A DNA stretch of 64,000 nt from assembly GCF_035918235.1 (NCBI RefSeq), contig NZ_CP109485.1, positions 1,178,001 through 1,242,000 of the forward strand. The letters run 5' to 3'. The number at the start of each line of letters is the position of its first letter. The first letter of the stretch is position 1. Source of the DNA: Streptomyces sp. NBC_01445. GTDB taxonomy: Bacteria > Actinomycetota > Actinomycetes > Streptomycetales > Streptomycetaceae. The position numbers and the translations under genes were made by a program. Positions 1 to 64,000 of the stretch are shown piece by piece. Below the pieces are notes generated by a model that did not search any database, was not told the origin of the DNA, and saw only the letters and a program-made list of their open reading frames with translations.

Positions 1-12
1 CGCGCCGGTCCG

Positions 13-942
13 ATGACGGTCACGGGTCCCGCGATCGGCCTCGACCTCGGAGGCACGAAGATCGCCGCCGCGCTCGTGGCCCCGGACGGCACGGTCCTGG
101 CCCGGCACACCCGGCCCACGCCCGCCGCCGACGGACCCGGCGCCGTGCTCGACGCGCTCGCCGACGCGGCCCGCTCGGTCGACGGCGGCGCAGGGCCCGC
201 CGCACTCGGGGTCGCGGCGGCCGGGGTGATCGACCCTGTGACCGGCACGGTCACCAGCGCCACCGACTCGATCCGCGGCTGGGCGGGCACGGCGCTCGCC
301 GCCGGTCTCGCGGCCCGTACGGGACTCCCGGTGGCGTGCGACAACGACGTACGCGCGACGGCGGCTCCCGAACTGGCCGCCGCCGGCGCGGGCGCGTCCC
401 TCGTCTACGCGGCGATCGGCACCGGTGTCGGCGGCGCGGTGGCCGTGGGAGGGCGCATGGTGCACGGAACGGCGGGCATCGCGGGCCACCTCGGCCATGT
501 GCCGAGTCCGGAAGCGGCGGGGCTGCCGTGCACCTGCGGCGGCACGGGCCACCTCGAAGCCGTCGCCTCGGGGCCCGGGATCGCCGCGCTGTACGGGCGG
601 CTCACGGGCCGGCCCGTGGAACGCCTGGAGACCGTGGCCGAGCGGGCCGCGTCGGGTGAGGAGCCTGCCGTGCGCGCCATCGTGACGGGCGCGGTCGCCG
701 CGGGCCGGGTCCTGGGCGGACTCGCGAACACGCTCGGGCCGGACCGGGTCGTCGTCGGAGGCGGAGTGCCCCACATCGGGCCGCTCTACCGGGACGCGCT
801 GACCGAGGCGTTCGTCTGCGAACTCATGCCGCCGTTGGCTCGCCTCCGGCCCTCCAGGCCCCTCTTCGGGGCCGACGCCGCCGTCATCGGCGCCGCGCGC
901 CTGCCCTCCCAGGTGCCGCTGCACGCGCCGCCGCAGTCCTGA
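13..942 (+). CDS. nanK: ROK-family sugar kinase, probable N-acetylmannosamine kinase
   Basis: Likely phosphorylates N-acetylmannosamine to ManNAc-6-P in cytosolic sialic acid catabolism. The N-terminus carries the ATPase phosphate motif LDLGGTKIAAAL (about residues 10-21). A mid-protein GHLGHVP and the cluster CTCGGTGHLEAV mark a ROK protein; the third Cys of the usual C-x-C-G-x-x-G-C zinc motif is His here. There is no N-terminal HTH, so it is a kinase rather than a ROK repressor. The 309-residue length is normal. It sits 22 bp before nanE and upstream of a sialate-type carrier, and that context gives the substrate; the sequence alone would also allow glucokinase. The promoter lies outside the window. 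Confidence 0.85.
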   Translation: MTVTGPAIGLDLGGTKIAAALVAPDGTVLARHTRPTPAADGPGAVLDALADAARSVDGGAGPAALGVAAAGVIDPVTGTVTSATDSIRGWAGTALAAGLAARTGLPVACDNDVRATAAPELAAAGAGASLVYAAIGTGVGGAVAVGGRMVHGTAGIAGHLGHVPSPEAAGLPCTCGGTGHLEAVASGPGIAALYGRLTGRPVERLETVAERAASGEEPAVRAIVTGAVAAGRVLGGLANTLGPDRVVVGGGVPHIGPLYRDALTEAFVCELMPPLARLRPSRPLFGADAAVIGAARLPSQVPLHAPPQS

Positions 943-964
943 ACACCCCTCCCTGGAGTCCTCG

Positions 965-1657
965 ATGAACGACCCCGCGCCCTCGTCCCCCGTCGCCGAC
1001 CTGCTCAAGGGCCGGCTGATCGTCTCCTGTCAGGCGCCGCCCGGCGATCCCCTGCGCGACACCGACACCCTCGTACGGCTGGCGCGGGCCGCCGCGGCCG
1101 GCGGGGCGGCCGGGATCCGGGCCAACGAACCCGAGGTCGTCGCCGCGATCTCCGCCGCCGTCGACCTGCCGCTCATCGGGCTGTGGAAGGACGGCGACAC
1201 CGGCGTCTACATCACGCCGACCGTCCGGCACGCCCTGGCCGTCGCCGAGGCGGGCGCCCACATCGTCGCGGCCGACGCGACCGCGTGCCCCCGCCCCGAC
1301 GGCGGCACGTTCGCCGACATCGTGGCCGCGGTGCACGCCGCCGGGGCCCTGGTGATGGCCGATGTGGCGACCCTCGACGAGGGCGTCGCCGCGGCCGCCG
1401 CCGGCGCGGACCTCGTGTCCACGACGCTGTCCGGCTACGTTCCCGGCTCCCCCCGCCAGGACGGCCCCGACCTCGAACTGGTCGCCGCGCTCTCGGCCAC
1501 GGTGGACGTCCCGGTCGTCGCCGAAGGCCGTATCAGCACCCCCGAAGAGGCCGCGCTGGCGCTCGCGCGGGGCGCTCACAGCGTCGTCGTCGGCACCGCG
1601 ATCACCGCGCCCACCGCGCTGACCTCGCGTTTCGCGGCCGCACTCCCCCGTACGTAG
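965..1657 (+). CDS. nanE: N-acylglucosamine-6-phosphate 2-epimerase
   Basis: Predicted to convert ManNAc-6-P to GlcNAc-6-P, the step after NanK. The 230-residue protein is a TIM barrel. [18 protein letters not shown] opens the fold, with GLWK, then D-A-T and V-M-A-D-V-A-T active-site strands, and a phosphate-binding C-terminus, [13 protein letters not shown]. It begins 22 bp after nanK, so the two are very likely co-transcribed. A GGAG-like site lies just upstream of the ATG. Domain order and the ROK kinase neighbour make the assignment secure. Confidence 0.9.
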
Positions 1658-1745
1658 TTCCCGCTCACCCCCCACACAGGCCGTACCGCACCCCACACCG
1701 CAGACGGGACTCGACGGTGAGTCCTTCCGGCATCCTGGAGTAATC

Positions 1746-3234
1746 GTGCACACCACAGCCAAGCCACCGCTCCCCTGGTACCGCGAGGTGAGCCGCCCCC
1801 ATTGGAAGGCGTTCTTCGCCGCCTGGATCGGCTACGTCCTCGACGGGTTCGACTTCGTCCTGATCACCCTCGTACTGACCGAGATCAGCTCGGAGTTCGG
1901 CCTGAGCACCGTGCAGGCCGCGAGCCTGATCTCGGGCGCGTTCATCACGCGCTGGCTCGGCGGAGCCGTCCTGGGCGCGCTCGGCGACCGGTACGGCCGC
2001 AAGCTCTCGATGGTCCTCAGCATCCTCCTGTACTCCCTGGGCACGTTCGCGTGCGGCTTCGCCTGGGACTACACGAGCCTGTTCGTGGCGCGCCTCGCGA
2101 TCGGGATGGGCATGGCCGGCGAGTACAGCGCCAGCGCCACGTACGTCATGGAGAGCTGGCCCACGCGCGTGCGCAACCGGGCCAGCGGGTTCCTGATCTC
2201 GGGCTTCTCGATGGGTTCGGTGCTCGCCGCACAGGTCTACAACTGGGTCGTGCCCACGCTGGGCTGGCGCTGGATGTTCTATGTGGGCCTGGTCCCGATC
2301 GTTGTCGCGCTGTGGATGCGGCGGGCGCTGCCGGAGGCGGCGGACTGGAGCGAGCGAGTCGGTCGGCAGGCAGTCGGAGAAGGAGCGGCCGAACCCGTTC
2401 CGGCCGCTGTTCGCCACGCCCGCCAGGGCGACGGTGAACGTCGTCCTCGCCGTGGCCGCCACCGTGTCGCTGTTCGCGATCTTCACGCCCGTCGGCGACG
2501 GGCTCGTGCCCGCGCTGTCCGCCGTGGCCGCGGTGGCGCTGATCGCGTTCGCCGTGCAGCTGGGCGGGCGCAAGAGCTGGCTGCTCTATGTGTCGATGAT
2601 CGTGACGATCTTCTTCGCGTTCCTGTACTCGTGGCCGATCCAGGCGCTGCTGCCGACGTACCTCAAGACCGAGTTGGGCTACTCGCCGGGACAGGTCACC
2701 GACGCGCTGTACTTCGCGGGTTTCGGCACGATGGCGGGCTGCTGGCTCGCGGGCTTCGCCGGGGACTGGATGGGCACGAAGAAGGCGTACGCGCTGACGC
2801 TGCTCGCCTCGCTGGTCTTCGTCTTCCCGGTGTTCGCGGTGCGCGACAACCTCTTCCTGCTCGGCGTCCTGCTCTTCGTGCTCCAGGCGACCAGCTTCGG
2901 CATCTCCGGGCTGCTGCCCCGGTACATCGGCGGCCACTTCCCCACCGAGAACCGCGCCGCCGCGCTGGGGTTCACGTACAACGTGGGTGCGCTCGGCGGA
3001 GCCGTCGCGCCGGTGCTCGGCGCGCATCTCGCGGCGGGCATGGACCTGGGGCGCGCCCTGGCCGTGCTGACCTTTGCGGGCACGGTGATCGTGGTCCTGC
3101 TGGTCGGCTTCGACATACCGGGCCGTCTGAACCGCCTCACCGACCCGGACGGCACCGTCGACCACCTCGCCGAACCTGCGCCGCATGCGGCGACGTCACC
3201 GTCCGACGGGCAGGTCCCCGCGGCGTCCCGCTGA
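1746..3234 (+). pseudogene. nanT: MFS sialate/sugar-acid transporter (NanT-like), frameshifted
   Basis: A 12-TM major facilitator of the sialate/proton symporter type that would import the substrate for nanK-nanE. The N-terminal half (GTG 1746 behind GGAG) reads to about 2370 and contains D-R-Y-G-R-K in loop 2-3. The C-terminal half (to 3234) is in the next frame, resuming at about [11 protein letters not shown] and carrying five or six more helices. The switch falls near CGGCAGGCAGTCGG (about 2365-2378), just after the sixth helix. The combined length of about 495 residues matches NanT, and both halves are otherwise undamaged. One extra base (or two missing) would explain the break. It could be a true inactivation or an assembly error. 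Its 3' end overlaps the convergent sigma factor gene by 39 bp. Confidence 0.8.
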
Positions 3235-4176
3235 CACACGGGCCCCGCCGCGGCCACCCTCTGTCCAGGGGCGGAGCTTCTCCGGATTGCGTACCGCCCA
3301 GATGTGGGTGATCCGGTTGCCGGCGACGCGGAAGGCGAACACGGTGACCGTGACGCCGTCCTGCTGGGCGACCAGGCCGGGCCGGCCGTTGACCGTACGC
3401 TCCAGCAGTGTCTGGTCGGGTGCGAGGCGGGCGACGTTGAGATAGGCGTGGGCGACCCGTTCGCGACCCGTGACCGGCCGCCGCAGGGCGCCGACCAGGC
3501 CCCCGCCGTCGGCGATCACGGTGGCGTCGGGATCGAGCAGGCCCACGAGGGCGCTCACGTCCTTCGCCGCCCAGGCCTGCTTGAACTCCCGGACGATACC
3601 GGCCTGCGCGGTCGTCGGCCCGGCCGGAGCCTGGGAAGCGCGGATGCGGCGGCGGGCCGAGGAGGCCAGTTGGCGGCAGGCCGCCGGCGTACGCCCGACG
3701 ATCTCGGCCACCTCGGCGAACGCGTAGCGGAAGACGTCGTGAAGGATGAAGGCCACGCGTTCCGCCGGCGTCATGGATTCCAGTACGACGAGGAACGCCA
3801 TGTCGACCGACTCGTCGAGGGTGATCCGGTCCGCCGGGTCCGCCGTGACGCCGTCGGTCCACTCCCGGCGTTCGGGAAGCGGTTCCGGGATCCACTCGCC
3901 CACGTAGCGCTCCCTGCGCGCACGGGCGGAGCCGAGCAGATTGAGGCAGATGCGGCTGGCTACCGTGGTCAGCCAGGCGCCGGGGACTTCGATGGCGTCG
4001 CGTTGCGGCCGGTCCATGGCGTACCAGCGGACGAACGTCTCCTGCACGACGTCCTCGGCGTCGGCCAGCGAGCCGAGGAGCCGGTACGCCAGATTGATCA
4101 GCTGGCGCCGCTCGCTCATGATCGCGCTCAGGCCCGGATCGGCCTGGCCTTGTGCCGTGTCGGTTCGGTTGGCCAT
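3196..4176 (-). CDS. sigJ: ECF sigma factor of the ECF41 type with C-terminal SnoaL-like domain
   Basis: Extracytoplasmic-function sigma factor with a fused regulatory domain. Region 2 contains [19 protein letters not shown] and [14 protein letters not shown]; region 4 contains [19 protein letters not shown]. The remaining 130 residues form an NTF2/SnoaL-like extension with a DGGG motif and a terminal NPEKL, both hallmarks of ECF41, where the extension modulates activity in place of a separate anti-sigma. I chose ATG 4176 over the in-frame GTG at 4188 because the GTG overlaps the AGGGAG ribosome site. A divergent palindromic promoter lies just upstream. The symbol follows mycobacterial SigJ and is a family-level label. 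Confidence 0.88.
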
Positions 4177-4226
4177 GGTGTCGCGCACTCCCTTGCCTCG
4201 GCCTCGTCACTGCCCTCCATCTCTTT

Positions 4227-4292
4227 GACGAGACAGCCCTCCGGAATGTGACGTCGTTCGCGTCGCCTCACATTCCGGAGGGCTGCGTTGTC
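4227..4292. promoter_or_regulatory. Divergent ECF41-type promoters built on a perfect 18-bp inverted repeat
   Basis: The arms 4234-4251 (CAGCCCTCCGGAATGTGA) and 4268-4285 are exact reverse complements separated by 16 bp. Read outward on the minus strand the site gives CGTCACA (4253-4247), 16 bp, CGTC (4230-4227), about 50 bp before the sigma gene. On the plus strand it gives CCTCACA (4266-4272), 16 bp, TGTC (4289-4292), 30 bp before the SnoaL-like gene. The ECF41 consensus I remember is TGTCACA-N16-CGTC, so both directions fit. Autoregulation plus control of the adjacent pair is inferred. Confidence 0.7.
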
Positions 4293-4321
4293 GTACGAGG
4301 TATACGGAACGGAGGAAGCCG

Positions 4322-4789
4322 ATGACCGACTTTCAGGCGATTGCCGACCGCGTCGAGATCGAGGCGCTGCGCGGTGAGTTCACCGACGCGGCGATGATGC
4401 GCGACCGCGCCCGCCTCGCGTCCCTGTTCGCGGAGGACGGCGTGCTGCGGATGCCCGACGTGCCCATCGAGATGAACGGCCGGGAGGAGATCCGCACCGG
4501 GGGCGAGCGGCTCCAGGCCCAGTGGGACTTCTTCGTGCAGAACACGCATCCGGGCGTGATCCGGATCGACGGCGACACCGCGACCGGCCGCGCCTACATG
4601 CAGGAGATCGCGCGCATGCAGAGCGGTTTCCAGGGCCTCAACTACGCGATCTACCACGACCGATACCGCCGCACCGACGAAGGCTGGAGGTTCACCGAAC
4701 GGGTCTACGAGATCCGGTACTTCGACACCACCCCGCTGACGGGCTCGGCTCCGGCCGGGGACATCCACGCTGCTCAGGAGGCACGATGA
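4322..4789 (+). CDS. SnoaL-like / NTF2-fold protein, probable ECF41 target
   Basis: A 155-residue single-domain alpha+beta barrel of the SnoaL_4 type: N-terminal helix with IADRVEIEALRGEF, then LASLFAEDGVLRM, and a C-terminal sheet ending RRTDEGWRFTERVYEIRYFDT. Members include polyketide cyclases, dehydratases and ligand-binding proteins, so no reaction can be assigned. It starts 30 bp after the plus-direction promoter element, and its stop overlaps the next start (ATGA), so it is translationally coupled to the LUD-domain gene. ECF41 loci often contain a small oxidoreductase, epimerase or carboxymuconolactone decarboxylase; a SnoaL-like gene in that place is a variant. Confidence 0.75.
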   Translation: MTDFQAIADRVEIEALRGEFTDAAMMRDRARLASLFAEDGVLRMPDVPIEMNGREEIRTGGERLQAQWDFFVQNTHPGVIRIDGDTATGRAYMQEIARMQSGFQGLNYAIYHDRYRRTDEGWRFTERVYEIRYFDTTPLTGSAPAGDIHAAQEAR

Positions 4790-5418
4790 CCGTCTCGACT
4801 CCGGCCACGCCGTTCACCGGCCCGGCGCCCGCGGACCGCTTGGAGCGGGCGGCCGCCGCGCTGGCGGCGCACCGCTTCACCGTCGAGATCCTGGATGACG
4901 CCGCCGCCGCGCGGACCCGGGTCCAGGAGCTGATCCCGGAGGACGCCAGTGTGTTCACCGCGGCCAGCGAGACGTTGCGACTGTCCGGCATCGACGACGA
5001 CATCAACACCAGCGGCCGGTACCGGGCGGCCGTCAAGCCCCGCGCGGTGACCATGGACCGGGCCGCCGAAGCGGACGACATCCGGCGCCTCATCGCCGTC
5101 CCGGACGTCGTCGTGGGCAGCGTCGCCGCGCTCACCGAGACCGGCTCCCTCGTGGTGGCCTCGGCGAGCGGGAGCCAGTTGCCCGCGTACGCCGGTGGCG
5201 CCGGGCGCGCGATCTGGGTCGTCGGGGCGCAGAAGGTGGTGCCCGACCTGGACACCGCGCTGCGCCGCCTCGAGGAACACGCCCTCCCGCTCGAAACCGC
5301 CCGCGCCCTGGAGGTGTACGGACAGTCCAGCTCCGTCAACCAGCTCCTGGTCCTCAACGCGCAACCCCTCACGGGCCAGGGAATCGTCCTGCTGCTCCGC
5401 GAGGCGATCGGGTTCTGA
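4786..5418 (+). CDS. LUD-domain protein (LutC/YkgG-like)
   Basis: A 210-residue protein of the LUD family, related to the LutC subunit of lactate-utilisation complexes. The fold signatures are the early FTAASETL segment, VPDVVVGSVAALTETGSLVVAS in the middle, and RAIWVVGAQKVVPDLDTAL. The start ATG at 4786 shares ATGA with the preceding stop and has AGGAG 5 bp upstream. No lutA or lutB gene is nearby, so a role in lactate oxidation is not supported. Co-expression with the SnoaL-like gene under the ECF41 factor is likely. A single hairpin terminator follows. Confidence 0.75.
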   Translation: MTVSTPATPFTGPAPADRLERAAAALAAHRFTVEILDDAAAARTRVQELIPEDASVFTAASETLRLSGIDDDINTSGRYRAAVKPRAVTMDRAAEADDIRRLIAVPDVVVGSVAALTETGSLVVASASGSQLPAYAGGAGRAIWVVGAQKVVPDLDTALRRLEEHALPLETARALEVYGQSSSVNQLLVLNAQPLTGQGIVLLLREAIGF

Positions 5419-5434
5419 ACCGACGCTTGACGGG

Positions 5435-5462
5435 GCCTCCCCCAGCTGACGCCGGGGGAGGC
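5435..5462. terminator. Hairpin terminator between convergent genes
   Basis: Perfect 9-bp arms GCCTCCCCC (5435-5443) and GGGGGAGGC (5454-5462) around a 10-nt loop, lying 17 bp after the LUD-domain stop and 18 bp from the stop of the convergent secreted-protein gene. There is no T tract, as is usual in Streptomyces, and it could serve both directions. Confidence 0.7.
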
Positions 5463-5480
5463 TCAGGGCGCGTGTGGGTG

Positions 5481-5882
5481 TCAGGCCGTGACGTCGATGT
5501 ACGTCGAGGGGCCGTAGCTGGATCCGCTGACCGGGGTGACGTACATGCGGACGGTCCTGCCCTCCTCGAGGTCTCCGCCCTTCCACGGGCTGCAGTAACC
5601 GGCGGTGTGGCCGCGGGTGTCGATGCTCCGGTCCATTTTCCCGTCGTAGTTGTAGTCGAGAGCGGTCTCGATGCCCCAGCCGTCCGACTTGGTGTCGCAG
5701 GCGCGGATCGCGTCGCCGGGGATCGAGCCGTCCGGATCGGCGTTCCAGGTGGCGTTGCCGGCGCCGCTGGGCGCGTAGATGGTGACCGTTCCGGCCCAGG
5801 CCTGGCCCTGCAGACCGGCGACGAGGCCGATCGCGCAGGCACCGGTGGCGAGCGCTCTGATCACGGTGTTTCGGGTCTTCAT
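5481..5882 (-). CDS. Small secreted protein of unknown function
   Basis: A 133-residue protein with a clear Sec signal peptide: a positive MKTR start, a hydrophobic stretch to about residue 25, and an AWA-like cleavage site near QAWAGTV. The mature part is about 100 residues, has two cysteines (RACDTK and GYCSPW) that could pair, and is rich in Gly, Asp and Tyr, consistent with a small beta-rich extracellular domain. I recognise no catalytic motif. It stands alone between a hairpin on one side and the MarR gene on the other. Confidence 0.65.
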   Translation of the reverse strand: MKTRNTVIRALATGACAIGLVAGLQGQAWAGTVTIYAPSGAGNATWNADPDGSIPGDAIRACDTKSDGWGIETALDYNYDGKMDRSIDTRGHTAGYCSPWKGGDLEEGRTVRMYVTPVSGSSYGPSTYIDVTA

Positions 5883-5988
5883 GATGTCCCCTCCCCTTGC
5901 CGGCGGGCCGGTGCCCGCCGACGCTCGCGGAGGAGAATGCCATACCTAGATCAACTTCGGGAGGCGGGGCGCCCGTTCCCGGTACCGC

Positions 5989-6435
5989 TCACTTCTCCAC
6001 CAGTCGCTCCATGAGCGCGGTGGCCTCGGCGAGCGTGCGCAGTTCGGCGTCGTCGAGCTCGCCGGCCAGGGCTTGGACGAGCCAACTGTGCTTGGCGGCG
6101 CGGACCGAGGCGAGAGTGTGCCGGCCGCTCTCCGTGATGGCGACGACCGACTGACGGCCGTCGTCCGGGTCGGGCGTGCGCGCCACGAAGTCCTGTTCCT
6201 CCAGGGCGGCCAGGGTGAGCCGCATCGACTGGGGCCGCACGTACTCGGCGCGCGCGAGGGCGGCCGTGGTGGCGGGACCTTCGCCGTCGAGGCGCGCCAG
6301 TACGGTTCGCTGCGTCGGGGTGAGGAGGCCGCCGGGCGACGCGGTGCGCAGCCGCCTGAGCAGCCGTCCGACGACGGCCGACAGATCGGCGGCCACCTGT
6401 TCTGCGAGCGGCTCGTCCGCGGTTTCTCGCTGCAT
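5989..6435 (-). CDS. MarR-family transcriptional regulator
   Basis: A winged-helix regulator of about 148 residues. The HTH reads LTPTQRTVLARLDGEGPATTAALARAEYVRPQSM and the wing has RTPDPDDGRQSVVAITESG, the usual MarR D-x-R-x-x-x-V pattern. A longer in-frame start at 6513 exists, but ATG 6435 begins at the family's normal N-terminus and was preferred. It is divergent from a beta-lactamase-fold hydrolase with about 180 bp between them. A short TTTCACC/GGTGAAA inverted pair (6472-6478, 6503-6509) lies in that gap and could be an operator, but the spacing of 24 bp is wide. Confidence 0.8.
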   Translation of the reverse strand: MQRETADEPLAEQVAADLSAVVGRLLRRLRTASPGGLLTPTQRTVLARLDGEGPATTAALARAEYVRPQSMRLTLAALEEQDFVARTPDPDDGRQSVVAITESGRHTLASVRAAKHSWLVQALAGELDDAELRTLAEATALMERLVEK

Positions 6436-6616
6436 GGCCTCACCGTAGAAGGTCGACAGGCAGCCTTGCAATTTCACCGCATTTCGCCTGCCGGGTCGGC
6501 GTGGTGAAACCATCCGCCTCGCCCCTCTTCCCGCCGGTCCGACCAGTCGGTATGTTCACCTCCTGCGGACCCATATCGACTCGACCTGCCTCACCGCTTC
6601 GGCCCACGGAGACGTC

Positions 6617-7786
6617 ATGACCCAGCACGCGCCCGGCATCCAAGGACACTGCGACGCGCGCTTCGACGCCGTCCGCGCCACCTTCGAGGAGAACTTCGAC
6701 GAGCGCGGCGAACTGGGCGCGGCCTTCACCGTCCTGATCGACGGCGCGCCCGTCGTCGACCTGTGGGGCGGCTGGGCCGACGCGGCCCGCACGCGCGCGT
6801 GGGAGCGCGACACGGTCGTCAACGTGTGGTCGACGACCAAGGGGCCGACCGCCCTGTGCGCCCACATCCTCATCGACCACGGCCTGCTCGACCTGGACGC
6901 ACCGGTCGCCACGTACTGGCCGGAGTTCGCCGCGGCCGGCAAGGACGGCGTCCTCGTACGGCATCTGCTGTCGCACCGCGCCGGGCTGGCCGGACTGCGC
7001 GAGCCGCACTCCCTGGAGCAGCTCTTCGACTGGGAGCTCACCACGTCCCGGCTCGCGGCGCAGGAGCCCTGGTGGGAGCCCGGCACGGTCTCCGGCTACC
7101 ACGCGTTGACATACGGGTTCCTGGTCGGCGAGGTCGTCCGGCGCGTCAGCGGACTGCTGCCGGGCGCGTTCCTGGAGCGCGAGGTGACGGGCCCGCTCGG
7201 CATCGACTTCACGATCGGACTGCCGGACAAGGAGTCGGGCCGCGCGGCGGAGATGGTGCACCCGCGCGCGCAGGCCGACAGCGAACAGACCGCGATCTTC
7301 GCCCAGTTGGCGCCGGCCGCCCTCGCCGCGCTGACCAATCCGATCGCGGGCGCGTCCGAGGCCAACACCGCGGCATGGCGCGCCGCCGAGATCCCGGCCG
7401 CCAACGGTCACGGCACGGCGCGCGCCGTCGCCGCGCTGTACGGAATCGTCGCGGGCAAGGGCCGGTCCGGTGACCACCAGGTCCTGTCCCCGGAGGCCGC
7501 CGAGCGGATCCGCGAGGGTCAGGGCAGCTGTCGCGACCTGGTCCTGGGCGCCGGGTTCACGCACGAGACGGAGCTGGGCCTCGGCCTCTGGCTGAGCGGG
7601 CCGAACGGCTCGTACGGGCCGAACCCGCGCGCGGTCGGACACGACGGCTTCGGCGGCTCCTTCGGCTCGGCCGACCCCGAGTCGGGTGTCGCGATGGGCT
7701 ATGTGATGAACCGGATGGGTCCTCACATCGCCGACGATCCGCGGAAGATGGCCCTGATCAGCGCCGTGTACGACGCTCTCGGCTGA
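6617..7786 (+). CDS. Serine hydrolase of the beta-lactamase/EstB esterase family
   Basis: A 389-residue penicillin-binding-protein-fold hydrolase. The nucleophile motif S-T-T-K lies in NVWSTTKGPTALCAH (about residue 73). A Y-H-A replaces the usual Y-x-N within SGYHALTYGFLVGEV, and HDGFGGSFGSADPE near residue 340 replaces the KTG box, typical of family VIII carboxylesterases rather than true beta-lactamases. No signal peptide is present, so it probably acts in the cytosol on small esters. The substrate is unknown. It is divergent from the MarR gene and may be its target. Confidence 0.8.
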   Translation: MTQHAPGIQGHCDARFDAVRATFEENFDERGELGAAFTVLIDGAPVVDLWGGWADAARTRAWERDTVVNVWSTTKGPTALCAHILIDHGLLDLDAPVATYWPEFAAAGKDGVLVRHLLSHRAGLAGLREPHSLEQLFDWELTTSRLAAQEPWWEPGTVSGYHALTYGFLVGEVVRRVSGLLPGAFLEREVTGPLGIDFTIGLPDKESGRAAEMVHPRAQADSEQTAIFAQLAPAALAALTNPIAGASEANTAAWRAAEIPAANGHGTARAVAALYGIVAGKGRSGDHQVLSPEAAERIREGQGSCRDLVLGAGFTHETELGLGLWLSGPNGSYGPNPRAVGHDGFGGSFGSADPESGVAMGYVMNRMGPHIADDPRKMALISAVYDALG

Positions 7787-7860
7787 CATCCGACCGCCGG
7801 AAACCGGCCACCACGCGCCGTCCCGCGCGCCCTTACCGCCGCGCAACCTTACGGTAACCA

Positions 7861-7899
7861 CATGGGCAGTTCGCCAGGCTAATCTGCTAACTGCCCATG
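7861..7899. promoter_or_regulatory. Inverted repeat before a small secreted-protein gene
   Basis: Perfect 11-bp arms CATGGGCAGTT (7861-7871) and AACTGCCCATG (7889-7899) flank 17 bp containing TAATCT. The downstream arm covers an ATG (7897) that lacks a ribosome site, which argues that the real start is 7936 and that this is an operator in the leader. Confidence 0.45.
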
Positions 7900-7935
7900 A
7901 GGATTACGAGGCGACGCGACCAGGGAGCCGACCGG

Positions 7936-8313
7936 ATGGCACGCGGCACGACGACAGCAAGGGCCTGCCTGATGGCCCTCACCGTCGGCATGCTCGTCCT
8001 CCAACTCCTGGTCAGGAGCGCCCCGTCCGCGTCCGCCCACGATTCGCTGGCACACACCGGCGGCCCGGTCGCCACCTGCGACGACACCGAGCTGCCCCGG
8101 AGTTCGTCCCACCACTACCTGCCCCGCGACCGGTACCGCGCCGAGGAGTACGTGCCCCACGGCACCGTGCGCGGGGCCGTGTGCCCGTGGCAGGTCCAGG
8201 CCGGGGAGCCCGGCGTCGCGCCGACGGCAGGCGCCGGCGAGAGGTCCCCGCACCGCCAGCCGAGACGGGCGGCCGACTCCCTCCCCGTCATACTCCAGGT
8301 CTTCCGCTGCTGA
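7936..8313 (+). CDS. Small exported protein of unknown function
   Basis: A 125-residue protein starting MARGTTTARACLM, with a hydrophobic segment to about residue 30 ending at a likely APSASA signal-peptidase site. The mature region has HD, CDD and CPWQ segments with two Cys residues, a proline-rich stretch, and ends in FRC. I recognise no domain. I prefer ATG 7936 over the in-frame 7897 because GGGAG lies 9 bp before it. It precedes a SulP transporter by about 120 bp on the same strand, but a shared function is not evident. Confidence 0.6.
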   Translation: MARGTTTARACLMALTVGMLVLQLLVRSAPSASAHDSLAHTGGPVATCDDTELPRSSSHHYLPRDRYRAEEYVPHGTVRGAVCPWQVQAGEPGVAPTAGAGERSPHRQPRRAADSLPVILQVFRC

Positions 8314-8435
8314 GAGCGCCCGAGGGCAGGAGCAGTTCCCGCGGGTCTTCGGCACACCCTCCTGCCCGCCTCCCGTGACACTCCGCACGTGTAGGACTAC
8401 GCGCCCCGCACGGGGCGCGCTGGAGGTATGCGCTC

Positions 8436-9905
8436 GTGAAGCGTTTGGTACCGCGGCAGGACTTCGCCGCGTCTCTCGTCGTGTTCCTGGTCGCCCTGCC
8501 GCTCTGCGTGGGCGTGGCCGTGGCGTCCGGCGTCCCGGCCGAACTCGGCCTCGTCACCGGCATCGTGGGCGGTCTGGTAGCCGGGTCCATGCCCGGCAGC
8601 AGTCTTCAGGTGAGCGGGCCCGCGGCCGGGCTCACCGTGCTCGTGTACGAGGCCGTGCAGGCGTACGGCCTGCCGGTGCTCGGCGTCATCGTGCTCGGGG
8701 CAGGGCTGCTCCAGCTCCTCATGGGCAGCCTGCGCCTGGGCCGCTGGTTCCGGGCGATCTCCGTAGCGGTCGTCGAGGGCATGCTCGCCGGGATCGGTCT
8801 CGTACTGATCGCCGGGCAGCTCTACGCGATGGCCGACACGCCAGCCCCCGCGTCGGGGCCGGACAAACTCGCCGGGCTGCCCGGCCTGTTGATCGACTCG
8901 GCCTCCTCGTCGAAGGCGCTCGCCGCGCTCGCCCTCGGCGTGGGCACGATCGTCGTGCTGCTCGGCTGGAAGCGGCTGCCCAAGGCGGCCCAGGTGGTGC
9001 CCGCGCCGCTCGCCGCGGTGGGGCTCGCGACGCTCGCGGCCGCCGGGTTCGGCCTGCCGGTCGCGCGGGTCGAGGTGCAGGGTCTGATCGAGACCGTGCA
9101 GCCGCCCGGCGCCGACGCGTTCGGGCAGCTCGCGAGCGTCGGGGTGCTCGGCACCGTCCTCGCGTTCACCCTCATCGCCTCCGCCGAGAGCCTGTTCAGC
9201 GCCGCCGCCGTCGACCGGATGCACGACGGGCCGCGCACGTCGTACGACAAGGAACTCATCGCGCAGGGCACCGGCAACACCGTGTGCGGGCTGCTCGGCG
9301 CACTGCCGCTGACGGCGGTGATCGTACGCAGCGCCGCCAACGTCCAGGCGGGCGCCCGCACCAAGGCCTCCCGGGTCCTGCACGGCGTGTGGCTCCTGCT
9401 GTTCGCGGCGCTGCTGCCCGCCGCGCTCGGCGTGATCCCGGTCGCCGCGCTCGCGGCCGTCCTGGTCCACGCGGGCTGCAAGCTCATCCCCGTACGGCAG
9501 ATCGCGGGGCTGTGGCGTGAACACCGGGGTGAGGCCCTGATCCTGATCGTCACGGCGGTGTCGATCGTCGCCGTCAGCATGTTCGAGGGCGTGCTCATCG
9601 GTCTGGCGCTCGCGGTGGCGAAGACGGCGTGGGAGGCCTCGCACGTGCGGCTCGACGTCATAGACAAGGGCGCGGGACCGATCCAGGTGTATCTGACGGG
9701 CAACGCGACCTTCCTGCGGTTGCCGAAGATCCTCGACACCCTGGAGGCGCTGCCTCAGGACCGGCCCGTCGTGCTCGACCTGTCCGGTCTTCACCACCTC
9801 GACCACGCCTTCGGGACGGCGCTGCGGAACTGGGCGGACCGGCACAGCGGCGCCGGCACGGAGCCCGTCAAGGTCACTCCGGGCCAGGCGACTCCGGGGG
9901 GCTGA
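8436..9905 (+). CDS. SulP-family anion permease (SLC26 type)
   Basis: A 489-residue membrane transporter with about 11-12 helices. The family signature near the N-terminus is VALPLCVGVAVASGVPAELGLVTGIVGG, with SGPAAGLTVLV next, and the mid-protein motif IASAESLFSAAAVDR. The C-terminal 80 residues after the last helix form a short STAS-like domain (YLTGNATFLRLPKILDTL, then VVLDLSGLHHLDHAFG). SulP proteins carry sulfate, bicarbonate or other anions; the substrate cannot be read here. GTG 8436 follows GGAGG by about 9 bp. No carbonic anhydrase gene is adjacent. The gene converges on the TetR gene with 19 bp between stops. Confidence 0.85.
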   Translation: MKRLVPRQDFAASLVVFLVALPLCVGVAVASGVPAELGLVTGIVGGLVAGSMPGSSLQVSGPAAGLTVLVYEAVQAYGLPVLGVIVLGAGLLQLLMGSLRLGRWFRAISVAVVEGMLAGIGLVLIAGQLYAMADTPAPASGPDKLAGLPGLLIDSASSSKALAALALGVGTIVVLLGWKRLPKAAQVVPAPLAAVGLATLAAAGFGLPVARVEVQGLIETVQPPGADAFGQLASVGVLGTVLAFTLIASAESLFSAAAVDRMHDGPRTSYDKELIAQGTGNTVCGLLGALPLTAVIVRSAANVQAGARTKASRVLHGVWLLLFAALLPAALGVIPVAALAAVLVHAGCKLIPVRQIAGLWREHRGEALILIVTAVSIVAVSMFEGVLIGLALAVAKTAWEASHVRLDVIDKGAGPIQVYLTGNATFLRLPKILDTLEALPQDRPVVLDLSGLHHLDHAFGTALRNWADRHSGAGTEPVKVTPGQATPGG

Positions 9906-9924
9906 GCCCGGCCCGTGCGGCGCG

Positions 9925-10533
9925 CTACGACGTGATCGCCCCGAGCAGGGCCCGCGCGCACAGGTCGCGTACCTGATCCCGTGACAGCTCCGGCTCGTCG
10001 AGCCACTCCAGGCACACGGCCACCATGAAGGCCAGCCAGCCGCGGACGGCGAGCCGGAGCACGGGGGATTCGCCGTCGATGTGGGAGCTGTCGGGGTCGG
10101 CGGCGAGCGCCTCGACGATCTGGCGCTCCTGCGCGGCCAAGCCCCGCCGGTACACCTGGCGCACGGCCGGGTCGCCCGCGGCCTCGGCTCGGTGAAAGGC
10201 GCGGAAGCCCTCGCCGTGGGCCTCCACATAGCCGAGGAACGTGTCCAGGCCCACGGCGATCTGCTCGCGCACGGGGATCCCGGGAACAGCTGCCGTCAGG
10301 CGCAGCATCCGCTCGCTCTCGCGCTGGACGACGGCGGCGAAGAAGTCCCGTTTGGTCGGGAAGTAGTGGTAGAGCAGCCCGCGCGAGACGCCGGCGATCT
10401 CGGCGACCTGCTCGATCCAGACGTCGTCGTACGTGCTCTGCGCGAAGAGCCGCGCACCCACGCTGAGCAGCTGTTCTCGGCGCTCCTCCGTGCTCAGCCG
10501 ACGGCGCGTGCGCTCCTGCTCCCTGGCGGCCAT
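9925..10533 (-). CDS. TetR-family repressor, probable regulator of the adjacent P450
   Basis: A 202-residue TetR protein. The N-terminal HTH is LLSVGARLFAQSTYDDVWIEQVAEIAG followed by RGLLYHYFPTKRDFFAAVV; the remainder is a helical ligand domain. It is divergent from a CYP102-like P450 with 124 bp between starts, and that gap holds a 13-bp imperfect inverted repeat. The arrangement recalls Bm3R1, the TetR-type repressor beside the Bacillus CYP102A1 gene, which suggests fatty acid-type inducers, although that is inference. Confidence 0.85.
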   Translation of the reverse strand: MAAREQERTRRRLSTEERREQLLSVGARLFAQSTYDDVWIEQVAEIAGVSRGLLYHYFPTKRDFFAAVVQRESERMLRLTAAVPGIPVREQIAVGLDTFLGYVEAHGEGFRAFHRAEAAGDPAVRQVYRRGLAAQERQIVEALAADPDSSHIDGESPVLRLAVRGWLAFMVAVCLEWLDEPELSRDQVRDLCARALLGAITS

Positions 10534-10559
10534 GACAGCACTTTACCCGCATTACTTGA

Positions 10560-10606
10560 CGTGAATTCAATAGCGGGACCACACTGGGAAGCGTATTGAA
10601 CCCACG
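10560..10606. promoter_or_regulatory. Candidate TetR operator between divergent TetR and P450 genes
   Basis: Arms CGTGAATTCAATA (10560-10572) and TATTGAACCCACG (10594-10606) match in 11 of 13 positions, with a perfect TTCAATA/TATTGAA core and a 21-bp spacer. The AT-rich core stands out from its surroundings and lies in the 124-bp divergent intergenic region, the expected place for autorepression and P450 control. Confidence 0.55.
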
Positions 10607-10657
10607 TATAACAGCGGCTCGGGTACACGCACTCTCTACGTCCAGCAGGTGGGGATC

Positions 10658-12139
10658 ATGGCTCAGTTGACGCAGCCGGCGACGGATTCGACACCGCCGA
10701 AGGGCTTTCGCAGCGCCGAGCTCGGCTGGCCCGGACTCGACCGGATTCCGCACCCGCCGCGACGGGTGCCTTTCGTCGGCGACATCCTCGGCGCGAACGT
10801 GCGCACGCCGGTGCAGGACTCCATGCGGATCGGCAAGGAACTCGGGCCCGTCTTCCGCCGCAAGGCCTTCGGCAACGAGATCGTGTTCGTCTGGGGCACG
10901 CGGTTCGCCGCCGACATGGCCGACGAGTCGCGCTTCGCCAAGCATGTCGGCCTGGGCGTGGCCAATCTGCGGCCGATGGCCGGTGACGGCCTGTTCACCG
11001 CGTACAACCACGAGCCCAACTGGCAGCTGGCTCACGACGTACTCGCTCCCGGCTTCGGCCGCGACGCGATGGCGGGCTACCACCCGCTGATGCTGGACGT
11101 CGCGGGGCGCCTGATGGCGGCCTGGGACGCCCGGGAGGCGGCGGGCGAGGCCGTGGACGTGCCCGGCGACATGACGAAGCTGACCCTGGAGACGATCGCT
11201 CGGACCGGTTTCGGCCATGACTTCGGGTCGTTCGAGCGGGAGCGGCCCCACCCGTTCGTGACGGCCATGGTCGGCACGCTGTCGTTCGCGCAGCGCCGCA
11301 ACGTGGTGCCACCGGCGCTCGCTCCCCTGCTCCTGCGGAGCGCGGAGCGGCGCAACGCCGCGGACATGGCGTACCTCAACCGAACCGTGGACGACGTCGT
11401 CGCCGCGCGGCGGGCCGCGTCCGGATCACGCACCGGCGGGCAGGGCGACCTGCTCGACCGCATGCTGGAGGTCGCCCACCCCGACACCGGGGAGCGGCTC
11501 TCCCCCGAGAACATACGGCGCCAGGTCATCACATTCCTCGTCGCCGGACACGAGACGACGTCGGGGGCGCTGTCGTTCGCGTTGCACTATCTGGCGCACC
11601 ACCCCGACGTCCTCGCGAAGGCGCGCGAAGAGGTGGAGCGGGTGTGGGGCGACGCGGACGAGCCCGCGTACGAGCAGGTGGCCAAGCTCCGCTATCTGCG
11701 CCGGGTTCTCGACGAGTCCTTGCGGCTGTGGCCGACGGCTCCGGCGTTCGCCCGCGAGGCCACCGTCGACACGACACTCGGGGGGATCCACCCGATGCGC
11801 AGGGGCGCTTGGGCGCTGGTCCTGACTGCGCTCCTGCACCGCGACCCGGAGGCGTGGGGTGACGACCCGGAGGCCTTCGACCCGGACCGCTTCGCTCCGG
11901 CCGCCGTGCGTTCGCGCGCCCCGCATGTCTTCAAACCGTTCGGCACAGGTGCGCGGGCGTGCATCGGCCGCCAATTCGCCCTGCACGAGGCGACGTTGGT
12001 ACTCGGCCTGCTGCTTCGGCGTTACGACCTGCACCCCGAACCGGGCTACCGGCTGCGCGTCGCGGAACGCCTGACGCTGATGCCGGAGGGCCTGCGGCTC
12101 AACCTGGGACGCCGGGCGAAGGTCCGTACGGCGGACTGA
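10658..12139 (+). CDS. Cytochrome P450, CYP102-like heme domain without reductase
   Basis: A 493-residue monooxygenase. The I-helix oxygen motif is FLVAGHETTSGALSF, the K-helix ExxR is DESLRLWP, and the heme loop is FKPFGTGARACIGRQFALHEA, where Cys is the iron ligand. The QFALHEATLVLGLLLRRYDL run after the heme loop is characteristic of CYP102 fatty-acid hydroxylases. The protein ends after the heme domain, so it lacks the fused FMN/FAD reductase of P450-BM3 and needs separate redox partners, as CYP102B members do. ATG 10658 was chosen over GTG 10649 because of the AGGTGGGG just upstream. It is probably controlled by the divergent TetR. Confidence 0.85.
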   Translation: MAQLTQPATDSTPPKGFRSAELGWPGLDRIPHPPRRVPFVGDILGANVRTPVQDSMRIGKELGPVFRRKAFGNEIVFVWGTRFAADMADESRFAKHVGLGVANLRPMAGDGLFTAYNHEPNWQLAHDVLAPGFGRDAMAGYHPLMLDVAGRLMAAWDAREAAGEAVDVPGDMTKLTLETIARTGFGHDFGSFERERPHPFVTAMVGTLSFAQRRNVVPPALAPLLLRSAERRNAADMAYLNRTVDDVVAARRAASGSRTGGQGDLLDRMLEVAHPDTGERLSPENIRRQVITFLVAGHETTSGALSFALHYLAHHPDVLAKAREEVERVWGDADEPAYEQVAKLRYLRRVLDESLRLWPTAPAFAREATVDTTLGGIHPMRRGAWALVLTALLHRDPEAWGDDPEAFDPDRFAPAAVRSRAPHVFKPFGTGARACIGRQFALHEATLVLGLLLRRYDLHPEPGYRLRVAERLTLMPEGLRLNLGRRAKVRTAD

Positions 12140-12226
12140 GTTCGACACCTGAGTTCGACGGCTGAGCCCCCCTCGGCTCTCGCGTCGAAGGCGAATTGTC
12201 AGACCCGTGCGCAAGAGTGGAGGCAC

Positions 12227-12502
12227 ATGTCTGTACATCCACGTCTTCGCCGAGCTGAGGGGCCCATCGATATGAACGCGACCAGGAGTGCCGAACTCGC
12301 CGCGGCCCAGGCCTGCCTGCGCCTGCTGCACACCGCGCGCGCCGCACTGACCGGATGCGAGCCGGCGACCGCCGCCTCGCTGCTCGCCCTGCCGATCGCG
12401 GAGGCCGACGAGGCCCTGGACAGGGCGGGACTCGCGGGAAACGAGGCGTGGCTGCTGGAGAAGCTGTACGACTTGGGAACGGAGAAGCGCGTTCATACGT
12501 GA
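12227..12502 (+). CDS. Small hypothetical protein
   Basis: A 91-residue (or 76 if started at ATG 12272) Ala/Leu-rich, probably all-helical protein with no signal peptide and one Cys pair too far apart to suggest a metal site. I do not recognise it. Both starts have plausible ribosome sites (GGAGG before 12227, GAGGGG before 12272). Its stop codon lies in the first unit of a tandem repeat that separates it from the second P450 gene. The coding pattern is Streptomyces-like, but expression is uncertain. Confidence 0.5.
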   Translation: MSVHPRLRRAEGPIDMNATRSAELAAAQACLRLLHTARAALTGCEPATAASLLALPIAEADEALDRAGLAGNEAWLLEKLYDLGTEKRVHT

Positions 12503-12600
12503 GGTAGGTGTAGTCGTCCGTAGGTGAGGTATGCGTGTTCGTCCGCAGGTGAGGTACGTATGTGTTCGTCCGCAGGTGACGGGCGTACGTCCACTTCCCG
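12499..12600. repeat. Short tandem repeat with GTGAGGTA core
   Basis: The octamer GTGAGGTA begins at 12499, 12524 and 12549, and a degenerate copy GTGACGGG at 12576, giving a period of 25-27 bp. Each unit continues into a variable TGYRTGTT-like part and ends CGTCCGYAG. The array lies between the stop of the small upstream gene and the TTG start of the second P450. Confidence 0.75.
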
Positions 12601-12638
12601 CGTTCCCCCGCATTACCGCGACCGGTCAGGAGAGCTCG

Positions 12639-13889
12639 TTGACGATCCCACCCGTGGTCCCGCACCGCATCGACCCGGCCGGTGGCTGCCCGCACGCGGC
12701 GAACGCGCGGCTGCTCGACCAGGGCGTCGTCGCCCCTGTCGTGCTGCCCGGTGACGTCGAGGGCATGGTGGTCCTCGGCCACGACGCCCTCAAGGACTTC
12801 CTAGCGCACCCCGATGTCGCCAAGAGCGCCCGGCACTTCACCGCCCTGGTCGAGGGCCGTATACCCGACGGCTGGCCGCTCATGACCTTCGCGACCGTGC
12901 CGGGCATGACGACCGCGGACGACGAGGACCACCGGCGGCTGCGGTCGCTGGTGAGCCGGGCGTTCACGGCGCGCCGCGTCGAGGCGCTGCGGCCGCGGGT
13001 CGAGGAGCTGACCGGCGAGTTGCTCGACGCTCTGGAGGCAGCCGTGGCCGAGGGCGAGGACGTCGTGGAGCTGCGGCGGCAGTTCGCGCTGCCGCTCCCG
13101 ATGAGCGTGATCTGTGAACTGCTCGGTGTGGACGAGGAGTTCAGGGGACGGCTGCACCATCTGTCGGGGCAGGTCGTGGCCACCGACATCGGCCCACGCG
13201 AGGCAGTGGCCGCCAACCGTGAGCTGGTGTCCGTCCTCGCGGCGGTCGCCGCGTCCCGGGCGAGCCGGCCGGGCGACGACCTGACGAGCGCGCTGATCGC
13301 GGCGCGCGAGGAGGACGGCGACCGGCTGAGCGAGCAGGAGCTGATCGGCACCCTGCTCCTGATGATCGTCGCCGGGCACGAGACGACGCTGAACCTGATC
13401 ACGAACGCCGTGCGCGCCCTGTGCGCCCACCGCGACCAGCTCGACCTCGTCCTGTCGGGCGGGGCGTCCTGGTCCGACGTGGTGGAGGAGACCCTGCGCT
13501 GGGACAGCCCCGTCAGCTACTTCCCGTTCCGCTACCCGACGTGTGATCTGACGGTGGAGGGCACGGTGATCCCCCGGGGCACTCCGGTGCTCGCGGGCTA
13601 CTCGGCGGCGGGGCGTGACCGGAGCGCGCACGGCCCGGACGCCGACCGGTTCGACGTCACCCGAGCCTCGGCCGCCCGCCACATCTCGCTCGGCCACGGC
13701 CCGCACTACTGCCTGGGGGCGCCGCTCGCCCGCATGGAGGCCACCATCGCCCTGGAGCGCCTGTTCACCCGTTTCCCCGGTCTCGATGTCGCCGCGCCCG
13801 ACGCGGAGCTCGCGCGGAAGGCGGGCTTCGTGGGCAACAGCGTCGACCAACTCCCGGTGCGCCTGCGGCCGGTGGCCGGGGCAGCCTGA
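12639..13889 (+). CDS. Cytochrome P450 (class I, CYP105/107-like)
   Basis: A 416-residue soluble bacterial P450. The I-helix is IVAGHETTLNLITNAV, the ExxR is EETLRWDSPV, and the heme loop is HISLGHGPHYCLGAPLARMEA with Cys as the axial ligand. The usual Phe of the heme loop is Leu. I placed the start at TTG 12639 (MTIPPVVPHRID) because AGGAGA ends 5 bp before it and the protein then has the family's normal N-terminus; upstream in-frame codons run through the tandem repeat and are unlikely to be translated. No ferredoxin gene is adjacent. The substrate is unknown. Confidence 0.85.
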   Translation: MTIPPVVPHRIDPAGGCPHAANARLLDQGVVAPVVLPGDVEGMVVLGHDALKDFLAHPDVAKSARHFTALVEGRIPDGWPLMTFATVPGMTTADDEDHRRLRSLVSRAFTARRVEALRPRVEELTGELLDALEAAVAEGEDVVELRRQFALPLPMSVICELLGVDEEFRGRLHHLSGQVVATDIGPREAVAANRELVSVLAAVAASRASRPGDDLTSALIAAREEDGDRLSEQELIGTLLLMIVAGHETTLNLITNAVRALCAHRDQLDLVLSGGASWSDVVEETLRWDSPVSYFPFRYPTCDLTVEGTVIPRGTPVLAGYSAAGRDRSAHGPDADRFDVTRASAARHISLGHGPHYCLGAPLARMEATIALERLFTRFPGLDVAAPDAELARKAGFVGNSVDQLPVRLRPVAGAA

Positions 13890-13997
13890 GGGACGGCTCC
13901 CGGGGGTACTGGTCCGCTGGTCCTAGGCCGCGCGACCTGGGTCGATACGGTCCTTCCGCCCGTGGCCCAGGTGCGCCCGGCCCCCCAGACTGACCCC

Positions 13998-14777
13998 ATG
14001 GACGCCTCACGCACCGACGCCTATCTCCGCCGCATCGCGACACCGCGCCCCGCGGCGCCGACCGCGCAGGCACTGCGCACCCTGCACCTCGCGCACCAGC
14101 GGACGGTCCCGTTCGAGAACCTCTCGATCCACCTGGGCGAGGACATCTCCATCGATGAGGACGCGATCGTCGCCAAGCTCGTGGACCGCCACCGCGGCGG
14201 CTTCTGTTACGAACTCAACGGCGGCTTCGCGGCGCTGCTCACCGCGCTGGGCTTCGAGGTGTCGCTGCTCCAGGGCCGGGTGTACGGCAAGGACGGGCAC
14301 CTCGGCATCCCGTACGACCATCTCGCCCTCCGGGTCCGTACCGTCGACGGGGCCGATCTGCTCGCGGACGTCGGTTTCGGGGCGCACAGCCACTTCCCGC
14401 TCGACCTCGGTGAGCGGGGGGAGCAGCGGGACCCCGGCGGCGTCTTCCGGATCGCCGAGACGAAGGAGGGCGACCTGCGTGTGTCCAAGGACGGGGTGCC
14501 GGAGTACCTCCTCGAACAACGCCCGCGCGAGCTGCGGGACTTCGAGGCCGGGTGCTGGTACAACTCCACGTCGCCGCAGTCGACGTTCACGCGGTCGCTG
14601 GTCTGCTCGCTGGTCACGGACGAGGGCCGGCTGACCCTGAGCGGACGCACGCTGAAGACGACAGCCGGCGGCGAGCGCCACAGTACGGAACTCGCGTCCG
14701 ACCGGGAGGTGCTGGACACGTACCGCGACTCGTTCGGCATCGAGCTCGACCGGGTGCCGCCGGACCCAGCCGCCTGA
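13998..14777 (+). CDS. nat: Arylamine N-acetyltransferase
   Basis: Transfers acetyl from acetyl-CoA to arylamines or hydrazines; relatives close the amide in some polyketide pathways. The 259-residue protein has the complete Cys-His-Asp triad: Cys in RHRGGFCYELNGG, His in IPYDHLALRV, and Asp in LLADVGFGAHSHFP. The N-terminal PFENLSIHLGE is also a family mark. Start ATG 13998 gives the normal MDASRTDAYLRRI N-terminus. It follows the second P450 by about 110 bp on the same strand. A catalytic role is well supported, the physiological substrate is not. Confidence 0.9.
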   Translation: MDASRTDAYLRRIATPRPAAPTAQALRTLHLAHQRTVPFENLSIHLGEDISIDEDAIVAKLVDRHRGGFCYELNGGFAALLTALGFEVSLLQGRVYGKDGHLGIPYDHLALRVRTVDGADLLADVGFGAHSHFPLDLGERGEQRDPGGVFRIAETKEGDLRVSKDGVPEYLLEQRPRELRDFEAGCWYNSTSPQSTFTRSLVCSLVTDEGRLTLSGRTLKTTAGGERHSTELASDREVLDTYRDSFGIELDRVPPDPAA

Positions 14778-14859
14778 ATCCGGCCCTGCGGCCCTGCAGC
14801 TGTGCACCTCTACGGCTGTGCACCTCTGCGGCTCTCCGGTCTCTCCGACTGCCCGGTTC

Positions 14860-15648
14860 TCAGCTGTCGGCGGTGTGCTCGGCGACGGTGCGGTCGAGTG
14901 CGGGGACGAGCCAGTCGAGGGTCAACTCCGCGCGGCGCGTGAGCCACCCGGGATCGGGGGCGGTGTCGGCCGGGCCGCCCTCGTACCGTCGGCGTTCGAT
15001 GTCCGCCACGACCTCGGCGGGCGCGCCCAGTTCGGTGAGGACGGCGAGTGCCTCGGCCTTGCTGACAAGGGTTCCGTCGCGCAGGGTGACCGTCGCCCGG
15101 GCCAGGACCATCAGTCCCAGGTCGACCCAGACATTCTCCAGCCACAACTCGGGGCGCCCGGTCCTGGGCCGCCAGTAGCCGGTCAGGTCGGTGAGGATGT
15201 ACTCCCTGAGCGTGCGGTCGTCCACCGGCGGCAGGGTGCCCGCGATGGCGTCTCCATGGAGCACGAGGCCGTAGGTGTGGAGTTCGCGCCGGGTGATGGG
15301 CGTGACCGGGCGGGCGTAGGCCTCCCGGTGGGCCCAGGTGAAGTGCGTACGGTCAGGGTCGTCGAGGTCCCCGTGCGGCATGTAGGAGCAGTGGAGGTGG
15401 GCCGCGAGGGGCAGTTCCGCGTCGATTCCCTCGTGCAGCGTGGCGAGCCGTGTCTCCTCGTCCGGCTTGAGCGGGTGCGGGACGACGGCGATCAGGTCGA
15501 GGTCGCTGCGCCCTTCCTGGTAGTCCCCGCCGGCGAGCGACCCGTGCGCCCACAGGGAGAACGGGGCAGGCAGTGTCTCGCGCAGCCCGGTCAGAAAGCG
15601 GTCGAGCAGGTCGGTCGTGGCCGCCGGATGTGCCTCCGCTGTAGTCAT
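14860..15648 (-). CDS. Nucleotidyltransferase related to aminoglycoside adenylyltransferases
   Basis: A 262-residue AadA-like protein. The nucleotidyltransferase core is LWAHGSLAGGDYQEGRSDLDLIAVV, with the G-S and D-x-D metal motif, followed by a helical C-terminal domain with ADS-type regions (REYILTDLTGYWRP, LRDGTLVSKAEALAVL). Such enzymes adenylylate streptomycin/spectinomycin, but many homologues have no known drug. It is the last gene of an operon after a DHA2 pump and TetR: the TetR stop and this start overlap by ATGA. That context supports, but does not prove, a resistance role. Confidence 0.75.
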   Translation of the reverse strand: MTTAEAHPAATTDLLDRFLTGLRETLPAPFSLWAHGSLAGGDYQEGRSDLDLIAVVPHPLKPDEETRLATLHEGIDAELPLAAHLHCSYMPHGDLDDPDRTHFTWAHREAYARPVTPITRRELHTYGLVLHGDAIAGTLPPVDDRTLREYILTDLTGYWRPRTGRPELWLENVWVDLGLMVLARATVTLRDGTLVSKAEALAVLTELGAPAEVVADIERRRYEGGPADTAPDPGWLTRRAELTLDWLVPALDRTVAEHTADS

Positions 15649-16283
15649 CCGGTCAGTGTGCCAGGAGTCAACTGGGCTTGTACGGCTGGTCCGTAGCGTT
15701 CGGTGATCTCTTCTACCGAGGCGGAGCGCACATGGGGGCCGCGTGCGATTCCGTACATGACGCCGAGACCGAGGAGCAGGGAGACGGCGAGCTCGGCGCG
15801 CAGGCCCGCATCCGGTCCGCGCAGGCGCTCGGCGAGGCGGTCGCTGACCTGCGCACGGAAGTTGGCGCGCAGGATGTCGCCCTGTTCGCCGTGGAGCGGG
15901 GCGAACACGATGCGCAGGATGGGGTCGGCGCCGTGCTCGGACTGGCCGGTGAGGAGGTGGCGCACCATGTGCCGGCCGAGGTCCTCCAGGGGGGCGTCGA
16001 GGAAGGTCTCCACGTCCGCCTCGAAGTTCATGACCTGGGAGAACAGGGCGTCCTTGTTGCCGAAGTACTTGAGGATCAGCGGGGCGCTGACCCCGGCGCG
16101 CTCCGCGACGGCCTTGAGGGTGATGTCGGTGTGCGCGTGCCGGGCGAGGAGGTGGCGGCAGGCGCGGATGATCGCGGTCTTGGTCACCTCTGCGTCGCGG
16201 CGCGCCGGCCCCGACCGGTGGTCATCTCTCACACCGGAGGTGGATTCCGACTCGGCGGACGCCGTCGGGGCCGGGCTCGTCAC
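15645..16283 (-). CDS. TetR-family repressor of the efflux operon
   Basis: About 212 residues. HTH: KTAIIRACRHLLARHAHTDITLKAVAERAGVSAPLILKYFGNKDALF; the C-terminal part resembles TetR_C domains with a PLHGEQGDILRANFRAQVSDRL segment. I chose GTG 16283 because AAGGAG lies just before it and it begins 4 bp after the MFS stop; a longer in-frame start would run far into that gene. It overlaps the next gene by ATGA, so pump, repressor and nucleotidyltransferase form one transcript. It most likely binds the two palindromes upstream of the pump gene. Confidence 0.85.
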   Translation of the reverse strand: MTSPAPTASAESESTSGVRDDHRSGPARRDAEVTKTAIIRACRHLLARHAHTDITLKAVAERAGVSAPLILKYFGNKDALFSQVMNFEADVETFLDAPLEDLGRHMVRHLLTGQSEHGADPILRIVFAPLHGEQGDILRANFRAQVSDRLAERLRGPDAGLRAELAVSLLLGLGVMYGIARGPHVRSASVEEITERYGPAVQAQLTPGTLTG

Positions 16284-16287
16284 GGGG

Positions 16288-17781
16288 TCACGCTCCTTCG
16301 AGGGCCTTGTCCGTCCGCCCGGTCGTGCCGCTGACGGACTTGTGCCCTCCATTGTCCGCCGCGTCGGCAGGGACGGTGAACGCCGCCGCTATCACCACGA
16401 GGGCGACCGCACCGGCCATGAGGAAGGCCATCTGATAGCCGCGCAGTGCGGGGAAGCCGGCGCCGGTGGCGTGGTGGACGAGGATCGCTGCGACGGCGGC
16501 GCTCGAAACGGCCTGGCCGATCGTCCGCATCAGGACGTTCACGCCGTTCGCGGACGCTGTCTGGCCCGCGGGAACGGCCCGCAGGATGAGGGTGGGCAGC
16601 GCCGAGTACGCGAACGTGGTGCCGGTCGACACGATCGCGGCACCCAGGACGATCACCCACAGGTCGCGGCTGTCCGCGATGCGGACGACATAGCCGAGCG
16701 CCATCGCGGCGCCGCCGATGGCGAGGCTCACGCGGGGGCCGCGCGCGGCGGAGACGCGGGCCGACACCGGCGAGAGAAGCAGCATGATCACGCCGTTGGG
16801 CAGCAGGCACAGGCCGGTCTGCACGATGGAGAGGCCGAGCCCGTAACCGCTGGACCTGGGCGCCTGGACCAGCTGCGCCGTGACGAGCGAATTGGCGTAG
16901 AAGGCGAATCCGGCGAGCAGGGCGGCGAGGTGCGGCAGGCCGACGCGGCGGCCCACGGCGAGCCGGAGGTCCACCAGCGGACGGTCGGCCCGCAGCTGCT
17001 GCCACGACCACAGCGCGAGGATCACGACGGCGCCGGCGAACAGGCCGACCACGCGGGCGCTGCCCCAGCCCCACTGGCCGCCCTGTGACACGGCGAGCAG
17101 CAGGCAGACGAGGCCGCCGGCGAGCCCGGCCGCGCCGAGTGTGTCGAAGCGGCCCGGTTCGCGTACGGGCGACTCACGCACGGCCCAGCAGGCGAGCGCG
17201 AGGCCGAGCGCGCCGAGGGCGCTGGTCGCCCAGAACATGACGTGCCAGTTCGCGTACTGGACGATCAGGGCGGCGAGCGGCAGGCCGAGCGCGGCGCCGA
17301 TCCCGACGGTCGAGCTCATGAGGGCGACCGCGGATCCCGTGCGATGGGGCGGGAGTTCGTCGCGCAGGATGCTGATGGAGAGCGGAACGACCGCGGCGGC
17401 CGCGCCCTGGAGCGCGCGGGCCGCGATCAGGACACGGATGTCGGAGGTGAGCGCGCACAGCACCGACCCGCCGGTCATCAGCCCCAGCGCGAGCAGCAGC
17501 ACGCGCCGCTTGCCGTACATGTCGCCCGCCCTGCCGAGCACGGGGGTGAGGACGGCGCCGGCGAGGAGGGTCGCGGTGACTGTCCAGGAAACGGCGCCGG
17601 GCGAGGCTCCGGTCAGCCGGGGCAGGTCGGGCAGCAGCGGGACCACGACCGTCTGCATGACGGCCATGAGGATGCCGCCGAAGGCGAGGACCGGGATCGT
17701 CAGCCGGCCGCGCAGGCCAGGCAGAGGAGCCATTTCGGGGCTTATGTCGGTATTCATGTCGGGGTTTATCGGGGGCTCCAT
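16288..17781 (-). CDS. DHA2-family 14-TM drug efflux MFS transporter
   Basis: A 497-residue exporter. The first helices carry LMAVMQTVVVPLLPDLPR and the loop motif GRAGDMYGKRRVLLLALGLMTGGSVLCAL; motif C is near GIGAALGLPLAALIV. The hydrophobic pattern gives 14 helices, as in drug/proton antiporters of the EmrB/QacA group. Start ATG 17781 has GGAG about 5 bp upstream. The gene heads the operon with TetR and a nucleotidyltransferase, and two tandem palindromic operators lie 43-83 bp before the start. Substrates are unknown. Confidence 0.87.
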   Translation of the reverse strand: MEPPINPDMNTDISPEMAPLPGLRGRLTIPVLAFGGILMAVMQTVVVPLLPDLPRLTGASPGAVSWTVTATLLAGAVLTPVLGRAGDMYGKRRVLLLALGLMTGGSVLCALTSDIRVLIAARALQGAAAAVVPLSISILRDELPPHRTGSAVALMSSTVGIGAALGLPLAALIVQYANWHVMFWATSALGALGLALACWAVRESPVREPGRFDTLGAAGLAGGLVCLLLAVSQGGQWGWGSARVVGLFAGAVVILALWSWQQLRADRPLVDLRLAVGRRVGLPHLAALLAGFAFYANSLVTAQLVQAPRSSGYGLGLSIVQTGLCLLPNGVIMLLLSPVSARVSAARGPRVSLAIGGAAMALGYVVRIADSRDLWVIVLGAAIVSTGTTFAYSALPTLILRAVPAGQTASANGVNVLMRTIGQAVSSAAVAAILVHHATGAGFPALRGYQMAFLMAGAVALVVIAAAFTVPADAADNGGHKSVSGTTGRTDKALEGA

Positions 17782-17823
17782 GGACGCTCCAGTGGACGCC
17801 TCCAGGGCGGGGGCGGGAGGTGT

Positions 17824-17864
17824 GGTGAATTCCTATTCACCTTTGTGGTGAATCAGTATTCACC
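17824..17864. promoter_or_regulatory. Two tandem palindromic operators before the efflux operon
   Basis: GGTGAATTCCTATTCACC (17824-17841) and GGTGAATCAGTATTCACC (17847-17864) are both 18-bp palindromes with GGTGAA-N6-TTCACC arms, separated by TTTGT so that centres are 23 bp apart on the same helix face to within about 2 bp. The repeated GGTGAAT half-site and position upstream of the pump gene make this the likely binding site of the operon's TetR. Confidence 0.75.
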
Positions 17865-17933
17865 AGAGCCCTCGCATATGGCCAGAGCAACCGAACGAAG
17901 CCCGCACATACCCCTGCATACCAGCCCGAAAAG

Positions 17934-18480
17934 TCAGCCCGTCGCCTCCTCGCGCACCGCATCGACGAACCCCTGGAGGGCCTGCTGCGAGGGGGCCGTG
18001 TCGCGGGTGGCAGCACAGATCACCCGGATCCCCTCCGGTTTGCGGACCTTGCGCAGGACGACATCGGGGGTGCCGGTTCCTCAAACCCATCAGAGGCATC
18101 AGCCCGATGCTCATTCCGGCGGCGATGAAGCCCTGAGCGGTCGCATAGCCCTGACTTGCGACGGAGAAATCGGGGCCGAATCCGGCGGCGGCGCAGGCGT
18201 CGCGGACGATTTCGTGGCAGGGGCCCGCGACGCCCTCGGTGTCGACCCAGGGTTCGCCGGCGAGCTCGGCGAAGTCGATGGCGCGCCGTTCGGTGAGCGG
18301 GTGGTTCCTGGGCTCGGACGAGGCACGACCAGTGCGGCGACGGTCGGCTGTCTCCGGCCCGTCGTCTCGGTGGCGCTGGGCGCCGTCGTGCTCGGCGAGG
18401 GCCCTGTCGGCGCGGGTGGTGACGGGGGTGGCGGTCGGGCCGGCCGGGGTGGGGACGACGCGCAGGGCTACGGCCCGCGA
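17934..18480 (-). pseudogene. Decayed LysR-family regulator
   Basis: The minus strand carries the C-terminal two thirds of a LysR effector domain split over frames. One frame has PRNHPLTERRAIDFAELAG and then GFIAAGMSIGLMPLMGLR; the following piece, DVVLRKVRKPEGIRVICAAT to a stop at 17934, is in another frame. A third frame gives PTVAALVVPRP just before PRNHP. No N-terminal HTH is visible before the divergent oxidoreductase gene at 18553. The order and content are LysR, but at least two frameshifts and loss of the DNA-binding domain make it nonfunctional. It was probably the divergent regulator of the oxidoreductase. Confidence 0.75.
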
Positions 18481-18552
18481 GGTGACGCCCGGCGTCTCTG
18501 CGGGGGCGGCGATTCCTGTTCCGGCCGCGGACCGCCAGCCATACTGCCGACC

Positions 18553-19479
18553 ATGACTTCTGATGCCACCATCCTTCGCGTCGGGCTCGTCGGCACCGGC
18601 ACCTGGGCCTCGAAGACGCACGCCGCCGCACTGCGCGCCCACCCCGGGACGGATCTCGTGGGTGTCTGGGGGCGCAGGCCCCAGGCTGCGGCCGAGGTCG
18701 CCGCCGCCCATGGGACGCAGGTGTTCGAGGACGTCGACGAGCTGTTCGCGGCGTGCGACGCGGTGGCGTTCGCGGTGCCGCCGGACGTGCAGGCGCCACT
18801 CGCCGCGCGGGCCGCCACAGCGGGCTGCCATCTTCTCCTCGACAAGCCGCTGGCCACGTCGGTGCCCGCGGCCAGGGAGATCGTGGACGCCGTGCGGGCC
18901 GCCGGGGTGGCGTCCATCGTGTTCTTCACGATGCGCTTCGCGAGCGTCACCTCGGGCTGGCTGGCCCAACAGGCCGCCGAGGGCGGCTGGTTCACGGGCC
19001 GGGCCGACTGGTACGGGTCCCTGTACACCCCAGGCGACACCTCGGAGCTGACCGCGTCGCCGTGGCGGGTCGGGCGCGGAGCCCTGTGGGACGTCGGCCC
19101 GCACGCCCTGTCCGTACTGCTTCCCGTGCTCGGGGACGTCACGTCCGTGACGGCCGCGCGGGGCCCGGCGGACACCGTGCATCTGGTCCTCGCGCACGCC
19201 TCGGGCGCGTCCGCCACGGCGGCGCTGAGTCTGACCACACCGGCGAAGGCGGCGGGCGTCGCCGTGGAGCTGCGCGGGGAGTCCGGCATCGCGTCGATGC
19301 CGACGGGCGGCGAGTCGGTCGACGCGTTCGGGGCGGCGATCGACGCGCTCCTGGAATCCGTGCACACGGGCCGGCCGCACGCCTGCGACGCCGCGTTCGC
19401 GCTGCGCGTCACGGAGATCCTCGCGGCGGCTGAGGCCAGTCTCGCGTCACCCGGCGGCGAACCAGGCCCCGGCGAGTGA
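18553..19479 (+). CDS. Gfo/Idh/MocA-family NAD(P)-dependent oxidoreductase
   Basis: A 308-residue sugar- or inositol-type dehydrogenase. The Rossmann motif VGLVGTGTWASKTHAAAL starts near residue 8; LLLDKPLATSVPAAREI carries the conserved D/E-K-P catalytic Lys; WDVGPHALSVLLPVLGDV includes the conserved D-x-x-x-H motif. The substrate cannot be read. ATG 18553 follows CCGACC with a weak ribosome site. It is divergent from the LysR remnant, and its last 33 bp overlap the convergent APH-like gene. Confidence 0.82.
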   Translation: MTSDATILRVGLVGTGTWASKTHAAALRAHPGTDLVGVWGRRPQAAAEVAAAHGTQVFEDVDELFAACDAVAFAVPPDVQAPLAARAATAGCHLLLDKPLATSVPAAREIVDAVRAAGVASIVFFTMRFASVTSGWLAQQAAEGGWFTGRADWYGSLYTPGDTSELTASPWRVGRGALWDVGPHALSVLLPVLGDVTSVTAARGPADTVHLVLAHASGASATAALSLTTPAKAAGVAVELRGESGIASMPTGGESVDAFGAAIDALLESVHTGRPHACDAAFALRVTEILAAAEASLASPGGEPGPGE

Positions 19480-20370
19480 GTCGAGCGTCGCCTCCGGCGG
19501 CGCGGGCAGTTCTCGCAGGTACCAGGGCAGATCGCTGTACACGTGCAGGAGTGTGTACGCCATCACGGTGCGGGGCGCGAACTCGCGGCCGTAGGCCTCG
19601 GTGAAGCGGGTCATCAGGCGCGGGTCGGCCCGGGTGACGAACAGGCCGACGGCCACGAAGTCGTACGCCGGGTCGCCGATCATGGCGGGCTCGAAGTCGA
19701 GGAGTCCGGTCAGCTTGCGGTCCCGAGGGCCGATGACGAGGTGCTGACGCATGAACTCCGTGTGCAGCAGGGCGCGTTCGGGCCCGCACGGCAGCGTGAC
19801 GGAGTCGAGGAAGGCGGGGATCTGTTCCAACCAGCTCTCGGCAAGGCCGTGTTCGCGCTGCTGCTGTACGGCGCCTGCGCGCTGCTTGCGCACGAACGTG
19901 TCCCAGTCCTCCGGTCCCACCGCGCCGGCGAGGGGCGTGGGGTCGAGGGCATGCAGTGCGGCGAGGCATGCTCCGGCCTCGTCGACGATGCGGTCCTGGT
20001 CGGCGCGCGGGATGCCGGGCCAGGCCACGGCCAGGTCCGCGCCGGGCAGCCGGGACATCAAGATGTAGAGCCACCCGTTCTCGTATGCCCCCGCCGAGCG
20101 GACCTCGGGGGTGGGGACGGGCAGCCGGCCTTCGAGGTGGGCGAGGACCCGGGCCTCGGTGGCACCGTCCTCCGCGGAGGCGGCCGGGAACAGTTTCAGG
20201 ACGTGCTCGTCACCGACGGCGTAGACGGGCTGGGTGCCCCCTTCGTAGCGCGTCAGCGGGAGGCCGGTGAGGCCGAGCCGGGCGCAGAGGTCGTCCGCTC
20301 CCCGCCGCATGACCGCTTCGTCGGAGACCACGGCGTCCCATTGTTCGTCGGTTTCCACCAGGGGCAGCAT
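19447..20370 (-). CDS. APH/ChoK-family phosphotransferase with altered catalytic loop
   Basis: A 307-residue kinase-like fold. The N-lobe ends with LKLFPAASAEDGATEARVLAHL, and the C-lobe has LHTEFMRQHLVIG and LTGLLDFEPAMIGDPAYDFVAV. The second motif supplies the metal-binding Asp (L-L-D-F-E-P). The catalytic loop is H-T-E where aminoglycoside and choline kinases have H-G-D, with H in place of the usual N four residues on, so the standard general base is replaced by Glu. It may belong to a divergent subfamily or be non-catalytic. Start ATG 20370 gives a normal N-terminus. Its 3' end overlaps the oxidoreductase gene by 33 bp. Confidence 0.75.
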   Translation of the reverse strand: MLPLVETDEQWDAVVSDEAVMRRGADDLCARLGLTGLPLTRYEGGTQPVYAVGDEHVLKLFPAASAEDGATEARVLAHLEGRLPVPTPEVRSAGAYENGWLYILMSRLPGADLAVAWPGIPRADQDRIVDEAGACLAALHALDPTPLAGAVGPEDWDTFVRKQRAGAVQQQREHGLAESWLEQIPAFLDSVTLPCGPERALLHTEFMRQHLVIGPRDRKLTGLLDFEPAMIGDPAYDFVAVGLFVTRADPRLMTRFTEAYGREFAPRTVMAYTLLHVYSDLPWYLRELPAPPEATLDSLAGAWFAAG

Positions 20371-20524
20371 GGCCCGCACCCTAGGGCGCGCGCCGGAGGG
20401 CCTCAACGGGAATTCGGCGCCCTTGTCTGCCGAGAGCGGGTCCCGCCCCGGGTCTTGACCCGCGCCGCCCCTTCGGGGTCCGATCACTCGTGGCCCCGTC
20501 GCGCGACCCAGGGACTGTGACCGC

Positions 20525-21775
20525 ATGACTTTGCAGATCAGCGCCACCAACCCCGAACACCCGGCCCTCCTCCTCGAACTCCCCTGGCACGTCCCTCTGG
20601 AGCAGTGGCCGGACGAATATCTGGTGCCGCTCCCCCGCGGCATCTCGCGGCACGTCGTGCGCTACGCCCGCGCGGGCAGCGAGGTCGTCGCCGTGAAGGA
20701 ACTCGCCGAGCGGCCGGCGCTGCGCGAGTACGAGCTTCTGCGCACCCTCGACCGACTCGCGATACCCGCCGTCGACCCCCTCGCCGTGGTCACCGGCCGC
20801 ACCGATGCCGAAGGCGCGCCCCTCGAACCCGTCCTCATCACCCGCCACTTGGGCGGCTCGCTCCCCTACCGCTCCATGTTCGAGACGACGATGCGCCCCG
20901 GCACCGTGCACCGCCTCATGGACGCCCTCGCCGTCCTCCTCGTACGGCTGCATCTGGCGGGGTTCGCCTGGGGGGACTGCTCGCTGTCCAACACCCTGTT
21001 CCGCAGGGACGCGGGCGCGTACGCCGCCTACCTCGTGGACGCCGAGACCGGGGAGCTGCACCCCCGGCTCAGCGACGGGCAACGGGCGTACGACATCGAG
21101 CTCGCCCGGGTCAACATCAGCGGCGAGATGCTCGACCTGGAGGCGTCGGGCGCGCTGCATCCGTCCATCGACCCGATCGCGTTCGGCACGGAGATCGGGG
21201 AGCGGTACGACGCACTCTGGAGGGAGCTGACGCGTACCTCCGTCTACCCGGCCGGCAAGCACCACTACATGGAGCGCCGCATCCGCCGTCTCAACGACCT
21301 TGGCTTCGACGTCGCGGAGATGCAGATCTCGCACGCGGACCAGGGGGACACGGTCACGTTCGTGCCCAAGGTCGTGGACGCGGGCCATCACCAGCGTCAA
21401 CTCCTGCGCCTCACCGGCATGGACGCCGAGGAGAACCAGGCCCGTCGTCTCCTGAACGACCTGGAGAGCTGGATGGCCACGCAGGACGACTACGCGCCGG
21501 GCGATCCTCCCCCGAGTTCTCGGCCGCACTCGAACAGGGGGGACCCCCATGGCGCGCGCGCCGAGGTCCTCGCCCACCGTTGGGTACGCGACGTGTTCCG
21601 GCCGACCGTGCGCGCGGTACGCGACCACGTGCCGGACCGGACGGACGCGGCCGAGCTCTACCACGAGCTCCTCGAACACCGCTGGTACCTGTCCGAGCGG
21701 GCGCAGCACGACATCGGTCTCGACGCGGCGGTCACGGACTACGTCAAGAACATCGCCGGCCGCTCGCGGCCCTGA
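20525..21775 (+). CDS. DUF4032 protein with lipopolysaccharide-kinase-like N-lobe
   Basis: A 416-residue protein. The N-terminal half resembles an atypical kinase (VVRYARAGSEVVAVKELAERPALREYELL, then GFAWGDCSLSNTLFRRDAGAYAAYLVDAETGEL), and the middle and C-terminus match DUF4032 (KHHYMERRIRRLNDLGFDV, RLLNDLESWMATQDDY). Function is unknown. At residues about 327-340 the sequence PPSSRPHSNRGDP interrupts an otherwise smooth segment and is encoded by a palindromic insertion that keeps the frame; see the repeat entry at 21506. GC and codon use match the neighbours. Confidence 0.8.
   Translation: MTLQISATNPEHPALLLELPWHVPLEQWPDEYLVPLPRGISRHVVRYARAGSEVVAVKELAERPALREYELLRTLDRLAIPAVDPLAVVTGRTDAEGAPLEPVLITRHLGGSLPYRSMFETTMRPGTVHRLMDALAVLLVRLHLAGFAWGDCSLSNTLFRRDAGAYAAYLVDAETGELHPRLSDGQRAYDIELARVNISGEMLDLEASGALHPSIDPIAFGTEIGERYDALWRELTRTSVYPAGKHHYMERRIRRLNDLGFDVAEMQISHADQGDTVTFVPKVVDAGHHQRQLLRLTGMDAEENQARRLLNDLESWMATQDDYAPGDPPPSSRPHSNRGDPHGARAEVLAHRWVRDVFRPTVRAVRDHVPDRTDAAELYHELLEHRWYLSERAQHDIGLDAAVTDYVKNIAGRSRP
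21506..21550. repeat. Palindromic Streptomyces-type repeat inserted in frame
   Basis: CCTCCCCCGAGTTC (21506-21519) and GAACAGGGGGGACC (21532-21545) form an imperfect hairpin with a 12-nt loop. The unit resembles the short CCTCCCCCGAG...GGGGGACCCCC palindromes I recall between Streptomyces genes. It lies inside the DUF4032 coding region, is flanked by GATCC/GGACCC so that the encoded Gly-Asp-Pro appears on both sides, and adds about 13 codons without shifting the frame. Confidence 0.65.
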
Positions 21776-21868
21776 CCGCACCCGCTACGAAGATCGTGAG
21801 GGACGGAACCGGTGGCGCGGACCCGTCGTGGTACCACCGAGGAAGACGCACGACGAGGGGAGACGGAC

Positions 21869-22918
21869 ATGGCCGGGAGTGTGCGGGTCGACGGGAACAG
21901 CCTGGTGCTGCCGGGCGGTGCGCGGGTGCGGTTCGTGCGCACGCTGCGCCTGCCGGAGACCGGAACGCATCCGCTGCCGCCGGGGCTCGGCGAGTTCCCG
22001 GTGCGGCGGGTCGAGGACTACGCGGACTCGGTGCCGCCTCAGTGGCGGGCGCGCGGCGGCGTGATGCTGCCGATGTATCTGCGCGAGGCGATGTGGCTGA
22101 GCTTCGCGGGAACGGCCGAACCGGCCGCGCTCCAGGTGGGCGTGGGCAAGGTGTGCGCCATCTCGGGGCTGCCGTGGAGCAGCCGGCTGTCCCGGGATCC
22201 GCAGAACTACGTGGTGCTGCCTCGCCAGCCGTGGCTCGACGGCATCAAGTCGGGGGAGGGCACGGTACGGCAGTTCGTGGCGCTGCCCCTGGGGCTCGGC
22301 GCCACGATCGAGGGCCAGGTCACGGGCGAGGAGACCTGGGGCGGGATTCAGCTCCAGGCCTTCACCCTGAGCGAGCCGGCGCTGGGGGCTTGGCGCGCGG
22401 AGGAGGCCCGCAAGCGGGAGGCCGCGCGGGCGATGCCGCCTGCGCCCGGCGGCATGCAGTGGATGGGGGCCTCCTCCGGCGGCTACGGGGCCGCGCCCAT
22501 GCCGGCCGCGCCGGGTGCGGCGCCGCAGGCTCAGGCGGCGCGTTCGATGGGTCTCGGCGCGGGCGGCACGATGCGCCAGCAGGTGTTCCGGGACGACCGG
22601 CCCGCGTCCGACTGGGCCGAAACGGCCGCGGGCCGCGTGTTCGTGCACCTCGTGACGCCGCCGGACTGGCGCCGCATCACGGGCGAGGAGCCGCCGCCGT
22701 CGCCGGTGGACCGGGCCGCGTACACGAGGGCGGGGCTGCCCTGGTTCGACTACTACGACGAGAGCGCGGAGGATCTCGCGCCGACGGACACGCTGGGGGC
22801 GGTGAAGCCCGCGGGTGAGTGGCTCGGCGACGACCACGAACCGTGGCAGGCGCCGGGAGCGCACCAGGTCAAGCCCCTGGGGGACGCGGGCAAGCCGGTG
22901 GAGGACGGCGACTGGTGA
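21869..22918 (+). CDS. Conserved hypothetical protein
   Basis: A 349-residue protein with no signal peptide or membrane segment. Residues 1-195 are compact (LPGGARVRFVRTLRLPETG, then MLPMYLREAMWLSFAGTAEPAALQVGVGKVCAISG), followed by a low-complexity Ala/Pro/Gly linker at about 200-250 and an acidic C-terminal region ending VEDGDW. The first part looks like an actinobacterial family of unknown role. ATG 21869 follows GAGGGGAG at good spacing and was preferred over an in-frame ATG at 21812. It lies about 95 bp after the DUF4032 gene and may be co-transcribed. Confidence 0.7.
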   Translation: MAGSVRVDGNSLVLPGGARVRFVRTLRLPETGTHPLPPGLGEFPVRRVEDYADSVPPQWRARGGVMLPMYLREAMWLSFAGTAEPAALQVGVGKVCAISGLPWSSRLSRDPQNYVVLPRQPWLDGIKSGEGTVRQFVALPLGLGATIEGQVTGEETWGGIQLQAFTLSEPALGAWRAEEARKREAARAMPPAPGGMQWMGASSGGYGAAPMPAAPGAAPQAQAARSMGLGAGGTMRQQVFRDDRPASDWAETAAGRVFVHLVTPPDWRRITGEEPPPSPVDRAAYTRAGLPWFDYYDESAEDLAPTDTLGAVKPAGEWLGDDHEPWQAPGAHQVKPLGDAGKPVEDGDW

Positions 22919-23415
22919 GTGCGCTGTACGGCGGGGTCGGTTCGCCAGCCCCGCGCTGCGGCCGGCCCGCGTGCGCGGCAGCTGTTGCGCGGCTGGGCAT
23001 GCGCGGGCGGCCGGTACCGTGGCCGCTACGTAATGGCGAGTGACGGCACCGGCCGCAGCCAGTGAGCCCTTGATCTGCCCGGGAGAAGTGCCCGAACTGG
23101 GCCAAGCGATGCACTTTCCGGTCACATGGATCGGAATATGACAACTGGCCTTGCACTGTTCCCGAAACGGATCCGAGGGTTCGACGGATACCCAACACAG
23201 GGAAATTCAGCCATTTTCGAGCGTCCCGGTCCAGGTGTCCCATCGGCGTGGCCGCGCGGCCCCTGGCGTTCAAACCAGCAGGTCGCCGACCCCACGGGCT
23301 CCATCATGACGCACTGGCTGATCGTTTTCTTCGGGCAATGTTTATTACCAAAGGTGATGGGAGTAATTAGACTGCACTCGCTCAACTCGGCGTGGACCTC
23401 AAGGGATTACCCACC
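22919..23415. other. Gene-free stretch with candidate promoter for the MmyB-type gene
   Basis: About 500 bp without a convincing gene. The last 100 bp are AT-richer than their surroundings. TTTATT (23341-23346), 17 bp and TAATTA (23364-23369) form a plausible -35/-10 pair about 50 bp before the regulator start. No strong hairpin or direct repeat is visible elsewhere in it. Confidence 0.4.
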
Positions 23416-24243
23416 ATGAACAAGACGGCGCTCCGCGCCCTGCTCCGTGAACGGCGCGCCCTGATAGCCCCCGAATCCCACGGCTTCACCCGCCCCACGG
23501 GCCAGGGTCGGCGCGCCCCTGGCCTCTCCCAGCACCAGGTGGACCAACTGCTCCACCGCACCCTGGGGACGTACCATCGGCTGGAATCGGGGAGTTACCC
23601 GAACCCACCTTCGGAACTGCTGCACGACGTCGCACAGCTCTTCGGCCTCAACGAGCAGGAATGGGTGCTGCTCTGCCGGTACGCACTGCGCCGGGACCCA
23701 CCGGGTCCGCTCCACCCCTCGTCCGGGAAGGAGGTGCCCGGGGTGTGGCAAGAGGCGGTCGACAGCATCGGACACATGGCGTACGTGACCGACGCATCCT
23801 GGGATCTCCTCGCCTGGAACCAGCCCTTCGGCGCCCTCTTCCCCGGCAGTCGCCTACCGGGGAACACGATGCGCTGGATGCTGCTGGATCCCGACGGCCG
23901 CAAGTCCTTGACGAACTGGCACACAGCCTGGGCCCCGTTGGTGATGCCGCAGCTTCGGGCGGCCCTCGTCTCCAGGCCGCGCGACGACACGTTGCGCCAG
24001 ATCGAGAAGGAAGTCCTCGCGGACCCCGAGGCCGCGCCCATCTACGAGTCGGGCGGCGCCTCCATCCACCCCGACGGGGACGAACGCCCCCTGATGCACG
24101 CGGTACACGGTCCCGGCTGGGTGACGATGTGCGCCGCGCAGCCGATGACTGCTCCGGGCGCGCGACTGATCATCCTCGTCTTCCATCCCGGCACACGTCG
24201 CTCCCACGTGCGCAGGCCGATGCTCCGGGTCGGATGGCGGTGA
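23416..24243 (+). CDS. MmyB-type XRE-family transcriptional regulator
   Basis: A 275-residue regulator with an N-terminal XRE helix-turn-helix (LRALLRERRALIAPESHG, then GLSQHQVDQLLHRTLGTYHRLESG) and a C-terminal MmyB ligand-binding domain (VTDASWDLLAWNQPFGALFPGSRLPGN; WVTMCAAQPMTAPGARLIILVFHPG). Actinobacterial members usually act on a neighbouring biosynthetic or redox gene and may bind fatty-acid-like ligands. I chose ATG 23416 over the in-frame 23392. It ends 90 bp before a type III polyketide synthase on the same strand, its most likely target or operon partner. Confidence 0.82.
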   Translation: MNKTALRALLRERRALIAPESHGFTRPTGQGRRAPGLSQHQVDQLLHRTLGTYHRLESGSYPNPPSELLHDVAQLFGLNEQEWVLLCRYALRRDPPGPLHPSSGKEVPGVWQEAVDSIGHMAYVTDASWDLLAWNQPFGALFPGSRLPGNTMRWMLLDPDGRKSLTNWHTAWAPLVMPQLRAALVSRPRDDTLRQIEKEVLADPEAAPIYESGGASIHPDGDERPLMHAVHGPGWVTMCAAQPMTAPGARLIILVFHPGTRRSHVRRPMLRVGWR

Positions 24244-24333
24244 TCAAGGTCCGTCCAGTCGGGACGGGTGAATCGCGGTGAAGTACGTTGAGCGGCACCC
24301 CCCACATACCGACCCAGCCCTGTGGGAGACACC

Positions 24334-25374
24334 GTGCCCGCTTTCGTCTCGATGCCACAAACCGTCCTCGGAGCCCACAAGGTCACCACGGAGGACATCA
24401 CCGACGACATTCGCAGCCGTCACCCGGATCACCCCAGACTCGCAGTGATCCTGCGCGTCCTCGCCAATTGCGGAGTGCGCACGCGGTATTTCACCCGCCC
24501 CCTGGACTCCCCCACGGTCTCGGGTTCGGCGGGAGTGCGCGAGCGCGCCGAGGGCGCCTTCAGCGATGCTCTCGCCATGGCGGAACTGGCCGCGCTGGCC
24601 GCGCTCGACAGCACGGGTGTGCCGCTCGGAGACATCGACGCGATCGTCACCACCCACTCCACGGGCTGGTCCGTCCCCAACCTCGACGCCCATCTCGTCG
24701 CCCGGCTCGGGCTACGGCCGACCGTACGGCGCGTAGCACTCACGACACTGGCCTGCGCAGGTGGCACCCAAGCCCTCATCCGGGCGGCCGACCTCGTCGC
24801 GGCACGCCCCGGAAGCAAGGTCCTTGTGGTGGCCGCGGAGACGATCTCCAGCGTGTACAACCACAATGACACCAGCATCGAATCGATGATCTACAAGTCG
24901 TTGTTCGGCGACTCGGCCGCCGCGACGGTCGTCAGCGGCAAGCCGCTCGCGCCGGGTCTCGCGATCGACGACAGTTTCGAGTATGTCCTGCCGGACAGTC
25001 TCGACCGGTACAGCGGACGGATCGACACCGACGGTCTGCACTTCGAATCCACCAAGGGGGCCCTGGCGGCCACGGACGACGTGCTGCCCGCGCTCCTGGA
25101 CTGGGTCGATACGCGCGCTCTGGGCTTCGTCGTCATCCACCCCGGCAGTCCACGCATCATCACCGACACGGCCACCGCCCTAGGCCTCACCCCCCACGCC
25201 GCCCGGCACTCCACGGAAACCCTCTCCGAAGAGGGCAACCTCGGCGGCGTCAGCATCCTCCGGGTCCTGGAGCGCACCCACACCGCGCCTCCCGCGGCCG
25301 GAACCAAAGGCGTCGCCGTCGCCTACGGGCCCGGCTTCACCACCGCCGCCCTCCACGGCCACTGGCACGCCTGA
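24334..25374 (+). CDS. Type III polyketide synthase (chalcone synthase-like)
   Basis: A 346-residue homodimer-type ketosynthase expected to condense malonyl-CoA units on a CoA starter. The Cys-His-Asn triad is present: Cys in LTTLACAGGTQALIRAAD (about residue 140), His in FVVIHPGSPRIITD, and Asn in LSEEGNLGGVSILRV. The C-terminal gatekeeping loop AVAYGPGFTTAALHG matches the G-F/Y-G-P-G motif. It is divergent from RppA and germicidin synthase in its N-terminus (VPAFVSMPQTVLGAHKVTTED), so the product cannot be guessed. GTG 24334 follows GGGAG. No tailoring gene is adjacent on this strand; only the MmyB-type regulator upstream and two P450s 11 kb away. Confidence 0.8.
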   Translation: MPAFVSMPQTVLGAHKVTTEDITDDIRSRHPDHPRLAVILRVLANCGVRTRYFTRPLDSPTVSGSAGVRERAEGAFSDALAMAELAALAALDSTGVPLGDIDAIVTTHSTGWSVPNLDAHLVARLGLRPTVRRVALTTLACAGGTQALIRAADLVAARPGSKVLVVAAETISSVYNHNDTSIESMIYKSLFGDSAAATVVSGKPLAPGLAIDDSFEYVLPDSLDRYSGRIDTDGLHFESTKGALAATDDVLPALLDWVDTRALGFVVIHPGSPRIITDTATALGLTPHAARHSTETLSEEGNLGGVSILRVLERTHTAPPAAGTKGVAVAYGPGFTTAALHGHWHA

Positions 25375-25390
25375 AACGGCGCCCCACCCC

Positions 25391-26593
25391 TCATCCCGTG
25401 CCCTGAGGCGGGATCAGCTCTCCCCGGCTCATGACGAACCGCAGGTCCGCGAGCGCCTCGAGGCCGGCGCGCGGGTCGCTGCCCACGGCGATCAGGTCGG
25501 CCGGGCGCCCCGGGGCGAGCAGTCCCGCGCGGCCGCCGGCGCCGAGCGCGTCGGCGGCCTCGGTGGTGGCCATGTCGATGACGCGCGGCGCCGGCATCCC
25601 GATGTGCTCGAAGAAGGTCAGGCTCGGGCGCAGGCCGTCGAACCCGGCGCGCTGCACCCCCGCGTCGGTACCGGCGATGAACCGAACCCCGCGTTCCGCC
25701 ATGGTCCGCACCTGGCCGAACAGCCTCTCGGCGCGCTCGGCGCCGAACACGGTCGGCAGCATCCGCCAGTGCGGACTGACGGTCGGGCATACGCGGATCC
25801 CGCGCTCCACGATGGCGTCGAGCACGTCGTCGCGCAGATCGTTGCCGTCCTCGGTCATCCAGGTGCAGTGTTCGAGCGTGTCGACGCCCGCGGTCACCGC
25901 GGCCTCGATCCCCGCAGTGCCGTGCGCATGGGCGGCGACCGGCAGCCCGGCACCGTGCGCCTCCTCGACGACGACGGCCAGCTCACCCGCGCCGAACTGG
26001 GCCTGCCACGTGGCCGGTCCGCCGCGCGTCAGGGCACCGCCGGTCGCCATGACCTTGATCACGTCGGCGCCCAGTGCGGCGTTCCGCCTTACCAGGTCGC
26101 GTAGTTCGCGCTCGCTGCCGACTTCGCCGCCCAGGAACCAGCAATGACCGCCCTTCGGGGTGACGGGCGTCGTCGCGGCGACGATCCGGGGTCCCGGCAC
26201 CGCGCCCGACTCGATCTCCTCGCGCAGCCGCAGCGTGAGCCTCCCGCGGTCCCCCAGGTCCCGCACCGTGGTGACGCCGCTCGCCACGAGCCGCGCGGCG
26301 CGCTCCCTCATGACGGCGAGCAGCGCGTCGTCGTCCTGCCGTTCGAGCGTCCCGACCGGGTCCGTACCCGCGTCGAAGACGAGGTGGACGTGCGCGTCGA
26401 CGAGTCCCGGCAGCACGGTGGTGCCCGGCAGCGCGATGCGCTCGTCCCGCTCGTCCGCCAGGGCCTCGACGTCGGAGCGTCTCCCGGCCGCGACCACGGT
26501 GTCCCCGTCCGTGAGAACGGCACCGTCCTGGACACAGCGGCCGCCGGGACCGGTCACCACACGCGCCGCCGTTATCAGCTTCCTGCTGCTCAT
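25391..26593 (-). CDS. Metal-dependent amidohydrolase (imidazolonepropionase/prolidase-like)
   Basis: A 400-residue amidohydrolase-superfamily enzyme with a complete metal site: H-V-H-L in VLPGLVDAHVHLVFDAGTD, the carboxylated Lys in GADVIKVMATGGALT, two His in LPVAAHAHGTAGIE and LEHCTWMTEDG, and the Asp in FIAGTDAGVQRAGFDG. Members hydrolyse cyclic amides, dipeptides or related bonds; the substrate is unknown. It converges on the PKS gene (16 bp between stops) and is divergent from the acyltransferase gene. Confidence 0.82.
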   Translation of the reverse strand: MSSRKLITAARVVTGPGGRCVQDGAVLTDGDTVVAAGRRSDVEALADERDERIALPGTTVLPGLVDAHVHLVFDAGTDPVGTLERQDDDALLAVMRERAARLVASGVTTVRDLGDRGRLTLRLREEIESGAVPGPRIVAATTPVTPKGGHCWFLGGEVGSERELRDLVRRNAALGADVIKVMATGGALTRGGPATWQAQFGAGELAVVVEEAHGAGLPVAAHAHGTAGIEAAVTAGVDTLEHCTWMTEDGNDLRDDVLDAIVERGIRVCPTVSPHWRMLPTVFGAERAERLFGQVRTMAERGVRFIAGTDAGVQRAGFDGLRPSLTFFEHIGMPAPRVIDMATTEAADALGAGGRAGLLAPGRPADLIAVGSDPRAGLEALADLRFVMSRGELIPPQGTG

Positions 26594-26702
26594 CCTGACC
26601 TTCCGAAGGGTCGGAAAAAGGGCACCCGGGAGTGTGTCATGAAACGGGCCCTATCGGGCAGGGCACCAAGGGTCATGCACCGCGAAGGGCTCAAGGGGAA
26701 CG

Positions 26703-27791
26703 ATGGACAGGCGCCACGGACCGGCCGGACCAGGAGCACGGGACCCGTACTTCGACAACGCGAAATACCTGACGATCGTGCTCGTGGCATGCGGGCACGC
26801 GTGGGAGCCGCTGACGTACGGGAGCCGCACGGTGACGGCCGTGTATCTCGGTGTGTACGCCTTCCACATGCCGGCGTTCGCTCTCATCTCCGGCTATTTC
26901 TCGCGGAGTTTCGACATGGCGCCGGGCCGGCTGCGCCGTCTCGTCGGCGGGGTCGTGGTGCCGTACGTGGTGTTCGAGGTCGCGTACACGCTGTTCTACC
27001 GGTGGGCGCAGGACGATCCGGGGTATCCGATCAGCCTGCTCGACCCCTGGTATCTGATGTGGTTCCTGGTCGCCCTGTTCATCTGGCGGCTCACCACACC
27101 CCTCTGGCTGCAACTACGACACCCAGTGCCGGTCGCCCTGGCGTCGGCCATGCTCGTGTCGATGGCGCCGGACGCGGGCGGTGACCTGGCACTCCAACGG
27201 GTGGTGGGTTTCCTGCCGTTCTTCGTTCTCGGACTGACGCTGCGGCCCGAGCACTTCGAGCGGCTACGCACGCGGCGGGCCCGGCTGTGGGCGCTGCCCG
27301 TGGCGGCCGCGACGCTGATCGCCGCGTACGCGGTGGCGCCCTGGTTCGACGCGGGCTGGTTCTACCACCGGGGCAGCGTCACCGGCCTCGGCGCCCCCGC
27401 CTGGGCGGGACTGGTCACGACCCCGGCCCTGTTCGCCCTCGCCGTCGTCCTCAGCGCCTGCTTCCTGGCGTGGGTGCCGGGACGGAAGACACTGTTCACG
27501 ACACTGGGCACGGGGACGCTGTACGCGTACCTGCTGCACGGCTTCCTCATCAAGTCGTCGCGCTTCTGGGGCTGGTACGACCACCCATGGCTGCACACTC
27601 CGGCGGGCGAACTGGCGGTGACGGCCACGGCGGTCGCCGTCATCACCCTTCTGTGTACGTCTCCCGTGCGGTGGGTCTTCCGGTTCGCCGTGGAGCCGCG
27701 CGTGCCGTGGGCGTTCCGGCGTTCGGAACCGGTGCGGGAGGCCGAACCGCCGGTGACCGGCGTCCCCGGCGAGCGGGTCCTGCGCCCCTAG
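26703..27791 (+). CDS. Integral membrane acyltransferase (Acyltransferase_3 family)
   Basis: A 362-residue protein with about 10 helices. The start is RDPYFDNAKYLTIVLVACGHAWEPL, the conserved D-x-x-K and His motif of acyltransferase 3, and later YAFHMPAFALISGYFSRSFD and a conserved LLHGFLIKSSRFWGWYDHPW. Such enzymes O-acylate sugars or exported glycans at the cytoplasmic membrane. The acceptor is unknown. It is followed by a small secreted protein but not clearly in an operon with it. Confidence 0.8.
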   Translation: MDRRHGPAGPGARDPYFDNAKYLTIVLVACGHAWEPLTYGSRTVTAVYLGVYAFHMPAFALISGYFSRSFDMAPGRLRRLVGGVVVPYVVFEVAYTLFYRWAQDDPGYPISLLDPWYLMWFLVALFIWRLTTPLWLQLRHPVPVALASAMLVSMAPDAGGDLALQRVVGFLPFFVLGLTLRPEHFERLRTRRARLWALPVAAATLIAAYAVAPWFDAGWFYHRGSVTGLGAPAWAGLVTTPALFALAVVLSACFLAWVPGRKTLFTTLGTGTLYAYLLHGFLIKSSRFWGWYDHPWLHTPAGELAVTATAVAVITLLCTSPVRWVFRFAVEPRVPWAFRRSEPVREAEPPVTGVPGERVLRP

Positions 27792-27853
27792 CCTGTGCCG
27801 GGTCGCCGAACCTTCAGCCGACGTTCAGCCGCCCCCCAGAGAGGCGCCCCGTG

Positions 27854-28150
27854 ATGCGCACCCGCTTCCGCCGCTTCCGACTGCTGCTGCCCGCGGCCCT
27901 GCTCCTCGCCTCCGTGCCTCTGCTCGGCGGCACGGCGCACGCGGGCGGCACGTGTTTCGCCACGCACGAGGACGCCCCGATCTACGCGGGCAACAATCCG
28001 TGGACGGACATCGTCGGCTATCTGGACCCGGGCGTCCCGGTCAACGGCACACGGCAGGGCGCGGACGAGCTGTGGCGGGTCTCGCGTACGGACAGCGGCG
28101 CGCCCCTCGGTTTCATGCGCGCCGCCGACCTCACCTGCGACGGCGGCTGA
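27854..28150 (+). CDS. Small secreted SH3-like protein
   Basis: A 98-residue protein with an arginine-rich N-terminus, a Leu/Ala-rich signal segment to about residue 28 (LLGGTAHAGG), and a mature domain of about 65 residues whose APIYAG, DELWRVSRTDSGAPLGFMRAADLTC resembles bacterial SH3 surfaces. Two Cys residues could form a disulfide. GTG 27851 is an alternative start immediately before ATG 27854. Its stop overlaps the convergent DUF2470 gene by 20 bp. Confidence 0.6.
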   Translation: MRTRFRRFRLLLPAALLLASVPLLGGTAHAGGTCFATHEDAPIYAGNNPWTDIVGYLDPGVPVNGTRQGADELWRVSRTDSGAPLGFMRAADLTCDGG

Positions 28151-28826
28151 CCGCCTGCGCGGACGAAAGCAGGGCGTGCATGCGCTCGTTCAGCTGGGCC
28201 AGGTCGTCGGCGGGCGCGTGGAACGGGAGGCGCACGTCGGCCTGGCCGCGGATGCGTTCGAGCCGAAGAGTGAGCCCGTGCCGGTCGACGGCCAGGGGCT
28301 GGACCCGGACGACGCCGTGCAGGCTGTCCACGTCGACGAGCCGGGTGAGCTGCTCGACGGCCTCGGGGTGGCAGTCGGCGAGATGGGTGAGCAGGCGGGG
28401 TTCTGCCGCGGTGAGGGGGTCGGGCGCGGTCTCGGCGAGTTCGTCGAGATCGATGCCCGTGCGGCCGGTACGCGTCTGGAGTACGGCGCGGATGGGCCTG
28501 AGCACGAACTGCTCGCCGTCGGGCTCGAGCGACCCGGACAGCCACAGACGCGCGCGGATCCGGTCCCTGACGGGTACCGGCGCGGCGTCCGCGAACTCGA
28601 TGAGCGCGGTCGGCTCACCCCGGGGCGCGCAGAGCACGGCGGCGGACAGAAGGCTGTCGTCCGGCGGCTGGATCCGTACCTCGCCCTCATCGGTGACGCG
28701 ATGGGATCCGACGAGGTCCTCCCGCCCGATGTCCGTCGTCACTTCGCACGACCAGGCGGTGGCGAGCATTGATCGCGCGCGTGCCGCAGCGGTGGGAGCG
28801 GCGGTACTGATCTGTCGGACACCCAT
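28131..28826 (-). CDS. DUF2470 (HugZ-related) protein under iron-box control
   Basis: A 231-residue protein. The C-terminal 80 residues match DUF2470, which folds like the C-terminal part of HugZ heme-utilisation proteins (LTHLADCHPEAVEQLTRLVDVDSLHG, then RLPFHAPADDLAQL). The N-terminal half is a split-barrel-like region (SLLSAAVLCAPRG, DRIRARLWLSGSL). A 19-bp iron box lies 10 bp upstream of the start, so transcription should rise under iron limitation. The enzyme role is unproven; heme binding or breakdown fits the domain and the regulation. Confidence 0.8.
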   Translation of the reverse strand: MGVRQISTAAPTAAARARSMLATAWSCEVTTDIGREDLVGSHRVTDEGEVRIQPPDDSLLSAAVLCAPRGEPTALIEFADAAPVPVRDRIRARLWLSGSLEPDGEQFVLRPIRAVLQTRTGRTGIDLDELAETAPDPLTAAEPRLLTHLADCHPEAVEQLTRLVDVDSLHGVVRVQPLAVDRHGLTLRLERIRGQADVRLPFHAPADDLAQLNERMHALLSSAQAVSRRRR

Positions 28827-28836
28827 CCGAACCTCC

Positions 28837-28855
28837 TTAGGTAAGCCTTGCCTAA
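28837..28855. promoter_or_regulatory. Iron box (DmdR/IdeR-type operator)
   Basis: TTAGGTAAGCCTTGCCTAA is a 19-bp palindrome with one mismatched pair and matches the TTAGGTTAGGCTAACCTAA consensus of DtxR-family regulators in 14-15 positions. It sits 10 bp before the DUF2470 ATG, where repressor binding would block transcription when iron is present. Confidence 0.8.
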
Positions 28856-28973
28856 GTTATCGGAGATTTGCAGAGGAGGCCAGTACGCGCGCGATGGCGG
28901 CGAACGCCACGCGATCGGGCGCTGAATATGCCGTACGCCCACGCGCGTCGGCCGGGAGCGGCATCATGCCGCC

Positions 28974-29258
28974 ATGGACGGTACTGCCCTTCTGCGGGAC
29001 CTCTTCACGCCGGACGAGTACGACGCGGTCCGCTCGCACGCGGACCACCTGGGCGTGACGGTGGTCGAGTACGTACGTCAGACAGCCGCCGAACGTGCCC
29101 TGGAACGACTGCACTTGGCGCAGGCCATGGAGGCGCAGGACCTGCGCCTGGGAAAGCTGTCGATCCCGCACGTCGAGCGCGGCCGCTGCGGCGAAGGACC
29201 GCCCGCGCTGCAGCGTTTCCTGGACTCCCTGACGCATCCTCCGGAGACGCAGAGCTGA
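28974..29258 (+). CDS. Small hypothetical protein
   Basis: A 94-residue soluble protein beginning MDGTALLRDLFTPDEYDAV, predicted to be helical, with a possible ribbon-helix-helix-like middle (LGVTVVEYVRQTAAERALERL) and a disordered C-terminus. It lacks any domain I can name. It is divergent from the iron-box gene and 53 bp before the VanZ gene, in the same direction, so it may be the first gene of a short operon. Confidence 0.6.
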   Translation: MDGTALLRDLFTPDEYDAVRSHADHLGVTVVEYVRQTAAERALERLHLAQAMEAQDLRLGKLSIPHVERGRCGEGPPALQRFLDSLTHPPETQS

Positions 29259-29311
29259 CGCGGACGGTCCCGAGCCGGATTGGCCGGGGCGCGCGGGGGC
29301 AACCGGCCTCC

Positions 29312-29998
29312 ATGACCCCAGAGAGTGCGGCACGTCGGAGAAAGGGCCAGGACCGTAAGGGCCGGGATCGCAAGGGCGAGGCCCGGAAGCGGTCGGCGAG
29401 GAAGCGGGTGCCACGGAAACCGGTGGCGCGTAAGCCGGCGACACGGAAGCCGGTGCCGTGGGGGCGGATCGCCGCCCGGGCGCTCATCGTCGGCTTCGCG
29501 TTCTTGGCGCTCGTGGCGTTCTCCGCGGTCCTCGCCCGGCTGACCCTGACGCCGTCCCCGGCGTCGGCGGACGTCGCGGGGTCCAACATGCGGCCGGGAC
29601 ACTCCCTGCGCCAGTACGCCGAGTCGTACACGTTCCTCGGCGCGTGCAAGCAGATCGGCGGGAATCTGCTGCTGGGCGCGCCCTTCGGGCTGCTGCTTCC
29701 GGTGCTTGTGGCGCGCAAGGGCCGCATGATGCGGGTGCTCGCGGTGACGGTGCTCGTGATGGCGCTCGTGGAGCTGGCGCAGGGCGCGATCGTCGAGGGG
29801 CGCGCCTTCGATGTGGACGACGTGATCCTGAATACGACGGGCGCTCTGATCGCCTACTTCCTGCTCGGGCGCCGCATCGGACACAGCTACCACGCCCTCG
29901 CACGGCCGTCGAGCCGTAACCGCTTGACGATCAGGATGCCGGGGAATGGGGCTCGTTACCGGGGAACACCCGGCGCCACAGGCGACGGAAGGAAGTGA
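29312..29998 (+). CDS. VanZ-family membrane protein with Lys/Arg-rich N-terminus
   Basis: A 228-residue VanZ-like protein. The cytosolic N-terminus (residues 1-50) is a run of RK, KG and RKP repeats with very few acidic residues; then come about four helices with the VanZ marks YTFLGACKQIGGNLLLGAPFG, MALVELAQ and RAFDVDDVILNTTGALIAYFLLG. VanZ proteins modify glycopeptide sensitivity in some Gram-positives, but the chromosomal members have no defined role. The basic tail may bind nucleic acid or anionic lipids. The stop TGA is followed by the ATP-binding protein start 6 bp on. Confidence 0.75.
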   Translation: MTPESAARRRKGQDRKGRDRKGEARKRSARKRVPRKPVARKPATRKPVPWGRIAARALIVGFAFLALVAFSAVLARLTLTPSPASADVAGSNMRPGHSLRQYAESYTFLGACKQIGGNLLLGAPFGLLLPVLVARKGRMMRVLAVTVLVMALVELAQGAIVEGRAFDVDDVILNTTGALIAYFLLGRRIGHSYHALARPSSRNRLTIRMPGNGARYRGTPGATGDGRK

Positions 29999-30003
29999 TC
30001 GTC

Positions 30004-30405
30004 ATGCGTGCGCCCAAGCGCGCCGTACGGCGGCCAGCACGCGTGGAGTACCTGTTGCCGCAGGGCTCGGGCTCGGCCCGCTGGGCCCGGCGCCTCACCC
30101 ATGACTTTCTCGCGGGACGAAGCGCGGGCGGCGCGCACGACGCGGTGCTCGTCGTCTCGGAACTGGTCGCCAACGCGGCCCGGATCAAGGGCAGTCACTG
30201 CCGTATGAGTCTGTGCCTGGACGCGGACGAGCTGACCGTCTCGGTCCACGACGACAGCCCGCACCACCCGCGCCGCAAGCCGGATTCGCTGTCCGCGGAG
30301 TCGGGCCGCGGCATCTCGCTCGTCGACGCGCTGTCGCGCCGTATGTGCGTGGTGAGCGACCCCTACGGCGGGAAGACGGTTCGCGCCGTACTCGCCCACC
30401 CCTGA
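30004..30405 (+). CDS. HATPase_c anti-sigma-factor-like ATP-binding protein
   Basis: A 133-residue single GHKL domain of the RsbW/SpoIIAB type. The N box is SELVANAARIK, the G1-like box LTVSVHDDSPHHP, and the G2 box SGRGISLVDALSRR. Streptomyces have dozens of these; many act as anti-sigma or partner-switching kinases. No sigma or anti-anti-sigma gene is adjacent. ATG 30004 was chosen because the AAGGA at 29989 is well placed for it; a GTG at 29995 would overlap the VanZ stop. Confidence 0.75.
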   Translation: MRAPKRAVRRPARVEYLLPQGSGSARWARRLTHDFLAGRSAGGAHDAVLVVSELVANAARIKGSHCRMSLCLDADELTVSVHDDSPHHPRRKPDSLSAESGRGISLVDALSRRMCVVSDPYGGKTVRAVLAHP

Positions 30406-30417
30406 CGACCAGGCCTT

Positions 30418-30447
30418 CCGGGCGGCAGCGCTCTGTCTGCCGCCCGG
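30418..30447. terminator. Strong bidirectional hairpin
   Basis: Perfect 11-bp arms CCGGGCGGCAG (30418-30428) and CTGCCGCCCGG (30437-30447) with an 8-nt loop, lying between the ATP-binding protein stop and the convergent metallo-hydrolase stop. It can serve both. Confidence 0.75.
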
Positions 30448-30474
30448 CCTGATCATCCGGCCTGATCGCCCGGC

Positions 30475-31107
30475 TCAGTGCCCCCTGGCGATCCACTCCT
30501 CCAGGTGGGGCGCCTCCGCCCCGATCGTCGTGCTGTCGCCGTGCCCCGTCCGTACGACGGTCTCCGGCGGCAGCGTGAGGAGCCGCTCCCTGATCGACTC
30601 GACGATGGTCGGGAAGTCGCTGAACGACCGCCCCGTCGCACCCGGGCCACCCGCGAACAGGGTGTCCCCCGTGAAGACGGCGCCGAGTTCCGGCGCGTAC
30701 AGGCTGACCGCGCCGTGGCAGTGCCCCGGCGTGTGCAGCACGGTCAACTCCACGCCCGCCACGGCAAGTTGCTGACCATCGACGAGTTCGCCGTCAGGCG
30801 TGCGGTCGGGGTGCTTCTGCTTCCACAGCTCCGTGTCCGCGGGGTGCAGGAGGATGGGCGCCCCGGTGCGCTCGGCGAGCGCGGGTGCCGCGTCGATGTG
30901 GTCGTCGTGCGCGTGGGTGCACACGATGGCGACGAGCCGCCGGTCGCCCACGGCCTCGGCGATCGCGTCGGCGTCGTGCGCCGCGTCGATCACGACGACC
31001 TCGCTGTCGTCCCCGACGAGCCATACGTTGTTGTCGACGTCCCAGGTGCCCCCGTCGAGGGAGAACGTGCCGGACGTGACGAGGTGTTCGATGCGCGCGC
31101 CCGCCAT
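30475..31107 (-). CDS. MBL-fold metallo-hydrolase of the mycothiol formaldehyde pathway
   Basis: A 210-residue glyoxalase-II-like hydrolase with the metal motif THAHDDH (in VAIVCTHAHDDHIDAAPAL), the later H in LHTPGHCHGAVSLY, D in VFTGDTLFAGG and terminal H in VRTGHGDSTTIG. It follows the S-(hydroxymethyl)mycothiol dehydrogenase with TGATG overlap (start ATG 31107-31105), so it is translationally coupled. The likely job is to hydrolyse S-formylmycothiol to formate and mycothiol, by analogy with S-formylglutathione hydrolase; this is inference from the pairing. Confidence 0.8.
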   Translation of the reverse strand: MAGARIEHLVTSGTFSLDGGTWDVDNNVWLVGDDSEVVVIDAAHDADAIAEAVGDRRLVAIVCTHAHDDHIDAAPALAERTGAPILLHPADTELWKQKHPDRTPDGELVDGQQLAVAGVELTVLHTPGHCHGAVSLYAPELGAVFTGDTLFAGGPGATGRSFSDFPTIVESIRERLLTLPPETVVRTGHGDSTTIGAEAPHLEEWIARGH

Positions 31108-32192
31108 CAGAAGATCACCACCGAGCGCAGCACGTCGCCGTGGTGCATCCGCTCGAACGCCTTCTCCACGTCCTCCAGGGCGATCGTCTCGGTCACGAAC
31201 GTGTCGAGGTCGAGCCGACCCTGCCGGTAGAGGTCGATCAGCATCGGGAAGTCGCGCGAGGGCAGACAGTCGCCGTACCAGGACGACTTGAGCGCGCCGC
31301 CGCGCCCGAACACGTCGAGCAGGGGCAGTTCGAGCTGCATCTCGGGCGTGGGGACGCCGACGAGGACGACGGTTCCGGCGAGGTCGCGGGCGTAGAAGGC
31401 CTGCTTGTAGGTCTCCGGGCGGCCGACCGCGTCGATGACGACGTCGGCGCCGAACCCTCCGGTCAGCTCGCGTACGGCCTCGACCGGGTCGGCGGAGCGG
31501 GAGTTGACGGTGTGCGTGGCGCCGAGCTTCCTGGCCGTCGCCAGCTTCTTGTCGTCGATGTCGATGGCGATGATCTTCCCGGCACCGGCGAGGTGGGCGC
31601 CGGTCACGGCCGCCGCGCCGACCCCGCCGCAGCCGATGACGGCGACGGAGTCGCCGCGGCCCACGTTGCCCGTGTTGATGGCGGCGCCGAGACCGGCCAT
31701 GACGCCGCAGCCGAGCAGACCCGCTGCGGCGGGCGACGCCTCCGGGTCGACCTTGGTGCACTGCCCGGCGGCGACGAGCGTCTTGTCGGCGAACGCGCCG
31801 ATCCCGAGCGCGGGCGAGAGCTCCGTGCCGTCGAGGAGCGTCATCTTCTGCTTCGCGTTGTGCGTGTCGAAGCAGTACTGGGGGCGCCCGCGCAGGCAGG
31901 CGCGGCACTGGCCGCACACGGCACGCCAGTTGAGAATCACGAAGTCGCCCGGCGCGACCTCGGTGACCCCGTCCCCGACCGCCTCGACGACACCGGCCGC
32001 CTCATGACCGAGCAGGAACGGGAACTCGTCGTTGATGCCGCCCTCCCGGTAGTGCAGGTCGGTATGGCAGACCCCGCACGCCTGGATCTTGACCACGGCC
32101 TCCCCTGGCCCCGGATCCGGCACGACGATCGTCTCGATCCGCACCGGCTCTCCCTTGGCCCGCGCGATCACGCCTCGCACCTGCTGCGCCAT
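31107..32192 (-). CDS. S-(hydroxymethyl)mycothiol dehydrogenase (zinc alcohol dehydrogenase family)
   Basis: A 361-residue zinc enzyme that oxidises the formaldehyde-mycothiol adduct with NAD+. Catalytic zinc ligands: [11 protein letters not shown] and [10 protein letters not shown]; structural zinc in [20 protein letters not shown]; Rossmann motif [20 protein letters not shown]. The close match to the mycothiol-dependent branch (MscR/AdhE2) fits an actinomycete. Start ATG 32192 ([15 protein letters not shown]) avoids a long unneeded extension. It is coupled to the metallo-hydrolase and is divergent from glutathione peroxidase, a compact thiol-stress region. Confidence 0.9.
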
Positions 32193-32308
32193 GACGATCA
32201 GCCCTCCACTCGCTCGTCGCATCGTTCTTGGCCATCTTCACAGATGGGCCCCCGATCCGGACCGGGGTGACGCGGAGCGCGACCGCACGGGTCGCTAGCA
32301 TCCGAAGC

Positions 32309-32800
32309 ATGTCTGTCTACGAGAATGTCGAGATCGCCGCCCTCCAGGGCGGCCCCGCCGACCTCCCCCAGTACGAGGGCAAGGCCGTCCTCATCGTCAA
32401 TGTGGCCTCGAAGTGCGGCCTCACCCCGCAGTACGCGGCCCTGGAGCAGCTCCACGCCGAGTACGCGAGCCGCGGCTTCAGCGTGCTCGGGGTCCCCTGC
32501 AACCAGTTCATGGGCCAGGAGCCCGGCAGCGCCGAGGAGATCGCCGAGTTCTGCTCGGCGACGTACGGCGTGACGTTCCCGATGACCGAGAAGGTCGAGG
32601 TGAACGGCGACGCGCGCCACCCCCTGTACGAGCGTCTGGTCACCACGGCGGACGCGGAGGGCCACGACGGGGACATCCGCTGGAACTTCGAGAAGTTCGT
32701 GCTCTCCCCCAAGGGCGAGGTCGTCGCCCGCTTCTCGCCGCAGGTCGTGCCGGACGCCCCCGAGGTGCTCGCCGCGATCGAGGCCAACCTTCCGAATTGA
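32309..32800 (+). CDS. gpx: Glutathione-peroxidase-family thiol peroxidase
   Basis: A 163-residue thioredoxin-fold peroxidase reducing hydroperoxides with thioredoxin or mycothiol-linked donors. Peroxidatic Cys in NVASKCGLTPQYAALEQL (about residue 37), Gln in VPCNQFMGQEPG, and Trp in DIRWNFEKFVL complete the catalytic set. The stop TGA (32798-32800) lies within the right-end cleavage site of the TnpB element. Joining bases 32795-32796 to 34336-34339 gives AAA-TGA, so the ancestral gene ended in Lys at the same length; the present end is Asn-stop. Function should be unaffected, but the 3' UTR is altered. Confidence 0.92.
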   Translation: MSVYENVEIAALQGGPADLPQYEGKAVLIVNVASKCGLTPQYAALEQLHAEYASRGFSVLGVPCNQFMGQEPGSAEEIAEFCSATYGVTFPMTEKVEVNGDARHPLYERLVTTADAEGHDGDIRWNFEKFVLSPKGEVVARFSPQVVPDAPEVLAAIEANLPN

Positions 32801-33000
32801 CATGCTCCTCGGGCTGAAGCCCGAGGATTCTGGCCGTCCCACGGGTTGCTGTGCCGCTACGCGGCACGGCTTCCTGCTGGGATTCCGTGGCTTCCTGTTT
32901 CTTCGCGCTGTGCCAGAACAGGTTCTGGTCTTACCTTCGCTCCGCAGGCCGATGCCGCCAGTCCGGCGGCCTGTTTCACATTCTTGGCGGCGTTGACATC
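32797..33000 (-). ncRNA. Candidate omegaRNA of the TnpB element
   Basis: In characterised IS200/IS605 TnpB systems the guide RNA spans the tnpB 3' end and right end and stops at the element boundary, with the adjoining flank as guide. Here the minus-strand transcript would end in the hairpin CCTCGGGCTTCAGCCCGAGG and TCAA, and the guide would be TTCGGAAGGTTGGCC and onward, which is antisense to the last codons of gpx. The 5' limit is not visible; 33000 is an estimate. Confidence 0.55.
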
Positions 33001-34089
33001 CCGGTCATGCCGGGTGCCGCAGGCGGGGCAGGTCCACTCCCTGACGCGCAGGGGTTTGGGCCCGTCGTGGTGACCACAGGCCGAGCACACCTGACTGGTG
33101 GGCTCGAACCGACCGATCTTGATAAAGGTCCGCCCGTACCGAGCCGCCTTGTAGGCGAGCATGGTCACGAACTGTGACCAGCCCGCGTCATGGACGGACT
33201 TGGCCAGTTTGGTGCGCGCGAGGCCCTTGACCGACAGGTCTTCCACGGCGATCGCTTGATTCTCGCGGATCAACCGGGTGGAGAGCTGATGGTGGAACTC
33301 CTTGCGCGCATCGGCGACCTGCGCATGCGCGCGGGCAACCTTGAGCCGGGCCTTGGCCCGGTTCTTCGAGCCCTTCTGCTTGCGGGACAGCTCCCGCCCG
33401 GCCTTCTTGAGCTTCTTCTCCGCCCGGCGCAGAAACCCCGGGGAGTCGATCTTCGTGCCGTCGGACAGCACCGCGAAGTGGGTCAGCCCCAGGTCGATAC
33501 CGATGGCCTGCTCAGTGGCGGGCATCCGGCCGGCGTCGGCGGCCGGGTCGGTGTCGATGACAAAGCTCGCGAAATACCGCCCCGCACTGTCTTTGATCAC
33601 GGTGACCGAGGACGGCATCACGGGCAGGGTGCGGGACCACTTCACCCGCACCGCGCCGATCTTCGGCAGGTTCAGCCGGCCGCCCGGGGTGATCGACCAG
33701 CGGGCGTTGGCCGTGAACCGGATCGACTGCCTCGGATCCTTCCGCGACTTGAACCGCGGCGCACCCACCCTCGCGCCCTTGCGCTCACCCTTGAGGGAGG
33801 CGAAGAACGCCTTATAGGCCGCCTCCACATCCCGCAAAGACTGCTGGAGCACCACCGAGGACACCTCGCCCAGCCAAGACCGCTCCACGGTCCGCTTGGC
33901 ACGGGTGATCAAGGTCTGGGACAGCTCGGCGGCCTTCGGATACGGCAGACCCGCCGCGTGCGCGTCCTGGCGGGCGCGCACCGCGTCGTTGAACACGACC
34001 CGCGCGCACCCGAACGCCCGGCCCAATGCGAGGCGTTGACCCGGTTCCGGGTACAACCTGAAGGCGTACCGAAGCTGCATGAACATCAC
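32857..34089 (-). CDS. tnpB: TnpB RNA-guided endonuclease (IS200/IS605 accessory protein)
   Basis: A 410-residue TnpB. RuvC catalytic residues are all present: Asp199 in AIGIDLGLTHFAVL, Glu283 in AIAVEDLSVKGLA, and Asp364 in RHDRDVNAAKNVKQA. The zinc finger has Cys335, Cys338, Cys354 and Cys357 (CSACG and CPACG). The N-terminal OrfB-type REC/WED region is complete (LYPEPGQRLALGRAFGCARVVFN). Length is typical, with a short C-terminal tail. The start may be ATG 34086 or 34080 instead of GTG 34089. The protein appears active, so this is a potential RNA-guided nuclease rather than a relic. Confidence 0.92.
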   Translation of the reverse strand: MMFMQLRYAFRLYPEPGQRLALGRAFGCARVVFNDAVRARQDAHAAGLPYPKAAELSQTLITRAKRTVERSWLGEVSSVVLQQSLRDVEAAYKAFFASLKGERKGARVGAPRFKSRKDPRQSIRFTANARWSITPGGRLNLPKIGAVRVKWSRTLPVMPSSVTVIKDSAGRYFASFVIDTDPAADAGRMPATEQAIGIDLGLTHFAVLSDGTKIDSPGFLRRAEKKLKKAGRELSRKQKGSKNRAKARLKVARAHAQVADARKEFHHQLSTRLIRENQAIAVEDLSVKGLARTKLAKSVHDAGWSQFVTMLAYKAARYGRTFIKIGRFEPTSQVCSACGHHDGPKPLRVREWTCPACGTRHDRDVNAAKNVKQAAGLAASACGAKVRPEPVLAQREETGSHGIPAGSRAA

Positions 34090-34374
34090 CCTAGGTACGC
34101 CCTCTCGGACACCGCCCCAGAAGATCGGAACTGATCACGATCAGTCCTCCTGTTTGACGCTCGCGCGCAAGTTCGATCTATTGCGCCCGCCAATGATCAT
34201 TGGACGCGTGGGCGGAGGCCGGGCGGGCGGCGGAGTCACCACGCCTCCCTGCTCCGCAGGGAGGCACGCCGCGACGCTCCGCGTCGCTATCGCAAGATTC
34301 ACTTCACCACCGGGCTGAAGCCCGATGCACTGCGAATGAATCCCGGTAGCGGTTACGCGGTACTCCGCTCGCCA

Positions 34375-34424
34375 GCCTCCATCATGCCCCGCTCCCAGCA
34401 GTCGGCGCGGGGCATGACGGAGGC
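34375..34424. terminator. Large hairpin downstream of the element, probable former gpx terminator
   Basis: Arms GCCTCCATCATGCCCCGC (34375-34392) and GCGGGGCATGACGGAGGC (34407-34424) pair in 17 of 18 positions around a 14-nt loop. In the reconstructed uninserted locus it lies about 35 bp after the gpx stop, the normal terminator position. The insertion now separates it from gpx by 1.5 kb. Confidence 0.6.
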
Positions 34425-34523
34425 TCCGTGGCCGACCAGGTCGGGCGCGATGACGGCGCGGGGGAACGGCTCGCTCGCGGCGCGGTCTCGCGCCGCTCCC
34501 CCGCGTCCACGACAATGGCTGCG

Positions 34524-36047
34524 ATGACGCCCGAACCCGTCGAGTCCACCCCCGGAATCCGGCTCTCCTCCGCCAGGGGTCGCTGGATCCTCGCCTGTGT
34601 CGTCCTGGCCTCCGGGATGGCGATGCTCGACGGCACGGTGGTGAATGTCGCCCTGCCGACCATCGGCCGCGACCTCGACGCCTCCCTGTCGAGCCTCCAG
34701 TGGGTCGTGAACGCCTACATGCTGACGCTGTCCGCCCTGCTCCTGTGGGGCGGAGCGCTCGGCGACCGGATCGGGCGGCGGCGCACTCTCGCGCTCGGCG
34801 TGGCCTGGTTCGCGGTCGCGTCGGCGCTGTGCGGGCTCGCCCCCGACCAGGGTGTGCTCATCGCGGCCCGTGCGCTGCAAGGAGTGGGCGGTGCGCTCCT
34901 CACCCCCGGGTCGCTGGCCCTCGTACGGTCCTCGTTCCACCCCGACGACCAGTCGCGCGCCGTGGGCGCCTGGTCGGGGCTCACGGGTGTGGCCGGGGCG
35001 CTCGGACCGTTCCTCGGCGGGTACCTGATCGACGGACCCGGGTGGCGGTGGATCTTCCTGATCAATGTGCCGCTGGCCGTGATCGTGCTGCTGATCGCGG
35101 TGCGGCACGTGCCGGAGAGCCGTGAGGCCGGGGTCGCCGGGACCCGCTTCGACATGGCGGGCGCCTCGCTCGCCGCCCTGTGCCTGGTGGGCATCAGTTA
35201 CGCGCTGATCGGGTCGTCCGGCGGCGCGTCCCTCGTGTCGACGGCGCTGCCCGCCGTACTCGGTGTCGCGGCCGGCATCGCCTTCGTCGTCGTGGAGCAC
35301 CATCGCGCTGAGCCGATGCTGCCGCCCTCGCTGTTCCGCTCCCGGCTGTTCAGCGCGGCCAACGCGATGACGCTGTGCCTGTACGCGGCGATCGGCGGCA
35401 TCCTGTTCCTGCTGCCCGTACAGCTCCAGATCGCGCTCGGCTACAGCGCGCTGCAGGCGGGTACGGCGACGCTGCCGATCACCGTCCTGATGCTGCTCCT
35501 CTCCCCCCGCGCGGGCGATCTCGCGCGCCGTGTCGGGCCGACGCCGCCCCTGGTCGCCGGGCCGCTGATCGCGGCGGTGGGCCTGCTTCTGATGCTGCGG
35601 ATCGAGCCAGGTGCGTCGTACGTGGCCGATGTGCTGCCCGCGGTGGCGGTGCTCGGCCTGGGCATGAGCGTGTTCGTCGCGCCTCTGACTGCCACGGTCC
35701 TGGCGTCGGTCGAGCCGGGCCGCGCCGGGCTCGCCAGCGGCGTCAACAACACGGCTGCCCGGATCGCGCAGCTCCTCGTGGTGGCGGCGCTGCCGCTGGC
35801 GGTCGGCCTGTCCGGGGACGCGTACACGCAGCCGGACTCCGTCAACACGTCGTTCCACCGGGCGGCCATGGGGTGCGCCCTGCTGTTCGCGCTGGGGTCG
35901 GCGACGGCCGTCTTGTTCATCCGTCCGGCGGCGGTCCGGCCGCGGCTGGAGAAGGCTCCGAAGCCGCAGTGCCGCTCGCATCTGGGCGTGGCGGCACCGG
36001 CGTTGGAGCCCGGGCCGCACAAGCGGAACCAGCGGAAGGTGCTGTAG
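34524..36047 (+). CDS. DHA2-family 14-TM MFS exporter (EmrB/QacA-like)
   Basis: A 507-residue drug/proton antiporter-like protein. Helix 1 has ASGMAMLDGTVVNVALPTIGRDL, with the conserved D-x-T-x-V-N-V-A-L-P of the DHA2 group, then GDRIGRRRTLALGV in loop 2-3 and motif C near GAWSGLTGVAGALGPFLGGYLID. Hydrophobicity gives 14 helices and a basic C-terminal tail. Start is ATG 34524 or 34515; neither has a strong ribosome site. No regulator is adjacent. The substrate is unknown. Confidence 0.82.
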   Translation: MTPEPVESTPGIRLSSARGRWILACVVLASGMAMLDGTVVNVALPTIGRDLDASLSSLQWVVNAYMLTLSALLLWGGALGDRIGRRRTLALGVAWFAVASALCGLAPDQGVLIAARALQGVGGALLTPGSLALVRSSFHPDDQSRAVGAWSGLTGVAGALGPFLGGYLIDGPGWRWIFLINVPLAVIVLLIAVRHVPESREAGVAGTRFDMAGASLAALCLVGISYALIGSSGGASLVSTALPAVLGVAAGIAFVVVEHHRAEPMLPPSLFRSRLFSAANAMTLCLYAAIGGILFLLPVQLQIALGYSALQAGTATLPITVLMLLLSPRAGDLARRVGPTPPLVAGPLIAAVGLLLMLRIEPGASYVADVLPAVAVLGLGMSVFVAPLTATVLASVEPGRAGLASGVNNTAARIAQLLVVAALPLAVGLSGDAYTQPDSVNTSFHRAAMGCALLFALGSATAVLFIRPAAVRPRLEKAPKPQCRSHLGVAAPALEPGPHKRNQRKVL

Positions 36048-36068
36048 CGGCGGGGCGGGCGGACCGGC

Positions 36069-37214
36069 TCAGCTCCCGAACGGGACCTGGGGCGCCGTCA
36101 GCGCTGCCGAACCCCGGTGCGGGTGTGCCCAGAGCCCGCGGGCTTGCAGCCGTGGCAGGACGCCCTCCCCGAACCAGTACGCCTCCTCCAGGTGCGGGTA
36201 TCCGGAGAGCACGAACTCGTCGATGCCGAGACGGTGGTACTCCTCGACGCGGTCGGCGACCTCGTCATGGCTGCCGACCAGCGCGGTACCGGCGCCGCCG
36301 CGTACGAGGCCGATGCCGGCCCATAGGTTCGGGTGGATCTCCAGGCTGTTGGAGCTTCCGCCGTGCAGGGCGAGCATGCGCCGCTGGCCCTCGGACTCGC
36401 TGCGCGCCAGCCCTTCCTGGACGGACCTGACGGTGGCCGGGTCGAAGCCCTGGAGGAGCCGGTCGGCCTCCGCCCAGGCCTGTTCGGCGGTGTCGCGCGT
36501 GATGACGTGCAGCCGGATCCCGAAGCGGACGGTGCGGCCCTCCTTCTCGGCGAGGCCGCGGATCCAGGCGATCTTCTCGGCGACCTGGGCGGGCGGCTCG
36601 CCCCAGGTGAGGTAGACATCGCTGTGCCGCGCCGCGATCTCCCCCGCGACGGGCGAGGAGCCACCGAAGTACACCTCGGGAACGGGGTCGGGCAGCCGGG
36701 CGAGCCGTGCGTCCTGCACCTGGAGGTGTTCGCCCGCGAGATCGACGGTGTCGCCGGCCCACAGCCCCCGGACGATCTCCAGGAATTCACCGGTGCGCGC
36801 GTACCGGGATTCCTTGTCGAGGAAGTCGCCGTAGGCGCGCTGCTCGCGGCTCTCGCCGCCCGTCACGACGTTCAGCAGAAGTCTGCCGCCGGTCTGGCGC
36901 TGGTACGTGGACGCCATCTGCGCGGCGAGCGTGGGCGAGACGAAGCCGGGCCGGAACGCGACGAGGAACTTCAGGCGCTCGGTCTGCTGGCTGAGCATGG
37001 CGGTGGTCAGCCAGGCGTCCTCGCACCAGGCGCCGGTGGGGGTCAGCGCGCCGACGAAGCCGAGGTCCTCGGCGGCGCGGGCTATCTGCGTGAGGTAGCC
37101 GATGGACGGGGGCCGGTCACCGCCCGCCGCGGTCACGGGTGTGCCGTGACCACCGCCGACGACGTGGCGGCTGTCGCCGTTGGTCGGCAGGAACCAGTGG
37201 AAGGTGAGGGACAC
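36069..37214 (-). CDS. ssuD: FMNH2-dependent alkanesulfonate monooxygenase
   Basis: A 381-residue luciferase-like monooxygenase that releases sulfite from alkanesulfonates. The N-terminus FHWFLPTNGDSRHVVGGGHG, the flavin region LKFLVAFRPGFVSPTLAAQMASTYQRQTGGRLLLNVVTGG and PEVYFGGSSPVAGEIAA are diagnostic of SsuD. It is the second gene after a Cys leader peptide and an FMN reductase, so the three act together in sulfur scavenging. No ssuABC transporter genes follow on this strand in the window. Confidence 0.9.
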   Translation of the reverse strand: MSLTFHWFLPTNGDSRHVVGGGHGTPVTAAGGDRPPSIGYLTQIARAAEDLGFVGALTPTGAWCEDAWLTTAMLSQQTERLKFLVAFRPGFVSPTLAAQMASTYQRQTGGRLLLNVVTGGESREQRAYGDFLDKESRYARTGEFLEIVRGLWAGDTVDLAGEHLQVQDARLARLPDPVPEVYFGGSSPVAGEIAARHSDVYLTWGEPPAQVAEKIAWIRGLAEKEGRTVRFGIRLHVITRDTAEQAWAEADRLLQGFDPATVRSVQEGLARSESEGQRRMLALHGGSSNSLEIHPNLWAGIGLVRGGAGTALVGSHDEVADRVEEYHRLGIDEFVLSGYPHLEEAYWFGEGVLPRLQARGLWAHPHRGSAALTAPQVPFGS

Positions 37215-37283
37215 GGGCGGGCTCCGATCGCAAGGGACTACAACGGGCTGTCAACAGGCCCCGACTGGGCTGGAGTTGACGGG

Positions 37284-37844
37284 TCAGCTCGCCGCGGCGA
37301 GCAGGGGCCTCGCGGTGCGCGTGAGCGCGCCGGAGAACTGGTCGACGACGCGGCTGAGCGCCTCGGCCGGCCCCGGCGCGACACCGACCGTGCCGTCCGG
37401 GGCGACGGTGATGTCCTTGTCGAGGGTGAACCACCCCTGGACGATGTGGTCGGCGCCCATGGAGTTGAGGACGGGCCGCAGCGCGTAGTCGAGGGCGAGG
37501 ACATGGGCGGTGGTGCCGCCGGTGGCGAGCGGCAGCACGGTCTTGCCGTCGAGTCCGTACTGCGGCAGCAGGTCGAGGAGCGCCTTGAGGAGCCCGGAGT
37601 ACGCGGCCTTGTAGACGGGCGTCGCGACGACGACCCCGTCGGCGCGGGCGAGGAGCTCGGTCACCTCGACGATGGCCGGGTGGGCGAAGTCCGCGCCGAG
37701 GAGCGCCTCGGCGGGCAGGGTGCGGACGTCGAGCGCTATGACGTCGTGGCCCTGCGCTTCGAGCCGTGCGTCGAGGTGGCGCAGAAGCCGCGCCGTGCGG
37801 GATGTGGCGGAGGGACTTCCGGAAATGGAGAGGACGGTGGCCAT
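37284..37844 (-). CDS. ssuE: NADPH-dependent FMN reductase (SsuE/MsuE family)
   Basis: A 186-residue flavodoxin-fold reductase that supplies FMNH2 to the monooxygenase. SISGSPSATSRTARLL is the phosphate-binding loop and TPVYKAAYSGLLKALLDLLP the signature for the SsuE type. Start ATG 37844 (MATVLSI) was preferred to a longer in-frame start at 37946. It lies 69 bp before ssuD and about 230 bp after the leader peptide stop; that leader region contains a hairpin that may terminate transcription when cysteine is plentiful. Confidence 0.88.
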   Translation of the reverse strand: MATVLSISGSPSATSRTARLLRHLDARLEAQGHDVIALDVRTLPAEALLGADFAHPAIVEVTELLARADGVVVATPVYKAAYSGLLKALLDLLPQYGLDGKTVLPLATGGTTAHVLALDYALRPVLNSMGADHIVQGWFTLDKDITVAPDGTVGVAPGPAEALSRVVDQFSGALTRTARPLLAAAS

Positions 37845-38028
37845 GACGGGACCCTTCGGACTGGAATTCGGCACGTGGAATGCGGGCAATGCGAAAGGCG
37901 TGAACGCGGGAATCGCAGGAGTGCCGAAATTCAGGAATTCGCGCATGCCGAATACGCGGTGCGGTTCAGTGAGGTGCGGTGGGAAGCCGTGCGGAAATCG
38001 ATCGGCACGGTGGAGGTCCGACGATGGC

Positions 38029-38047
38029 GGCCGCCGTGGAGGCGGCC
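38029..38047 (-). terminator. Attenuator-like hairpin after the Cys leader peptide
   Basis: Perfect 7-bp arms GGCCGCC (minus strand 38047-38041) and GGCGGCC (38035-38029) with a 5-nt loop, 26 nt after the leader peptide stop. It is a plausible terminator or anti-terminator element for sulfur-responsive control of ssuE-ssuD. Confidence 0.45.
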
Positions 38048-38072
38048 TGGTCGCCGGGGCGCGTGTGGCTCG

Positions 38073-38156
38073 TCAGAGGGCGCGGCAACAGAAGGAGCTG
38101 GAGACGCGCGCGAGGTCGACATGGCGTCGCCGCGTGAGGTCCAGTCTCGTGTTCAT
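38073..38156 (-). CDS. Cys-containing leader peptide of the sulfonate operon
   Basis: A 27-residue peptide starting ATG 38156 and ending TGA 38073. Its middle LTRRRHVDLARVSS is the conserved core I recall for actinobacterial leader peptides before sulfur genes, and it ends with two adjacent Cys codons (TGT TGC) followed by RAL. Slow decoding at the Cys pair when cysteine is scarce could alter folding of the downstream hairpin and raise ssuE-ssuD expression. It is too short for most gene finders. Confidence 0.8.
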   Translation of the reverse strand: MNTRLDLTRRRHVDLARVSSSFCCRAL

Positions 38157-38353
38157 GCCACCGATCCAACCAGGGGCGCGTCGCGCCAGTCAAGAAATCT
38201 CCGTGCCGGTCTCGCATCGCGGAACGGACTTCCGATGGAGGGAGAATGGACTCGAAGGGCGAGTCCCTTTCGGGAATCCCTTGGTGAGTGCGGCTTATCG
38301 GCGGGAGCCCGTACCCTCGTGCGCCGCACCGCGACCCGGTGCACGATGGCTGC

Positions 38354-39895
38354 ATGCTGTTCTCCCGGCTCGCACAGGTGTCCCAGGAGGTCGCGGCCAC
38401 CAGGGCGCGGTCACGGAAGATCGCGCTGCTCGCCGAGCTCTTCCGGGCGGCGGAGCCGGACGACGTGCCGATCGTGATCCCTTACCTGGCGGGACGCCTC
38501 CCGCAGGGGCGTCTCGGCATCGGGTGGCGGGTGCTGCGTGACCCGGTGGCACCGGCCGCGCAGCCCCGGCTGACGGTCCAGGACGTCGACGCCGCGCTGG
38601 CCGCCCTGGGCGATGTGGCAGGCGCCGGGTCGCAGGCCGAACGGACCCGTCTCGTCGGGGAGTTGATGGGCGCCGCGACCGAGGACGAGCAGCGGTTCCT
38701 GTTCGGTCTGCTCACCGGCGAGGTGCGGCAGGGGGCGCTCGACGCGGTGGCTCTGGAGGGGCTGGCGCAGGCGACCGGCGCGCCGCCGGAGGAGGTGCGG
38801 CGCGCGGTGATGCTGACCGGGTCGCTCCAGGTGGTGGCGCAGGCCCTACTGGCCGAGGGCCCGGACGCGCTGGGCGAGTTCCAACTCACCGTCGGCCGCC
38901 CGGTGTTCCCGATGCTGGCGCACAGCGCGCCCTCGGTCGGGGAGGCCGTGGACAAGCTCGGGGCGTGCGCGGTGGAGGAGAAGCTGGACGGCATCCGCGT
39001 ACAGGTCCACCGCGACGGCGACGTCGTACGCGTCTACACGCGCACGCTCGACGACATCACCGACCGGTTGCCCGAGGTGACGGCCGTGGCCGCCGGGCTC
39101 GACGGGGACCGCTTCATCCTCGACGGGGAGGTCATCGCGCTCGACGGGGACGGCCGGCCGCGCCCGTTCCAGGAGATCGCGAGCCGTGTGGGTTCGCGGG
39201 TGGACGTGGTGACGGCCGCCGGGTCCGTACCCGTGGTGCCGGTGTTCTTCGACGTCTTGTACGCGGGCGGGGACGAGCTGCTCGATCTGCCGTTCGCCGA
39301 GCGCCACGCGCGCCTGGCGCGGCTGGTGCCGAAGGTGATGCGGGTGCGCCACGTCGTCGTTCCGGACGGGGAGGACGCGGCGGCCCGTGCGGCGGCCGAC
39401 GCGTTCTTCGCCGACACCCTGCGCCGCGGTCATGAGGGCGTCGTCGCGAAGGGGCTCGACGCCCCGTACAGCGCGGGGCGGCGCGGCGCGTCCTGGCTGA
39501 AGGTGAAGCCCGTCCACACGCTGGACCTGGTGGTGCTCGCGGCGGAGTGGGGGCACGGCCGGCGGACGGGCAAGCTGTCGAATCTGCACCTCGGTGCGCG
39601 CAGGCCGGACGGCTCCTTCGCGATGCTGGGCAAGACGTTCAAGGGGCTCACGGACGCGCTGCTCGCCTGGCAGACGGAGCGGCTGCGGGAGATGGCCACG
39701 AGCGACGACGGACATGTCGTCACGGTGCGGCCCGAGTTGGTCGTGGAGATCGCCTACGACGGTCTGCAGAAGTCCACCCGCTACCCGGCCGGCGTCACGC
39801 TGCGCTTCGCGCGCGTGGTGCGGTACCGCGAGGACAAGACGGCCGAGGACGCGGACACGGTCGAGACGGTGCTCGCCGCGTACCCAGCCCCGTGA
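38354..39895 (+). CDS. ATP-dependent DNA ligase (LigB-like)
   Basis: A 513-residue nucleotidyltransferase ligase. Motif I with the adenylated Lys is CAVEEKLDGIRVQVH (about residue 210); motif III FFDVLYAGG, motif IV HEGVVAKGLDAPYSAG and motif V ASWLKVKPVHTLDLVVL follow. An N-terminal DNA-binding domain of about 190 residues precedes it and an OB domain ends it, as in mycobacterial LigB. It is separate from the NAD-dependent replicative ligase. No polymerase or nuclease domain is fused, and no Ku gene is near. Start ATG 38354. Confidence 0.88.
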   Translation: MLFSRLAQVSQEVAATRARSRKIALLAELFRAAEPDDVPIVIPYLAGRLPQGRLGIGWRVLRDPVAPAAQPRLTVQDVDAALAALGDVAGAGSQAERTRLVGELMGAATEDEQRFLFGLLTGEVRQGALDAVALEGLAQATGAPPEEVRRAVMLTGSLQVVAQALLAEGPDALGEFQLTVGRPVFPMLAHSAPSVGEAVDKLGACAVEEKLDGIRVQVHRDGDVVRVYTRTLDDITDRLPEVTAVAAGLDGDRFILDGEVIALDGDGRPRPFQEIASRVGSRVDVVTAAGSVPVVPVFFDVLYAGGDELLDLPFAERHARLARLVPKVMRVRHVVVPDGEDAAARAAADAFFADTLRRGHEGVVAKGLDAPYSAGRRGASWLKVKPVHTLDLVVLAAEWGHGRRTGKLSNLHLGARRPDGSFAMLGKTFKGLTDALLAWQTERLREMATSDDGHVVTVRPELVVEIAYDGLQKSTRYPAGVTLRFARVVRYREDKTAEDADTVETVLAAYPAP

Positions 39896-39930
39896 CAAGA
39901 CCGTTTCTTTGCCAAATATTGGGGCCGATA

Positions 39931-39975
39931 GGGTGACACATGGCGCCCGGTACCTGCAGGCGCCATGTATCACCC
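39931..39975. promoter_or_regulatory. 17-bp inverted repeat before the antiporter operon
   Basis: GGGTGACACATGGCGCC (39931-39947) and GGCGCCATGTATCACCC (39959-39975) pair in 16 of 17 positions around an 11-nt loop, 28 bp before the GTG start of khtT. It may be an operator or a structured 5' UTR. Confidence 0.55.
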
Positions 39976-40002
39976 AGGACAAGCACGGACAAGGGGAGAG
40001 CT

Positions 40003-40488
40003 GTGCCCGCTTCACGTCTGAGCCGCACGCCACTGCCGGGGATCGGCTTCCGGTACGACCTGACCACCCGCGACCAACGCCAGGTGTCGGTGGTCGCGCA
40101 CCGGGACGGCGGGCGCACCCTGAGCGCCTACCGGACCGACGACCCGGACGCCTGCGACCTGTCGCTGAAGCTGACGTCCGGTGAGGCGGCCGCGCTGATC
40201 GACGCGCTGATGCCGTCCCACCACAGCCCGAACCTGCTGCACACCACCGATCTGGGCCTCGTCGCCGAGCGCATCGAGATCGGCGCGACCTCGCACTGGA
40301 ACGGGCGCCTGCTCGGCGAGACCCAGCTGCGCACAGAGACCGGCGCCTCGATCGTGGCCGTGCTGCGGCGCGCCGAGGCGATCCCGTCGCCCACCCCCGA
40401 CTTCCGGCTCGCCGGCGGGGACACCGTGATCGTCATCGGCACCCGCGAGGGCGTGGAAGCGGCGGCGACGATACTCGGAAGGGAGTGA
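40003..40488 (+). CDS. khtT: K+/H+ antiporter regulatory subunit (KhtT-like, RCK_C domain)
   Basis: A 161-residue soluble protein. The C-terminal 75 residues are an RCK_C/TrkA-C domain (LLGETQLRTETGASIVAVLRRAEAIPSPTPDFRLAGGDTVIVIGTREGVE), which in KhtT binds nucleotides, including c-di-AMP in Bacillus, and gates the antiporter. The N-terminal half is the KhtT-specific domain. GTG 40003 follows AAGGGGAG. It lies 4 bp before khtU. Regulation may involve the 17-bp inverted repeat upstream. Confidence 0.82.
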   Translation: MPASRLSRTPLPGIGFRYDLTTRDQRQVSVVAHRDGGRTLSAYRTDDPDACDLSLKLTSGEAAALIDALMPSHHSPNLLHTTDLGLVAERIEIGATSHWNGRLLGETQLRTETGASIVAVLRRAEAIPSPTPDFRLAGGDTVIVIGTREGVEAAATILGRE

Positions 40489-40492
40489 TCGG

Positions 40493-41785
40493 ATGCACTC
40501 CGCGGTGTTCCTCATCGAGTTCGGGGCGATCATCCTCGCGCTCGGCCTGCTGGGCAGATTCGCCGGGCGGTTCCGGTTCTCACCCATCCCCCTCTACCTC
40601 CTCGCGGGCCTCGCGTTCGGCGAGGGCGGGCTGCTCCCGCTCGGCGCGAGCGAGGAGTTCGTGGCGATCGGCGCCGAGATCGGCGTCATCCTGCTGCTGC
40701 TGATGCTGGGCCTGGAGTACACGGCCAGCGATCTCGTCAGCAACCTCAAGACGCAGTACCCGGCGGGCCTCGTCGACTGCGCGTTCAACGCGCTGCCGGG
40801 CGCCGCGGCCGCGCTGCTGATGGGGTGGGGCCCGGTGGCGGCCGTCGTCCTCGCCGGTGTCACGTGGATCTCGTCATCGGGTGTGATCGCCAAGGTGCTC
40901 GGCGACCTCGGCCGGGTCGGCAACCGGGAGACCCCCGTGATCCTCAGCATCCTGGTCCTCGAGGACCTGGCGATGGCGGTCTATCTGCCGATCATCACGG
41001 CGCTGCTCGCCGGTGTCGGCTGGGCGGCGGGCGGTGTCACCCTGGCCATCGCGCTCGGGGCCGCCGGCCTCGTCCTGTTCCTCGCGGTGCGGTACGGCCG
41101 TCTCATCTCCCGGTTCGTCTCCAGCGACGACCCGGAGAAGCTGCTCCTGGTGGTGCTCGGCCTGACGATCCTGGTCGCGGGGATCGCGCAGCAGCTCCAG
41201 GTGTCGGCGGCGGTCGGCGCGTTCCTCGTCGGCATCGCCCTGTCCGGTGAGGTCGCCGAGGGCGCCCACTCGCTGCTGCTACCGCTGCGCGACCTGTTCG
41301 CCGCCGTGTTCTTCGTCTTCTTCGGCCTGCACACCGACCCCGCGAGCATCCCGCCCGTCCTGCTTCCGGCGCTCGCTCTCGCCGTCGTCACGGCCTGCAC
41401 GAAGATCGCGACCGGCTACTGGGCGGCGCGGCGGGCGAAGATCTCCGTCAAGGGCCGCTGGCGTGCCGGCGGCGCTCTCGTGGCGCGTGGCGAGTTCTCC
41501 ATCGTCATCGCGGGCCTGGCGGTCACGGCCGGGATCGAGCCCAGGCTCGGTCCGCTGGCGACCGCGTACGTCCTGATCCTCGTCATCGTCGGACCGCTGA
41601 CGGCGCGCTTCACCGAGCCCGTCGCCGTGCGCGTGTCGCGGTGGCGGCAGCGTGGCGACGCACCGGCCGCGGTGGTCACCGCGGGCGCTGGCATCGTGCC
41701 CGCGCCGCGGGACGCGCAGGATCCGGTCGGCCCCGAGGCGGAGGCGCACGGCACGTCCGGGCGGGCCTCGAACTCCTCGTCCTGA
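40493..41785 (+). CDS. khtU: CPA2-family cation/H+ antiporter (KhtU-like)
   Basis: A 430-residue membrane protein with about 12-13 helices and the CPA2 fold: FGAIILALGLLGRFAGRFRFSPIPLYLLAGLAFG at the N-terminus, then WISSSGVIAKVLGDLGR and SILVLEDLAMAVYLPI with the conserved E-D of the ion site. It has no fused TrkA domain, which is why KhtT is separate. Together they likely expel K+ in exchange for protons, helping with alkaline or osmotic stress. The C-terminal 50 residues are disordered and charged. Confidence 0.85.
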   Translation: MHSAVFLIEFGAIILALGLLGRFAGRFRFSPIPLYLLAGLAFGEGGLLPLGASEEFVAIGAEIGVILLLLMLGLEYTASDLVSNLKTQYPAGLVDCAFNALPGAAAALLMGWGPVAAVVLAGVTWISSSGVIAKVLGDLGRVGNRETPVILSILVLEDLAMAVYLPIITALLAGVGWAAGGVTLAIALGAAGLVLFLAVRYGRLISRFVSSDDPEKLLLVVLGLTILVAGIAQQLQVSAAVGAFLVGIALSGEVAEGAHSLLLPLRDLFAAVFFVFFGLHTDPASIPPVLLPALALAVVTACTKIATGYWAARRAKISVKGRWRAGGALVARGEFSIVIAGLAVTAGIEPRLGPLATAYVLILVIVGPLTARFTEPVAVRVSRWRQRGDAPAAVVTAGAGIVPAPRDAQDPVGPEAEAHGTSGRASNSSS

Positions 41786-42114
41786 TCCGGTCACCCGACC
41801 GGGCGTAGACCGTCCAGGTCGCCGCCCGGTACGGGTGCCCGGACCACGGACACGATCCGTGCCGGCCGGGTGCGGAGCGAAGGCGGGGACCAATCTGCCC
41901 AAAACCGTTCGGGGCACACGACTGAGCATGGGCTCTGGCAACAGGACTCACTCCCGCTCAGTCCTCAGGACGAACCGCCCACCTGCCGGCCGGTGTCGAC
42001 CATCGCGGACGCCACGCCCGCGTCGTGCACGGCGAGACGGTCTTCTGGAGGCACCGCGGATCGCCCGCCCCATTCCAGGCGCCGTTTCACATGGAGCGCG
42101 CCGACACTGGTGCC
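41786..42114. other. Gene-free stretch between khtU and the Nudix gene
   Basis: About 330 bp with no convincing gene. Short open frames exist on both strands, but none has a family motif, a ribosome site and Streptomyces codon use together. I see no strong hairpin or repeat. Confidence 0.4.
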
Positions 42115-42579
42115 ATGGCGTACAAGAAGCAGAGCGCGGGCCTGCTGCTGTTCCGGCGCACGGCCGCCGGTACCGAGGTGCTGCTCGGACACATGGGCGG
42201 CCCGTTCTGGGAGCGGCGCGACGCCGGGGCGTGGACCGTGCCGAAGGGCGAGTACGAGGACGACGAGGAACCGTGGGCGGCGGCGCGCAGGGAGTTCCAG
42301 GAGGAACTGGGCCTTGCCCCGCCGGACGGCACGCCGGTGCCGCTCGGTGACACCGTGCAGTCCGGCGGCAAGCACGTCACCGTGTGGGCCGTGGAGGGCG
42401 ACCTCGACCTGGACGGCTTCGTGCCCGGCACGTTCACGATGGAGTGGCCGAAGGGCTCGGGGCGCATGGCCGAGTTCCCCGAGCTGGACCGCGCTGCCTG
42501 GCTCGGGCTCGACGCGGCGCGTCCCCTCGTGGTGCAGGCGCAGACCGTCTTCCTCGACCGGCTCGCCGAGCACGTCTGA
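42115..42579 (+). CDS. Nudix hydrolase
   Basis: A 154-residue Nudix protein. The box GEYEDDEEPWAAARREFQEELGL gives the E and R-E-x-x-E-E motif for the metal site. It starts KKQSAGLLLFRR and includes WERRDAGAWTVPKG, seen in diadenosine tetraphosphate or nucleotide-sugar pyrophosphatases. A lysine or aspartate phosphoanhydride substrate is likely, but not fixed. ATG 42115 was chosen over the in-frame 42025 because it matches the family start. Confidence 0.8.
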   Translation: MAYKKQSAGLLLFRRTAAGTEVLLGHMGGPFWERRDAGAWTVPKGEYEDDEEPWAAARREFQEELGLAPPDGTPVPLGDTVQSGGKHVTVWAVEGDLDLDGFVPGTFTMEWPKGSGRMAEFPELDRAAWLGLDAARPLVVQAQTVFLDRLAEHV

Positions 42580-42670
42580 CTGCCGCGCCACTGGGTACAC
42601 GGTCCGTCCGCGTTGCGCGGCGCGACGTGGCGCGGCAAGGTCGAAGCACCGCGCAGAGGAGGTCACCCCC

Positions 42671-44065
42671 ATGCCCATCGCGACGGTCAACCCCGCGAAC
42701 GGCGAGACGCTCAAGACGTACGACGCCCTGACCGACGAGGAGATCGAGCACCGGCTCCTTCTCGCCGCCGGCACGTTCCGCACGTACCGCACCACCACGT
42801 TCTTCGAACGGGCCCGGCTGCTCCAGGCCGCCGCGGACCTCCTCGACGCGGACCGTGACGACATCGCGCGCGTCATGACCACCGAGATGGGCAAGCCCGT
42901 CGTGGCGGCCCGCGCGGAGGCCGCGAAGTGCGCGAAGGCGATGCGCTGGTACGCGGAGCACGCGCAGGAACTCCTCGCCGACGAGCACCCCTCGGCCAAG
43001 GACGTGGAGGACTCCGGCGCGGTCAGCGCCCATGTCCGCTACCGGCCGCTGGGCGTCGTCCTCGCCGTCATGCCGTGGAACTTCCCGCTGTGGCAGGTCG
43101 TACGGTTCGCCGCGCCCGCCCTGATGGCAGGAAACGTGGGACTGCTCAAGCACGCGTCGAACGTGCCGCAGACCGCGCTGTACCTCCAGGACCTGTTCCG
43201 CAGGGCCGGGTTCCCCGACGGGTGCTTCCAGACGCTGCTCATCGGCTCGCGCGCGGTCGAGGGCGTACTCCGCGATGAGCGGGTCGTGGCGGCGACGCTG
43301 ACCGGGAGCGAGCCGGCGGGACGTTCCGTCGCCTCGATCGCGGGCGACGAGGTCAAGAAGACCGTCCTTGAGCTGGGCGGCAGCGACCCGTTCGTCGTGC
43401 TGCCGTCGGCCGACGTGGCGAAGGCCGCGAAGGTCGCTGTGACGGCGCGGGCGCAGAACAACGGGCAGTCGTGCATCGCGGCGAAGCGGTTCATCGTGCA
43501 CACGGACGTGTACGACGAGTTCGCCGAGCTGTTCGTCTCCGGGATGCGGGCCCTGCGGGTGGGCGACCCGATGGACGAGAACACCGACGTCGGCCCGCTC
43601 GCCAGCGAGCAGGGCCGCGCCGACCTGGAAGAACTCGTGGACGACGCCGTGGAGTGCGGCGCGACGGTGCTGTGCGGCGGCCGGCGCCCCGAGGCGTACG
43701 CCAAGAGCGGCTGGTACTACGAGCCGACGGTCATCACCGACATCACGCAGGACATGCGCATCCACCGCGAGGAGACCTTCGGCCCGGTCGCCACGCTGTA
43801 CCGCGTCGGCGACCTGGACGAGGCCGTCGCCCTCGCCAACGACTCACCGTTCGGGCTGAGTTCCAACGTGTGGACACATGACGCGGCGGAGATCGACCGC
43901 TTCGCCCGCGACATCGAGGCGGGCGGCGTCTACGTCAACGGAATGACAGCCTCACACCCAGCCTTCCCGTTCGGCGGCGTCAAGCGCTCCGGCTACGGCA
44001 GGGAGCTCTCGGACCACGGAATCCGCGAGTTCTGCAACATCACCACGGTGTGGGTCGGGGCCTGA
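42671..44065 (+). CDS. gabD: NADP-dependent succinate-semialdehyde dehydrogenase
   Basis: A 464-residue aldehyde dehydrogenase. Catalytic Glu in VLELGGSDPFVVL and Cys in NNGQSCIAAKRFIVHTDVY, with LGVVLAVMPWNFPLWQVVRF and FNI-type C-terminal FPFGGVKRSGYGRELSDHGIREF. The NNGQ-S-C-I-A-A-K-R-F run is typical of GabD/YneI, which oxidise succinate semialdehyde in GABA breakdown. A GABA source, GadB, lies at 58.8 kb, but there is no linked gabT here. The last 114 bp overlap the convergent GNAT gene. Confidence 0.8.
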   Translation: MPIATVNPANGETLKTYDALTDEEIEHRLLLAAGTFRTYRTTTFFERARLLQAAADLLDADRDDIARVMTTEMGKPVVAARAEAAKCAKAMRWYAEHAQELLADEHPSAKDVEDSGAVSAHVRYRPLGVVLAVMPWNFPLWQVVRFAAPALMAGNVGLLKHASNVPQTALYLQDLFRRAGFPDGCFQTLLIGSRAVEGVLRDERVVAATLTGSEPAGRSVASIAGDEVKKTVLELGGSDPFVVLPSADVAKAAKVAVTARAQNNGQSCIAAKRFIVHTDVYDEFAELFVSGMRALRVGDPMDENTDVGPLASEQGRADLEELVDDAVECGATVLCGGRRPEAYAKSGWYYEPTVITDITQDMRIHREETFGPVATLYRVGDLDEAVALANDSPFGLSSNVWTHDAAEIDRFARDIEAGGVYVNGMTASHPAFPFGGVKRSGYGRELSDHGIREFCNITTVWVGA

Positions 44066-44629
44066 ACCGTCCGCGCCATGCCCTTGAGGTCGGGGATCAG
44101 GGCGGGCCTCTGGCATGGCCTGTGGGGCACGCACCATGAACACGTCGATCGGGTCCTCCGATTCGAGGGTGAAGCCGTGGCGCTCGTAGAGGCGGCGGGC
44201 CGCGCTGCCCTGGACGACGTCCAGGCGTACGGTCTCGCCCGCCGCGTCGGCCCGGTCGAGCAGTGCGCGCAGGACGGCCGTGCCGAGACCCCTGCCCTGC
44301 TGTTCCGGGGCGAGGTAGAAGTGCTCGATCCACTGGCCCCCGGACTGCGCCGGGCGCATCGTGACGCTGCCCACGAACGCACCGTCGGCCAGGACGACGG
44401 AGGTGTACCGCTCGGAGAACGTGTCACGCAGCCGCTGCCGGACTCGGTGCTCGTCGTAGCGGCCGAGGCGCACCAGGTCCGGTCGCATGACGACGGCGCG
44501 CAGCTCGGCGATCGGCTCCACGTCGGCGGGCCCGGCAGCCCTCAGCTCCCACCGGACGCCGGGCGGCCGGCCTGCCTCGGAACCCTCCTGACCAGGCGGT
44601 TCCGCGTACTCCGTCGTGCGTGTGTTCAT
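43952..44629 (-). CDS. GNAT-family N-acetyltransferase with long C-terminal extension
   Basis: A 225-residue protein. The acetyl-CoA loop is in YLAPEQQGRGLGTAVLRALLDRADAAGE, with VVQGSAARRLYERHGFTLESEDPIDVFMVR as the final fold element. After about residue 150 the tail is low-complexity and overlaps the 3' 114 bp of gabD on the opposite strand, so the tail is probably not part of the domain and may follow a lost stop. The acceptor is unknown. Start ATG 44629. Confidence 0.7.
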   Translation of the reverse strand: MNTRTTEYAEPPGQEGSEAGRPPGVRWELRAAGPADVEPIAELRAVVMRPDLVRLGRYDEHRVRQRLRDTFSERYTSVVLADGAFVGSVTMRPAQSGGQWIEHFYLAPEQQGRGLGTAVLRALLDRADAAGETVRLDVVQGSAARRLYERHGFTLESEDPIDVFMVRAPQAMPEARPDPRPQGHGADGSGPDPHRGDVAELADSVVRELPAVAGALDAAEREGWV

Positions 44630-44688
44630 CGCCGAAGTATCCCAGAGGCCACGTACGTCCCGGTGCGCCGCCCGGGGGCAACGGCTGA

Positions 44689-44726
44689 GGTTCGGCCCCC
44701 GCACGGAAGTTGGCGGGGGCCGAACC
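44689..44726 (-). terminator. Hairpin terminator of xylA
   Basis: Perfect 14-bp arms GGTTCGGCCCCCGC (44689-44702) and GCGGGGGCCGAACC (44713-44726) with a 10-nt loop, 22 bp past the xylA stop on the minus strand. Confidence 0.8.
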
Positions 44727-44748
44727 GGGCACTACGCGCGCGTGGCCG

Positions 44749-45915
44749 TCAGCCCCGGGCCGCCAGCAGGTGGTCCATCGCCAGCTGGTCGAGGCGCTCG
44801 AAGGCCATGCCGCGGGCGGCGGCCGCCTCCACGTCGAAGCCCTCGAAGGCGCTCGCGTCGGCGAGCAGCCCCGACAGGCCGTCGGCGGCGGTGGGCTGCA
44901 CCAGCTCGTCGAGCCGCGAGGCGCGCAGCGCCTCCTGAACCTCCGGGTCGGCCCGGAACGCGGCCGCACGCTCGCGCAGGATCAGGTAGTTGCGCATGCA
45001 GCCCTCGGCCGACGCCCACACGCCGTCGTAGTCCTCGGTGCGCGGCGGCTTGAAGTCGAAGTGCCGCGGCCCCTCGTACCCGGCGGTCTCCAGCAGGTCG
45101 ACCAGCCAGAACGCCGAGCGCAGGTCGCCCGCGCCGAAGCGGAGGTCCTGGTCGTACTTGATGCCCGTCTGGCCGTTGAGGTCGATGTGGAAGAGCTTGC
45201 CCGCCCACAGTGCCTGGGCGATGCCGTGCGGGAAGTTGAGCCCCGCCATCTGCTCGTGGCCCACCTCCGGGTTCACGCCGTACATCTCGGGCCGCTCCAG
45301 GCGCTCGATGAAGGCGAGGGCGTGGCCGACAGTGGGCAGGAGGATGTCGCCGCGCGGCTCGTTCGGCTTCGGCTCGATCGCGAACTTCAGGTCGTAGCCC
45401 TGCTGGACGACGTACTCGCCGAGCAGGTCGAACGCCTCCTTCATCCGGTCGAGCGCGGCCCGTACGTCCTTGGCCGCGCCGGATTCGGCGCCCTCGCGGC
45501 CGCCCCAGGCGACGTACGTCTTCGCGCCGAGTTCGACAGCGAGATCGATGTTGCGGATGGTCTTGCGCAGGGCGTACCGGCGCACGTCTCGGTCGTTCGC
45601 GGTGAACGCGCCGTCCTTGAAGACGGGGTGCGTGAAGAGGTTCGTGGTGGCCATCGGGACGATCAGGCCGGTGGAGTCGAGGGCCTGCCGGAAGCGCTTG
45701 ACGTGCGACTCGCGCTCGGTGTCCGAGGCCCCGAAGGGGATCAGGTCGTCGTCGTGGAACGTCACTCCGTAGGCGCCGAGGTCGGCCAGGCGCCGCACGG
45801 ACTCGGCCGGGTCGAGGGCGGCGCGGGTGGCGTCGCCGAACGGGTCGCGCCCCTGCCAGCCGACCGTCCACAGGCCGAAGCTGAACTTGTCGTCGGGGGT
45901 GGGTCGGTACGTCAT
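44749..45915 (-). CDS. xylA: Xylose isomerase
   Basis: Converts D-xylose to D-xylulose. The 388-residue protein is full length for the Streptomyces type: [16 protein letters not shown], His54 and Asp57 in [13 protein letters not shown], the metal-site Glu181/Lys183 in [15 protein letters not shown], and later [14 protein letters not shown] and FHIDLNGQ. It is divergent from xylB across a 166-bp gap and terminated by a 14-bp hairpin. With xylB and the ROK repressor xylR it makes a complete xylose catabolic locus; no transporter is adjacent. Confidence 0.96.
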
Positions 45916-46081
45916 GTTGCGGCTCCTCGCCAGTCACGCCTATTTCGTCATGGCACTTTACAAATTAGTATGCGGACACGCCGCTGGGAAGAGGCATATC
46001 GGGAGAGCATCGGGTGAACGCTCTGTCGCACATGTACCTCGGACAGCCACGGAATCGTCTTGTCGGGAACGGGAGAGCCGG
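45916..46081. promoter_or_regulatory. Divergent xylA-xylB control region
   Basis: This 166-bp gap must hold both promoters. Its centre is unusually AT-rich: CTTTACAAATTAGTATG (45956-45972) contains TAGTAT (45966-45971) as a possible xylB-side -10. The ROK repressor encoded downstream is expected to bind here, but I see no long perfect palindrome. Confidence 0.45.
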
Positions 46082-47521
46082 ATGTCATCAGCCGATGGAC
46101 CACTCGTCGTCGGGGTGGACAGCTCCACGCAGTCCACGAAGGCCCTGGTCGTCGACGCCGCCACGGGCGCGGTCGTGGCGAGCGGCCAGGCACCCCACAC
46201 GGTCAGCTCGGGGCAGGGCCGCGAGAGCGACCCCGAGCAGTGGTGGACCGCACTGTGCGAGGCGCTGCGCCAGTGCGGTGACGCGGCGCACCGGGCCTCG
46301 GCAGTGTCGGTCGGCGGTCAGCAGCACGGCCTCGTCACGCTCGACGCCGCCGGCCGGCCGGTACGTCCCGCGCTGCTCTGGAACGATGTGCGCTCGGCGC
46401 CCCAGGCCCGCCGCCTCATCGACGAGATGGGCGGCCCCAAGGCGTGGGCCGAGCGGGTGGGCAGTGTGCCCGGGGCCTCGTTCACCGTCACCAAGTGGGC
46501 ATGGCTGGCCGAGCACGAGCCGGACGCGGTACGCGCCACGGCCGCCGTGCGGCTGCCGCACGACTACCTCACTCAGCGGCTGACCGGCGACGGCACGACG
46601 GACCGGGGCGACGCCTCGGGCACGGGCTGGTGGGCCTCGGCCACGGAGTCGTACGACGACGACATCCTCGCTCGCGTGGGGCTCGATCCGGCGCTCCTCC
46701 CCCGGGTCGTGCGCCCCGGAGAGGTGGCCGGTACGGTCCACGGATCGGGTGAACTGCCTTTCTCCAGGGGGACGTTGGTGGCCGCGGGCACGGGCGACAA
46801 CGCGGCCGCCGCCCTCGGCCTCGGGCTCCGGCCCGGCACCCCGGTCCTCAGCCTCGGCACGTCCGGCACGGTGTACGCGGTGTCGCGGCACCGCCCCGCG
46901 GACCCGACCGGCACTGTCGCCGGCTTCGCCGACGCGCGCGGCGACTGGCTGCCACTCGCGTGCACCCTCAACTGCACGCTGGCCGTCGACCGGGTCGCCG
47001 CGCTGCTCGGCCTGGACCGCGAGGCCGTGGAACCCGGCGGCGGCATCACGCTGCTGCCGTACCTGGACGGCGAGCGCACCCCCGATCTGCCGAACGCCTC
47101 AGGGCTGTTGCACGGACTGCGGCACGACACCACGGGAGGCCAGCTCCTGCAGGCCGCCTACGACGGCGCAGTCCACGCGCTCTTGGGCGCGCTGGACCTC
47201 GTCCTCGACGCTGACGCCGACCTGTCGGTGCCGCTGCTGCTCATCGGGGGCGGCGCCCGGGGAGCGGCCTGGCAACAGACCGTACGACGGCTCTCGGGCC
47301 GTGCGGTGCAGGTGCCCGAGGCCCGCGAGCTGGTCGCGCTCGGCGCCGCGGCGCAGGCCGCCGGGCTGTTGACCGGGGAGGATCCGGCGGCGGTGGCACG
47401 GCGCTGGGGAACGGCGCAGGGGCCTGTTCTGGATCCTGTGGAGCAGGACGCGGCGGCGCTGGCGCGGATCTCCGGGGTACTCTCCGACGCGGCCCCGCTC
47501 CTGGACAGGGGTCCGCGCTGA
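46082..47521 (+). CDS. xylB: Xylulokinase
   Basis: Phosphorylates D-xylulose. A 479-residue FGGY-family kinase: VGVDSSTQSTKALVVDAATG (phosphate 1), SVGGQQHGLVTLD, LPHDYLTQRLTG and DRGDASGTGWW as sugar-site motifs, GTGDNAAAALGLGL and LSLGTSGTVYA in the second ATPase half, and LIGGGARGAAWQQ near the adenosine site. ATG 46082 follows GGGAGAG. It is divergent from xylA and precedes xylR by 76 bp. Confidence 0.94.
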   Translation: MSSADGPLVVGVDSSTQSTKALVVDAATGAVVASGQAPHTVSSGQGRESDPEQWWTALCEALRQCGDAAHRASAVSVGGQQHGLVTLDAAGRPVRPALLWNDVRSAPQARRLIDEMGGPKAWAERVGSVPGASFTVTKWAWLAEHEPDAVRATAAVRLPHDYLTQRLTGDGTTDRGDASGTGWWASATESYDDDILARVGLDPALLPRVVRPGEVAGTVHGSGELPFSRGTLVAAGTGDNAAAALGLGLRPGTPVLSLGTSGTVYAVSRHRPADPTGTVAGFADARGDWLPLACTLNCTLAVDRVAALLGLDREAVEPGGGITLLPYLDGERTPDLPNASGLLHGLRHDTTGGQLLQAAYDGAVHALLGALDLVLDADADLSVPLLLIGGGARGAAWQQTVRRLSGRAVQVPEARELVALGAAAQAAGLLTGEDPAAVARRWGTAQGPVLDPVEQDAAALARISGVLSDAAPLLDRGPR

Positions 47522-47597
47522 CCACCCCGCCGACCGAGGATCCAGGAAGGCCGACGGCCGCGTGCGCCGGCCCGACCCCATGGGAGCGTCCGGAGGC

Positions 47598-48803
47598 ATG
47601 ACCGCACCACTGCACGAGCCCCGGCCCGGCACACCCGACACCCAGCAGGGCATGCGCCGGCGCAACCTCTCGCGGGTCATACACTCCGTCGCCACGGACG
47701 GACCGTTGTCGCGGGCCACGGTCGCCCAGCACATCGGGCTGACCAGGGCCGCGGTTTCGACGCTCGTCGACGAACTGATCCGGTCGGGTCTGATCGAGGA
47801 GCTCGGCCCACAGCGGCCCGGCAGGGTCGGGCGTCCCGGCTCGGCGCTCGTCGTCAGCCGCAGCGGTCCCGCCGGGATCGGGGCCGAGGTCGGTGTCGAC
47901 CATCTCGCGGTGTGCGCGGTCGATCTGAGCGGCGAGGTACGCGCGCGTGCCGTGCGCCGCGTCGCCAACCGCGGGCGCGCGCCCGGCCCCGTCCTCAAGG
48001 AACTGTCCGTGCTGATCCGGGAGGTGACGGCCCGTGCCGAACGGGAGGGGCTGCGCCCGGCGGGCCTCGCGGTCGCGGTGCCGGGCCTGGTCGCGCGCGG
48101 CACGCATACGGTGGTCCGGGCGCCCAACCTGGACTGGCACGACACGGACGTCTCCACGCTGCTGCCGACACCGACCGAGCCACGGTCCGTTCTGCCGCTG
48201 AGCGTCGACAACGAGGCGAATTTCGGGGCCCTCGCCGAGCTCTGGCTCGGCGAGGAGACCCCCGCCGACTTCCTGCACGTCTCGGCCGAGATCGGCATCG
48301 GCGCGGCGCTCGTCGTCGACGGCAAGCTGCTGCGCGGAACCCGTGGATTCGCGGGCGAGTTGGGGCACGTTCCGGTCCGCCCGGAGGGCCCGGCGTGCCC
48401 GTGCGGAGGGCGCGGATGCCTGGAGCAGTACGCGGGCGAGGAGGCCGTGCTGCGCGCGGCGGGCCTCGGTCCCGGCGAGGACCGGGTGGGTCTGCTCGCC
48501 GAGCGCGCCGCGGCAGGGGACACGGATGCGCGGCGGGCGCTGCGCGGGGCCGGGGCCGCCATGGGCATCGCGCTGACCGGGGCGGTGAACCTCCTCGACC
48601 CTCGGGCGGTCGTGCTCGGCGGGGCGCTGTCGCGGCTCGCGCCGTGGCTACTGCCCGCGCTGGAGCGGGAGTTGACGCGCCGGACGGCTACGCCGGCCGA
48701 CGGGGTGACGGTGTCGCGCCTGGGGTCCGACGGCCCTCTGCTCGGTGCGGCGCACTCGGTGGTGCGGGCGGTGCTCGACGATCCGGTGGCGGCGAGCGTG
48801 TAG
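47598..48803 (+). CDS. xylR: ROK-family xylose repressor
   Basis: A 401-residue regulator. An N-terminal winged HTH (LSRVIHSVATDGPLSRATVAQHIGLTRAAVSTLVDELIRSG) is fused to a ROK sugar-binding domain with VDNEANFGALAE, GHVPVRPEGPACPCGGRGCLEQYAG (complete C-x-C-G-x-x-G-C zinc motif) and VVLGGALSRL. Relatives repress xyl genes and release DNA on binding xylose. The start is either ATG 47598 or an in-frame ATG 47580. It is likely co-transcribed with xylB and followed by a short hairpin. Confidence 0.85.
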   Translation: MTAPLHEPRPGTPDTQQGMRRRNLSRVIHSVATDGPLSRATVAQHIGLTRAAVSTLVDELIRSGLIEELGPQRPGRVGRPGSALVVSRSGPAGIGAEVGVDHLAVCAVDLSGEVRARAVRRVANRGRAPGPVLKELSVLIREVTARAEREGLRPAGLAVAVPGLVARGTHTVVRAPNLDWHDTDVSTLLPTPTEPRSVLPLSVDNEANFGALAELWLGEETPADFLHVSAEIGIGAALVVDGKLLRGTRGFAGELGHVPVRPEGPACPCGGRGCLEQYAGEEAVLRAAGLGPGEDRVGLLAERAAAGDTDARRALRGAGAAMGIALTGAVNLLDPRAVVLGGALSRLAPWLLPALERELTRRTATPADGVTVSRLGSDGPLLGAAHSVVRAVLDDPVAASV

Positions 48804-48849
48804 GACGCCGGTGGCCGTCCGGACCCCTGCGCCGTGGCGCGCGAAGTGC

Positions 48850-48867
48850 CAGAGGTTCGGACCTCTG
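48850..48867. terminator. Short stable hairpin after xylR
   Basis: CAGAGGT (48850-48856), tetraloop TCGG, and ACCTCTG (48861-48867): a perfect 7-bp stem with a four-base loop 46 bp after the xylR stop. Confidence 0.55.
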
Positions 48868-48875
48868 ACGTGCGG

Positions 48876-48902
48876 TTGTTCACAATCGGCGAGTTATCCA
48901 CA
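48876..48902 (+). promoter_or_regulatory. Two DnaA-box-like nonamers in tandem
   Basis: TTGTTCACA (48876-48884) and TTATCCACA (48894-48902) lie in the same orientation, 18 bp start to start. The second equals the classical DnaA box and the first differs from TTGTCCACA, the Streptomyces-preferred form, in one base. They are in the intergenic region between xylR and the permease, away from any oriC gene. Confidence 0.5.
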
Positions 48903-49010
48903 GGCGCGCCGCGCCCCCTTCCGCCCCAACCGCCAAGGCCCTTAACGTAATTCACGCGGAACGCCACCGCCTCGGCGTGGTGGCGCGGTCACGTGGATCG
49001 GGGGATTCAG

Positions 49011-50519
49011 GTGTCGGGGGTGGACGTTCAGAACGGAACGGGACTGCGGCGCGGGGCGATCGGGCTGCGCGAGGTCCTGTTCCAGAGCATCACGGCGATG
49101 GCGCCGGCGGCCGCGGTCGCCGCGTCGATCCCGGCGGGTACGGCGTTCGCGGGCGGCAGCCTGCCCCTGTCCGTGCTGATCGCGCTGGTGGCCTGTCTGT
49201 TCACGGCGTCGTGCGTGGCGGAGCTGGCACGCGAACTGCCCGCGGCCGGCTCCGTGTCGACGTACGCCGCGCGCGGCCTCCATCCGAGCGTGGGTTTCCT
49301 CGTCGGCTGGGGTTATGTGTTCGTCGAGGCCCTTGTGCCGCCTCTGCTTCTGCTGCAGCTGGGCTTCACCACGGCCGGGACGCTGCACAACGAGTGGTCG
49401 TCGTACCCGGCTGACCTGTGGTGGCCGTGGTCGCTCGCCGGAGCCGTGATCATCGCCGTGGCAGGCTACTTCGGAGTGCGCGCGTCGGCCCGCTTCGGGA
49501 CGGTGCTCGGCACCTTCGAGGTCGTCGTCTTCCTGGCCTTCGCGATCCTGCTGATCTCGAAGGCGGGCAGCGACAACACCCTTTCGGTGTTCGGCACTTC
49601 GCACTCGGCACAGGGGTACGAGGGCTGGAGCGGCGTCTTCGCCGGTTCGGTGTACACGGTGCTGGCGTTCGCCGGGTTCGAAGCGGCGGCGCCCCTCGCC
49701 GAGGAGACCCGCGACCCACGGCGCACCATGCACCGGGCCGTCCTCGGGGCGGCCCTGGCGATCGGGCTCTTCTACGTACTGACGACGTACGCGATGTCGG
49801 TGTACTTCGGACCCGGCAGGTTCGCGACGTTCGGAGCGGAGGGCGCCGCGTCGTGGGAGGGCGTGGCCCGCGCCTCGTTCGGCCTCTTCTGGGTCCTGGT
49901 GTTCCTGGCGGTGGTGAACTCGACGATCGCGAACGCCAACGCGTGCGCCAACGTCACGACACGCACGGCGTTCGCCCTCGGCCGGATCGGCGTCTTCCCG
50001 AGCGGCTTCGCGCGCCTGCACCCGGTGCGCCGCTCCCCCGTCACCGGCGTCGCCGTCCAGTTCGTCGTCGCGGTCGCGGCGATGCTCGGGCTCGGTTTCG
50101 CCTACGACCCGGTGACGGCGTTCCTGCTCCTGGCGACGGTGATCGTCACGGTCATCATCGGTGTGTACATCGTGGCGAACCTCGCCTGTGCCGGGTACTT
50201 CCTGCGCCGCGGTCGCTCCGCTCTGCGCCCGGTGCGCCATCTCGTCCTCCCGCTCCTCGGCATCGTCGCCTTCGTGCCCGCGCTGCTGACGGCCGCGGGC
50301 CTGCCGGTCTTCGACTTCGTGTCGGAGCTGACGGCGCCGGTTTCCTACGCGGGCCCGGTCGTCGCCGCGTGGATGCTCGCGGGGATCGTGGTGCTCGCAG
50401 TGCTCCTGCGGCGCCATCCGGAACGCATAGCGGAGACCGGACGCGTCCATCTCGACGACGACGCACCCGACGGAGCACCGGACACAGGATCGGACCCTGA
50501 CGCACCCACCTCACAGTGA
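49011..50519 (+). CDS. APC-family amino acid/polyamine permease
   Basis: A 502-residue permease with 12 or more helices. The N-terminus has GLREVLFQSITAMAPAAAVAASIPAGTAFAGGSLPLSVL, the conserved G-x-x-x-F-Q-x-I/A-x-M-x-P run, and GFEAAAPLAEETRDPRRTMHRAVLGA in the TM6 region. Start GTG 49011 has GGGGGA upstream. It ends 16 bp before a formamidase-family gene in the same direction, so the pair probably imports and hydrolyses an amide or amino acid. C-terminus is acidic and disordered. Confidence 0.85.
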   Translation: MSGVDVQNGTGLRRGAIGLREVLFQSITAMAPAAAVAASIPAGTAFAGGSLPLSVLIALVACLFTASCVAELARELPAAGSVSTYAARGLHPSVGFLVGWGYVFVEALVPPLLLLQLGFTTAGTLHNEWSSYPADLWWPWSLAGAVIIAVAGYFGVRASARFGTVLGTFEVVVFLAFAILLISKAGSDNTLSVFGTSHSAQGYEGWSGVFAGSVYTVLAFAGFEAAAPLAEETRDPRRTMHRAVLGAALAIGLFYVLTTYAMSVYFGPGRFATFGAEGAASWEGVARASFGLFWVLVFLAVVNSTIANANACANVTTRTAFALGRIGVFPSGFARLHPVRRSPVTGVAVQFVVAVAAMLGLGFAYDPVTAFLLLATVIVTVIIGVYIVANLACAGYFLRRGRSALRPVRHLVLPLLGIVAFVPALLTAAGLPVFDFVSELTAPVSYAGPVVAAWMLAGIVVLAVLLRRHPERIAETGRVHLDDDAPDGAPDTGSDPDAPTSQ

Positions 50520-50535
50520 GCGGAGCAGCACAGCG

Positions 50536-51567
50536 ATGAACGACCCCAGGATCCTGACCGTGCGGCCCGAACCGGGCGAGTACGCCTACACGTTCGGCGG
50601 CGCGCCGCCCGTCGCCCGGATCGCACCGGGCACGGTCCTGGACCTGTACACGGAGGACTGCTTCGACGGGCGGGTGCGGTCCGAGAAGGACCTGGTGTCG
50701 CAGGTGTGCGAGTTCCCGTTCCTCAATCCGCAGACCGGGCCCTTCCACATCGAGGGCGCCGAACCCGGCGACACGGTCGCGGTGCACTTCGTCTCCGTCG
50801 AGCCGGCCCGCGACTGGGCGGCGTCGACGACAGTCCCGCTCTTCGGCGCACTCACGTCCACCCACACCACGGCCACGCTCCAGCCGCCGCTGCCCGAGGT
50901 CGTATGGATGTGGCACCTCGACGGGGAGCGACGCACGGCCCGGTTCACTGCGCACGACAGCGACTTCCAGGTCGAGCTGCCGATGGACCCGATGCACGGA
51001 ACGGTCGGCGCGGCACCGGCGAACCTCGAGGTCCGCTCGGCCCTCGTCCCGGACGCGCACGGCGGCAACATGGACTCGCCGGAAATGCGGGCGGGCGTCA
51101 CCTGCTACCTCGGGGTGAACGTCGAGGGCGCGCTGCTCAGCCTCGGCGACGGGCACGCGCGGCAGGGCGAGGGCGAGACGTGCGGCGTCGCCGTCGAGTG
51201 CGCCATGCGGACCGTCGTGATCGTCGAGCTCCTCAAGGGCGTCGCCACGCCGTGGCCGCGCATCGAGTCGGACACGCACATCATCTCGACCGGATCGGCG
51301 CGGCCCCTCGAGGACGCGTTCCGGATATCCCAACTCGACCTGGTGCGCTGGCTGGAGCGCGACTACGGCTTCAGTGAGCTGGACGCCTACCAGTTCGCCT
51401 CGCAGACCGTCGAGTCGCCGCTCGCCAACGTCTGCGACACGAACTACACGTGCGTGGCGAAACTCCGTAAGGAGTGGCTGCCGGCACGGGAGACGCATCG
51501 CGGGCTGCACGCGCACTTGAGGGACGTCGCCGCGACGCTCCCCCGCCCGGACCACCGCACCTTCTGA
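50536..51567 (+). CDS. Acetamidase/formamidase-family hydrolase
   Basis: A 343-residue FmdA/AmdA-type enzyme. The fold marks include PGTVLDLYTEDCFDGRVRSE, NPQTGPFHIEGAEPGDTVAVHFV, MDPMHGTVGAAPANLEVRS and VNVEGALLSLGDGHARQGEGETCGVAVECAM. It hydrolyses short amides to acid plus ammonia. It starts 16 bp after the permease stop and shares its strand, which implies an import-and-hydrolyse operon; the actual amide is unknown. Confidence 0.85.
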   Translation: MNDPRILTVRPEPGEYAYTFGGAPPVARIAPGTVLDLYTEDCFDGRVRSEKDLVSQVCEFPFLNPQTGPFHIEGAEPGDTVAVHFVSVEPARDWAASTTVPLFGALTSTHTTATLQPPLPEVVWMWHLDGERRTARFTAHDSDFQVELPMDPMHGTVGAAPANLEVRSALVPDAHGGNMDSPEMRAGVTCYLGVNVEGALLSLGDGHARQGEGETCGVAVECAMRTVVIVELLKGVATPWPRIESDTHIISTGSARPLEDAFRISQLDLVRWLERDYGFSELDAYQFASQTVESPLANVCDTNYTCVAKLRKEWLPARETHRGLHAHLRDVAATLPRPDHRTF

Positions 51568-51635
51568 CGACGCACCGTTCGCTGTTCGCAGACAAAGCCC
51601 TGCCCCACCGTCCCCACCAGAGAGGCAGACCAGTC

Positions 51636-52232
51636 ATGGACCGAAGGCCACTTCCGAGCCGGCGCCGGTTACTCCAGGCCGGCGCGCTCGCCGCCGTGCC
51701 CGCAGCGCTGCTCCCCGCCGCCCACGCCTGGGCCGGGGCACAGGCCGTCGACTATCCGGGCGCCGAGTCCGTCCCTGCCAGCACCTCCAACTACACGGCG
51801 TCCAGCCGCCCCACCAGCTATCCCCTGAACTACGTGATCATCCACGTAACCCAGGAGACGTACGCCGACGCCCTGGCCATCTTCCAGAACCCGGCCAAGA
51901 AGGTCTCCGCGCACTACGTGGTCCGCTCGTCCGACGGCCACATCGCCCAGTGCGTCCGCGAGCGCAACATCGCCTGGCACGCCGGAAATTGGGACTACAA
52001 CACCCGAAGCATCGGCATCGAGCACGAGGGCTGGGTCGACCAGCCGGAGTACTTCACCGACGCGCTCTACCAGTCGTCGGCCAATCTGACCGCCGCGATC
52101 TGCGCCAAGTACGGCATACCCATGGACCGCCAGCACATCCTCGGGCACTACGAGGTCCCCGGCACGGACCACACCGACCCGGGCCCGTACTGGGACTGGT
52201 CCCGCTACATCAGGATGGTCAACTTCGCCTGA
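51636..52232 (+). CDS. Tat-exported N-acetylmuramoyl-L-alanine amidase (Amidase_2)
   Basis: A 198-residue secreted hydrolase that cuts the lactyl-Ala bond of peptidoglycan. A twin-arginine signal SRRRLLQAG is followed by a hydrophobic stretch and AWAGAQA. The Amidase_2 zinc site is VIIHVTQETYADA (first His), HILGHYEVPGTDHTDPGPYWDW (second His and Asp). Start ATG 51636 follows GAGAGG. Likely functions in wall turnover during growth or sporulation. Confidence 0.85.
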   Translation: MDRRPLPSRRRLLQAGALAAVPAALLPAAHAWAGAQAVDYPGAESVPASTSNYTASSRPTSYPLNYVIIHVTQETYADALAIFQNPAKKVSAHYVVRSSDGHIAQCVRERNIAWHAGNWDYNTRSIGIEHEGWVDQPEYFTDALYQSSANLTAAICAKYGIPMDRQHILGHYEVPGTDHTDPGPYWDWSRYIRMVNFA

Positions 52233-52389
52233 GCAGTGGCCAGGAGCGCAGCGGGGTCGGCCTGCCCGGCGCGCACGCACTGTGACGCATCCGTGCGGAT
52301 CAGTGTCGGGACGCTTGTCCGTATGCGTCCCCGGCGCGACGATGTCCCCACAGCGATGCACCGCCGCATCGCCCGCCGGGGAGGCCGAC

Positions 52390-53688
52390 TTGACCGATCC
52401 ATGGGTGGCCCTGGAGCCGGGCACCGATCCGTCCGAGCGGGTACGGGTCCTGCGCCGCGCGCACGAGGCGTTCACCGCCGCGGGGACCGTGTCCCGCCCG
52501 GTGCGCTCCGTGGTGGCCGATTCCTGGCGGCGCTCCGCCGGAGCGCACGTCAGCCCGGACGCCTCGGCGTCGGTGGAGCTGAGCGACGGCGACCTCGGGG
52601 CGTACCGCGCCGAGCATCCGCTGGCCCGGGTCATGCCGCTGTTCCGTGAACTCATGGGCACGTTCGCCCAGGACGGCGAGCATCTGCTCGCCGTGTGTGA
52701 CGCGCACGGCAGGCTCCTGTGGGTCGAGGGCGACCGGACGACGCGGCAGCGGGCGGGGAAGATGAACTTCGTGCCGGGCGCGCGCTGGTCGGAGACGGCG
52801 ATGGGGACGAACGCGCCGGGCACGGCCGTGGCGGTCGACCGGCCCGTCCAGGTGTTCGCCGCCGAGCACTTCATCCGGCGCGTCCAGCCGTGGACCTGCG
52901 CGGCGGCCCCCGTGCACGATCCGCGTTCGGGGCGGCTGCTCGGCGCCGTCGACATCACGGGCGGGGACGGGCTTGCCCATCCGCACAGCCTGGCGTTCGT
53001 GCAGGCGGTGGCCCGTGCGGCGGAGTCCCAGCTGGCGCTGCTCGCGCCGCCGCCTTCGGACGCGGACAGCCTCCGGCTCACCGCGCTCGGCCGGGACGAG
53101 GCGCTTCTCATCACGAGCGGCGGACGCAAGATCCGCCTCAGCCGCCGGCACAGCGAGATCCTCGTCCTGCTGGCCCGCCACCCGGAGGGCCTGACCGGCG
53201 ACGAGTTGCTGTGCGCCCTGTACGAGGACGAGTCGGTCACACCTGTGACGCTGCGGGCCGAACTGGCGCGCCTGCGCCGGGTACTCGGCCCCGACATCCT
53301 CGGCTCGCGCCCCTACCGCCTGGCGGCGCCCGTCGAGTCCGACTTCGGGACGGTCGAGCGGCGCCTGGGGACGGGCGCGGTGACGGCGGCCGCCGCCGCG
53401 TTCGGCGGACCGCTGCTGCCCGGCTCGCAGGCCCCTGCCGTCGTTCGTGTACGGCGCAGGCTCACCGACGAGATACGTGCCGCGCTCATCGCGCGGGGCG
53501 ACCCCGACCTGCTCGCGGACTGGGCGCACGCACCGTGGGGCGAGGAGGACCTCGACGTGTGGCGGGCGCTGGCCACGGTGCGCCCCACGCCGCCCGTGCT
53601 TGCCCGGCTCAGGGAACTCGACGCGGAGCAGGCCGCGCCCGGCCCCCCGACGTCGTACGCAACCTATCTGCAACGTCCGCGCGCCTAG
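52390..53688 (+). CDS. GAF-domain regulator, AcoR-like, of the downstream aldehyde dehydrogenase
   Basis: About 432 residues. SRPVRSVVADSWRRS opens an AcoR-type N-terminus, then a GAF domain (LLAVCDAHGRLLWVEGDRTTRQ, NFVPGARWSETAMGTNAPGTAV, AAPVHDPRSGRLLGAVDITGG) and a C-terminal winged-helix region (KIRLSRRHSEILVLLARHPEGLTGDELLCALY). It lacks the AAA+ sigma-54 module, normal for actinobacteria. The start is TTG 52390 because GGGGAGG ends 5 bp before it. It lies 54 bp before an aldehyde dehydrogenase that it probably activates. Confidence 0.78.
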   Translation: MTDPWVALEPGTDPSERVRVLRRAHEAFTAAGTVSRPVRSVVADSWRRSAGAHVSPDASASVELSDGDLGAYRAEHPLARVMPLFRELMGTFAQDGEHLLAVCDAHGRLLWVEGDRTTRQRAGKMNFVPGARWSETAMGTNAPGTAVAVDRPVQVFAAEHFIRRVQPWTCAAAPVHDPRSGRLLGAVDITGGDGLAHPHSLAFVQAVARAAESQLALLAPPPSDADSLRLTALGRDEALLITSGGRKIRLSRRHSEILVLLARHPEGLTGDELLCALYEDESVTPVTLRAELARLRRVLGPDILGSRPYRLAAPVESDFGTVERRLGTGAVTAAAAAFGGPLLPGSQAPAVVRVRRRLTDEIRAALIARGDPDLLADWAHAPWGEEDLDVWRALATVRPTPPVLARLRELDAEQAAPGPPTSYATYLQRPRA

Positions 53689-53742
53689 CCTCCGTGCGAA
53701 AGCTGCCCAACGGCGGGCGGCTCGCACGGGAGGCCAGCCAAG

Positions 53743-55266
53743 ATGACCCTTTACGCAGCGCCCGGTACCAACGGCTCAGTCGTCTCCTACCAGGCCCGCT
53801 ACGACCACTTCATCGGCGGCGAGTACGTGCCGCCGGCCCTCGGCCAGTACTTCGAGAACCCGAGCCCGGTCAACGGGAAGCCGTTCACGGAGATCGCCAG
53901 GGGCACCGAGGCGGACGTCGAGCGCGCCCTCGACGCGGCGCACGCCGCCGCGCCCGCCTGGGGCCGTACGTCGCCCACCGCGCGCGCCGACATCCTCCTC
54001 AAGATCGCCGACCGGATGGAGGCGAACCTCGAGAAGCTGGCGGTCGCCGAGACCTGGGAGAACGGCAAGCCGGTCCGCGAGACGCTCGCCGCCGACATCC
54101 CGCTCGCGATCGACCACTTCCGCTACTTCGCCGGCGCCCTGCGCGCCCAGGAGGGCTCGCTCAGCGAGATCGACGACGACACGATCGCGTACCACTTCCA
54201 CGAGCCGCTCGGCGTGGTGGCGCAGATCATTCCGTGGAACTTCCCGATCCTGATGGCCACTTGGAAGCTGGCCCCGGCCCTCGCGGCGGGCAACGCGGTG
54301 GTCCTCAAGCCCGCAGAGCAGACCCCCGCGTCCATCCACTACTGGCTGAGCCTGGTTGCCGACCTGCTGCCGCCGGGCGTCGTGAACGTCGTCAACGGCT
54401 TCGGCGTGGAGGCGGGTAAGCCGCTCGCGTCCAGCGCGCGCGTGGCGAAGGTCGCGTTCACCGGTGAGACGACGACGGGCCGGCTGATCATGCAGTACGC
54501 GTCGGAGAACATCAAGCCGGTCACCCTCGAACTCGGCGGCAAGTCGCCGAACATCTTCTTCGACGACGTGTGGGCGAAGGACGACGACTTCCGCGACAAG
54601 GCCCTCGAGGGCTTTACGATGTTCGCCCTCAACCAGGGCGAGGTCTGCACGTGTCCCTCGCGGGCGCTGATCCAGCAGGGCCACTACAGCGAGTTCCTCG
54701 ACGCGGCGATCGCGCGCACGGAGGCCATCAGGCCGGGCAACCCGCTCGACATCGACACCATGATCGGCGCCCAGGCGTCCAACGACCAGCTCCAGAAGAT
54801 CCTCTCCTACCTGGACATCGGCCAGCAGGAGGGCGCGAAGGTCCTGACAGGCGGTCAGCGCATCGAATACGACGGCGAGTTGGCAGGCGGCTACTACGTC
54901 CAGCCCACCATCTTCGAGGGCAACAACCGCATGCGGATCTTCCAGGAGGAGATCTTCGGCCCGGTCGTCTCAGTCGCCTCGTTCGCCGACTACGACGACG
55001 CCATCAAAATCGCCAACGACACGCTGTACGGCCTCGGCGCGGGCGTGTGGACCCGCGACATCAACACGGCGTACCGCGCGGGCCGTTCGATCCAGGCGGG
55101 CCGAGTCTGGACGAACTGCTACCACGCGTACCCGGCCCACGCCGCCTTCGGCGGCTACAAGCAGTCGGGGATCGGGCGCGAGAACCACAAGATGATGCTG
55201 GAGCACTACCAGCAGACGAAGAACCTGCTGGTGTCGTACTCGGCACAGAAGCTCGGCTTCTTCTAG
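53743..55266 (+). CDS. NAD-dependent aldehyde dehydrogenase (ExaC/AcoD-like)
   Basis: A 507-residue enzyme oxidising short aliphatic aldehydes. Start [70 protein letters not shown], the Glu in [18 protein letters not shown] and the catalytic Cys in [17 protein letters not shown]. The adjacent E-V-C-T-C-P-S-R arrangement is typical of acetaldehyde dehydrogenase II. It follows the GAF regulator and ends in a 12-bp hairpin. A role in alcohol or acetoin breakdown is likely. Confidence 0.9.
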
Positions 55267-55277
55267 GGGCACAAAAG

Positions 55278-55315
55278 AAGGCGCCTGACCTGGTCTTTTA
55301 CCCGTCAGGCGCCTT
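55278..55315 (+). terminator. Hairpin terminator of the aldehyde dehydrogenase gene
   Basis: Perfect 12-bp arms AAGGCGCCTGAC (55278-55289) and GTCAGGCGCCTT (55304-55315) with a 14-nt loop, 11 bp after the stop and followed by TCG. Confidence 0.85.
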
Positions 55316-55328
55316 TCGCTCGACCCGC

Positions 55329-56054
55329 TCAGGCCGAAGCCCTTTTTGGGTTGTAACTACCAGTTGATCCCGCGGCTATCCCGCTCCTGACCAGTTGTTC
55401 CGGACCAGTCGCGGACCAAGACCCGAGTCGGCGCTCACGCGCCGCCCGGCTGACTGACGCGGTCCCACTCCTCCATCGACTGCTCGATGGACGTCCGCCG
55501 GCTGGCCGAGGCACTTTGATCGGCTCCAGTACGGGAATGAGTTGAGGGGCATCACCCCACTGCCCAGGTGTGATGACGAAGGCAAGGGGACGACAGCCGC
55601 CCTCACTCACCAAGTGGATCTTGCAAGTCAGACCGCCGCGCGATCGGCCCAAAGCCTCGTCGAGACGATGGCGCGGTGGGCTGCCATGTCTGCCGGGCAA
55701 CTTCGGTGGGCGGGACCGGGCTCCCGCTGCATGGTGGTGAGCCCGGCACGAGGTGGAATCCACGCTCACCATGCTCCAGTCGATCCGGCCCTCAGCGTCC
55801 GCATCGGCCTGGATTGCCTGCAGGACTCGCTCCCACGTGCCGTCTGCCGACCACCTGCGATGGCGGTCATGCACCGTTTTCCAACTCCCGAACCGTGCTG
55901 GCAGATCCCGCCACGGCAGACCCGTCCGCTGACGGAACAGGATCCCGTTGATCACTCGGCGGTGGCACTGCCATCGCCCGCCTCGGCCTGAGTTCTTCGG
56001 CAGGTGAGGTTCCAGCCGAACCCATTCCTCATCAGTCAGATCACCCCGCCCCAC
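55329..56054 (-). pseudogene. Truncated IS5-family transposase within an internally deleted element (about 55348-56095)
   Basis: A transposase of the IS427-like group: DLTDEEWVRLEPHLPKN, RRVINGILFRQRTGLPWRDLP, and the first catalytic Asp in MVSVDSTSCRAHHHA. After LIPVLEPIKVPRPAGG the reading continues into unrelated sequence, so the second Asp and the Glu of the DDE triad are lost. The right end carries GACAGATGAGTTACCTGACCC (56075-56095), and the left shows a weak counterpart, GGGTTGTAACTAC (55348-55360), about 748 bp apart, shorter than an intact element by roughly 300 bp if the central deletion is as inferred. Confidence 0.75.
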
Positions 56055-56301
56055 TCCGAACCGAACGACCGGGTGACAGATGAGTTACCTGACCCATCGG
56101 ACACGCCCTAGCCGATGAGGCTCGACTGGAGAACAGCAACCCCGTCGCACGTTGTGTCTGGAGCGTTCGCGGATCAGCATGCGAGCCCGGCGCCGACTCG
56201 TGCACCAGCACGTCCGAGAGACCTGATCGGCTTCTGGCCTCAGCCACGAAGGACACCGTGTTGCGGTTGCGGCTCGTCCCACCGCCGCAGACTGTGGGGG
56301 G

Positions 56302-57261
56302 ATGGGTGATCGTGTCCCGGCCGGGGGCGGGCTAGTCGGCTGGTGGGTGGAGCTGCCCCCGGGAGCAGGAACAGCGGTGATGGCGACCGGGATTGTCTCC
56401 ATCGGGTTGCACCTGGTCGGGCAGGAGGCGCTCTCGTGGATCCTGTTCGTCCTCGCCGCCCTCGTATGGCTCGCCCTCGCCGTCGACTTCGCGCGGCAGC
56501 TACTGCGCGAACGGGAACAGTGGGAGGTCAAGGCAGACAAGCCGCCCGCGCTGACAGCAGTGGCCGCGACGACCATCCTCGGGACCTGGTTCGCACTACA
56601 GGGATGGTCGGGTGTCGCCGTCGCTGCGCTGGTCGTCGCGGTGCTGATCTGGCCGGTGTTGCTGACGGCGGTGGTGCGGCACTGGCGGCGGCGCTTGCCG
56701 GGCACGGTGTTCCTGGTGTGTGTCGCGACGCAGGGCCTGGCCGTGCTGGGTGGAACGCTGGCCCTCTCGCTGCCGTCCGGGTGGCTCGCCTGGCCGGCGC
56801 TGGGCTGCTTCCTGCTCGGGCTGGCGTTCTACCCGATCGCCTTTCTCCGCTTCGACCTCGGCCAGGTACGGTCCGGCGCGGGCGACCAGTGGGTGGCGGG
56901 CGGGACGCTGGCGATCTCCGCGCTCGCCGGGTCGAAGTTGTTGGCCGTGCCCGCCTGGCGCGGCACCGCTGCACAAGATGCGCTGTGTGCGCTCACTCTG
57001 GTCACGCTCGCGCTGTCCGTGTGCTGGTACGCCGTCCTCGTCTTCGCCGAGGCACGCTGGCCGCGTCCGCACTACGACGTGAGGCGCTGGGCGACGGTCT
57101 TCCCGATGGGCATGACGGCCGTCGCCACCCTGCCCGACGCCGACGCCGCGGCCGTGGGCTGGCTGCGGACGCCGGGGCAGGTATTGCTCTGGATCGCCGT
57201 CACCGCCTGGGTGATCACGCTGGTCGGGCTGGTCAGGCACTTGGCCACGTATTCGCGGTGA
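56302..57261 (+). CDS. TehA/SLAC1-type membrane transporter (TDT family)
   Basis: A 319-residue protein with about 10 helices, beginning PPGAGTAVMATGIVSIGLHLVGQEALSW, which is the TDT N-terminal mark (P-G-x-G-T-A-V-M-A-T-G-I-V), and ending with YDVRRWATVFPMGMTAVATLPDADAAAVGWLR. Members export tellurite, dicarboxylates or anions, or act as anion channels. It lies in the accessory region beside gadB and a K+ channel, but has no clear operon partner. Confidence 0.75.
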   Translation: MGDRVPAGGGLVGWWVELPPGAGTAVMATGIVSIGLHLVGQEALSWILFVLAALVWLALAVDFARQLLREREQWEVKADKPPALTAVAATTILGTWFALQGWSGVAVAALVVAVLIWPVLLTAVVRHWRRRLPGTVFLVCVATQGLAVLGGTLALSLPSGWLAWPALGCFLLGLAFYPIAFLRFDLGQVRSGAGDQWVAGGTLAISALAGSKLLAVPAWRGTAAQDALCALTLVTLALSVCWYAVLVFAEARWPRPHYDVRRWATVFPMGMTAVATLPDADAAAVGWLRTPGQVLLWIAVTAWVITLVGLVRHLATYSR

Positions 57262-57476
57262 CCTGTGCAGGGACGGCGGCAGGAGGCCTTTCTCGGCACC
57301 TCTGGCGCGGCGGTACACACCAAGCCGCTACACCGACCGCGGAAGTACGTTTGGGCACCCACTTGGCGAGCGACGGGATCAGTGCGTGTCCGGCACAGGC
57401 CATCGATAGACGACGCGGCAGACATCCTCCGGGCGCAGCTGCGTGCAGCAACTTCATCGAGCAGACCCATGGTTAG

Positions 57477-57690
57477 ACCCGCCGTCGGGCCAAGGTCATC
57501 GACCGCTTCCCCAGCGAGACCACCTGCATCAGCCTGGTCTGGGCCGACCTCGACCGGGCCTCGCGTGGTTTCACCATGCCCCGCCGGCCTCCGCTGCCTC
57601 CATGACTTCCGCCGATCCCTGGCCAAACCCCCGGACCTCGATCAGGCGAACCGCCGCCGAGCTCAACGACACACTCACAGACGCCGCGTA
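57477..57690 (+). pseudogene. C-terminal remnant of an IS256-type (mutator) transposase
   Basis: The reading TRRRAKVIDRFPSETTCIS, then LVWADLDRASRG, matches the IS256 C-terminus (usually R-x-K-V-x-G-R-F-P, L-V-W-A-V-L-D-R-A-S-R-G-W). After a frameshift near 57570, AGLRCLHDFRRSLAKPPDL fits the following helix. The rest of the element and its ends are missing. The surrounding 57262-57768 stretch has no other gene. Confidence 0.65.
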
Positions 57691-57768
57691 ATATCCACTG
57701 AACGGCACCTGCCTCGTCGAGCTTTACACCGCTCCGAGAATGCGACCGTGTGAACCGGAGGCCGCTAG

Positions 57769-58326
57769 ATGTTTATCCCGAAACCGCTCCGCTCCCTGCC
57801 CCCGGCACAACGGCGACGGCTGGCCTTGTTGGCATTCGCGCGCAGCCTGGCCACCTCGCTGGGCCTGGTCGCGTTGTACTACCTCGCCCCGCTGCAGCAA
57901 CTCGAGGAGTTGTCGGTCCCGGTCCCGGCGTCATTGTCAGTCGCGCTGCTGATCCTTGCCGGAGTCGTGACCTGGCAAGTCTTTTCGATCACCCGCGCCG
58001 ACTACCCCGCCCTCCGGGCGGCCGAGGCGCTCTCGGTCACCACACCACTATTCCTGCTGCTGTTCGCCGCAGCATATTTCATCCTCGCCCAAGATAATCC
58101 GGCGAACTTCAGTTCCCACACCCTCACCCGCACCGACACCCTCTACTTCACGGTGTCGACCTTCACCACGGTCGGCTTCGGCGACATCACCGCCACCAGC
58201 GAAGCCGCCCACCTGATCGTCACCGTCCAGATGCTGCTCGATCTCCTCGTCCTAGGTCTTGGCTTTCGACTTTTCCTCGGAGCGGTCCGGACCGGCGAGA
58301 GCCGGCTATCCGACGCATCCCCGTGA
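57769..58326 (+). CDS. Small potassium channel (Ion_trans_2, two-TM pore)
   Basis: A 185-residue protein with four hydrophobic segments; the pore loop is TDTLYFTVSTFTTVGFGDI, containing the K+ selectivity filter T-V-G-F-G-D, and is followed by a final helix DLLVLGLGFRLFLGAV. The two N-terminal helices resemble a small voltage-independent module. There is no RCK domain. It lies between the IS256 remnant and glutamate decarboxylase. K+ flux may help acid or osmotic adjustment; that is inference. Confidence 0.78.
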   Translation: MFIPKPLRSLPPAQRRRLALLAFARSLATSLGLVALYYLAPLQQLEELSVPVPASLSVALLILAGVVTWQVFSITRADYPALRAAEALSVTTPLFLLLFAAAYFILAQDNPANFSSHTLTRTDTLYFTVSTFTTVGFGDITATSEAAHLIVTVQMLLDLLVLGLGFRLFLGAVRTGESRLSDASP

Positions 58327-58757
58327 GACCGGGCGCCCCGCAATCGGCCAGCAGACGGCACCCCGGCGCGATCTACCAGAACGGGCACTCAAGGGTCGAC
58401 GATTGCTGCCTTCACGGTAAGTCGGCAATCGGCCCATCGGCGATTTGTCGAAATTTTCCCGTGATTGCGACCATGAATTCATTGAATCATCAGATATCGA
58501 AAGCCTCGCCCGGTCTTGATCTCGGGTGTAGCCTGGGTCGCCCCGGGGGCGAGGACTGCGGCGGTCGTCCCCAATCCTGATTTTCGGATCGCGGCAACCT
58601 TGCTGGCGGGTGGGGGCCGCGAACGACTCAGCATAAAGGCGGCCGCGTAGATAACTGCTGCGACAATATCGACTGATATGGCGGAGGCCGCGGGTCGCTG
58701 TTCTTCCTTGGCGTGTTCCTCGCCGAGGTACGTTCCGGAACTGTTTGAATCCTCCGC
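58327..58757. other. Gene-free AT-richer leader before gadB
   Basis: About 430 bp without a convincing gene. The middle is AT-rich, with ATGAATTCAT (58473-58482), a perfect 10-bp palindrome, and ATTGAATCATCAGATATC close by. A gadB promoter and operator probably lie here. Confidence 0.4.
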
Positions 58758-60122
58758 ATGACCAAGAGAGACGCTGCGGCCCTGTTCGGCAACCGTTTCC
58801 TGACCGTGCCCGCTCCCTCGGAGACCTTCCCCGAGGAAGGCATGGCTGCGACGGACGCGATGAGGCTGCTGGATGTGGACCTCGCCATGGAGGGTGACCC
58901 GCAGCGTAATCTCGCCACGTTTGTCACCACGTGGATGGAGCCGGAGGCGCAGCGGATCATCGCCGAGAATCTCCACCGCAATTTCATCGACCATGCGGAG
59001 TACCCGATTTCCGCCGAGATCGAGCAGCGTTGCGTGCGCATGCTCGCCGACCTCTTCAACGCGCCGGGCAAGACCACTGGATGTCGGACCCAGGGCTCGT
59101 CCGAGGCGATCATGCTCGGGGCGCTGTCGCTGAGGTGGAAGTGGCGGGAGCGCCGCCAGGCGGCCAATCTCTCGGCCGACCGGCCCAACCTGGTCTTCGG
59201 CGGGGACGTCCACGTCGTGTGGGAGAAGTTCTGCCGCTACTTCGACGTCGAGCCGCGGATCGTGCCGCTTGCCGAGGGCAAGTACACGATCGGCCCGGAG
59301 GACGTGGAGCCTCTCCTCGACGAGAACACGATCGGCGTCGTGGCCGTCCTCGGTACCACGTTCACCGGCCACAAGGACGACGTCGTCGGGATCGACAAGC
59401 TCCTGCGGGACGTCCGCAAGGAGCGGGACCTCGACATCCCGATCCACGTCGACGGAGCCAGTGGCGGCTTCGTGTGGCCCTTCCTCTACCCGGACTCGAA
59501 GTGGGACTTCCGGCTCGAGCAGGTCCGTTCGATCAACGTCTCGGGACACAAGTACGGCCTGGTGTACCCCGGCATCGGCTGGCTGGTCTTCCGCGAGGAG
59601 TCCGACCTGCCCAAGGATCTCGTGTTCCTCGAGAACTACTTGGGCAAGACCGACGCGACGTTCACCCTGAACTTCTCCACCGGCGCGTCGATGGTGCTCG
59701 CGCAGTACTACAACTTCGTCCGGCTCGGTCGCCAGGGCTACACCTACGTCATGAAGATGTTGCAGGAGAACGCCCACGCGCTGGCGGACAACCTGCGGAG
59801 CAGCGGCCGCTTCGAAGTGATCGGGAGCGACCTCGAGCAGCTGCCGCTGGTGGCTTTCCGTCTCGCCGGCAAGCACGCCTACGACGAGTCCGACGTCGCC
59901 TGGCAACTCGCGGCCGAGCGCGGCTGGATGGTGCCGGCGTACACGCTCCCGCCCAACGCGGAGCGGGTGAAGATCCTGCGTGCCCTGGTCAAAGAGACCC
60001 TGAGCCGCGAGCAGATCGACCGCCTGAGCCAGGACATCGACGACGCGTGCAGCACCTTGGACCACAAGGGTGCGACCCATGAGATCGAGCGGGCCCAGGT
60101 CAAGCGCGGCACTGGCTACTGA
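58758..60122 (+). CDS. gadB: Glutamate decarboxylase
   Basis: Converts glutamate to GABA, consuming a proton. The 454-residue PLP enzyme has FPEEGMAATDAMRLLDVDLAMEGDPQRNLATFV at the N-terminus, TQGSSEAIMLGALSLRWKWR, the PLP Asp/His region IPIHVDGASGGFVWPF, and Lys265 in INVSGHKYGLVYPGIGW. Length and C-terminal HKG match GadA/B. No GadC antiporter is adjacent; gabD is 15 kb away. It lies between two mobile-element remnants, and acquisition by transfer is likely. Confidence 0.94.
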   Translation: MTKRDAAALFGNRFLTVPAPSETFPEEGMAATDAMRLLDVDLAMEGDPQRNLATFVTTWMEPEAQRIIAENLHRNFIDHAEYPISAEIEQRCVRMLADLFNAPGKTTGCRTQGSSEAIMLGALSLRWKWRERRQAANLSADRPNLVFGGDVHVVWEKFCRYFDVEPRIVPLAEGKYTIGPEDVEPLLDENTIGVVAVLGTTFTGHKDDVVGIDKLLRDVRKERDLDIPIHVDGASGGFVWPFLYPDSKWDFRLEQVRSINVSGHKYGLVYPGIGWLVFREESDLPKDLVFLENYLGKTDATFTLNFSTGASMVLAQYYNFVRLGRQGYTYVMKMLQENAHALADNLRSSGRFEVIGSDLEQLPLVAFRLAGKHAYDESDVAWQLAAERGWMVPAYTLPPNAERVKILRALVKETLSREQIDRLSQDIDDACSTLDHKGATHEIERAQVKRGTGY

Positions 60123-60151
60123 CGCCCGCAACAGCACCCCCAGGGAGGGGC

Positions 60152-60376
60152 GTCGAAGTCGCGGCCAAGAACGCGGACCTGCGGGTAATCCGACTGCATG
60201 ACGCTCGGCACGGCTGCGCGACCCTGCTCACCGCGGCCGGGGTGGCGCCACGTGTCGTGATGGAGTTCCTGGCGCACAACCAGATCGCCGCGTACAGCTC
60301 GACCTTCGACATCTGCGGCATGGCCAGGACCTTCACCAGGAGCATCCCGATGCTGCCCTGCCGTCGGTCGGCTTGA
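60152..60376 (+). pseudogene. C-terminal stub of a tyrosine recombinase (integrase)
   Basis: The frame from 60152 reads LRVIRLHDARHGCATLL, then TAAGVAPRVVMEFLAHNQIAAYSSTFD before stopping at 60376. HDARHGCATLL is the H-x-x-R box of phage and plasmid integrases, and the H-N-Q-I replaces the usual H-S-Q-I. The catalytic Tyr in T-Y-G-H-V is replaced by TFDIC, so the stub lacks it. The N-terminal two thirds are missing. This marks a former integrative element at the edge of the gadB segment. Confidence 0.72.
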
Positions 60377-61504
60377 TCAGGCCGGGCCGAGTACCTCATC
60401 GGCGCTGCGGGGCTCCGTGCGCGGCTGCTTGTTGAGCGTGTGGCGCGCGATGGAGGATTGCCGGTAGACCTCCTTGCGGGCCCGCATGATGTTGCCCAGG
60501 GGCGCGTGCTCGGCGGTGACCCGCCAGGGCGTGAAGGACAGTGCGTCCATCTTTTCCAGGTTTTCCGGGCTGGAGATGTCCTGCTGCGGCAGTCGCAGTT
60601 TGGCCACGGTGACGGGCGGCGAGAGTTGCTCGGGCCACTCCACGGTGGTGTCCTCCACTGGCATGCGCTCCAGGTCGGTGCAGAGCTGGACCTGGATGTC
60701 GAAGGCGTAGGGCCGCTCCTGCAGCTCGGCTTGCAGGGCCGGTCGGAAGACCTCCGCCGCCGAGGTCGGGTCGATGTCGCGCCGGACGACCGCGGCGGCG
60801 AAGGACGGATCGGGGGTGATGCGCACCTTGGCGATGTAGTCCCCGTGCCGGACCGCGCCCATCGTCCAGTAGCTCGACAGCAGCAGGTTTGCCGGAGGGG
60901 TCTTCGACAGACGCAGGAAGGCCAGGAACTCGTCCCACGCCCAGTTGTCCTGGTCCAGCGTTCCCTTTCCGGTCACGAACTCGGTGAAGAAACGATGCAC
61001 GCCGGGTCGGCCCTGGGAGAAGTAGGCCGGCGCGTTCAGGAACAGTTCCTGGATGAACAGGTAGTGCTCGACCGTGTTGCAGAAGAAGATCGGTCCGTTG
61101 ATGTTGGCGTAGTCGAAGGTGCCCGCGTCCGGTTCGTCTTCCAGCAGGGTCGGGCCGGGGATGTCGAAGATCTTCAGTGCCAGTCCGGTGGCGGCACCCA
61201 GTCGCGCGTCGGCTCCGGCGTGAGGCGAGCCGTTGGAGAAGCGGATGAGCGCATCGTGGGTTCCCGGAGTCGCGTAGATGCCTTGGGCGTACTCGGGGGG
61301 AAGCCCGCCCAGGATCTCCACTTCCCCGCGGACCAGCCCGTAGCCCTTGGCATGGGCGTCGCGGAGGGCCCGGCCGGTGCCACCAGCGGTGACCGACTCG
61401 GTGATGTAGGCCTCGGTCTTTTCGATCACCGTCTGCACGTTGCGGTCGAAGTGCGGGTCGTCGTCTTCGACGTCCGGCGTGTAGGGGACGAACTGTGCTG
61501 CCAT
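60377..61504 (-). CDS. Catalase-fold heme protein
   Basis: A 375-residue catalase-superfamily protein, shorter than a classic catalase. The distal His region is RDAHAKGYGLVRGEVEILGG, the heme-pocket strand DALIRFSNGSPHAGADAR, and LALKIFDIPG follows. The proximal site appears to be RARKEVYRQSSIARHTL, an R-x-x-x-Y pattern with Tyr as iron ligand. No signal peptide. Start ATG 61504 (MAAQFVPYTPD) follows GGAGAGG. It is the third gene after the small protein and DyP; catalase, peroxidase or allene-oxide-synthase-type chemistry is possible. Confidence 0.75.
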   Translation of the reverse strand: MAAQFVPYTPDVEDDDPHFDRNVQTVIEKTEAYITESVTAGGTGRALRDAHAKGYGLVRGEVEILGGLPPEYAQGIYATPGTHDALIRFSNGSPHAGADARLGAATGLALKIFDIPGPTLLEDEPDAGTFDYANINGPIFFCNTVEHYLFIQELFLNAPAYFSQGRPGVHRFFTEFVTGKGTLDQDNWAWDEFLAFLRLSKTPPANLLLSSYWTMGAVRHGDYIAKVRITPDPSFAAAVVRRDIDPTSAAEVFRPALQAELQERPYAFDIQVQLCTDLERMPVEDTTVEWPEQLSPPVTVAKLRLPQQDISSPENLEKMDALSFTPWRVTAEHAPLGNIMRARKEVYRQSSIARHTLNKQPRTEPRSADEVLGPA

Positions 61505-61559
61505 GACGTCGACCTCTCCTCGGAGACCGTGATGGGACCTCAGGGGGCAGGAATTGCCC

Positions 61560-62930
61560 TCAGTCCTCCAGTTCGGCAAGCCAGCGCAAGGCGCGCAGAC
61601 CCGGCACGAAGCAGTACTCACCGCCCCGGGTGACCACGAAGCTGGGCAGGTTCTTCAGGCGGCGCCGGACCGGCTTCTCCGGGATGGTGACGCTTCCGGT
61701 TCCGCCGTGATGCCCGGCTACCGGGTCCTTCTCGCCGGGATAGCCGATGAAGTTGCCGTCGTTGACCCACTCGGCCTTGATGAACTCGAACTGCCGTTCC
61801 AGATGGGCTCCTAGAAAGACCCCGACCAGGCCGCGGTCGGCGCCGTCGTCCTCCAGTACGCCCTCCGGCAGCGGCGGGCCGTAGGTGGTGCCGCGGCGGA
61901 TGAGGCGGTGCATCCGTGCGTCGCCGATGATGGTGGAATCTCGGGGGTTGGTGCGCCGGATGTGCGCACCGGCAGGGCACCGGAGGCCGCGATCGTCGTT
62001 CTCCCGGTACAGGAAGTTGTTGACGCGGTGCGGATCGGCCGCCAGCTCCGGGTCGTCGTGCTCCGGTGTCAGCGTCAGCGGCGCCCCGCTGGGCCAGCGC
62101 CCCACCATCTTCGCCGCCAGGAGCGCCTCCTCCTCGGCGCTGGAGGTGTTCGCGCGCAGGTACTGCCGCCAGGCCGCCACGTTGGTGTGGACCTTGCGCA
62201 CGGCCGCGTAGGTCCCGTTGCGCCCCAGCACATCGGGGCTGGGCATGGGCGGCAGATTGCCCGTTTCGTCGGGGTAACCGAGGATGAACTCGCCGGCCTT
62301 GATGGGAACTTCCTGCGGGTTGGAGCCGGGCAGTCCGACGCCCTCGATGTTCGGATGGCTGATGCCGTCGCGGAAGCCGAAGGTGGTGCGCCCGGTCGGG
62401 AGCTGGTGGACCTCCTGCTGCCAGATCACCTGGACACCGGGCGTGTCCTCGTAGGCGACGCGCGCCCGCTCCAGTTCCTTGTCCAGCTGGGCCGCATCGG
62501 AAGACAGGGCGCTCAACGCGATGTGCACATCGCCCGTTCCGAACGGTGCCTCCCAGTGGGCCGCGGCACTCTCACCCACGTCACCGATCAGCTCCGCCCG
62601 CGCGGCCATCCCCTCACGAAACGCCCGCGGAAAGCTGTCCAGCGACTCCTGGGGCACCCCCAGGGCCCTCAGGCCCTGGTAGGTGAACGCCACAGCCACC
62701 CAGGCATCCCGGCTCGGGTCCACGCTGGGCAGGCCACCCGCGGTCACCGGGAGCAGTCGCCGCAGCAGGGCACGCCCGGCGTGGCGGTCATCGACGCGCA
62801 GGAAGATGAACTTCCCCTCGTACGGCACCGGCCGTGGACGCAGTGCCCCGCTTTGGACGTCGTCGATCTCGACGCGCACGCTGGCTGCGCTGCTACTTGC
62901 CGCCGTGTTCATGCTCGCTTGTGCCTCCAT
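61560..62930 (-). CDS. Dye-decolorizing peroxidase (DyP family)
   Basis: A 456-residue heme peroxidase. G-x-x-D-G is in TFGFRDGISHPNIEGVGL (catalytic Asp188), the proximal His323 is in CPAGAHIRRTNPR, and the distal Arg in RLIRRGTTYGPPLPEG. Length and the long middle region suggest DyP class C/D rather than class A. No Tat signal is seen, so it is probably cytosolic. The start could be ATG 62912 (MNTAASS) instead of 62930. It lies 55 bp before the catalase-fold gene and 99 bp after the small ferredoxin-like-fold gene, all on the minus strand. Confidence 0.9.
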   Translation of the reverse strand: MEAQASMNTAASSSAASVRVEIDDVQSGALRPRPVPYEGKFIFLRVDDRHAGRALLRRLLPVTAGGLPSVDPSRDAWVAVAFTYQGLRALGVPQESLDSFPRAFREGMAARAELIGDVGESAAAHWEAPFGTGDVHIALSALSSDAAQLDKELERARVAYEDTPGVQVIWQQEVHQLPTGRTTFGFRDGISHPNIEGVGLPGSNPQEVPIKAGEFILGYPDETGNLPPMPSPDVLGRNGTYAAVRKVHTNVAAWRQYLRANTSSAEEEALLAAKMVGRWPSGAPLTLTPEHDDPELAADPHRVNNFLYRENDDRGLRCPAGAHIRRTNPRDSTIIGDARMHRLIRRGTTYGPPLPEGVLEDDGADRGLVGVFLGAHLERQFEFIKAEWVNDGNFIGYPGEKDPVAGHHGGTGSVTIPEKPVRRRLKNLPSFVVTRGGEYCFVPGLRALRWLAELED

Positions 62931-63029
62931 ATCGGCCTCTGCCTGGGCAGCCCTGTGGCGGCCGACCCGCGCCCGCTGACGCGGTCCACAGATGTGGGGT
63001 CGGCTCCGAGGGCTGGTTGTGTTCGGGGT

Positions 63030-63620
63030 CTAGGCCGAGGCTTCCTCCAGCAGCTTCTGGAAGGCCGGCGTGCCCACCAGCGCCGCGTTGGCCGGGTTGT
63101 CCAGCATCGCCCGGAACTCGGACGTGTCCAGCACCTCCTCGAACGCCTCGTCCACTCGGTGGTCCTTCCAGATCTGCTGCATGGTCAGATCCGGAGAGGA
63201 GGTGATGAAGAGCCCCGCGGGCTCCTGGTGGGCGACGAACCAGTCCTTCGCCCCTGGATCGTGGATGCCAGGGAACCCTTCGCAGTGCGCGAAGATCGTT
63301 GCGAAACGGTCCCCCATTACCGTCTTGGCGAAATCATCGATGTAGGTGTCCCAGGAGCCGTCGAAGGAGCTGCAGAACATGAACCGGGTGTCGTTGTCGA
63401 AGATCACGTGCCGCCCTTCGTGCAGGGTGCCGATCTCGTGCAGTGCCGCACGGGCCCTCTCGTCATCCTTCCCTCCGGAGAGCGTGGCGAGATCCTTACG
63501 CAGCGCATCTGCATGGCCCGGCTTGATCTCGGCGAAGATGGTGAACTCGCTGATCACCCCATCCGTCGTGCCCGGGCGCTTGGGCTGAGCCGGCTGGGCT
63601 CCACCTGTCGTCGCAGTCAT
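63030..63620 (-). CDS. DyP-associated small protein with dimeric alpha-beta-barrel-like fold
   Basis: A 196-residue protein. The first third, SEFTIFAEIKPGHADALRKDLATL, then GTLHEGRHVIFDNDTRFMFCSSFDGSWDTYIDDF, resembles ferredoxin-like-fold domains that occur beside heme peroxidases and lipoxygenase-type genes, with H and F residues that could face a substrate. The C-terminal half (APGIHDPGAKDWFVAHQEP-like region, helix EAFEEVLDTSEFRAML) has no family I can name. ATG 63620 begins MTATTGGAQP. It is first in the operon with DyP and the catalase-fold protein; a substrate-handling role is inferred. Confidence 0.6.
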   Translation of the reverse strand: MTATTGGAQPAQPKRPGTTDGVISEFTIFAEIKPGHADALRKDLATLSGGKDDERARAALHEIGTLHEGRHVIFDNDTRFMFCSSFDGSWDTYIDDFAKTVMGDRFATIFAHCEGFPGIHDPGAKDWFVAHQEPAGLFITSSPDLTMQQIWKDHRVDEAFEEVLDTSEFRAMLDNPANAALVGTPAFQKLLEEASA

Positions 63621-64000
63621 CGTGTGATTCTCCTGCCACGGATCGGTGCGAGGGTCGCCAAGCGCCCGAACATGAGGCGCCATCGCCCCCACATATCAAT
63701 CCTCACTGCGAATGTGCTGCCTCGCATCTGCGCCCCTGGGCGTTGTGGTCGCCCGGGGCGGATTCCCGGGAAGCTCCGGCACTGCGGGGTCCAGCTGCCC
63801 GGTGCGGCAGGCCACTGCGGGGGTACTCGCGTGTCCCGAGAAACTCCCGAGGACAGATCCGGCCATGCGCAGGAGGATGGAACTGGTGGGACGTGCCGAG
63901 TACGTCGTCGTCTCCATTCTCGGGCAGCCACTTCCGCGCAGCCGAAGACAGCGGCGCAGCCGATTGCACAGCAGCCCGGTGCGCCGCCCAGGCCGTCGTG
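63621..64000. other. Upstream region of the peroxidase operon, cut by the window end
   Basis: About 380 bp. Short minus-strand open frames exist (63703-63969) but show no domain, ribosome site or Streptomyces-type codon bias that would support a gene. It probably contains the operon promoter. Confidence 0.35.

Follow-up and report, generated by a model that had tools for sequence, protein, structure and literature searches.

The genome of Streptomyces sp. NBC_01445 (11.47 Mb, two contigs) carries a TnpB element inserted precisely at the stop codon of a glutathione peroxidase gene, gpx, for which its own end supplies the replacement stop. Relatives of this element in the genus occupy stop codons at a frequency well beyond the chance level. 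These observations suggest a harmless way for such elements to settle in their host, and a simple route by which a transposon can enter genes without disrupting them, namely the exchange of one stop for another. Taken as a whole, the element is very probably a non-autonomous, TnpB-only member of the IS200/IS605 family with GCTAC as its target and transposon-adjacent motif (TAM), which would be mobilised in trans, exchanges stops upon insertion, and would owe its enrichment on them mostly to selection.

The window, that is the whole stretch of 64,000 nucleotides that was analysed, places the tnpB-bearing element between gpx and a gene for an MFS transporter. The parts of the locus that are involved in the stop exchange are the following:

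32309..32800, plus strand: gpx (glutathione peroxidase), 163 aa (Pfam GSHPx; comparison with CB01635)

32797..34345, minus strand: complete IS200/IS605-family element, tnpB only, 1549 bp (exact CB01635 empty site and two further empty sites)

34346..34350, minus strand: target and TAM GCTAC (GTAGC on the plus strand), kept in the flank (seen in the empty site and before 82 of 112 left-end hits)

32797..32800, minus strand: right cleavage site TCAA (sequence; empty site; a GTCAA end in most relatives gathered by element DNA)

Streptomyces sp. CB01635, the closest named relative found and a member of the same species, has the gpx locus without the element (L110). Window positions 31001–32796 correspond there to positions 1693–3488 at 99.3% identity, and positions 34346–36100 to 3489–5262 at 97.4%, with neither gap nor overlap between the two flanks; the empty junction reads CTTCCGAA, followed directly by GTAGCGG. 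Since the flanks are directly adjacent in CB01635, the element comprises positions 32797–34345, and GCTAC on the minus strand is the retained target. The old gpx stop, TAG (34347–34349), lies inside this target, whereas the present TGA stop (32798–32800) is supplied by TTGA, the complement of TCAA. The uninterrupted gene of CB01635 thus ends with AAG TAG and that in the window with AAT TGA, the product being 163 residues long with and without the element and differing from that of CB01635 in its last residue (K163N). An earlier note, made from the sequence of the window, had proposed that the element sits on the gpx stop codon, that the gene was hit without loss of protein length, that a lysine codon comes last where the element is absent, and that the right end is TCAA at 32797, all of which are borne out by the CB01635 locus.

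In S. antnestii (L111), with gpx DNA that is 91% identical, no element is present at this place; its gpx ends with CAG TAG and is followed by GTAGT, not GTAGC, leaving it without the target. A search for gpx in 61 genomes gave a match in 52, and the 29 gpx loci that were read in addition to that of the window are more distant homologues, ending at 160–163 aa. The right flank, searched in 150 genomes, gave partial matches, mostly to its MFS part. Between the element and the MFS gene, a stretch on the minus strand (34394–34462) matches several Streptomyces genomes at 84–90% and, by reading of its sequence, resembles a fragment of an alpha/beta-hydrolase motif; it is also present in the empty site of CB01635 and therefore predates the insertion.

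A left-hand GCTAC and a right-hand TCAA also follow from two further empty sites. Copy L264 of the NBC_01445 genome, which by reading of the translation sits in a glycosidase-like gene, is missing from G185 (same species; taken as CB01635), where query positions 1–2642 and 4220–5719 match adjacent stretches. In turn, copy L260 of G185 is missing from the NBC_01445 genome, with query positions 1–2329 and 4220–5719 matching adjacent stretches. The empty sites at gpx, L264, and L260 are seamless, with no target duplication, and terminal inverted repeats are absent as well, the two outer ends not being complementary by reading. The TCAA right end found at 32797 is common to three copies in the NBC_01445 genome. 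A base-exact TAM and base-exact empty sites are thereby given for a TnpB lineage of high-GC Streptomyces. An additional 91% copy in the same genome (L003, C1:9078976–9080411) has kept its right end, but the first 103 bases are, as aligned, missing from its left end, and it is probably immobile.

The use of GCTAC extends to the genus. A left-end pattern that does not include the TAM, searched in 392 genomes with up to two mismatches, was found at 112 places in 57 of them, some of these places being the same insertion in two strains or near-duplicates (L259/L263, L294/L297) and so not all independent; a reversed control pattern was found at three places. GCTAC stands directly before the pattern in 74 of these hits and overlaps it by one base in eight more, while it occurs at neither spacing in 30, some of which are clearly not elements. 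Wider stretches were taken for 108 of the hits, the other four, which have no left-end hairpin, still being counted in the 112. As background, GCTAC occurs at 840 places in 800 kb on both strands, or about 0.05% of positions. The base that follows the target is preferentially T, with a frequency of 0.47 compared to 0.17 in the background.

Read on the other strand, the target is G-TAG-C and the end of the element is T-TGA, in the same register. GCTAC and TCAA together dictate this register, so that a TAG stop hit in antisense costs the gene none of its length: xxG-TAG is exchanged for xxT-TGA, and at most the last residue changes. Both ends were found, and the copy was classified, for 58 of the 112 hits, the other 54, which were left out, having no right end by pattern within 2.1 kb or too short a flank. 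Seventeen of the 58 copies lie on stops, 18 within genes in sense, four within genes in antisense, and 19 in intergenic sequence, and the 17 gene ends at the stop-sited copies all differ from each other. An exact GCTAC precedes 47 of the classified copies, 43 of which are longer than 1 kb. Fourteen of these 43 lie on stops, as opposed to 26 of the 773 GCTAC sites in the background (odds ratio 13.9, p 1e-9), which comprises the window, 400 kb of the NBC_01445 genome, and 400 kb taken from seven others and was classified with the same code. By length alone, the stop fraction is 6/21 for copies of tnpA-bearing size, 9/29 for those of tnpB-only size, and 2/8 for short ones. Damage occurs too, a called gene being interrupted in sense by 16 of the 43.

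Two other sources of the excess were considered. An artefact of gene calling was rejected, as the excess is stable over three gene-calling settings, with 13 of 43 copies on stops under both stricter ones (odds ratios 17.2 and 21.9). A preference for T after GCTAC accounts for a part only: once sites are stratified by the base following the TAM, an odds ratio of 8.9 is left, with 2.4 stops expected.

The host genes at the stop-sited copies look real. Besides gpx, 14 of the 16 interrupted reading frames match a Pfam family at E up to 0.001, the matches of L228 and L252 falling below Pfam's own cut-off, and the remaining two, L244 and L299, have none at that threshold. In a glpD-like gene (L257), 17 homologues end at the equivalent of 536–539 aa and the interrupted one at 537; in a histidine kinase gene (L300), eight homologues end at 469–489 and the interrupted one at 476. 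A second set, gathered by element DNA rather than by the left-end pattern, has a right end in 22 of its 29 loci. The right flank is antisense-coding in nine of these 22 readable right ends, by a cut-off (score above 20) that was set after the scores were seen, and in each case the frame is that of the stop register; in the two remaining antisense registers, scores never exceed 1. The first set shares three of the nine, with two classed there as stops and one (L230) as in-gene, and most of the other six are classed by the right end, with left end and old stop not located. L230 is the same element as L051; its antisense gene is in the stop register and GCCAC stands in the place of the target, as would result if the TAG, once superseded by the insertion, had mutated to TGG.

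Concerning the cause of the excess, the stop-sited copies are rather probably survivors only, insertion being blind to genes and purifying selection leaving the harmless copies at gene ends and in intergenic sequence. In agreement with this, in-gene sites are depleted (rate 0.44–0.56) and intergenic sites on the 3' side of genes are raised (rate 2.0–4.2). However, stop sites are raised 9.7–15.6-fold, more than any intergenic class, although the numbers are small: compared to 3'-side intergenic sites alone, stops are 2.9- to 5.0-fold more frequent, with p values of 0.02, 0.06, and 0.14 under the three gene-calling settings. With intergenic sites of every class as the reference, stops have an odds ratio of 7.0 (p 9e-6), or 5.5 when stratified by the next base. 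An extra preference beyond that for ordinary 3'-side intergenic sites is tentatively suggested.

A source for such a preference might lie in TnpB and its RNA, the predicted parts of which are the following:

32857..34089, minus strand: tnpB, 410 aa as listed from GTG (OrfB_IS605 and Cas12f1-like_TNB domains; matches the solved TnpB 8h1j)

32797..32946, minus strand: putative scaffold of the omega-RNA (reRNA), extending into the 3' end of tnpB (34-sequence alignment, consensus fold, some covariation)

32777..32796, minus strand: predicted omega-RNA guide, antisense to the last gpx codons (from the ISDra2 layout as given in passages of PMC8612924)

The RuvC motifs GIDLG, AVEDLS (VEDL), and RDVNAA, with the catalytic D/E/D residues, and the CxxC cysteines of the zinc finger are present in the protein, as checked in one alignment, to 9yyg, an AI-designed relative. 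TnpB matches 8h1j, which we take to be the ISDra2 TnpB protein, over residues 6–380 (E 2.8e-72). For the RNA, the final 150 nt were aligned from 34 copies, each chosen by its GTCAA end out of 50 long ones; the consensus fold has two-sided compensatory changes in eight of 31 predicted pairs, and the covariation term contributes −1.69 of −32.78 kcal/mol, lending modest support to a conserved RNA scaffold structure at the right end. No omega-RNA family of Rfam was matched within 32300–34900 at E up to 1. According to passages of PMC8612924, the RNA of ISDra2 has its scaffold at the right end and its guide in the flank, and the TAM is identical to the transposase target. The present TnpB is a homologue of that of ISDra2 from Deinococcus radiodurans and appears to share this right-end layout and the identity of TAM and target, as far as these passages describe them, while its TAM is GCTAC instead of TTGAT and its nuclease is predicted from motifs. 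Together, GCTAC and the predicted guide sequence form a match to the empty gpx site.

Copies on stops could be kept for their guides, which fall in conserved coding sequence and would enable homing into the empty alleles of other strains. The guide predicted at the gpx locus lies wholly inside the 3' end of gpx, TnpB is intact by its motifs, and the guide layout is as in ISDra2 (passages of PMC8612924). Retention of this kind is nevertheless unlikely to be the cause, since sense insertions within genes should have coding guides too, whereas copies inside genes are in fact depleted. The excess is most simply explained by selection for harmless gene-end sites, which is kept as the default. With one and the same element inserted at gene ends, within genes, and between genes, a comparison of the three classes allows a direct measurement of how target choice, purifying selection, and RNA-guided retention are balanced.

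We can also put forward, tentatively, a broader view, in which the lineage exploits stops as a niche: the complements of TAG and TGA in one register would permit a cost-free life at the 3' ends of genes, with the TnpB guide in conserved coding sequence allowing homing into empty alleles, and elements similar to IS608 (TTAC/TCAA) should share the design with TAA. IS608 itself should, by analogy, have the same stop register, since TTAC complements GTAA.

The comparison with IS608 rests on the subterminal hairpins and the guides next to them:

34311..34324, minus strand: left-end hairpin CGGGCTTCAGCCCG (sequence; a similar hairpin after most left-end hits)

32810..32823, minus strand: right-end hairpin CGGGCTTCAGCCCG (sequence; compensatory changes among 34 relatives)

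34328..34331, minus strand: putative guide of the left end, AGTG, 3 nt away from its hairpin and complementary to CTAC (assigned by the IS608 pairing scheme, as in passages of PMC5934647)

32827..32830, minus strand: putative guide of the right end, GAAT, likewise 3 nt away from its hairpin (sequence; identical to IS608 G_R in passages of PMC5934647)

In IS608, as described in passages of PMC5934647, each cleavage site pairs with a guide at the 5' foot of a hairpin, C_L (TTAC) with G_L (AAAG) and C_R (TCAA) with G_R (GAAT), the pairing includes A+16:T-3 and A+17:T-4, and bases other than T are favoured after the target in both IS608 and ISDra2. By reading, AGTG/CTAC and GAAT/TCAA seem to follow this scheme, the last pair being our extension of it. 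The right TCAA, GAAT, the subterminal hairpins, and insertion 3' of a short target that is retained on the left are common to the present element and IS608 of Helicobacter pylori, as far as those passages go. The two differ in the target (GCTAC instead of TTAC), in the left guide (AGTG instead of AAAG), in the base favoured after the target (T, but C in IS608), and in the lack of tnpA in this copy.

On the sequence features tested, the element is a new, tnpB-only member of the IS605 group of the IS200/IS605 family. It has an OrfB/TnpB protein with the IS605 domains (PF01385, PF07282, and PF12323), subterminal hairpins in direct orientation with neither terminal inverted repeats nor target duplication, insertion 3' of a fixed pentanucleotide (82 of the 112 hits), and, by reading and by analogy with IS608, guides 5' of each hairpin that are complementary to the cleavage sites. 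The Y1 HUH transposase TnpA is absent from this copy. L260, a relative of 1890 bp with the same ends in CB01635, carries both TnpB and a divergent Y1_Tnp transposase (147 aa, E 1.6e-39), and DNA similar to its Y1_Tnp gene, most of it at 72–75%, occurs at many places on both contigs of the NBC_01445 genome, making these a possible source of a transposase acting in trans.

The element may accordingly be pictured as moving in the following way. A Y1 transposase supplied in trans, such as that of the longer CB01635 relative, would insert it as single-stranded DNA just 3' of GCTAC, here on the minus strand, with the right end at TCAA. TnpB with its omega-RNA, the guide being antisense to the 3' end of gpx, would then cut a resealed or empty gpx allele beside GCTAC, and such cutting would, by analogy with ISDra2, restore or spread the element. 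Where an antisense hit falls on TAG, the stop is swapped and the length of the gene kept, and harmless insertions of this kind would survive selection.

A different left end had been put forward in the earlier note, which took the element to start after TTCAT, regarded TTCAT as the TAM, and predicted an AAA-TGA junction in gpx. Its expectation that the ends can be fixed to the base is upheld by the CB01635 empty site, and so is its right end, but its left end, 34335, falls short of the true one, 34345, by ten bases. Identical hairpins in the same orientation, which it had also reported, are indeed found at both ends, as 15-base sequences at 32810–32824 and 34311–34325. TTCAT does lie near the left hairpin, and the predicted deletion, when translated, likewise ends gpx with Lys and a stop. 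However, in the empty-site comparison, which the note itself had named as the refuting one, gpx ends with AAG-TAG and the ten bases placed outside the element are missing, which refutes the proposed ends. The same ten bases are common to left ends at unrelated places; the divergent relatives L065 and L067 have kept GCTAC and AGTGC (CAGTGC), with TTCAT changed; and among the 112 left-end hits, 82 have GCTAC before the pattern and one has TTCAT. The pairing scheme asks for AGTG in the case of CTAC, whereas TTCAT would need a guide that is not present. A start after TTCAT is thus practically excluded, TTCAT lying inside the element and GCTAC being the TAM. Four places in the NBC_01445 genome share GCTACCGG[AG]ATTCATTCGCAGTGC exactly; the bases shared before TTCAT, for which a longer left end had been considered, turned out to be the left end proper together with GCTAC. 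A deletion or rearrangement around gpx in place of a simple insertion, to which the hydrolase-like remnant (by reading) between the element and the MFS gene might point, has next to no probability, as the same flanks are directly joined in CB01635 and the remnant is older than the insertion.

Some integrative elements rebuild the 3' end of their target gene, for example when integrating into tRNA genes. The present element likewise uses the 3' end of a gene and leaves a working gene, but no integrase is seen in its 1549 bp, there is no target duplication, and only the stop is replaced. Among the listed titles, beginnings of abstracts, and passages on TnpB or IS605 in connection with stop codons, insertion sites, or Streptomyces, which cover few subscription journals, neither the GCTAC TAM nor the stop-codon habit was found; this is no proof of either being unpublished. 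The nearest known way found of making such insertions harmless, going by passages of PMC4227781, is that of the IStrons, in which a group I intron is combined with an IS element of the IS605 or IS607 type. Insertions into genes are made harmless there by RNA splicing (passages of PMC4227781), as opposed to the stop swap at the gene end seen here, and none of the five Rfam matches within 32300–34900 (E up to 1) is a group I intron. On the plus strand, positions 33291–33481, antisense to tnpB, give a sub-threshold Rfam match (40.8 bits, gathering 74, E 3e-8) to Sernc389, an antisense RNA of Saccharopolyspora, possibly a trace of antisense transcription in related tnpB genes.
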